Assembly: GCA_023246715.1 (NCBI GenBank)
Contig: JAHFHZ010000010.1
Span: 1-33,907, forward strand
Length of the DNA: 33,907 nt
Reading direction: 5' to 3'
DNA from: Candidatus Magasanikiibacteriota bacterium
GTDB taxonomy: Bacteria > Patescibacteriota > Patescibacteriia > Magasanikbacterales > GWA2-37-8
Positions 1 to 33,907 of this stretch are shown piece after piece (positions within the stretch are counted from its first letter, which is position 1; every line of letters begins with the position of its first letter). Position numbers and translations under genes: made by a program. Under the pieces are notes generated by a model. The model ran no database searches. It was given only the letters and a program-made list of their open reading frames with translations, and was not told the origin of the DNA.

Positions 1-84
1 ATTGAGATCCGTTTCTGGTTTAAAGGGCAGTGTGTTGGTGAACAGAAAGTTAAAATGTCTGATTTACCCGGTGTTCGGTTTTAA
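1..84 (+). CDS. C-terminal fragment of a CDS starting upstream of the window (...IEIRFWFKGQCVGEQKVKMSDLPGVRF*), product uncertain, possibly integrase/transposase-like
   Basis: Frame 1 open from base 1 to TAA at 82-84; only 27 residues visible. Confidence 0.45.
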   Translation: MEIRFWFKGQCVGEQKVKMSDLPGVRF

Positions 85-217
85 CTTTTAAAGTGTTCGC
101 TTTTATCTTTTTGGTAACATAACTAAACATCCCCTAGCGACAGCGGTATTCTCAATTGGCATTTTTCCTGATATACTCCCCATAATAGTCACTTTACTAA
201 TACGTTACCCAACGTCT

Positions 218-586
218 ATGAAAAAAATTATCATCGTCGAAGACGAAACAGTCTTGCAAAAAGCCATGAGCATTGAACTCCTGAGCGCTGGTTATCAGGC
301 GCTGACCGCGAGTAATGGCGAGGCCGGGCTCGAACTCATCAAACAAGAAAAACCGGACTTGGTGCTCCTGGACCTCATGCTGCCTAAACTTAACGGTTTT
401 GAGGTACTCGCTAAATTAAAAGCTGATGAAGGCACTAAAAATATTCCCGTCGTCATTCTTTCTAACCTGGGGCAAGACGAAGATAAGAAAAAAGGCTTGG
501 CACTCGGAGCTGTGGACTATTACATCAAAGCTTCCACTGATTTAAGCGAAATTACCAAAAAAGTTGAAGCGTTGATTGGAAAATAA
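218..586 (+). CDS. Stand-alone response regulator receiver (CheY-like) domain protein
   Basis: MKKIIIVEDE acidic pocket, DLVLLDLMLPKLNG phospho-Asp region, VVILSNLG, YIKAS with conserved Lys; no output domain. Confidence 0.93.
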   Translation: MKKIIIVEDETVLQKAMSIELLSAGYQALTASNGEAGLELIKQEKPDLVLLDLMLPKLNGFEVLAKLKADEGTKNIPVVILSNLGQDEDKKKGLALGAVDYYIKASTDLSEITKKVEALIGK

Positions 587-592
587 AACGGT

Positions 593-733
593 GTCATTGC
601 GAGCCGAGGTACGAGGCGTGGCAATCCCCTCGATTTAAGTGCTCAGTTTTATAACCACCGCTATAAACAGGGGGATTGGCCTAGTGTGGCATCGCGAGAC
701 CACGTCGTCGCTTGGGCTCCTCCTCGCAATGAC
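593..733. repeat. Palindromic intergenic repeat, copy 1 (GTCATTGCGAG ... CTCGCAATGAC)
   Basis: Terminal inverted arms GTCATTGCGAG/CTCGCAATGAC plus inner arms ggcaatcccc/ggggattggcc; second copy at 1938-2053 in the same orientation. Confidence 0.85.
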
Positions 734-765
734 AAACAATGTTTACAAATTAAAAATTCAAAATT

Positions 766-1569
766 ATGTCTACTATTCGAGGGAAGTGGACCACGCTCAT
801 TCTTCACACGACCAGCTACATCCATGCGGAAAAAGAAAAATTACTGACTGCCCAGGCTTTTTCGGCTTTTGGCATTGTCATCGCCATCATTGCGGCGGAA
901 CTCTGGCTAGCGCTCATCTCATTGCCGCTGTATCTGGTCACCGCGCCGGTTGGGGGCTCAGCCCAGGAAACCGGACGTTTCCGACAGCGACGGATTATTA
1001 CGCTGTCGATTGCGATTGTTATTTTTTTGATCTGGCTTATTAAACTACTCTTCATACTGGTATTATTGTTCTCCAGCCCGAAAAACCGATTTTCGATTAC
1101 GCCGACGAACACGGCAGATAGGGCTGGTACTATTCTCACGACTGAGATTGCCCTATCTCCCACTGATCCGAAGCTCGCTCCGCCGCAGATACAAACTCTG
1201 GAGCAAGAATTTCCCCGGCGCATAGTCGTCAGCGGCACCGGACGCCCGAATAGTACGATCGCCCTGTACTTTTCCCACCAAGGTGGCGGGGCTAGCTTGC
1301 ACCTATTTGCTGCTGCCGTTGATGGAAACGGCGCTTGGCAGATCATCGAAGACGAAGGCCGGTTTACCCTACCGGAGGGCGCCTACGCTGTGAGCGCTGT
1401 AACGTTTGATGCGGCTCGCCGGAATAAAAGTCCTGCTACCGCGCCAATTACTTTTGAGGTTCATGCCAATCTATTAGAACGCGTCTTTTATCTTATAGAT
1501 CCCTTACTTAACTTCCTGGTATTTCTTTTTATCATCTTGGGGCTCCTGAGTGTGGTGTTGGTTTTATAA
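766..1569 (+). CDS. Membrane protein with Ig-like extracellular domain
   Basis: Two N-terminal hydrophobic segments, Ig-like stretch VVSGTGRPNSTIALYF...GAWQI...LPEGAYAVSAVTFDAARRNKSPA, C-terminal TM segment. Confidence 0.7.
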   Translation: MSTIRGKWTTLILHTTSYIHAEKEKLLTAQAFSAFGIVIAIIAAELWLALISLPLYLVTAPVGGSAQETGRFRQRRIITLSIAIVIFLIWLIKLLFILVLLFSSPKNRFSITPTNTADRAGTILTTEIALSPTDPKLAPPQIQTLEQEFPRRIVVSGTGRPNSTIALYFSHQGGGASLHLFAAAVDGNGAWQIIEDEGRFTLPEGAYAVSAVTFDAARRNKSPATAPITFEVHANLLERVFYLIDPLLNFLVFLFIILGLLSVVLVL

Positions 1570-1700
1570 CAAGGCTAGATAGCCTAAAAGTTGAATTTTG
1601 CGGGCAGGTTTTGATACGGCCTATCCAGTCATGGGGTTTCTCTGTTGGGTGCCAAACCTTAGCGTAACGATTAACCCTACGGATAAAAACTCCGCTTTAA

Positions 1701-2223
1701 GGTGAGATATTTTATTTATTGGCCTCAGGGAAAGGTAACCTACAAGTAGGTGGATCTGAATTCATAGCTCAAACATGCCGTTCAGGAAATTTTTTTGGCT
1801 TCTCTGGAATTCAACTTGCCGATGCTACCGGTCGTCGTATCTGCGTTTTCGTTGATCCCAGCAATGGAAACACAAAATTTGCTCTTTTTAATTCATCGCA
1901 GGCTACAGGAACTGTGAATTACGAAAGTGCCCTTATTGTCATTGCGAGCGACTGTAAGGAGCGAAGCAATCCCCCTGGTGTTTAGTGCTAATAACGATGG
2001 GATTGGCCTTTCGAGGCATTGCGAGACCTCGTCGCTGCGCTCCTCGCAATGACAAATGGTGGTATTTTGTAATTCAAAGACAGGAGAAGAACTAGGGTTT
2101 TGTGCCAAGTTAAAAATTCATTCACAAATTAGTACGGTAACTGGCAGTAAGAATCAACAAGGTACTGTTACCTTTTCATGCATAAATGGACAGCGCAAGA
2201 TTGATGGTACAATGCAATTTTAA
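1701..2223 (+). pseudogene. Decayed secreted-protein ORF split by palindromic repeat copy 2
   Basis: Open frame GEIFYLLASGKGNLQVGGSEFIAQTCRSGNFFGFSGIQLADATGRRICVFVDPSNGNTKFALFNSSQATGTVNYESALI runs into the repeat; after it an open frame MVVFCNSKTGEELGFCAKLKIHSQISTVTGSKNQQGTVTFSCINGQRKIDGTMQF* resumes in another frame. Confidence 0.5.
1938..2053. repeat. Palindromic intergenic repeat, copy 2
   Basis: GTCATTGCGAGCGACTGTAAGGAGCGAAGCAATCCCC ... GGGATTGGCC..GGCATTGCGAGACCTCGTCGCTGCGCTCCTCGCAATGAC, same family and orientation as copy 1. Confidence 0.87.
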
Positions 2224-2345
2224 AATTGCCACTAGTTACAAAAAAAACAGACCGACCAAATGTATCTAGCTCTTTTAAGTCTATAACGACCCAGTTCCAT
2301 CGCTAACCTCTACCGCCGCAAAATCAGGGCGTTTACGCATAACAA

Positions 2346-2378
2346 AAAAATAGCTGAAAAATAATCAGAGCTATTTTT
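2346..2378. terminator. Hairpin, probable terminator
   Basis: Perfect 10-bp stem AAAAATAGCT / AGCTATTTTT with 13-nt loop. Confidence 0.55.
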
Positions 2379-2490
2379 CGGATTTTGTAAAGCATTCGTT
2401 AAAAATCAGCTAACCAAAAATAAACAATCCCTTGTCAAAACCTTTGATCTATGATACTATTTTTCCGCCATTTCATAACCGGAGGAAAAC

Positions 2491-2847
2491 ATGCAAAAAA
2501 AGCCCGCGGTATTTCTCGGACTATTGCTCCTATGCGGAATGGGAGCGACCGAGATAAATTGCAACCCCACGGAACGAGAGGAGGTCATGGAGAAGATCGG
2601 CCGTTCCTGCGGCAACATGCGCCCGTACTACGTCGGGTGCGTGGCAAAGATGACCTGCATCGAAATCTCCGACCCGGGCCGGAGCACAGTATGCGAGAAC
2701 CTATTCCGCGCTGACCGCCAGGTCAACGGAGCCATGGATCGCATAGGCTGCATCTTCCCCCAGGTCGGGTTGGACGGGCGTTTCCGCGCCGAGTGCGGAA
2801 GCTCAACAGTGACATCGTACATCTTCGGGCCGCTCTGGGTAGATTAA
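2491..2847 (+). CDS. Small secreted cysteine-rich protein of unknown function
   Basis: RBS ggagg upstream of ATG; hydrophobic signal MQKKPAVFLGLLLLCGMG; about seven Cys in the mature part; more GC-rich than its flanks. Confidence 0.6.
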   Translation: MQKKPAVFLGLLLLCGMGATEINCNPTEREEVMEKIGRSCGNMRPYYVGCVAKMTCIEISDPGRSTVCENLFRADRQVNGAMDRIGCIFPQVGLDGRFRAECGSSTVTSYIFGPLWVD

Positions 2848-2963
2848 GCAGAAAGCTGTCACTTAGCTCCTTAAAATCAAAAGTCTTGACACCCTCTTGC
2901 AACCGCAGCCCCACCACACCCCTCTCTTTTGGCTGGCTTACCGTAAAAGGTAGTCAGAAGAAC

Positions 2964-2991
2964 AAAAATCGCCTTTATAAGCGGTTTTTTT
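2964..2991. terminator. Rho-independent terminator-like hairpin
   Basis: AAAAATCGC-ctttataa-GCGGTTTTTTT. Confidence 0.6.
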
Positions 2992-3084
2992 AATTCATAG
3001 GTGTTAAATTATCCCCACTCGGTGCTTTGACACGGGTTACAAACTAGAGTACCATTTACTTAACTTACTTAAGTATCTGCAAAA

Positions 3085-3567
3085 ATGTCCTTTCCGTTGG
3101 TAGACACAATCCTCTCGGCCGCCGCTCCACCCTCGTATCGGGTGGGTTTGTGGCAGGCTAAAGCGTACCGGATTCTCAAACAGCACACCAACACGCTGCT
3201 ACTGGAAAAATTTGGCATCACCACCGTTGCCTGGGCGTTATTGGGGTGTTTATACGATACTCCCTCCCCTATTCGCCTCTCGGACCTGGCCGAAGAATTA
3301 GGCGTGGAAGGAGCGTTCATCACCGGATTAATTACTACTTTGGAAAAGAAGAAACTTTTGACCTGTACCGTACCCAAAATAGATCGCCGCTCCAAAATAG
3401 TCGCCCTTGCCCCGGAAGGCAAAAAATTCGTCGTGGCTGCCGAAAAAATAGTGCGATCACAAACTAAAACCTTGATAACCGGCGTTGCCCCTCGGGATCT
3501 TTTGGGCTATATTACGGTTTTGAAAGCGGTCATTAAAAATGGCCAACAGCTCAAAAAATCCACCTAA
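3085..3567 (+). CDS. MarR-like winged-helix transcriptional regulator
   Basis: ALLGCLYDTPSPIRLSDLAEELGVEGAFITGLITTLEKKKLLTCTVPKIDRRSKIVALAPEGKKFV resembles MarR wHTH (recognition helix, DRRSK wing, L..EGK). Confidence 0.75.
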   Translation: MSFPLVDTILSAAAPPSYRVGLWQAKAYRILKQHTNTLLLEKFGITTVAWALLGCLYDTPSPIRLSDLAEELGVEGAFITGLITTLEKKKLLTCTVPKIDRRSKIVALAPEGKKFVVAAEKIVRSQTKTLITGVAPRDLLGYITVLKAVIKNGQQLKKST

Positions 3568-3585
3568 TTTTAAAAACTATCTATA

Positions 3586-3662
3586 AGAATGTGTTTAAGA
3601 AGTCTCTTTCGTGGCCAAAACCGTTGATTTGCAGCAGAATACGGACTTTTTAAACACATTCT
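3586..3662. repeat. 77-bp inverted-repeat element upstream of the DUF4331 gene
   Basis: AGAATGTGTTTAAGAAGTCT ... reverse complement AGAATGTGTTTAAAAAGTCC (about 18/20 match). Confidence 0.75.
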
Positions 3663-3702
3663 AAAGGTCGAGTAGTAAAGAATTTTAATCTATAAAAAAC
3701 CT

Positions 3703-5112
3703 ATGCAAAAAAAATTATCCACCAAAATCAGCGCTGCCGCTTTGGCCTCAATCACCGCCTTTTCCCTAGGATTCGGGGGCTTGGTGCCTCAAGCCGCGCT
3801 CGCGTCTTCTCATCGTGAAGCGCCGTTAATCAGCGCCGATCAACAGGCTGATGCCTCTGATTTATACGCGTTCGTGAGCCCCGACAAACCAGACACCGTT
3901 ACCTTTATTGCCAACTACGTTCCGCTCCAGGTACCGGCGGCCGGCCCGAACTTCTACAAATTCGGCGACGACGTGCTCTACGAAATCAATATCGACAACA
4001 ATGGCGATGCTAAAGAAGATATCACCTACCAATTTGATTTCTCGAGCAGCATCAAAAACGGCAACACCTTCTTGTACAACACGGGCGGAATAAAAACCCC
4101 CAACGATCCTAACCTCAACCAACGCCAGTACTACTCGGTCTCGGTTATCAAAGGTAAAGATCACCGACGGGCCGATCATATGGGCAAGGTAATGGCTGGA
4201 GCCAAAAAACTCCAGGTCGCTCCGGCTAATGTTGGCCCGAAATCATACCCGCAAGGATACGCCCCGATTGCCGCGCAAAGCGTCTTTAACATTGGAGACG
4301 GCGTAAAAGTTTTCGCCGGTCCGCGTGATGACGCATTCTTTGTTGATCTGGGCGGCATTTTCGACCTGATCAGCGGGATCAGCGGCAAGGATTACGTGAG
4401 CGGCACCAACGTCAACACGATCGCCATTCAAGTACCCATCAGCCAACTTACTGCCAACGGCAAAATGGTTACCGATCCAAAAAACGCCAACGCCGTAATC
4501 GGCGTGCGCACCACGTCGTACCGCAAGAGCACCTCGGTGTTGCGCGGGGACAAAACCCCGGGCACCAACCACAGCGGACGCTGGGTGCAAGTTTCCCGGT
4601 TAGACAACCCACTCGTTAACGAAGTGGTCATTCCGCTCAAAGATAAAGATCGCTGGAACGCTTCGTTACCTAAAAACGACGGCCAATTCCTAAAACATGT
4701 GACCCATCCCGAACTGGCCGGGCTCATGACCGCCATTCTCGGCGTGCCGACCCCGCCAGCCCCCCGCAACGACCTCGTGACCATTTTCCTCACCGGTATC
4801 GATGGTTTGAACAAGCCGGCCAAAGTTACGCCGTCTTCGCAATTGCGCCTGAACATGGCCATTGCGCCGAGCGCAACGCCAAACCGCTTGGGGGTTCTCG
4901 GCGGCGATAACGCCGGCTTCCCCAACGGCCGCCGCTTGGCCGACGATGTGACGGATATCGCCTTGCAGGCTATGGCCGGAGGCACTCCGTTTACGCCTGA
5001 TTTCTACAAGGCTCCGAACAACGCGGTTGGAGACAAAGTAGACCTGAACGACAAAACGTTCATGACCAGCTTCCCCTACGCGGCTGAACCGCACGCCTAC
5101 GCGCAGCAGTAA
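3703..5112 (+). CDS. Secreted DUF4331 family protein
   Basis: Signal peptide then SSHREAPLISADQQADASDLYAFVSPDKPDTVTFIANYVP, typical DUF4331 N-terminus; DDVLYEINIDNNGD. Confidence 0.88.
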   Translation: MQKKLSTKISAAALASITAFSLGFGGLVPQAALASSHREAPLISADQQADASDLYAFVSPDKPDTVTFIANYVPLQVPAAGPNFYKFGDDVLYEINIDNNGDAKEDITYQFDFSSSIKNGNTFLYNTGGIKTPNDPNLNQRQYYSVSVIKGKDHRRADHMGKVMAGAKKLQVAPANVGPKSYPQGYAPIAAQSVFNIGDGVKVFAGPRDDAFFVDLGGIFDLISGISGKDYVSGTNVNTIAIQVPISQLTANGKMVTDPKNANAVIGVRTTSYRKSTSVLRGDKTPGTNHSGRWVQVSRLDNPLVNEVVIPLKDKDRWNASLPKNDGQFLKHVTHPELAGLMTAILGVPTPPAPRNDLVTIFLTGIDGLNKPAKVTPSSQLRLNMAIAPSATPNRLGVLGGDNAGFPNGRRLADDVTDIALQAMAGGTPFTPDFYKAPNNAVGDKVDLNDKTFMTSFPYAAEPHAYAQQ

Positions 5113-5126
5113 AACCTAACGCGCGA

Positions 5127-5154
5127 AGAGGGGCTCCCGAAAGGGAGCCCCTCT
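5127..5154. promoter_or_regulatory. 12-bp GAAA-loop hairpin between DUF4331 and TPR genes, no U-tract
   Basis: AGAGGGGCTCCC-GAAA-GGGAGCCCCTCT followed by aacgtgtcg. Confidence 0.75.
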
Positions 5155-5174
5155 AACGTGTCGTTTATATATCT

Positions 5175-6464
5175 ATGACCCAAACATCCCCGATTTTCAA
5201 AAAAATTATTCTCGGTGCCATCAGCGTGGTGGCCAGCGGAACAATCTGGTTTTTTCTGAGCACGAACGCGCCCACCACGATTACCAAGCCGCTGACCGCT
5301 CCCAACCGTGGTACTGACCAGCTCATTGCCCGACTTGAAAAAGAACAAACTAATAAAGGGGTAAGCTTCATCGGGCAGATTAGCCTATCGCGGGCATATC
5401 TCCAAAAAATGCGTGAAACCGCCGATCCTTCCTTATACGCCACCATCGAAAAATTCGTGGAGCAAGCGGAAAAAATCGAACCAGCCAACCCCGAGGTTAT
5501 AGCCGTTCGCGCGCTAATTGCCCTGAGTCGGCATCAATTTAAAACCGCGCTGGCGCTGGGTAAAAAAACGCTGCAAGCCAATCCAGACAACACGAGTTAT
5601 TACGGCTTGATAGCCGACGCGCAAATCGAATTGGGGCAATACCCCCAGGCGATCGAGACTATTCAAACAATGGTTGACCGACGGCCAGATTTTGACTCTT
5701 TTACGCGCATTGCCTACGCCCGCGAACTCTATGGTGATATCGCAGGAGCCATTGAAGCGATGCAATCCGCGCTTGCCGCCGGGGCCGCTTTCCCCGAAAA
5801 TACCGCTTGGGCGCACGCCGAGCTGGGGCGCCTCTACACTAATTCCAGCCAACCGAAACTGGCCGCAGAACAATACACCGCCGCGCTGGCCGTTATCCCT
5901 GATTTTGCCCCCGCCCTGCGCGGATTGGGCTATAACGCTTTAACTAATGCTCAAACCACCACCGCCAAAACATATTTTGATCAAGCCGCCACCGCTTTGC
6001 CCACCCCAGAGCATGTAACCAACCAAGCGGATTGGCACGCCACCTATGGCGATGCTTTTAAGGCAGAGCAAATCTACGAACTAGTAGAAATTATCTATGC
6101 TGAAGCTGAAAAAAAAGGCGTAAATAGTAATTTAGAATTTTCCTTGTTCCTGGCCGATCACGATCGCAAACCCGCCGAAGCGCTCCAAAGAGCCAAAACC
6201 AGTTATCTCGAACGCCAAAGCGTACACGGCGCCGATGTTTTGGCCTGGGCCTTATATAAAAATAAACAATTTACCGAAGCTAAAAAGTACAGCCAGACGG
6301 CTTTAAGCCTCAACGGCGGCGATCCGGCTATGCTTTTCCATGCCAGCAAAATCGCCGCGGCGCTTGGGGAGAGCGTCGAATCTGCCAAGTACCTGGCCCA
6401 GATACGCGCCACCAACCCTTATTTCTCAATTCTGCATAGCAAAGAAATTACTTCTGTGAAGTAA
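5175..6464 (+). CDS. TPR-repeat protein with N-terminal membrane anchor
   Basis: IILGAISVVASGTIWFFLS anchor; repeated TPR-like helices (ALGKKTLQANPDNTSYYGLIADAQIELGQYPQAIETIQTMVDRRPD etc.). Confidence 0.85.
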   Translation: MTQTSPIFKKIILGAISVVASGTIWFFLSTNAPTTITKPLTAPNRGTDQLIARLEKEQTNKGVSFIGQISLSRAYLQKMRETADPSLYATIEKFVEQAEKIEPANPEVIAVRALIALSRHQFKTALALGKKTLQANPDNTSYYGLIADAQIELGQYPQAIETIQTMVDRRPDFDSFTRIAYARELYGDIAGAIEAMQSALAAGAAFPENTAWAHAELGRLYTNSSQPKLAAEQYTAALAVIPDFAPALRGLGYNALTNAQTTTAKTYFDQAATALPTPEHVTNQADWHATYGDAFKAEQIYELVEIIYAEAEKKGVNSNLEFSLFLADHDRKPAEALQRAKTSYLERQSVHGADVLAWALYKNKQFTEAKKYSQTALSLNGGDPAMLFHASKIAAALGESVESAKYLAQIRATNPYFSILHSKEITSVK

Positions 6465-6471
6465 TAACAGT

Positions 6472-7260
6472 ATGAAAAAAATCTTCCAAATTGGTTCGGT
6501 CTTTTTGCTACTTGCCGCGTTAATCGGCTTGGCCAGGCCAGCACTCGCTCATGAAATTATCCCCGCTCAGCTACAAGAGTTTTTAGCCAATAATCCCGCG
6601 GCTACCCCCGCAGAAATTCAAGCTTTCTACGCCGCCACATCCAGCACCCCGGCCAAAAGCCTGCTCACCGCCACAACTGCGACCGAAGATGGCGCGCTCG
6701 CCACCGCCGGACGTTTTATTCTGTTGGGCATCGAACATGTGCTCGGCGGTACTGACCATGTATTATTTGTGATTTCACTTTTGTTGGTATTTGGCTCGCT
6801 GAAAGATATTTTAAAGCTCTCCGGAGCGTTTACCGTAGCCCACAGCATTACCCTGATTTTAAGCGGGTCGCTGCTGCTCTCGATTAGTTCGCGAATTGTG
6901 GAGCCGCTGATTGCCCTGTCCATAGCTTATGTCGCTCTTACCAGCGTCTTCTTGCGTCAGCATGCTTTTTTTCAAAACCAAAAAAACAAGCTGGCCACCG
7001 TATTCTTCTTTGGGTTATTCCACGGTCTTGGTTTCGCAGGAGCTCTCAAAGAATTGGCTATTCCCGCGAAAAGTTTTCTTCTTTCGCTGGTTACTTTTAA
7101 TATTGGCATTGAACTTGGCCAACTCATAGTTATCGCGGCGGTGTTGCCAATCCTGTATTTAATACGCAAAAAAACCTGGTACCAGACCTTTATTTCCATA
7201 GTGGCAGTCGGCATTGCCTTTTGTGGCCTTGTTTGGGCCGTACAGCGGATCGTCGGTTAG
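6472..7260 (+). CDS. HupE/UreJ-like membrane protein
   Basis: GIEHVLGGTDHVLFVISLLLVFGS, FTVAHSITLILS, FFGLFHGLGFAGALKEL - HupE/UreJ His motifs. Confidence 0.85.
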   Translation: MKKIFQIGSVFLLLAALIGLARPALAHEIIPAQLQEFLANNPAATPAEIQAFYAATSSTPAKSLLTATTATEDGALATAGRFILLGIEHVLGGTDHVLFVISLLLVFGSLKDILKLSGAFTVAHSITLILSGSLLLSISSRIVEPLIALSIAYVALTSVFLRQHAFFQNQKNKLATVFFFGLFHGLGFAGALKELAIPAKSFLLSLVTFNIGIELGQLIVIAAVLPILYLIRKKTWYQTFISIVAVGIAFCGLVWAVQRIVG

Positions 7261-7346
7261 GGGTGGAAAATCATACAAAACAAAGTCAAAAAATGACCCC
7301 CCAAATAACCACGGGTGATCTTAAATCAACCATCCAGGCCCTACTA

Positions 7347-7376
7347 TTGAACAATTTGGGACTTTAGTTGTATACT
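7347..7376 (+). promoter_or_regulatory. Sigma70-like promoter for the HU gene
   Basis: TTGAAC - 18 bp - TATACT. Confidence 0.6.
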
Positions 7377-7421
7377 ACCAGCTGTAAACAGGTCATTTAA
7401 TTAATTTTAACCATAGCTACT

Positions 7422-7703
7422 ATGGCAGGTATGACCAAGTCTGCTTTGCTCGCTGCATTAGCAGAAAAAACCGGTCTCAGCAAAAAGGATGTCGGCGCGT
7501 TCTTGGAATCGCTGTCCGATATGGCGTATAAGGAAGTTAAAAAATCCGGCATGTTCGTTTTGCCTGGTTTTGGCAAAATGGTAAAAGTCCACCGCCCAGC
7601 GCGCATGGGCCGCAACCCGGCCACTGGCGAACAGATCAAAATCGCCGCCAAAACCGTCGCTAAATTCCGCTTAGCCAAAGCTGCTAAAGAAGCAGTCCTC
7701 TAA
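7422..7703 (+). CDS. HU-family DNA-binding protein
   Basis: MTKSALLAALAEKTGLSKKDVGAFLESL..., FVLPGFGKMVKVHRPARMGRNPATGEQIKIAAKTVAKFRLAKAAKEAV. Confidence 0.93.
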   Translation: MAGMTKSALLAALAEKTGLSKKDVGAFLESLSDMAYKEVKKSGMFVLPGFGKMVKVHRPARMGRNPATGEQIKIAAKTVAKFRLAKAAKEAVL

Positions 7704-7718
7704 TCCTTTCAACGCTCC

Positions 7719-7748
7719 AAACACCCGCTGCTTGCCAGCGGGTGTTTT
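7719..7748 (+). terminator. Rho-independent terminator after HU gene
   Basis: AAACACCCGCTG-cttgc-CAGCGGGTGTTTT. Confidence 0.85.
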
Positions 7749-7783
7749 AGTCTGCCCTGGCGACCTGCCGCTATGAACGCGTA

Positions 7784-7812
7784 TTGAGTTCAATACCGCT
7801 CTGCGCTATACT
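7784..7812 (+). promoter_or_regulatory. Sigma70-like promoter for the NRAMP-like gene
   Basis: TTGAGT - 17 bp - TATACT, 21 bp upstream of the start codon. Confidence 0.65.
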
Positions 7813-7833
7813 TACAGCACTAACCAAGTAAGT

Positions 7834-9201
7834 ATGGGGAAAAAACTCTTTGAAGGATTTTTTAAGGCTCCCGCTCAAATGCTCGACAAAACAGTCAAAC
7901 TAACGCTTGAAGCGGAGCATCAATTAATCAACAAACGTCCGTTCAAAGTAGTACAGGAATATGCCAATACGCTCGGCCCCGGGCTCACCACCGGCGCTGC
8001 CGATGACGATCCCTCGGGCATCGCCACTTACTCGCAAATTGGCGCGGGTTTCAATTTCAGGCTTATCTGGCTCACTTTGTTTTCGTTCCCTTTCATGTCG
8101 GTGGTACAGGAAATGTGCGCCAGAATCGGCTTGGTCACCGGACGCGGCCTGGCAGGCAATATGCGGCTGCATTACTCGCGCAAAGTCCTCTACGCCGTAA
8201 CATTGCTCCTATTCATCGCGAACACCTTAAACCTGGGCGCCGATCTGGGGGCCATGGCCGCGGTGACCAAATTACTTTTTCCTGGAGCGTCAATTATCCT
8301 GCTGATCATCGGCTTTGGGCTCGCCAGCCTTTTACTGCAAATCTACACGACCTACGCTCGGTACGCTAAAATTCTTAAATACCTTACCTTAGCGCTGTTT
8401 TCATACGTCTTTACCGCTTTTGCGGTAGGGATTAATTGGGGCGAAGTTTTACGGCACACGTTAATCCCATCGTTTAACTTTGGTCGCGCCGAAACCCTCA
8501 TGCTCTGCGCTTTTTTGGGAACGACAATTTCGCCCTATCTATTTTTTTGGCAAACATCTCAAGAAGTCGAAGAAGAAATTCTCAAAGGCCGGACTACCCT
8601 GGCCGCGCGCCGCGGAGCGGCCCCGGAAGAAATTAAAAAAATGCGCATTGATGTCTGGAGTGGAATGTTTTTTTCCAACTTAATTGCTTTTTTTATCATC
8701 GCGGCCTGCGCGGCCACCTTATTCGCCAACGGAATCACCACCATCACCACGGCCGACCAAGCGGCCTCGGCCATCCGGCCCTTTGCTGGTGAACTCACGT
8801 ACTTCTTCTTTGCCGCCGGCATTATTGGCACCGGGCTGTTGGCAATCCCCGTGTTGGCTGGTTCCAGCGCCTATGCCATTTCCGAAAGTTTTAGCTGGCG
8901 CCACGGCCTCTACCGAAAACTGCATCAGGCCTATTCTTTCTACGGAATCATTATAATCTCCGTAATAGTAGGCGTTATCGAAAACTTGTTGCATATTGAT
9001 CCCATTAAAGCCCTCCTGTACTCGGCCATTGTCAACGGGCTCATCGCCCCCGTTATGATATTTTTTATCGTTCGCATTAGCGGTAAAGAAAAAATCATGG
9101 GCGAGTGGAAAAATAGCCCGCTTGCTGGCGCTCTGGGTTGGATTATTCTAATCCTTATGGCTCTTTCTGGCGTAGCCGCCATAACCTCACTGGTGCTATA
9201 A
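7834..9201 (+). CDS. NRAMP-like divalent metal transporter, atypical motifs
   Basis: GPGLTTGAADDDPSGIATYSQIGAGF (TM1 DPxx motif) and LGTTISPYLFFWQTSQEVEEE (TM6); multiple TM segments. Confidence 0.83.
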   Translation: MGKKLFEGFFKAPAQMLDKTVKLTLEAEHQLINKRPFKVVQEYANTLGPGLTTGAADDDPSGIATYSQIGAGFNFRLIWLTLFSFPFMSVVQEMCARIGLVTGRGLAGNMRLHYSRKVLYAVTLLLFIANTLNLGADLGAMAAVTKLLFPGASIILLIIGFGLASLLLQIYTTYARYAKILKYLTLALFSYVFTAFAVGINWGEVLRHTLIPSFNFGRAETLMLCAFLGTTISPYLFFWQTSQEVEEEILKGRTTLAARRGAAPEEIKKMRIDVWSGMFFSNLIAFFIIAACAATLFANGITTITTADQAASAIRPFAGELTYFFFAAGIIGTGLLAIPVLAGSSAYAISESFSWRHGLYRKLHQAYSFYGIIIISVIVGVIENLLHIDPIKALLYSAIVNGLIAPVMIFFIVRISGKEKIMGEWKNSPLAGALGWIILILMALSGVAAITSLVL

Positions 9202-9303
9202 ATGCGATAAAGCAGATATTCATCAAAAAATACGGCTATCTTGCCGCATGATCGAATAAATGGTAAGCTGAGTAATGTAAAATCCTCTTTAAAAGAATAA
9301 GCT

Positions 9304-9807
9304 ATGAATAAAAAATTGTTACTAAGTTTTTTTGTTGCCGGGCTTATCGTGGCCGGATTGGGCTGTAACAAAAAAACCGACCCTACTCCAAACACAAACG
9401 ATACCACCGCCACCGTTCCAGACACAGCCAGTACCACCACGCCAAGCACAGACGACGTTACTACTGTTGACGCTGTAGTCAAAGGCGGCGCCACCGCTCC
9501 GCAAAATAGCGGCGGCACCCATGTTGTGCCAACCCAGGATTACACCAGCGCGATCGCTCAATATGGCAAATCTGGCTTCCGTTTTCAATTCGTCAACTGC
9601 ATTAGTACACCAATTAAATTAACCATGAAAAAAGGGGTAAAATTCATGCTCGATAATCGCGACAACAAGGCGCACGCCATGGCCGTTGGGAAAACCCGGT
9701 ACCTGCTTCGCCCGTATGATTTCGCTATTGTCAGCATTCAAAAACCTGGTACGTACGATATCACCTGCGACAGCTTCAATCGAGCCAGCGTAAATGTCCA
9801 AGAATAA
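9304..9807 (+). CDS. Lipoprotein with cupredoxin-like C-terminal domain
   Basis: Lipobox VAGLGC; Thr/Asp-rich linker; FMLDNRDNKAHAMAVGKTRYLLRPYDFAIVSIQKPGTYDITCD resembles a cupredoxin beta sandwich. Confidence 0.6.
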   Translation: MNKKLLLSFFVAGLIVAGLGCNKKTDPTPNTNDTTATVPDTASTTTPSTDDVTTVDAVVKGGATAPQNSGGTHVVPTQDYTSAIAQYGKSGFRFQFVNCISTPIKLTMKKGVKFMLDNRDNKAHAMAVGKTRYLLRPYDFAIVSIQKPGTYDITCDSFNRASVNVQE

Positions 9808-9814
9808 AAGAATA

Positions 9815-9846
9815 TTAAAAATGAAGCTTATCAAGCTTCATTTTTA
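9815..9846. terminator. Bidirectional terminator between the lipoprotein and folK
   Basis: AAAAATGAAGCTT-atc-AAGCTTCATTTTT, perfect stem with A/T tails on both sides. Confidence 0.85.
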
Positions 9847-10333
9847 ATTGACCGACCCAAACCCTCACCCCTGCCTTCCCCGCTACTTCCTGCAGTAATT
9901 CGCCAATAGGTCTCTGAAGTACTGGATGCACCGCGTCTGGAGCAATCTCACCGAGCGGCACGAGTACAAAAGCGCGCTCAAACAACCTCGGATGTGGTAT
10001 GGTAAGGACTTTTGTTTCTAAAACCAATTTGTCGTACAACAAAATATCAATATCAATTGGCCGCGGCCCAAAACGAACGCTCGGCGCTCGCCCCAGACGC
10101 CCTTCAATACCTTTTACTGCCACCAGCAACGCCTCGGGTAAAAGTTTTGTTTCGGCGCTAAGCACTAAATTTAAAAATCGCGGTTGAACCTCATAGTCAA
10201 CCGGATCGGTCTCGTAGACGCGAGAAACGGCTGTGATCTGGCAAAATTCAGTCAAAGCAGCCAAAGCTTGCCGTAAAAAATTCTCGCGGTTGCCTTGATT
10301 AGAACCCAAACTCAAAAAAATCCTACTGGGCAT
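9815..10333 (-). CDS. folK: 2-amino-4-hydroxy-6-hydroxymethyldihydropteridine pyrophosphokinase
   Basis: MPSRIFLSLGSNQGNRENFL, FLNLVLSAET, RFGPRPIDIDILLYD, IPHPRLFERAFVLVPLGEIAPD; start chosen at internal Met (10333) matching the family N-terminus. Confidence 0.93.
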   Translation of the reverse strand: MPSRIFLSLGSNQGNRENFLRQALAALTEFCQITAVSRVYETDPVDYEVQPRFLNLVLSAETKLLPEALLVAVKGIEGRLGRAPSVRFGPRPIDIDILLYDKLVLETKVLTIPHPRLFERAFVLVPLGEIAPDAVHPVLQRPIGELLQEVAGKAGVRVWVGQLKMKLDKLHF

Positions 10334-10697
10334 AATCCCCTCGGGAACGCGTAATTTGTACCCCTGCCCAAGCCCCGCCGCGTGGTAAAAGCGGACCCGG
10401 CTTTTTAAGCACAAACTTAATCTGCTGCACCATCAAAAATCTCTCAAACAACAGTTGCGTAACTTTCTCGGCCAGTGTTTCGATCAACACATACTCCTGG
10501 CCGACAAAATGCTCACGTAAAAAATCATGCGCTTCTAAATAATTAACTGTTTGAGCCAAGTCATCGGTTTGAGCCGCTGGTCGCAAGTCCAGGCCAAATT
10601 CGATATCCAAAATAATTGCCTGGGTAAAGGCTCGTTCCTCGGTTAATTCGCCAACCCGACAGGCAAACTGGCAATCCCTCATGATCAAAGAGTCCAT
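10323..10697 (-). CDS. folB: Dihydroneopterin aldolase
   Basis: FACRVGELTEERAFTQAIILDIEFGLD...DLAQTVNYLEAHDFL...YVLIETLAEKVTQLL...KKPGPL. Confidence 0.88.
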   Translation of the reverse strand: MDSLIMRDCQFACRVGELTEERAFTQAIILDIEFGLDLRPAAQTDDLAQTVNYLEAHDFLREHFVGQEYVLIETLAEKVTQLLFERFLMVQQIKFVLKKPGPLLPRGGAWAGVQITRSRGDYAQ

Positions 10698-10706
10698 AAG
10701 TACAAA

Positions 10707-11510
10707 TTAAACGGCGTTAGCGATCGCGTCTGCCACGGTTAAGGCCGCTCGGCACTCCGCCACGTCATGCACGCGGATGATAGTAGCCCCATTTTGCGCG
10801 CCGACCACCGCGGCGGCAATTGTTCCGGGTAAACGCTCATCAGTCGGCAAGCCCGTGAGCGTGCCGATAAAAGACTTGCGCGAAGGCCCAATCAAAATTG
10901 GAAAGCCAAACTCGGCAAAGGAACGCAGGTGTTTAAGCAGTGATAAGTTGTGTTCAACGGTTTTGCCAAAACCAATTCCTGGGTCAAGAATTAAGTGGTG
11001 TATACCTTCCGCGCGGCAGAGTCTAATTTGTTGTTCAAAAAACTCCCGCACCTCAGACACCACATTGGTATACCGAGGGTGCTGTTGCATGGTGCGGGGG
11101 GTTCCCTGCATATGCATAATCACCACGGGTACGCCAAACCGCGCGGCTACCGCGCGCATTTGGGGGTTAACTAAACCAGTAATGTCATTTAAAATAGCCG
11201 CCCCGGCCAAGAGGGCTCTTTCAGCCACTTGGCTTTTGCAAGTATCAATCGATACTGGAATAGAGAGTTCTCGACGCAAGATTTCAATAATCGGCACCAC
11301 GCGGCGCAATTCTTCTTCGGCGGTTATACTGCCTGCTCCCGGCCGACTACTCTCTCCACCAATATCAATAATGTCCGCGCCGGCGGCAGCCATCGCCCGC
11401 GCTTGATCCAAGGCTGCTTCAAATGCAAAAAAACGTCCGCCATCCGAAAAAGAATCCGGCGTAACGTTCAACACCCCCATCAAATAAGTTTTATGAGGAA
11501 GAAATTCCAT
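10707..11510 (-). CDS. folP: Dihydropteroate synthase
   Basis: LMGVLNVTPDSFSDGG, DIIDIGGESSRPGA, SIDTCKSQVAERAL, NDITG, LDPGIGFGKTVEHNLSLL, GPSRKSFIG, RVHDVAE. Confidence 0.96.
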   Translation of the reverse strand: MEFLPHKTYLMGVLNVTPDSFSDGGRFFAFEAALDQARAMAAAGADIIDIGGESSRPGAGSITAEEELRRVVPIIEILRRELSIPVSIDTCKSQVAERALLAGAAILNDITGLVNPQMRAVAARFGVPVVIMHMQGTPRTMQQHPRYTNVVSEVREFFEQQIRLCRAEGIHHLILDPGIGFGKTVEHNLSLLKHLRSFAEFGFPILIGPSRKSFIGTLTGLPTDERLPGTIAAAVVGAQNGATIIRVHDVAECRAALTVADAIANAV

Positions 11511-11527
11511 TGACTCTGCCGATCAAA

Positions 11528-12211
11528 CTAACACGTCAGCGCTTCTGGCACGCACGCCCGGCAGACACCGGTCAAAAAATTCCATAAAGCATCCCGGCCA
11601 GCAACTACCGCCGCGCGTGCTGATTGCTTGGCCTCGGGCGTAGCGGACCGTTCGTCGATAATCTGCCACCAAGCCGCCGCGTGTTCGGCGTCCAAGCCCT
11701 GGTGTACCCGGAAAAAGGCCGTGCCGCGTTCAGCGGTAACTCCATAATATTTGGCCAGCCCTTGTAGCTTACTCCCCGCCACTTCAGGAATTTGTGATTC
11801 ATACGCCGCCAAAGCCGATACTCCGGCCAAGGTTGACTCGCCAGCCAATCGTTCAAAAGTAGCAATTGCCTCGCGTGTTTCAGGAAGCTGATCGCTTTGT
11901 TCAACCATATCACGCTCTGCCCCGACCGCCTCGGCAAAGCGCAGCCAGAGCTCACGATGATTAGCCGGGCCATGCTCTTCATCATACATATTGTCGGTAA
12001 TCACCTGGCGTTCAGCCGGGTTATCGCAATCCGTATGAATTCTGCTTAAAAAACGAGGAAAATTTCGCTCTAAGTGGTAATACTGTTCGGCATAGTGTTT
12101 GAGGGCGCTCGGCGGCAGCGTACCCGCCTCCCACATTCGATAAAAAGGATGTTGTAGTAAATGCTTCTCGGCAATTAATTCTTTAAGCTCGGCGATAAAA
12201 AGAGTATTCAT
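11528..12211 (-). CDS. CADD-like (TenA/PqqC-fold, non-heme dimetal) putative para-aminobenzoate synthase
   Basis: HPFYRMWEAGTLPPSALKHYAEQYYHLERNFPRFLSRIHTDCD...DNMYDEEHGPANHRELW...AYESQIPEVAGSKLQGL...FFRVHQGLDAEHAAAW; start chosen at MNTLF (12211); next to folP/folB/folK. Confidence 0.85.
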   Translation of the reverse strand: MNTLFIAELKELIAEKHLLQHPFYRMWEAGTLPPSALKHYAEQYYHLERNFPRFLSRIHTDCDNPAERQVITDNMYDEEHGPANHRELWLRFAEAVGAERDMVEQSDQLPETREAIATFERLAGESTLAGVSALAAYESQIPEVAGSKLQGLAKYYGVTAERGTAFFRVHQGLDAEHAAAWWQIIDERSATPEAKQSARAAVVAGRDALWNFLTGVCRACVPEALTC

Positions 12212-12397
12212 AAATAAGGGATACTTTAAAAAATTAAACAAAACTAAAAACAACACTTATTCCATAGGAGTATTAAATATATAGTCAGATTCATCCTAAC
12301 AAACACCCTCTTAGTAAGCAAGCATACCTGGGGATACCAAAAAGGCTCCTAATCTTGCCAGTTTTAAAGAAATAAGATATTATCGAAGCTGTCCTTA

Positions 12398-12561
12398 AGA
12401 ACCTGTTTATAATCTTTTTTTGAGTCATAAAATAATGGCTTTTTTCACCAATAAAGATGAAGCGCGACGCAGCGCTATGGTGATAGCAGTAAGGAGCGAT
12501 GAGTCTTTTTGGGGGGATAAAGACATGTTTTTGAGCCAGAAAAAGATTATAAACAGTTTCT
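12398..12561. mobile_element. MITE-like element with long terminal inverted repeats, no ORF
   Basis: Left AGAACCTGTTTATAATCTTTTT vs reverse complement of right AGAAACTGTTTATAATCTTTTT (21/22); nested internal inverted repeats (TCACCA..TGGTGA, AGCGC..GCGCT). Confidence 0.65.
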
Positions 12562-12563
12562 AA

Positions 12564-12637
12564 GGCAGGGTAGCTCAGTTGGTAAGAGCACAGGATTCAT
12601 AACCCTGAGGTCGTGGGTTCGACTCCCACCCCTGTCA
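12564..12637 (+). tRNA. tRNA-Met (anticodon CAT)
   Basis: GGCAGGG acceptor, TAGCTCAGTTGGTAAGAGCA D-arm, TTCATAA anticodon loop, GTGGGTTCGACTCCCAC T-arm, CCCTGTC-A; no encoded CCA. Confidence 0.95.
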
Positions 12638-12642
12638 CACCT

Positions 12643-13716
12643 ATGCGCATTCTTGGCATCGAATCTTCGTGTGACGATACTTCGGTAGCCCTGCTCGATT
12701 CCGGGCCCGAGGGTCATTATATTATTAGTGAACAAAACGCTTCCCAAATACCAGTACACCAAAAATACGGCGGTGTCGTGCCCGAAATTGCCGGGCGGCT
12801 CCATGCCGAAAAAATCCTTCCATTAATTGAAGCCGCTTTAGAAAAAAACCAACGCCCCGAAGCCATCGCGGTTACCGCCGGACCAGGGTTGATCACCGGG
12901 CTGTTAGTAGGGGTAGAAGCCGCTCGCGCGCTCTCGTACAGTTGGAATATTCCCTTGGTAGCGGTGAATCATCTGGCCGGGCATATCACTTCGGTTGAGT
13001 TATCGGGCAAAAACGAACCGCGGCAACTAATCTCTTTTCCGGCGTTAAGCCTGGTGGTCAGCGGCGGCCATACCGAACTGGTATATATGCCAGAACGCGG
13101 TGTTTACCAGGTGCTCGGCAAAACCAAAGATGATGCCGCCGGCGAATGTTTTGATAAAGTCGCCAAGCTCCTCGGGTTCCCCTATCCCGGCGGGCCGCAC
13201 ATTTCGCGGCTGGCCAAAACAGGCAATCCAACTGCAATTCCCTTCCCCCGGCCAATGCTTGACCGGGACAATTTTGATTTCAGTTTCGCGGGTCTAAAAA
13301 CCGCCGCTCTCTATTGGTTACGCGACCATACCTTAAGCACGGCAGATCCAGCCGCTCCTCCACCTCCCGCTGTTTTCTTTGGCCAATCAACCACCCCACC
13401 GACAATCAACGATTTCTCTGCCAGTTTGGAAGAAGCAATTGTTGCGGTACTAGTCGGCAAAACACTGCGCGCCGTTCAAAAAATCAAACCAAAAAGCCTC
13501 GTTCTCGGCGGTGGAGTAAGCGCCAATCCGCGCTTACGTTCGCTGCTGGCTGCCGAATTAGAAAAAACACTGCCAGATTTCCCACTGCTTACTCCCGAGT
13601 CAAGTTACTGCATGGACAACGCGGCAATGATTGCCGCGGCGGGATATTACCTGGCAGCTAAAAAAGAATTTACCGACTGGCAAACCCTAACCGGCAACCC
13701 TAACTGGGGGCTATAA
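12643..13716 (+). CDS. tsaD: tRNA N6-threonylcarbamoyladenosine (t6A) synthase subunit TsaD
   Basis: MRILGIESSCDDTSVALL, KYGGVVPEIAGRLHAEKI, AVNHLAGHI, LVVSGGHTELVY, DDAAGECFDKVAKLLGFPYPGGP, LVLGGGVSANPRLR. Confidence 0.97.
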   Translation: MRILGIESSCDDTSVALLDSGPEGHYIISEQNASQIPVHQKYGGVVPEIAGRLHAEKILPLIEAALEKNQRPEAIAVTAGPGLITGLLVGVEAARALSYSWNIPLVAVNHLAGHITSVELSGKNEPRQLISFPALSLVVSGGHTELVYMPERGVYQVLGKTKDDAAGECFDKVAKLLGFPYPGGPHISRLAKTGNPTAIPFPRPMLDRDNFDFSFAGLKTAALYWLRDHTLSTADPAAPPPPAVFFGQSTTPPTINDFSASLEEAIVAVLVGKTLRAVQKIKPKSLVLGGGVSANPRLRSLLAAELEKTLPDFPLLTPESSYCMDNAAMIAAAGYYLAAKKEFTDWQTLTGNPNWGL

Positions 13717-13721
13717 CTACT

Positions 13722-16700
13722 TCACGAAGCTCCTAACTTACGCACGGCCTCGGCAAAACGCGGCCCGCCGCTCACGCGAAATGAAGTTTTAATGCGTTGG
13801 CCGTCAGCTACCAAGTATACCTGGTGTTCGCCCGGGAAACGCCCGAGCAATTCTTTAATTGCCATGGTATGGCGCGCCAGGCTAGCCGCCGAAAGAATAA
13901 TGTCTACTCCGCCTTCAACAGACTCTTCGATTTTCCAAGGCAAAAGAGTGTCCGGGACATAATCGCGCAGCGTTGGCCTGGCTCTCCCCACATTCAGCTG
14001 GCGAAGTAAATCCGGAACTCGCTCAAGGGTTAACGGATGCGCTTTCTCCACAAATAATTTATCATCCCCGGCTTCTTTCGAAGTTCTGGCAACCACGCAA
14101 ACCATAGTCCCTTCCACCCACACTTCTTTAGTTGATTCATAAGTACGCGGAAAAACCAACAACTCCTTACTCCCAGTAGTGTCTTCAACCGTCACCCACA
14201 TCATCGCCTGGCCGCTCCGGGTGATTTTTTTCTTGGCTTTATCAATTACTCCGCCAACAATCACCCATGTCTCCGGCGCTTGCCCCTCTAGTTCCGCAAT
14301 CGGCGTGAGCACCTTGGCGAGTTGAGCCTGAAAAACTTTAAATGGATGAGAAGTAACATATAAACCCAATAACTCTTTCTCCCAATGTAGGCGTTCATCT
14401 TCCGAAGCGTCATTGGCCGAACGCAAGGTTAATCTGGTCGTCACCTCAAGCGAGGTGCCAGAAAACAGTGAATGCTGCTTGCTCGTGAAATTCTCTTGGG
14501 AGCCTTTGGCAAAAGCCAATAATAATTCCCCATTCGCCAACAGTACTCCGCGATCTACCCCGAACGAATCCAAAGCACCACATTTAGCCAAACTGTCCAA
14601 AGACTTTTTATTTAAATCTTTATCTTTAACCCGGCGTAAAAAATCTTCTAGATCAACAAACCGGCCGCCTTCTTTGCGGGTACGGTAGATAACTTCCGCG
14701 ATATGCTCACCCAAATTTTTAATCCCCGATAACCCAAAGCGGATATGCGGCTCACCGCCACCCTCAGGGGTAACCATCGCGAAATTTTTGAAGCTGGCGT
14801 TTACGTCGGGCGGCAACACCTTAACCCCCATGCGCTCGCACTCATGAATTACTTCCGGCACCTTATCAATATCCCCACTCTCGGCAATCAAAATCGCTGT
14901 CATGTACTGGATCGGAAAATTCGCTTTCAAATAGGCGGTCTGGTAAGCGACCACAGCGTAGCTAGCCGCGTGCGCTTTGTTGAAGCCGTAAGCGGCAAAA
15001 GGCTCAATCAATTCCCATAAACGATGAATTTTAACTTCGGGGATTTTACCTATTTCTCGGCAGCCTTTAAAAAATTTTTCTTTCTGCTTCTGCATCTCTT
15101 CGGGAATTTTTTTCCCCATCGCTTTGCGAAATTTATCCGCTTCTTCCCAATCATACCCGGCCAAATTAATCGCCGTTAATAACACATCGTCTTGATATAC
15201 GATCAAGCCTAAAGATTGGTCCAAGTAATCCTTCATCCTGGGATCCAGGTATTCCATCAATTCCGGGTGATGCTTGCGGCGAATATATTCAGGAATCGAT
15301 TCCATCGGGCCGGGGCGGAAGAGCGCTACCATGGCCATGATGTCGAAAATAGTCGTTGGCTTCAATTCTTTTAAATAGCGCGTCATCCCCGATCCGGATA
15401 ATTGAAACACGCCCACTGTTTCACCACGCGCCAGCATTTCGTAAGTTTTGCGGTCATTCCATGGCAGCGTATAAATATCAATTTTTTGGCCGGTGGTTTT
15501 TTCCACGATTTCTACGGCGTGTCCCAAAATCGACAAGTTACGAATACCCAAAAAATCCATTTTTAACAAACCAGCCGCTTCGACCGAATGCATTTCGTAT
15601 TGAGTAGTAATTTTTTCGCCTCCCGTTTCAAACTGAATAGGCGTAAAATCAGTCAAAGGCGTCGGCGCGATTACCACGCCAGCAGCGTGCATCGACGTAT
15701 GCCGCGCGCAGCCTTCTACCTTGCGCGCCAAATCCAGCAAACGCTTCGCCTGGGGATTTTTGGTATACAGCTCTTTCAGGTCCGGCTCCAAATCAAGAGC
15801 TTTATCAATCGTCATCTGAAACCCTTGAGCGCCGAAGGGAATGGTCTTGGAAACCTGATCGCAAAAAGAATACGATAAACCAAGCGCTCGACCGACGTCG
15901 CGCACCGCGCCGCGCGCCATCATCGTACCAAAGGTAACAATCTGGGCCACCTTATCGGCCCCATATTTACTCGTAACGTACGCGATCATGTCGTCACGTC
16001 GATCATCGGCAAAATCAGCATCAATATCCGGCGGGCTGGGGCGAAATGGATTTAAAAAACGTTCAAATGGCAATTTAAAAAATAACGGATTAACTGTGGT
16101 AATACCCATCGCGTAAGACACAATGGAGCCCGCGCCGCTCCCACGAGTAGTTTCCACGATACCGTTGTTACGCGCGTAATTCACGTAATCGGCCACCACC
16201 AAAAAGTATGGTGAATAACCTTTTTTAGCAATAATCTCCAGCTCATAATCAGCGCGCTGTTTCACCTGCTCCGTAAATTCAGTCAAAAGCGGCAGCTTGG
16301 TGTACACCTGGCTTTTTAAAAAAGTATCCGCCGTTTCGCCAGTGGGCAGATCTACCGGCGGAAAATGCCATCGGTTCAAGTCCAACTGCAAATTAACTCG
16401 CTGCGCAATGCGCTGCGTGTTTGCTATGGCTTCACTGACATGTCGAAAACGAGCGGCAATATCGGCGCCTTTGGCCAGCGACAAATCAACCCCGACCATG
16501 CTTTGACGATTAGAATCATCCACCGTGCGGCCATCACGGATGCAAGTCAAAATATCTTGAGCATCGTCATCGTCCTGGTTTAAATAATGAACGTCTCGCG
16601 TTACCACCAACGGAATCCCGGTTTCGGTTCCCAATTTAATCAGCATATTATTGAGCTCCATCTGCCCGGGCTGGGCGGGTAAATCCAATAATTCCAAATA

Positions 16701-17213
16701 AAAATTACCAGCGCCAAAAATTTCCTGATATTCTAAAGCGGCTTGCTTGGCCTTGGTGGCGTTTTGTTCTTTACCCAAATAACGAGCCACTTCACCCTCA
16801 GCGCAACCCGAAAGAGCCAGCAGGCCAGCGCTATACTCTTTCAACAACATTCTGTCGACCCGCGGCGGCCCGCCCGGGCTCTCCAGATAAGAACGTGAAA
16901 CAAGGCGTAATAAATTACGATAACCAGTCGTATCAAGCGCCAGCAAAACCAAATGATACAATCGGTCAGAGCGCTGCGGCGGATCCTGGCGATTACCCGG
17001 TGTCAAATTCACTTCCACCCCGATAATCGGCTTAATTCCCTTTTTCTGGCACTCCTCATAAAACTCAATCGCTCCATACATATTACCATGATCGGTGAGC
17101 GCCAACGCCAAAAAACCGCGTTGCTTAGCGGCGGCTACCAGCTCATCAATTTTAGGCAAACCATCCAACAGCGAATAATGGCTGTGAACGTGCAAATGGA
17201 CAAAATCCGACAT
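13722..17213 (-). CDS. dnaE: DNA polymerase III alpha subunit
   Basis: PHP domain FVHLHVHSHYSLLDG, catalytic PDIDADFADDRRDDMIAYVTSKYG, KTIPFG, GCARHTSMHAAGVVIAP, LFRPGPMESIPEYIRRKH, C-terminal OB region. Confidence 0.97.
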   Translation of the reverse strand: MSDFVHLHVHSHYSLLDGLPKIDELVAAAKQRGFLALALTDHGNMYGAIEFYEECQKKGIKPIIGVEVNLTPGNRQDPPQRSDRLYHLVLLALDTTGYRNLLRLVSRSYLESPGGPPRVDRMLLKEYSAGLLALSGCAEGEVARYLGKEQNATKAKQAALEYQEIFGAGNFYLELLDLPAQPGQMELNNMLIKLGTETGIPLVVTRDVHYLNQDDDDAQDILTCIRDGRTVDDSNRQSMVGVDLSLAKGADIAARFRHVSEAIANTQRIAQRVNLQLDLNRWHFPPVDLPTGETADTFLKSQVYTKLPLLTEFTEQVKQRADYELEIIAKKGYSPYFLVVADYVNYARNNGIVETTRGSGAGSIVSYAMGITTVNPLFFKLPFERFLNPFRPSPPDIDADFADDRRDDMIAYVTSKYGADKVAQIVTFGTMMARGAVRDVGRALGLSYSFCDQVSKTIPFGAQGFQMTIDKALDLEPDLKELYTKNPQAKRLLDLARKVEGCARHTSMHAAGVVIAPTPLTDFTPIQFETGGEKITTQYEMHSVEAAGLLKMDFLGIRNLSILGHAVEIVEKTTGQKIDIYTLPWNDRKTYEMLARGETVGVFQLSGSGMTRYLKELKPTTIFDIMAMVALFRPGPMESIPEYIRRKHHPELMEYLDPRMKDYLDQSLGLIVYQDDVLLTAINLAGYDWEEADKFRKAMGKKIPEEMQKQKEKFFKGCREIGKIPEVKIHRLWELIEPFAAYGFNKAHAASYAVVAYQTAYLKANFPIQYMTAILIAESGDIDKVPEVIHECERMGVKVLPPDVNASFKNFAMVTPEGGGEPHIRFGLSGIKNLGEHIAEVIYRTRKEGGRFVDLEDFLRRVKDKDLNKKSLDSLAKCGALDSFGVDRGVLLANGELLLAFAKGSQENFTSKQHSLFSGTSLEVTTRLTLRSANDASEDERLHWEKELLGLYVTSHPFKVFQAQLAKVLTPIAELEGQAPETWVIVGGVIDKAKKKITRSGQAMMWVTVEDTTGSKELLVFPRTYESTKEVWVEGTMVCVVARTSKEAGDDKLFVEKAHPLTLERVPDLLRQLNVGRARPTLRDYVPDTLLPWKIEESVEGGVDIILSAASLARHTMAIKELLGRFPGEHQVYLVADGQRIKTSFRVSGGPRFAEAVRKLGAS

Positions 17214-17333
17214 ATCACAAAGCAATCAACGGCGGATTCATCTTACCCCGGCGCAACGGATCTTTCAAGCGTTCCGCTGCCTCCTTAGACATGTTATACT
17301 ATCTACAAATTATTATCTAAATAAGTACACGCT

Positions 17334-18203
17334 ATGCGTCACAAACAAATACATCTGCTTGGGTTGCTTGTCGGCGCTCTGGGCCTCTGTGGGCTCGGGG
17401 TCGGCTTGGCGCTCGGGACCAACGTGGCCGCCAAAAGCGCGGTTAAAATAACTCCGGCTATTTCGGTGGCCGCCCAAAAAACCGCTAGCAACACCATCAC
17501 CGTGGCGCGGGTAATAAGCGCCGAAGATAGTTGGCTGGTAATTCACCGCGTGGTTAATGGCGAGCCTGAACAAGTGATCGGCTACGCGCGAGTTAAAAAA
17601 GGGACTTTGAATAAGGTAAAAGTAAAAATAAACGCGCCGGCCAAAGTGACCCCGGTGCTTGCCGCGATGTTGCATCGCGATCTGGGCAAAAAAGGGACCT
17701 ACGAATTTCCGGGAGCTGACGTGCCAACAATCAGCGGAAAAACCATAGTGATAATTTTCTTTAAAATCCAAGACCCTCCCGTCCAGGAAAAAAATACTCC
17801 AACAACGAGTACCAAGCCAGCTCCAGAACAAAACAGTGCGGCCACGCCCAAAGCAACGACCAAAGACCCCCTGGAAGCTGGAAGCAAGACCGGCCAAGAT
17901 GCACCTGCTAAAACGGCGGAACCAATGATTAAAGAAATTGCTCTCACCGCCAAACAATGGAGTTTTGAACCGAACACTATTACCGTTAACAAGGGCGCTA
18001 AAGTTCGTTTAAAAATCACGAGCGTGGATGTTGATCACGGTTTTTCTATTTGGGAATACGCCATAAATAAAACCATCCCAGGCGGTAAAACAGTTATCGT
18101 TGAATTTGATGCCGACCAGGCGGGCACGTTTAGCTTCGTTTGTTCCATTTTTTGCGGCTCTGGCCACGGCGGAATGGAAGGAACCTTAATCGTAAACCCG
18201 TAA
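17334..18203 (+). CDS. Secreted/anchored DUF7282-like + CuA-type (COX2/N2OR-like) cupredoxin fusion
   Basis: N-terminal anchor; WLVIHRVVNGEPEQVIGYARVKKG..APAKVTPVLAAMLHRDLGKKGTYEFPGADVPTISGK; Pro/Thr linker; C-terminal VDHGFSIWEYAINKTIPGGKTVIVEFDADQAGTFSFVCSIFCGSGHGGMEGTLIV with CxxxCxxxHxxM. Confidence 0.85.
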   Translation: MRHKQIHLLGLLVGALGLCGLGVGLALGTNVAAKSAVKITPAISVAAQKTASNTITVARVISAEDSWLVIHRVVNGEPEQVIGYARVKKGTLNKVKVKINAPAKVTPVLAAMLHRDLGKKGTYEFPGADVPTISGKTIVIIFFKIQDPPVQEKNTPTTSTKPAPEQNSAATPKATTKDPLEAGSKTGQDAPAKTAEPMIKEIALTAKQWSFEPNTITVNKGAKVRLKITSVDVDHGFSIWEYAINKTIPGGKTVIVEFDADQAGTFSFVCSIFCGSGHGGMEGTLIVNP

Positions 18204-18209
18204 GAAAAC

Positions 18210-18239
18210 AAAAAATACCCCCCAACGGGGTATTTTTTT
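18210..18239. terminator. Bidirectional rho-independent terminator
   Basis: AAAAATACCCC-ccaac-GGGGTATTTTTTT between convergent genes. Confidence 0.85.
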
Positions 18240-18246
18240 GTTTACG

Positions 18247-18642
18247 CTATTCCGCAGATTTAATCTTACGAGTTACCTTACGCAGCACGCCTTCGGTGGC
18301 CAGAACCGCTTTGCCCACAGCTTCTTTAGCGGTAGTATCAAACTCTTTCGAATTCCCCTTCATCCAATCCGAGGCCTTTTTAGTAACTACCTTTTTCATT
18401 ACTCCGGTGATGCCTTCGCTCGCCGAACCCATCAAGCCAGATATATACTCCACTTTATCGCGAACATAATTAACCGCCTCAAGAAGTGTTTGTAAGCGCA
18501 CCCGGAATTCTTCGATTATTTGGCTGGTGTTGCGTAAAATACGCATCACGTAATAGAGCATCCAGCATAAAAAAACCGTCACCCACAAAATACAAAAAGC
18601 GAGCACTAAAAAAAGAATATCTTTTGAGCCGAGCAACTGCAT
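18247..18642 (-). CDS. Small single-TM membrane protein of unknown function
   Basis: FLVLAFCILWVTVFLCWMLYYVM TM followed by amphipathic helical region. Confidence 0.55.
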   Translation of the reverse strand: MQLLGSKDILFLVLAFCILWVTVFLCWMLYYVMRILRNTSQIIEEFRVRLQTLLEAVNYVRDKVEYISGLMGSASEGITGVMKKVVTKKASDWMKGNSKEFDTTAKEAVGKAVLATEGVLRKVTRKIKSAE

Positions 18643-18707
18643 AGTACCTCCCTTAAAAAAATTAATTATGGTTGCGACCTACTTGCTAGTATACCACAAA
18701 AAATAAC

Positions 18708-21166
18708 CTAGCGCAGCGTGGCGTTGAATTGAGAAGTAAGAATACCTTTAAGTCGTTGTTCCGCGGCATCTACTTCGGCACTCGTCAGCGTGCGTTGATC
18801 GCTATTAAAAGTTACTCGATAAGCCATACTTTTATGCCCGGTTTCCATTTTTGTTCCAGTATAGACATCAAACAGCGTAACCTTCGTAATCAATTGATCT
18901 GCCTGCCGTAAACTCTGCTCGATAGAGTCGTGGGTAACATCTTGCGCCACCACAAAGGCGACATCACGAACCACTTCCGGGAAAAGAGACAGTCGTGCAA
19001 ACGACGTAGTTCGAACTGCTACCGACGATTTTTCGGCCACTGCCGATAAATTCAACGAGAAAACCCCCACTCGTTCTTCGATACCATTGCGAGCGGCGAA
19101 TTGCGGATGAAGCTCATATACCCGACCAGGCAAAGACTCCCCAAGCGATACCCAGGCGGCACGGGCGGGATGTTGCCACGGGTGGAGCGGGTGCGCGCTC
19201 CCGGGTAAAAACTAACCGCTAATCCCAAACGCCGGCAGATAGTTTCAGCGGCACGGCGCGCTTCCCAAAAAGGGCTTGCGTCTTTTTTACGCACATACAT
19301 CAAAGTCAGCCACGTATCCTGACGGGGCAGCAACTCATCGCTCTGTTCACGAGTGCGCGGGCCAGATTCATCGGCATGAAATACTTTGCCAATTTCAAAC
19401 AACTTCAGGCTATCCGCGCGATGCAAATTCGTCGTAATATTTTCAATTAAATTGGGCAACAAATTGCGGCGCAAAAATGGCTTCTCCTTAGAAATGGGAT
19501 TGTCCAATTGGAGGTATTCGGCTGGATCACCACCTAGTCGTTTAATTTGCGCTTCGCTGACAAATGAATAATTGTATACTTCCGTGAATCCAAGTTCAAG
19601 CGACAAAACCTCGGCTACCCGTCGCTCCAGGTTACGCAACGCATTGGGGGATGGCGGCGCTAATAGCAAGCGCGGCAAGCAGGGCGCGATATTTTCATAA
19701 CCATAAATACGCAGCACCTCTTCCACGATATCCTCAGGGATCCGGACATCCCGCGTCGCCCGCCAACTTGGAACGCCAATCAGCAAGACCTTTTTTTTCT
19801 CTTTAACCGTAAACCCCAAACGCTCCAAAATGGTAGTGATCGTTTTGAGCGGCAATTCCTGGCCAATTTTTTCGACAAAAAACGCGATAGGAACCTCGAT
19901 CGGTTGCTTGGCCAGACGAAAATGTTTTACATCAGCCACCGCACTGGCCACTTTGCTACCCGGACACAATTGTAAGGTAAGTTCAACTAATTTATTAAGG
20001 GCGCGCTCAGCGTTTAAAGGATCCTGGGATTTTTCAAAACGCGTCGCGCTGTCGGTGCGCAAGCTCAGGCGGGTACTGGTTCGTCGAATAGCGACGGCAT
20101 CGAATGTTGCCGATTCAAAAACAACCGTGGTCGTGTCGGGCGCTATACCACTGTCGGTCCCACCCATAATCCCAGCCAAAGCCAGCGGCGCCACCCCATT
20201 CGTAATTAGCAAAGTATCGGCGGTGAGCGAACGCTCCTTACCGTCCAAGGTAGTAAACGTTTGGGCTTCAGCGGCCAATACCGCCGCGAGAGTAATTTTT
20301 TTCGCTGCTTGCAGGCGGCGCGCGTCAAAGGCGTGGGTAGGCTGCCCGATATCCAGCATGACGTAATTGGTGATATCTACTAGGTTGTTAATAGGCCGTA
20401 TGCCAACCGCGCTCAGGCACTCACGCAACCAGGCGGGCGACTCAGCAACGGTAACGCCCGCGACGGCGACCGCCATGTACCGATGGCACAGCGCCGGGTC
20501 CGCAACGGTAACCTTTAACCCCAGTTCTTTGCCGGGAACAATCGTTTTTTCCGCATACGGCAATACTTCACGATTAAACAACACCGCCACTTCTCGAGCC
20601 AATCCATAATGCCCGAGCAAATCCGGCCGGTTAGAAAGCGACTTATTATCAATCTCCAAAATTGAATCAGTCTGGTGAAGCGCAGCAGCCAGCGCGGTAC
20701 CAGGGCGCAAACCTAGCGCAGTTAAATCCAAAATTTCCTTTTCTTCTTTTTTGGGAAATTGTTCGCCAAGCCCAATTTCATCGCTCGCGCAAATCATTCC
20801 AAAAGAATCCTGCCCCCGAATTGCCGTTTGTTCCAACACGATGGGCTCACCTTGCCCATGCCAACGCACCTGGGCGCCAGGCAACGCGACAGCCACCAGC
20901 ATGCCTTCCGCGACATTGCTGCCTCCGCAGACAATCTGTACTGTTTCAACCCCTATATTCACTCGGCAAATCTGTAATTTATCAGCGTTAGGATGTTTGT
21001 CCGCGCTCACCACCTTGCCAACCACCATCTGATCGAGCTCTTTGCCCAAATGACGAACCGATTCAACTTCAACGGTACTCATCTTCAATTTATCAGCAAC
21101 TTCCTCAGGCGTAGTTGAGTCAGGTAGCGAGACGTGTTGTTTGAGCCAATTAAAAGAAATAAGCAT
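18708..21166 (-). CDS. pheT: Phenylalanyl-tRNA synthetase beta subunit, interrupted by one apparent frameshift near 19200-19205
   Basis: ORF 21166..19052 carries the EMAP-like, B3/B4, B5 and core domains; ORF 19133..18708 in the -1 frame carries the FDX-ACB domain (LSLFPEVVRDVAFVVAQDVTHDSIEQSL...); read across the junction gives SFYPG/SAHPLHPWQHPARAAWVSLGESLPGRVYELHPQ. Confidence 0.93.
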
Positions 21167-21167
21167 A

Positions 21168-22199
21168 TTAAAACTGCTCCAAAAATCTAAAATCGCCGCT
21201 TTCTAAAAGACGAATATCGTCAATGCCATACTTAAGCATTACCAATCGAGTCAGCCCCAAGCCAAACGCAAACCCTTGGTACTTCGAGGTGTCAATATTA
21301 CCTTCTCGCAGCAAATGAGGGTGAATCAGTCCAGCGCCAAAAATTTCCAACCAACCAGTCTGCTTGCATACCCGGCAACCCTTCCCTTGGCACAAAAAAC
21401 AGGTCACTTCCCCGTTGACTCCCGGTTCGACAAACGGGTAATACTTCGGGCGCAGACGCAGCTTCGCTTCGGGCCCGTACAAATGACGAACCACCGCTTC
21501 GAGCAGGCCTTTCAGGTGAGCAAAACTAATTCCTTCATCAACGACTACCCCCTGAAACTGATAAAAAGTATGCTCATGCCGAACGTCGGTGGCTTCATTG
21601 CGAAAACATTTACCGGTCGAAATCACGCGCAATGGCGCGCCGTATTTTTGCTTGGCCCGAACGTCGCCAGCCGAGGTGTGAGTGCGCATCAGCCACCCGG
21701 GGTGGCCTTTCAGATAAAACGTATCTTGGCTATCACGGGCCGGGTGCTCTTCCGGTATATTCAACGAGCTAAAATTATAATAATCACTTTCCAGCTCGGG
21801 CCCGTCAAAAATCATAAATCCCAGCGAGGTAAAAAAATCCTCCAAATTTTTCTGGATGATCGTATTAGGGTGCAAATGCCCGCCCGATTGAAGCGGCAAC
21901 GCCGGCTGGGTAACATCCACGGCTTCGCGTAAGAGCGCTTCTGCCCACTGCGCCTGCTGTAAACGCTCACGTTTTTCAAAAAAAGCTTGCTCCAAAGCAT
22001 TTTTAACATCATTCACGAGTTGACCAAGCAATTGGCGCTCGCCCGCCGAAAAATCCTTTAACCCCTTAATCAGGGTCGTAAGCGTACCGGCCTTACGCCC
22101 GAAAAAACGAATTTCCAATTCTTCTAATTCAGCCAAGTTTTTTAGTCGCTGCAACTGGCTTAAAAATTCAGTTTTAATTTTTTGTAATTCTTCGCGCAT
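21168..22199 (-). CDS. pheS: Phenylalanyl-tRNA synthetase alpha subunit
   Basis: GHLHPNTIIQKNLEDFFTSLGFMIFDGPELESDYYNFSSLNIPEEHPARDSQDTFYL, RTHTSAGDVRAKQ, CFRNEATDVRHEHTFYQFQG, GLGLTRLVMLKYGIDDIR. Confidence 0.97.
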   Translation of the reverse strand: MREELQKIKTEFLSQLQRLKNLAELEELEIRFFGRKAGTLTTLIKGLKDFSAGERQLLGQLVNDVKNALEQAFFEKRERLQQAQWAEALLREAVDVTQPALPLQSGGHLHPNTIIQKNLEDFFTSLGFMIFDGPELESDYYNFSSLNIPEEHPARDSQDTFYLKGHPGWLMRTHTSAGDVRAKQKYGAPLRVISTGKCFRNEATDVRHEHTFYQFQGVVVDEGISFAHLKGLLEAVVRHLYGPEAKLRLRPKYYPFVEPGVNGEVTCFLCQGKGCRVCKQTGWLEIFGAGLIHPHLLREGNIDTSKYQGFAFGLGLTRLVMLKYGIDDIRLLESGDFRFLEQF

Positions 22200-22208
22200 A
22201 GAACAAAA

Positions 22209-23402
22209 TTAAAAAATGCGCTGGATAAAATCGGCAAACGGAACTCGGAATTGACCCAGGTCGCGCGCAGTTATAAGCACCACCAAAAGCATCAGCAAGA
22301 CAAAACCAACGCTGTGCACGATCTGTTCGTAGCGCGCGCTAACCGGTCGGCCAAATACTTTGTTAAGAATCACAAATAACAACCGTCCGCCATCAAGCGC
22401 CGGGATCGGTAAAATATTCAACACTGCCAAATTAAGCGATAGGAGGGCCATAAACTGCAGCAAATAACTGAATCCCATGCGAGCCACCTGGCCGGTCATT
22501 ACCGCTACGCCGACTGGCCCCGAAACTGACTGGCCCGCGCCTTTTCCCTGCGCCAGCCCTTTAAACAGCTCATAAAAACCGGCGAAAATTTCTTTTAAAT
22601 AAATCCCGGTACTTACCGCACCGTGATAAACAGCACTATACCAAGGATAACGCACGATCCCCACTTCCGCAATCGCGATCCCAATCAAACCCTTACCTTC
22701 TTCCACCATCGGCTGCACGGCAAACGTCTGGGTCTGGTCGTCACGCTCAATTACAAGCGGTATGCTCTGCTGCCGATGGCTATCAACATATGCTTGCAAT
22801 TCGGCAACCCGCGGGCGCTCTAATTCTCCGATCTTAAGCACTGCGTCACCTGGCTGTAAGCCAGCCGTGGCCGCTGGTTTGCCGGGCAATACCTGTAAAA
22901 TTTCCACTTGGCGGTTCTGTACCGAGGCGCCGGGGGGCAGTGAATCGGTAAGTTCCGGCACCCCCGCCATAAAGCCAATAGTCAATAATAAAAAGGCTGT
23001 AAGCACATTCATGCCCACTCCAGCCACCAATACCAGGGCCTTCTGCCAGGATTTTTTAACCAAAAAACTATCCGCCTCCATCGAACCCGCCTCTTCGGGG
23101 CCTTCACCCTTAATCTTTACAAAACCCCCCAAAGGAATTAGATTAAAGGAGTACAGCGTATCGGGGACGAACCCAGCCGGAATTGCCTTGTTTTCCGGGC
23201 CCCGTACCAGCCGATAGCGCCGTTCCTTTTTGCCTTGGCTATCAATCCGGACAAATACCTGCATACCAAAAAGTCGCGGTGGAAAACCGAAACCAAACTC
23301 ATGCACCGTAATGCCTAACCAGCGGGCGGTAAAAAAATGCCCCCACTCATGCGAAATCACCAAAACGCTCAAAACGAACAAAAAAATAAGCAGTGTCAGC
23401 AT
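22209..23402 (-). CDS. rseP: RseP/S2P-type intramembrane zinc metalloprotease with PDZ domain
   Basis: VISHEWGHFFTARWLGI (HExxH), PDZ-like GKPAATAGLQPGDAVLKIGE, LNILPIPALDGGRLLF. Confidence 0.94.
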   Translation of the reverse strand: MLTLLIFLFVLSVLVISHEWGHFFTARWLGITVHEFGFGFPPRLFGMQVFVRIDSQGKKERRYRLVRGPENKAIPAGFVPDTLYSFNLIPLGGFVKIKGEGPEEAGSMEADSFLVKKSWQKALVLVAGVGMNVLTAFLLLTIGFMAGVPELTDSLPPGASVQNRQVEILQVLPGKPAATAGLQPGDAVLKIGELERPRVAELQAYVDSHRQQSIPLVIERDDQTQTFAVQPMVEEGKGLIGIAIAEVGIVRYPWYSAVYHGAVSTGIYLKEIFAGFYELFKGLAQGKGAGQSVSGPVGVAVMTGQVARMGFSYLLQFMALLSLNLAVLNILPIPALDGGRLLFVILNKVFGRPVSARYEQIVHSVGFVLLMLLVVLITARDLGQFRVPFADFIQRIF

Positions 23403-23434
23403 AAATTAAGAGTCTAAATCATTAACCCTAAAAT

Positions 23435-24001
23435 ATGGGCGTACTGTATATCATTTTAATCGTAGTGGCAATACTGATTGTCTGGCTTATTGCCACCTAC
23501 AACGGTCTAATCCGCAGCAAAAACCGCGTCGACGAAGCGTATAGTGATATCGACGTGCAACTCAAACGTCGTTACGATTTAATTCCCAATCTCGTAGAGA
23601 CTGTCAAAGGCTATCTCACCCACGAACGCGAAACACTGGTTAAATTAACCGAAGCCCGAACGAGCGCGATGCGCCTCAATGACAAAGCCGGCGCCACCTT
23701 GGCCGACAAAGAACAAGCTGAAAATATGCTCAGCAGCACTCTTAAGAGCCTATTTGCCGTGACCGAAAATTACCCCGACCTGAAAGCGAGCCAGAATTTC
23801 CTGCAGCTCCAAGATGAAATTTCAGATACCGAAAATAAAATCCAAGCCTCGCGACGCTTCTACAACGGCAATGTACGGGACTTCAACACCAAGCTTCAGG
23901 TCTTCCCAACCAATCTAATTGCCAATTCACTGAATTTCAAAAAATACGACTTCTTCCAGGCGGCCGTTGCCGAGCGTCAAAACGTGGCCGTGAAATTCTA
24001 A
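23435..24001 (+). CDS. lemA: LemA family protein
   Basis: TYNGLIRSKNRVDEAYSDIDVQLKRRYDLIPNLVETVKGY...SRRFYNGNVRDFNTKLQVFPTNLIA. Confidence 0.96.
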   Translation: MGVLYIILIVVAILIVWLIATYNGLIRSKNRVDEAYSDIDVQLKRRYDLIPNLVETVKGYLTHERETLVKLTEARTSAMRLNDKAGATLADKEQAENMLSSTLKSLFAVTENYPDLKASQNFLQLQDEISDTENKIQASRRFYNGNVRDFNTKLQVFPTNLIANSLNFKKYDFFQAAVAERQNVAVKF

Positions 24002-24004
24002 GCT

Positions 24005-24898
24005 ATGTATTCCCAAATCGACGCGAACAAGCGGCGCTCCGCGCTCTTGATCGCGGTTTTTATCGTGCTAATCGCGGCCCTTGGCTACGTATACAGCTTA
24101 TTCACCGGCGACACTACCTATGGCGGCGTATATGTCGCCGTGGGGATTTCGCTCATAATGACGACGATATCGTACTTTGCCGGCGATAAAATCGCTCTAT
24201 TCTCCAACAATGCTAAGCCCATCGCCAAAGCAGACAATCCATACCTCTACCGGATGGTGGAAAACCTCTGCATTACCGCCGGCACGCCCACCCCACGAAT
24301 TTATATCATCGAAGACCCAGCAATTAACGCTTTTGCCACGGGGCGCAAACCAGAGCTGGCCTCAATCGCGGTAACCCGTGGAGCGCTGGAAAAGCTCACC
24401 AACGAAGAGTTAGAAGGCGTTTTGGCGCACGAACTATCCCACGTCCAGAACTATGACATCCGTTTTATGACGCTGGTGGCTGTGTTGGTTGGCACCATAT
24501 CTATTTTATCCAATATTTTTTTACGCTCCCGCTGGTTTATGGGCGGGCGTAAGAATAACCGCGAAGGTGGCGGCCAGGCTGGATCAATCCTCATGATCGT
24601 GGGTATCGTGCTAGCTATTCTTTCGCCCCTTATTGCTGAGCTGATCAAACTCGCCATCTCGCGTCGCCGTGAATACTTGGCCGACGCCTCCGGCTCGCTT
24701 TTAACGCGCTACCCCGAGGGGCTGGCCAGGGCGCTCGAAAAAATCGCCGCTTCCAACCAGCCGCTGCGCCAAGCACAACCGGCTACGGCTCACCTGTTCC
24801 TGGCTAACCCGTTTGCCCCGGGAACCTTCGGTTCATTTTTTTCCACCCATCCCCCGATCACCGATCGAATTAAAAAACTTCGCGAAATAAGCGTCTAA
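24005..24898 (+). CDS. htpX: HtpX-family zinc metalloprotease
   Basis: EDPAINAFATGRKPELASIAVTRGALEKLTNEELEGVLAHELSHVQNYD; SRRREYLADASGSLLTRYPEGLARALEKI. Confidence 0.96.
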   Translation: MYSQIDANKRRSALLIAVFIVLIAALGYVYSLFTGDTTYGGVYVAVGISLIMTTISYFAGDKIALFSNNAKPIAKADNPYLYRMVENLCITAGTPTPRIYIIEDPAINAFATGRKPELASIAVTRGALEKLTNEELEGVLAHELSHVQNYDIRFMTLVAVLVGTISILSNIFLRSRWFMGGRKNNREGGGQAGSILMIVGIVLAILSPLIAELIKLAISRRREYLADASGSLLTRYPEGLARALEKIAASNQPLRQAQPATAHLFLANPFAPGTFGSFFSTHPPITDRIKKLREISV

Positions 24899-24908
24899 AG
24901 ACTGTCCC

Positions 24909-25595
24909 GTGCCTATGGCTGTCTACGTGATTCAAAAATGCGCCATCTCGCTTGACGGTTACTTGAACGATGCTTCTGGAAAACGCCTGCTTATTTCCAA
25001 CGCAGCTGATTTCGATCGGGCTGATCAAGTGCGCGCGGAGGTTGATGCAATCCTGGTTGGCGCCGGCACTGTTCGCTCCGACGACCCTCATTTAACGGTG
25101 AAATCCAAAAAATATCGCGCAATACGCCGCGCCAAAGGGCGCCCCAGCAATCCGCTTAAAATTATCCTGACCAATAGCGGTAACCTATCGCCCGATAAAA
25201 AAGTTTTTGCCGACGGCACACCAAAACTAGTTTACTGCCCGAACACTAAACGTGTTCAATTACATAAACTCCTTGGCCCCCTGGCCGAAGTAGTAGCCAG
25301 CGGCAAATCCCGCCTTAATTTGGTACAGATTATTGCCGATCTGAATGAGCGTGGCATCAAAAAACTGCTCATCGAAGCAGGCAGCTCAATCGGCGCCGCG
25401 TTTTTGGAAGCCGGATTAGTAGACGAACTTCAAATTTCAATCGCCCCATTTTTTATCGGTGACCAAAAAGCTCCATATTTTTTTGGTGGTAAAAAGATTC
25501 TTCACGGGCCTCGGCAGCCCATGAAACTAATCCGGGAAGAAAAACTTGGCGATATGATACTGCTGACTTATTGCCTAAAACGTTCTACCCTATGA
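24909..25595 (+). CDS. RibD C-terminal-like (DHFR-fold) reductase
   Basis: CAISLDGYLNDASGKRLLISN, VDAILVGAGTVRSDDPHLTV, LIEAGSSIGAAFLEAGLVDELQISIAP. Confidence 0.88.
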   Translation: MPMAVYVIQKCAISLDGYLNDASGKRLLISNAADFDRADQVRAEVDAILVGAGTVRSDDPHLTVKSKKYRAIRRAKGRPSNPLKIILTNSGNLSPDKKVFADGTPKLVYCPNTKRVQLHKLLGPLAEVVASGKSRLNLVQIIADLNERGIKKLLIEAGSSIGAAFLEAGLVDELQISIAPFFIGDQKAPYFFGGKKILHGPRQPMKLIREEKLGDMILLTYCLKRSTL

Positions 25596-26050
25596 TTCAG
25601 GAGACAAATTTTGAACTACTACTACAAGCCATTGAGCTATCCAAAAAATGTCCGCCATCCAAGGACGCTTTCTCGGTCGGGGCGATTCTACTGGATGCTA
25701 CTGGTAATAAAATTGCCAACGGATATAGCAGGGAAAACGGTCCAAAAGAGCATGCTGAAGAAGTAACGCTGTCTAAGGCAACAAAAAGCGGCCAAAACAC
25801 CCGTGGCGGAACAATGTTTTCATCGCTTGAACCCTGTGGTAAAAGACTTTCCGGTAAAACCAGCTGTGCCGAATTACTCATCGCCGCTGGGGTTAGCCGG
25901 GTGGTTTATGCCCTGGCTGAGCCACCCACTTTCGTAGCGCCAACCGGCGATAGCAAGCTGCGAGCGGCCGGAATAGAAGTAATAATCCTGCCGGAATTGG
26001 ACGCGGCAGCACAAGCTATTAATAAACACCTCGCCTGCCCGAACACCTGA
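25592..26050 (+). CDS. RibD N-terminal-like zinc-dependent deaminase
   Basis: HAEEVTLSKA ... SLEPCGKRLSGKTSCAELLIAAGVSRVVYALAEPP; ATGA overlap with upstream stop; start at MIQET (25592). Confidence 0.85.
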   Translation: MIQETNFELLLQAIELSKKCPPSKDAFSVGAILLDATGNKIANGYSRENGPKEHAEEVTLSKATKSGQNTRGGTMFSSLEPCGKRLSGKTSCAELLIAAGVSRVVYALAEPPTFVAPTGDSKLRAAGIEVIILPELDAAAQAINKHLACPNT

Positions 26051-26060
26051 ACACTGATAA

Positions 26061-26441
26061 TTAACGCGCTGCATTACCAATCTTTCGGCGGTAAAATAAC
26101 CACAAACACCAAAAAAATAAGAAGATTATTAACGGTAGCCAGGCCCGGGAGGGAGCGCCCTCCAAGAGCGACCACACTATACCGACAATTGCCGCGCTCG
26201 ACCAGATAATTTTTAAATTCAATAAAGCACGGTAACTCTCTACTCCCGCGTTTCGCATCAGAAACGAAACCGAGCCAATTGCCAAAAAGGCGGCGGCAAC
26301 GATTCTGGCCAACAGCACGCTCCCCTCCGGCATTTCAAATACAACCAACATCCAGCGTGGAGCAACCATCAAGGGCAAACCAAAAAATAAATCAACGATA
26401 AAATGAACGGTAAACCAAACGCGCAGGCTGACGGGAACCAT
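26061..26441 (-). CDS. Membrane protein of unknown function (four predicted TM segments)
   Basis: Hydrophobic segments throughout; 6 bp from the preceding minus-strand ORF. Confidence 0.6.
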   Translation of the reverse strand: MVPVSLRVWFTVHFIVDLFFGLPLMVAPRWMLVVFEMPEGSVLLARIVAAAFLAIGSVSFLMRNAGVESYRALLNLKIIWSSAAIVGIVWSLLEGAPSRAWLPLIIFLFFWCLWLFYRRKIGNAAR

Positions 26442-26447
26442 AAAAAA

Positions 26448-27824
26448 TTAATTATCAGTATTATCGGTAATTAAAGCAGTGAGTTCAGCCCGCTCGGCAG
26501 CCAGCATTTCAAACGTAGCAGCCTCCAAATTTAACCGCAAAACAGGTTCGGTGTTGCTCGCCCGCACATTAAACCACCCCCACTCAAAGCCCATCCACAA
26601 ACCATCCAAACGCGAAGTCTCGCACGCGGCAACCTGGTAATACGTTTCAACTCGTTTCACCGCCGCTTCTTTATCTTCTACTTCAAAGTTAATTTCGCCG
26701 GAATGAAAATATTTTTTAAATGGCGCCACAATTTGGCTGAGCGGGCGCTGTTCCCGGGTAAGTAATCTCAACAGATACAGGAGCGCAAAATCAGAACACT
26801 CCAAATCGTACAAATCATGAAAATATAAATGCAACGACAATTCACTGCCAAACTGAGCGTTATTTTCCTTCATTAATTTCTTGATGTTGGCATGGCCAAC
26901 CGGGCATTTGCTAACTGTACCAGCCCCCGCCGCCTGCCACACTTCTGGGACAATCTGGCTGGAACGCAAATCGTAAAGCATTGTGGCGCCAGGATGGTTA
27001 CGCAGGACCTCTAAACCAAGCAATGCTCCGACATACGAAGATTCCACCACGTGGCCCTGTTCATCAACCAGGCCGAAACGATCACAATCCCCATCCAAAG
27101 CGAAGCCAAAGTCAGCCAGATTTTTTACCACTGCTTGTTGCAGATCACGCAGGGTATCTTCTTTGAGCGGATTAGCCTCATGATTCGGAAATCGGCCGTC
27201 CGGCTCCAGATACAAATACTCCACTTCAATCGGCAGTGATTGCAAAATCCTTGGTAAGGTCACTTTCGCCATCCCATTCCCCGCGTCAACCACAATACGC
27301 AGCGGGGCGATATGGCTTGGCTCCACTAGTTTAAACAAAACGGATTTATAATCATTAAAAACGTCTTTAGCACTTACCGACCCAACCCGTTCCGGCGGGA
27401 GAAAAATGGCCGTACGACAATCACGTAAAGCCACGCCCGGCACCGGCAACCCGTTACCAAGGGTCATTTTAAAACCGTTGTACTCAGCCGGATTGTGACT
27501 CGCCGTGACCATAATCCCCCCGGCGTGCTCCGGGTAATGAGCGCAGGCAAAATTAAACAGCGGGGTAGAAGTCAGGCCAATATCAACCACGTTGAGGCCG
27601 GCATCACACACACCACGCATGGCTGCCGCGTGAAACTCAAGGCTCGATAAACGCATATCATACCCCAACACTACCGCCTGGCCAGCTAATTCCGCCTGGG
27701 GTAGCTGTTTTTTTAAGTACTCCGCGAAATAACGCCCCACTCGGTAGGCCAAATCAGCCGAAAGCTCAGTCTCAACCAAGCCGCGGATATCATACGCTTT
27801 AAAAATTTTTTCTGGAATTTCCAT
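26448..27824 (-). CDS. Phosphomannomutase/phosphoglucomutase
   Basis: FKAYDIRGLVETELSADLAYRVG, GIMVTASHNPAEYNGFKMT catalytic Ser, ALDGDCDRFGLVDEQG, WGWFNVRASNTEPVLRLNLEA. Confidence 0.96.
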   Translation of the reverse strand: MEIPEKIFKAYDIRGLVETELSADLAYRVGRYFAEYLKKQLPQAELAGQAVVLGYDMRLSSLEFHAAAMRGVCDAGLNVVDIGLTSTPLFNFACAHYPEHAGGIMVTASHNPAEYNGFKMTLGNGLPVPGVALRDCRTAIFLPPERVGSVSAKDVFNDYKSVLFKLVEPSHIAPLRIVVDAGNGMAKVTLPRILQSLPIEVEYLYLEPDGRFPNHEANPLKEDTLRDLQQAVVKNLADFGFALDGDCDRFGLVDEQGHVVESSYVGALLGLEVLRNHPGATMLYDLRSSQIVPEVWQAAGAGTVSKCPVGHANIKKLMKENNAQFGSELSLHLYFHDLYDLECSDFALLYLLRLLTREQRPLSQIVAPFKKYFHSGEINFEVEDKEAAVKRVETYYQVAACETSRLDGLWMGFEWGWFNVRASNTEPVLRLNLEAATFEMLAAERAELTALITDNTDN

Positions 27825-27835
27825 AGTTTTTTTCG

Positions 27836-27864
27836 TTGACTAAACAACAAAAAAATTGTATACT
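27836..27864 (+). promoter_or_regulatory. Sigma70-like promoter for the clpC-like gene
   Basis: TTGACT - 17 bp - TATACT. Confidence 0.75.
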
Positions 27865-27890
27865 AAGCGCTAATAAAAGTCCATTCTATT

Positions 27891-30407
27891 ATGAACATTC
27901 TTGAACGTTTTTCCAGTCATTTACGCGAAACACTGGCCCGCGCTATCCGCCTGGCTACCGAACTCAAAAATAAAGAGGTTGAGCCTCTTCATTTGTTGTT
28001 TGCGTTATCCGTCCAAAAGGGTTCGTTGGCAGCCGAACTCATCGGGCGTTTTAAAATCACCCCCCAAACCCTGGAACAAGCCCTGGTAAATTTGCCTGGC
28101 AAAAAAACAGAACGGCCTGCCCTCTTAAACGCGGCCGTCACCATGGAAGTCACCCCACTCAGCAGGAGTGCAAAAACAGCCTTGGAAAAGGCTTTGTTTG
28201 TGGCCGAAGAATATCACCATACCTACGTTGGTTCGGAGCATCTGTTGGCCGGGTTACTCTCTATTGCCGATCCAGGAATCCAACAGGTGTTTAAAGTGCA
28301 TCAAGTCAAATCAGCGGATTTGCAAAAACAACTCGATACCATCCTCGGCAACGCTTCTCACTTCCCCCAACTAAAAGAAATCAACGAGCTGGCCGATCGC
28401 TTACAAGAAAACCTGGGGGGCGAACACGATCATCCAGCAATGCCGGGCGGAGCCAACAACCGTCGTGGCAACGCCAAAGAACCGGCTCTTGACTATTTTG
28501 CCACCGAGCTAACCGCCCCCGAAATGCAGCCCGATCTGGACCCTCTTATCGGGCGCGAAGCCGAAATCGAACGAGTGGTTCAAATTATCTGTCGCCGAAC
28601 CAAAAATAACCCCGTGCTACTGGGCGAACCCGGGGTGGGGAAAACAGCCATTGTTGAAGGTTTGGCTAAACGCATTGTCGAAGGCAACGTGCCCGACATG
28701 CTGCTCAACAAAAAAATTTATGCGCTGGATTTAGCCATGCTCATTGCCGGTACTATTTACCGCGGTGAATTTGAAGCCCGCCTGCGCCAGGTAATCGACG
28801 AAGTTTCCGCCGACCCGGATGTGATTTTATTTATTGACGAAGTGCACAACATCGTGGGAGCAGGGAGTAACCAGGGCACCCTGGACGCCGGTAACATCCT
28901 CAAACCTGCTTTGGCTCGCGGGCAAATCCGCTGTATTGGCGCCACCACGCCCGCTGAATTTAAAAAATACATTGAAAATGATGCCGCGTTGGAACGCCGA
29001 TTTCAACCGATCCAGGTCAACGAACCAAGTGTTGAATCAACAATTGCGATCCTTAAAGGAATCAAAAAAAACTACGAAGAACACCATCGCGTTAGCATCA
29101 CTCCCGAAGCGATTGAACTGGCGGTACGGCTCGCCGAGCGTTACATCACGAATAAATTTTTCCCCGATAAAGCTATCGACCTGATCGACGAAACCGCGGC
29201 GGCCAAGCGCCTCACGCTCAAAGCGCCCGCGTGGCAAAGTAAAATCAGCCTGCTGAAGCGGCAGTTGGAAAAAACTATATTGGCCAAAGAAACTGCGGCA
29301 GCGGCCGATGATTTTAAAGCAGCGGTAAAACACAAAACCGAAGAAGATCGTCTGGAAGCGGCGCTGACCAAAGCCGAACAATCCACCGCTAACCAGACCA
29401 TCAAAATGTTGGGCGCAATCACCGGACGCGATGTTATCGACCAGTTGGCCAAAATTACCGGCGCCGCTCCAGCCGAAATCATGCTCGAAGCAAAAAATGA
29501 TTTGCTTGATTTAGGCAACCGCCTCAAAAAGAAAATTATCGGCCAAAACCAAGTCATCGACCAAGTGGTCCACGGCTTGCAGCAAGCACGTCTCGGCCTC
29601 GGCAGCCCCAACCGGCCTTTAGCCTCGTTCTTATTTGTAGGCGAAAGCGGCGTGGGGAAAACAGAGCTCGCCAAAGCAATTGCCGGCGCGCTATACCCTG
29701 GCAAAAACGCGCTCATCAAACTAAACATGAGCGAATACAACGAAGCCTTCGGTGTCTCGAAACTGCTCGGCTCTCCTGCTGGCTATGTGGGCTACAAAGA
29801 AGCCAATTCATTTACTGATCAAATAAAAACTAATCCACATAGCGTGGTATTGTTCGATGAAATAGACAAAGCCCATCGCGAAGTGGCCCGCTTATTACTA
29901 CAAATTCTGGAAAACGGCGAAATTAATGATGCCACCGGTAAAAAAATTTCATTGCGGCAGGCTATCATCATCCTCACTACCACTGCCGCTTCCGGCGAAG
30001 CCAAAAAAGGCGCCCTAGGCTTTGGTGGCGCTCATGCCAAGCCCCAAGAAATCCAAAGTCGTTTGATGGAAAAATTAAAAGAACAATTCTCCCCCGAAAT
30101 AATCAATCGCCTAGATCAAGTGGCGCTCTTTAACCCACTCGACAAAGAAACCCTGGCGCAAATCGCGACGCTCGAAATTTCCGAACTGAATGATCGGCTC
30201 AAACGGTACCACACCGCCATCAAAGTTAACTCACCTACCCTGGCGTGGCTGCTCAAAGACATCACTCCCGAAAATAGCGGGGCTCGCGAAGTACGCCGCT
30301 TGGTTAAAGCGCAAGTAGAACGTTTAATCGCCGAACTTCTCTTAAATGATACGGTGAAAAACCAATACCATTTGCGCGTGCTTAAAAACGAATTAGCCCT
30401 GCGTTGA
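27891..30407 (+). CDS. clpC: ClpC-like AAA+ ATP-binding subunit (two AAA modules)
   Basis: Clp N-domain repeats; [59 protein letters not shown]; short middle domain. Confidence 0.93.
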
Positions 30408-30430
30408 TTAATCAACTAAAATATGGCGCT

Positions 30431-31048
30431 ATGGCCGAAAATAATCTGGCCACAACGGCGCGGTCTTCCCCGCCAGAATTAAATGCTCCCCCAAAAACCG
30501 AAGAAACCCCCCTCATTCGCGATGAAGCAGAGGGTGTTCAGCCAAAAACTGCCGAATCTCAAAACCTTGGCGCGCCCCCAGAGATAGCCGATGATGAGCA
30601 AGACGAAGCCGCCGGCGCAACCGAAGGAGCGCGCCAACAAGCAGTCGCTCGGGGCCGGGGCGTAAATCAAAATGGTCTGGTGCGTGGAATTTTAGCCATC
30701 AAAAACCGCAAAGAGATTAAAAAATTAAACCGCCAAAAAAAGGAAAATGAAAAAACCTTGCGTAAAAAAAATCGCCGGTTATTTTCCTTAAAATCAAAGC
30801 TGCTATTCCAAGAGCTGCGCATTGCCGGTGAAGCGCTCACCGGGATTGGTTTGATCCCAGCCGCCATCGAAGTCGTTCGGGCGTTTCGAAAAAACAAAAA
30901 CATAAAACAGTTGCGAAAAGAAATAAAAAATCTAAAAGCCGATCAAACTGCTCTGGACAGCAAAATTGCGAAATTGTTGAGCTTGTGGCAAAGCGCCAGC
31001 TATACCAATAATCCGGCCACCCCAAACCAGAACCGGGAGGCGGCTTAA
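30431..31048 (+). CDS. Coiled-coil protein of unknown function
   Basis: Low-complexity N-terminus, Lys-rich helical region (KEIKKLNRQKKENEKTLRKKN), C-terminal heptads. Confidence 0.55.
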   Translation: MAENNLATTARSSPPELNAPPKTEETPLIRDEAEGVQPKTAESQNLGAPPEIADDEQDEAAGATEGARQQAVARGRGVNQNGLVRGILAIKNRKEIKKLNRQKKENEKTLRKKNRRLFSLKSKLLFQELRIAGEALTGIGLIPAAIEVVRAFRKNKNIKQLRKEIKNLKADQTALDSKIAKLLSLWQSASYTNNPATPNQNREAA

Positions 31049-31101
31049 GCAAAATTGTGCTATTATTATAAAGATAATTTCTTATTGTATAGTGCCCTTG
31101 T

Positions 31102-32337
31102 ATGTCCCCGACGCTTAAAAAAATACTCCTGATCATTGGCTTTAGTATCGTCGTCGCGTTAATAGGCGCGGGGCTGTATTTGATATTTGTCAAAAAACCA
31201 ACCACACTCCCTCCAGGAACTACCGGCACGGCGGGGCCCGGCACCACCGGTCAATTGCCCGCGGCGGGCGAACGACCAACCACGCTCACCACTCCCGGCG
31301 CCGGAGAAATACCCGGGACATTGCCGACGGCAGCCACCATCCCTGGCGAAGTTCCCGGCTTTTTCCAGGCTGAACCGGTAAAGCAGCTTACTCCCGAACT
31401 GGCCCTGTTCACCTCTCTAAATAATCAAGGGACGGTTCGCTATCAGAACCCGAGTGATGGAAAATTTTACCAAATAACTGGCGACGGAAGCATTCGGGCT
31501 CTTTCCGATCAAGCTTTCTACGATGTCAGCAAAGTAACTTGGGCCAAAAATAAGAACCAGGCCGTGCTTGAATACCCGGATAATTCTAAAATTATCTACA
31601 ATTTTGAATCGCAAAAACAAGTAACCCTTCCCAAACACTGGCAAGAATTTTCTTTTGCGCCCGAAGGCAGCGAGATCGCCGCCAAAAGCATCGCTTTATC
31701 TCCTGAAAATCGCTGGCTGGTCACCGTTAAAGACGATGGTACCGGCACCCAACTAATCGAACCACTCGGCAATAACGCGGCCAAAGTAACCGTTGACTGG
31801 TCTCCCAGTCGGCAAACCGTTGCGCTATCCCAAACCGGCGAGCCGCTCGGCGCGGACCGGCGCGAGGTGCTGTTTGTGGGCTTACATGGCGAAAATTTTA
31901 AATCAACGGTTGTCGAAGGAACCAACCTGGTTTCACAATGGTCCCCCACCGGCCAACGACTACTCTACAGCGTGGTAAGCCAGCGCAACAGCTTTAAACC
32001 AGAGCTATGGGTGGTTGATGCCTACGGCGACCAAATTGGCGGCAGCCGCCAGGCGCTGCAAGTAAACACCTGGGCCGATAAGTGTGCTTTTGGGGGTGAA
32101 AACACCCTGTACTGCGCTATCCCCCAAGAACTGCCCAACGGCGCCGGAATGGCCCGCGAAATTTCCGATGGCACGCCCGACGATGTGTATAAAATTGACC
32201 TAACAACCGGGCTTAAAACTCCGCTCTCGCTCGGCAACAATAGCTATCATGTCGGGACAATCTCCTACGATAAAACCAGAAATAAAGTAATTTTCACCGA
32301 TCCTAACCAAGCGGGAATTTTTGAAATCAACCCTTAA
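31102..32337 (+). CDS. Membrane-anchored protein with Thr/Pro/Gly linker and beta-propeller-like domain
   Basis: TM LLIIGFSIVVALIGAGLYLIF; PGTTGTAGPGTTG linker; repeated beta motifs (RWLVTVKDDGTGTQLIEP, QTVALSQTGEPLGADRREVLFV, QWSPTGQRLLYSV). Confidence 0.65.
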   Translation: MSPTLKKILLIIGFSIVVALIGAGLYLIFVKKPTTLPPGTTGTAGPGTTGQLPAAGERPTTLTTPGAGEIPGTLPTAATIPGEVPGFFQAEPVKQLTPELALFTSLNNQGTVRYQNPSDGKFYQITGDGSIRALSDQAFYDVSKVTWAKNKNQAVLEYPDNSKIIYNFESQKQVTLPKHWQEFSFAPEGSEIAAKSIALSPENRWLVTVKDDGTGTQLIEPLGNNAAKVTVDWSPSRQTVALSQTGEPLGADRREVLFVGLHGENFKSTVVEGTNLVSQWSPTGQRLLYSVVSQRNSFKPELWVVDAYGDQIGGSRQALQVNTWADKCAFGGENTLYCAIPQELPNGAGMAREISDGTPDDVYKIDLTTGLKTPLSLGNNSYHVGTISYDKTRNKVIFTDPNQAGIFEINP

Positions 32338-32345
32338 ACAGCAAT

Positions 32346-33008
32346 ATGCCCGAACAACACCGTCGGCTTTTTATCTTTATTTTTGCCCTATTAGTGGTTA
32401 CTCTCGGATTGCTCGCCTTGCGGCTTAAAAAAGCCGCCGAAATTGTTGTTAAACCCGATGACACGCCGATTATTTCACCGGGTTTTGCCCCTATCCCACC
32501 CGATCCTAAAGAATACATTCTCGGCAGCCCCGGCGCACCGTTGACCGCCACAGTGTTTCTGGATTTCAGTTGCGCGGAGTGTCGTAGCCTCTACCAAACA
32601 CTACAGAGCTTTGTTCGCAGCAACCCCAAAAATATCCGCTTAATTTGGAAAGACGCTCCAGGCTCATCACTTCTGTTAAAAAGTGCCGAAAAAGCTCATG
32701 TTGCCGCCTGGTGCGCCGGAGAACAAGGGCGTTTCTGGCACTATGCCGACGCGATCTTTGCTGACAAAAATAACTGGCACGAAGATAAATTGCCGGTTTT
32801 AGCCGCCAACCTTAAATTAGATTTGCCGCGCTGGAACGCGTGCCGCGCTGGAACCGAAGCAAAAACAGCCGTTGAAAACTCCAGAGCCCTATTTAAGAGC
32901 CTGGGCTTATCTTTTACGCCCGTGCTATTCGTAAATAATCGTCTCATCAACCTCAACAAAGACATTAATATTGAGGAGCTGCTGGCCTCATTTACGACCT
33001 CCCTGTAA
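32346..33008 (+). CDS. Membrane-anchored DsbA-like thioredoxin-fold protein
   Basis: N-terminal TM; GSPGAPLTATVFLDFSCAECRSLYQTL (CxxC); GLSFTPVLFVNNRLI cis-Pro region. Confidence 0.87.
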   Translation: MPEQHRRLFIFIFALLVVTLGLLALRLKKAAEIVVKPDDTPIISPGFAPIPPDPKEYILGSPGAPLTATVFLDFSCAECRSLYQTLQSFVRSNPKNIRLIWKDAPGSSLLLKSAEKAHVAAWCAGEQGRFWHYADAIFADKNNWHEDKLPVLAANLKLDLPRWNACRAGTEAKTAVENSRALFKSLGLSFTPVLFVNNRLINLNKDINIEELLASFTTSL

Positions 33009-33012
33009 TTGT

Positions 33013-33907
33013 ATGACCGAGCGCGGCAAAAAAATTATTTTCCTCGCGGCTCTCCTGGTAGCAAGCCTTACTCCCCTCGCAGTGGCCAAGGCCGGCTTAT
33101 GCCATTGCCACAGTTATGACCGCTACCAGAACGGCAACGTTCCCTCGCTACGCGTAATTCCGAATGAATTCTTGGAAAAATTCCGCGACCAACCGCTGAC
33201 GAAGCGAGCCGACTGCGATGAAATCGTCCGCTTGCGGTCGCTGACCAGTATCCCTTTCAGGGAGTATGGCAAATGCGAATACCTAGATGCCCAGCTCTGT
33301 CAGGGCGTGCCCTGCTTCCCAAGTTCCAAAGCCTGCACCACCGCTGCCGACTGCCGGGGCTACGGAGGGGTCGGGGAATGCTTGAAACAAACCTGTTTTT
33401 TTGATCAAGCCGCTTCCGAAGGATTCAAAAACCAGCCATCAATTCTGGGTATTAAAGCTGATTTAAAGCTGGCTCCCACCTACCATCCAATTGTCAAAAT
33501 CCCCTTTGTCAGCTTCAGCGATTTGGACAAGCAGGTTGATTCCGAAGGGTACATCCAGCTGCCCTGGATTGGCGAATTCCTGGCTGGCATCTATAAGTAC
33601 GGCATCGTTGTGGCCAGCATCGTGGCCTCGGTAATTATTATTGTGGCCGGCCTACGAGTAATTATGTCCGCCGGAGGCGAAGAAAAAGCCGAGGGCTATA
33701 AAAGCATTACCCACGCAATTATCGGGTTGGGCCTGGTTTGGGGTTCATACGCCATCTTGTATACGGTTAGCCCGAACTTGGTAAATTTTAAAACCTTGCG
33801 GATTAAATATATTGAACGCGAAGATTTAAAGGTTGATGATCATTCCTGCGACGATTTAACCGATTGCCCAGACCAACAAAAACAGGCCGTACCTATCACC
33901 AAAGGAG
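33013..33907 (+). CDS. Partial: Cys-rich secreted protein with two TM segments resembling VirB2/TrbC-like T4SS pilins
   Basis: Open from ATG at 33013 to the window end; signal IIFLAALLVASLTPLAVAKA; about 10 Cys in ectodomain; YGIVVASIVASVIIIVAGLRVIMSAGGEEKAEGYKSITHAIIGLGLVWGSYAILYTV. Confidence 0.7.
   Translation, partial: MTERGKKIIFLAALLVASLTPLAVAKAGLCHCHSYDRYQNGNVPSLRVIPNEFLEKFRDQPLTKRADCDEIVRLRSLTSIPFREYGKCEYLDAQLCQGVPCFPSSKACTTAADCRGYGGVGECLKQTCFFDQAASEGFKNQPSILGIKADLKLAPTYHPIVKIPFVSFSDLDKQVDSEGYIQLPWIGEFLAGIYKYGIVVASIVASVIIIVAGLRVIMSAGGEEKAEGYKSITHAIIGLGLVWGSYAILYTVSPNLVNFKTLRIKYIEREDLKVDDHSCDDLTDCPDQQKQAVPITKG

What the first reader, a model, noticed from the sequence alone, without database searches (positions are those of the whole stretch)
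9815..12211. Folate cluster with a CADD-like self-sacrificing pABA synthase candidate next to folP-folB-folK
Seen: the 11528..12211 product aligns by eye with chlamydial CADD. With numbering from MNTLF it has Y24 (HPFY), Y40, E78, H85, E138, K148, H170, D174, H177. These match, with a constant offset of 3-4, the Tyr27, Tyr43, E81, H88, E142, K152, H174, D178, H181 set I recall for CADD (metal ligands, sacrificial Tyr, and the Lys proposed as amino donor). Established: Chlamydia CADD (CT610) makes pABA from its own Tyr instead of using PabA/B/C, its gene sits near folate genes, and a related Nitrosomonas protein can replace pab genes. Inference: this genome uses a CADD-type single-turnover route to pABA, probably with no pabABC. 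The full folK-folB-folP-CADD linkage in a probable CPR bacterium would be notable.
Basis: partly seen in the sequence, partly recalled or inferred. Interest (0 to 1): 0.87.

Follow-up and report, generated by a model that had tools for sequence, protein, structure and literature searches.

The report
Self-sacrificing pABA synthase in folate operon
A tiny-genome candidate-phylum bacterium carries, first in a tight folate-gene operon, a protein of the family that makes the vitamin building block pABA by cutting up its own tyrosine and lysine, and it lacks the normal pABA genes; the enzyme family is known, and what is new is finding it as the apparent pABA route in this group.

Summary
Window 12211-9815 (- strand) is a tight operon: CADD-family protein, folP, folB, folK (gaps 17 and 9 bp, then an 11 bp overlap). 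The first protein scores 239 bits against TIGR04305 (cut-off 200) but only 61 against PqqC (cut-off 240). It is closest in the PDB to Nitrosomonas and Chlamydia pABA synthases. The genome (a relative of Ca. Magasanikbacteria MAGs) has folC, folA and RibBA. It has no chorismate-binding enzyme, hence no PabB, and neither folE nor folE2. In 12 genomes tested, folP occurs exactly where CADD does (5 of 5 versus 0 of 7). In 380 phylum genomes all nine strong CADD carriers have folP. The enzyme combines Tyr (CADD Y141 site) with Phe (Y170 site), which predicts Fe/Fe or cambialistic metal use. Activity is inferred, not shown, and the pterin source is unresolved. Verdict: new member of a known kind, in a new lineage. 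In passing: a folP-linked sister clade keeps both sacrificial residues but has Glu142 changed to Lys and part of the metal site removed; it deserves its own study.

The parts
11528..12211 (-). CADD-family self-sacrificing pABA synthase candidate (227 aa; Y24 and K148 sacrificial residues; metal ligands E78, H85, E138, H170, D174, H177)
   Evidence: TIGR04305 239 bits; PDB 9pj4 E 4e-47, 1rcw 1.5e-39; AlphaFold2 model pLDDT 96.7, best PDB matches CtCADD 8va9/1rcw TM 0.89-0.90, rmsd 1.3-1.6 A
10707..11510 (-). folP, dihydropteroate synthase (the enzyme that uses pABA)
   Evidence: TIGR01496 334.8 bits, cut-off 162.6; only copy in the genome
10323..10697 (-). folB, dihydroneopterin aldolase
   Evidence: TIGR00525 74 bits, cut-off 72.15; PF02152 E 6e-24
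9815..10333 (-). folK, HPPK
   Evidence: TIGR01498 128.3 bits, cut-off 54.1; overlaps folB by 11 bp
9814..9848 (-). 16-bp inverted repeat followed by a T-rich tail at the folK end, probable terminator of the operon (shared with the + strand gene that ends at 9807)
   Evidence: terminator-like sites in general are no commoner than in shuffles, but this stem is by far the longest; found as an inverted self-match

Best explanation
The gene at 11528-12211 encodes a CADD/PabS-type heme-oxygenase-like dimetal oxidase. It makes p-aminobenzoate in a single-turnover reaction: O2 activation at the dimetal site oxidises its own Tyr24, whose side chain is cleaved off to form the aromatic carboxylate, and Lys148 supplies the amine. 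The pABA goes to FolP, encoded 17 bp downstream, and then through FolC and FolA to tetrahydrofolate, so the organism needs neither chorismate nor PabABC for it. The Tyr137/Phe166 pair next to the metals predicts an Fe/Fe or cambialistic (Fe/Fe and Mn/Fe) enzyme rather than a strict Mn/Fe one. Family membership, residues, operon and missing PabB are shown here; catalysis, metal use and flux are inferred.
For: Profile, sequence and fold membership with all catalytic residues. Tight operon CADD-folP-folB-folK, kept as CADD-folP-folB-folK in G009 and G018, folC-CADD-folP in G064 and CADD-folP-folK in a Verrucomicrobia MAG. No PF00425 protein in G000 or 11 relatives, while 14 of 14 controls ring and 31 of 380 phylum genomes do have one, so the search works in this phylum. 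FolP is present in 5 of 5 CADD genomes and 0 of 7 without CADD (Fisher P 0.0013). In 380 phylum genomes 9 of 9 strong CADD carriers are among the 38 with FolP (4e-10, not corrected for relatedness). The reaction is shown for CADD and NePabS, and the NePabS F148Y variant (Tyr/Phe combination) is cambialistic (PMC11965152).
Against: No assay. The genome is 92.8% complete and in 44 contigs, so absences are not absolute (four CADD-bearing relatives of 94-99% completeness also lack PF00425). folE and folE2 are missing, so the pterin supply is uncertain. Independence of the co-occurrence is limited: the nine strong carriers fall in three families.
Confidence: 0.87

Rival explanations
1. The protein is an ordinary PqqC- or TenA-like member of the fold (PQQ or thiamine salvage) that happens to sit by folate genes.
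For: It shares the PF03070 and PF14518 domains with TenA/PqqC, and PqqC is the next structural neighbour.
Against: PqqC scores 61 bits against a cut-off of 240, while CADD scores 239 against 200. The sacrificial Tyr/Lys and the dimetal ligands are present, whereas a PqqC row lacks them. It co-occurs with folP.
Confidence: 0.02
2. It is a CADD homologue that no longer makes pABA; the cell takes up pABA or folate from its host, and the operon serves salvage.
For: The organism lacks folE and folE2. Nine phylum genomes have FolP with neither CADD nor a chorismate-binding enzyme, so FolP can exist with an outside pABA source. Rickettsia have degraded CADD genes (PMC5615194).
Against: All catalytic residues are intact and conserved in its relatives at 51-63% identity. 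The operon is kept across genera. FolP is present only where CADD is in the 12 genomes tested.
Confidence: 0.09
3. pABA synthesis is right, but the pathway upstream is Chlamydia-like: GTP is opened by RibA (GTP cyclohydrolase II) rather than FolE, and the product is diverted to dihydroneopterin before FolB. (This adds to the best explanation rather than excluding it.)
For: RibA-type proteins are present in G000, G018, G064, G022, G121, G285, G351 and G184. RibD parts lie in the window at 24909-26050. FolE and FolE2 are absent from G000 and the other four order-level CADD genomes. A RibA bypass in Chlamydia is recalled from the literature, not read here.
Against: G009 (99% complete) has CADD-folP-folB-folK but neither FolE nor RibA. 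RibBA also serves riboflavin. TrpF, FolQ and PTPS were not searched.
Confidence: 0.3

Closest known systems
CADD / CT610 of Chlamydia trachomatis (PDB 1rcw, 8va9)
   Same: Fold (TM 0.89-0.90, about 35% identity), all metal ligands, sacrificial Tyr27 and Lys152, linkage to folate genes, absence of PabABC
   Different: Phe at the Tyr170 site (predicts Fe/Fe or cambialistic, not strict Mn/Fe); standard folC instead of the CofE-like folC2; a Patescibacterium rather than an intracellular chlamydia
NePabS / NE1434 of Nitrosomonas europaea (PDB 9pj4)
   Same: Best PDB hit by sequence (E 4e-47); same ligands, Tyr25 and Lys159, Phe at the F177 site
   Different: Tyr instead of Phe at the F148 site; sits in a folate operon, whereas ne1434 lies next to glyA (PMC11965152)
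CADD genes of Ca. Magasanikbacteria G009, G018 and G064 (L105, L104, L106)
   Same: 60-63% identical, same residues; operons CADD-folP-folB-folK or folC-CADD-folP
   Different: Next to pdxS-pdxT in G009 and G018; no folB or folK beside it in G064

Membership tests
CADD/PabS self-sacrificing pABA synthase | Scores above the curated cut-off of TIGR04305 fol_rel_CADD | tested here: met
   239.2 bits vs 200
CADD/PabS self-sacrificing pABA synthase | Sacrificial Tyr (Y27) and Lys (K152) | tested here: met
   Y24 and K148 align; invariant in A2 and A3
CADD/PabS self-sacrificing pABA synthase | Three His / three carboxylate dimetal site | tested here: met
   E78, H85, E138, H170, D174, H177
CADD/PabS self-sacrificing pABA synthase | Same fold as CADD | tested here: met
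   AlphaFold2 model vs 1rcw/8va9, TM 0.89-0.90, rmsd 1.3-1.6 A
CADD/PabS self-sacrificing pABA synthase | Host lacks chorismate-based pABA synthesis | tested here: met
   No PF00425 in G000; PabA and PabC not searched separately
CADD/PabS self-sacrificing pABA synthase | Makes pABA from its own residues with O2 and metal | not testable with these tools
   Needs expression, complementation and mass spectrometry
CADD/PabS self-sacrificing pABA synthase | Mn/Fe preference through Tyr141 and Tyr170 (CADD subtype only) | tested here: inconclusive
   Y137 present, Y170 site is F166; predicts Fe/Fe or cambialistic by analogy with NePabS variants
PqqC (pyrroloquinoline-quinone synthase) | Scores above TIGR02111 cut-off | tested here: not met
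   61.2 bits vs 240
TenA thiaminase II | Match to TIGR04306 salvage_TenA | tested here: not met
   No match at E<=0.001

The most novel reading that the evidence does not exclude
Within Patescibacteria the CADD family has gone beyond a dimetal enzyme. A sister clade (L148, L159, L162, L169), linked to folP in two members and to a folC2-like gene in one, keeps the sacrificial Tyr27 and Lys152 but replaces ligand Glu142 with Lys, replaces Asp178 with Asn in three of four members, and loses His181. On this reading it still supplies pABA with a mononuclear or metal-free site, a parallel to the metal-free class Ie ribonucleotide reductases, where metal-binding glutamates are replaced, one of them by Lys. 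The window's own enzyme would be the intact type next to it.
Probability: 0.15. Interest if true: 0.85.

Novelty: new member of a known kind. Interest (0 to 1): 0.52.

Why it matters
Most Patescibacteria surveyed here lack dihydropteroate synthase (342 of 380) and presumably depend on outside folate; a recent survey of CPR folate genes considered folA, glyA and folD and does not mention folP or pABA (PMC11974145). An O2-dependent, protein-derived pABA source that comes and goes together with folP gives a concrete, testable picture of how some of these reduced genomes keep folate synthesis without a chorismate branch. It also offers a set of natural variants (Tyr/Phe near the metals, the D178E family, the E142K clade) for working out an unresolved reaction.

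Tried and rejected
PqqC and TenA identity were rejected on profile, residues and fold. Weak TIGR04305 hits in the phylum (18-40 bits; G216, G230, G247, G268, G322, G345, G444) and in G038 and G074 were set aside as other members of the superfamily; the seven in the phylum sample have no FolP. One IMG/VR contig with a partial 37% match (L185) was not pursued. Promoter scans found nothing above shuffled expectation, and Rfam found only the tRNA. Testing whether CADD and chorismate-binding enzymes exclude each other among FolP genomes gave no significance (6 of 9 with CADD lack the enzyme, against 9 of 29 without CADD; P 0.12), because three carriers of the divergent f89 type also have such an enzyme, possibly TrpE.

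Full report
Observation. The region 9815-12211 on the minus strand holds four genes in the order CADD, folP, folB, folK, with gaps of 17 and 9 bp and an 11 bp overlap. The ATG at 12211 is preferred over an upstream GTG (12256), because homology begins at residue 5 of the ATG form. NCBIfam assigns all four above their curated cut-offs, folB narrowly. A 16-bp inverted repeat with a T-rich tail closes the operon at 9814-9848.

Identity of the first protein. It scores 239 bits against TIGR04305 (cut-off 200) and 61 against PqqC (cut-off 240). Among PDB sequences the nearest are Nitrosomonas 4-aminobenzoate synthase and Chlamydia CADD, far ahead of PqqC. An AlphaFold2 model (pLDDT 96.7) matches CtCADD at TM 0.89-0.90 and rmsd 1.3-1.6 A.

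A detail with predictive value. CADD has Tyr at positions 141 and 170 near the metals and prefers Mn/Fe; NePabS has Phe at both and uses Fe/Fe; its F148Y variant, with Tyr and Phe, is cambialistic (PMC11965152). The window's enzyme has Tyr137 and Phe166, the same mixed pair, as do most of the family members fetched here. I therefore predict Fe/Fe or cambialistic use.

Genome. The window is contig C6 of a 1.06 Mb, 92.8% complete genome. G000 has one folP, a folC (C7), a folA next to a thyA (C42) and RibBA (C24). It has no chorismate-binding enzyme (control 14 of 14), no folE and no folE2. RibD-type genes lie in the window at 24909-26050. The pABA branch is thus accounted for by CADD alone, while the first step of the pterin branch is not. 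RibBA could replace FolE, as I recall for Chlamydia, but G009 lacks RibA as well, so this is open.

Co-occurrence. Among 12 genomes searched for FolP, it is present in the five with CADD and absent from the seven without. In a spread sample of 380 genomes of the phylum, strong CADD matches (at least 126 bits) occur in nine, all among the 38 with FolP; weaker matches never coincide with FolP. The nine fall in three families, so the number of independent events is small. Of these nine, six have no chorismate-binding enzyme, including all three that exceed the TIGR04305 cut-off. Three of the divergent f89 type have one, which may be TrpE. Nine FolP genomes have neither, so outside pABA or a further route must exist in the phylum.

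Operons and descent. The order CADD-folP-folB-folK recurs in G009 and G018 (with pdxS and pdxT nearby, named by eye), folC-CADD-folP in G064, and CADD-folP-folK in a Verrucomicrobia MAG. In the protein tree the window's gene groups with the Magasanikbacteria genes. Around them stand Woesearchaeota, Gracilibacteria, Peregrinibacteria/Peribacteria and the Verrucomicrobia gene in one clade (100/99), apart from the large Ignavibacteria/Bacteroidota set. This suggests lateral transfer among small-genome archaea and bacteria, but long branches make it tentative.

A sister clade with an altered metal site. L159 (G022), L148, L162 and L169 form one clade (100/100) on a long stem. They score 181-198 bits against TIGR04305, just under the cut-off. 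They keep Y27, Y43, E81, H88, K152 and H174, but E142 is Lys in all four, D178 is Asn in three, and H181 is lost with a four-residue deletion; a His one residue further on could partly stand in for it. The L159 model keeps the CADD fold (pLDDT 95, TM 0.89 to 1rcw) with a break in the helix that carries the missing ligands. In L148 the gene lies between folP and a CofE-like folate gamma-glutamate ligase (TIGR04132, 218 bits, cut-off 350), with folA and thyA nearby. G022 has no chorismate-binding enzyme. Mononuclear HDOs that lack two ligands of the third core helix are known (PMC13108848), and class Ie R2 proteins replace metal-binding glutamates, one of them by Lys, and work without metal (PMC11846895). 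Whether this clade still makes pABA is unknown.

What is known and what is new. [quoted passage not shown] I found no paper in the held library on CADD in Patescibacteria; that library lacks most subscription journals. The window is therefore a new, well-supported member of a known kind in a new host group. Catalysis, metal use and pathway flux remain to be shown.

Noticed in passing
L148:5974-6660, L159:3162-3833, L162:5995-6663, L169:5977-6651: CADD clade with Glu142 changed to Lys, Asp178 to Asn (three of four) and His181 lost, but sacrificial Tyr27 and Lys152 kept; next to folP in L148 and L159 and to a folC2-like ligase in L148. Possible mononuclear or metal-free pABA synthase.
   Followed up: partly
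L043-L048 (family f89 genomes G351, G275, G382, G184, G407, G359): Divergent CADD-like proteins (126-143 bits) with a glutamate dehydrogenase-like gene (named by eye) rather than folate genes beside them; in the three aligned (L043, L046, L047) Tyr and Lys are kept, Asp178 is Glu, and Leu or Met stands at the Tyr141 site. All six genomes have folP; three also have a chorismate-binding enzyme.
   Followed up: partly
L107, L108 (Woesearchaeota MAGs), L109 (Verrucomicrobia MAG): Archaeal and verrucomicrobial CADD genes 54-56% identical to the window's, inside the same clade; L109 has CADD-folP-folK. Suggests lateral transfer.
   Followed up: partly
G000, G009, G018, G064, G022 (whole genomes): All have folP but neither folE nor folE2; four of five have RibA, G009 has none. 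The source of the pterin is unexplained.
   Followed up: partly
phylum sample: G098, G111, G139, G142, G197, G306, G336, G343, G384: Nine genomes with folP but neither CADD nor a chorismate-binding enzyme: pABA uptake or a further unknown route.
   Followed up: no
window 7834-9201: Nramp-type metal transporter gene about 0.6 kb from the operon's 3' end (one gene between), possibly Mn/Fe supply; a link to CADD is speculation.
   Followed up: no
window 24909-26050: RibD C-terminal (reductase) gene followed by a separate deaminase gene, possibly a split riboflavin RibD.
   Followed up: no
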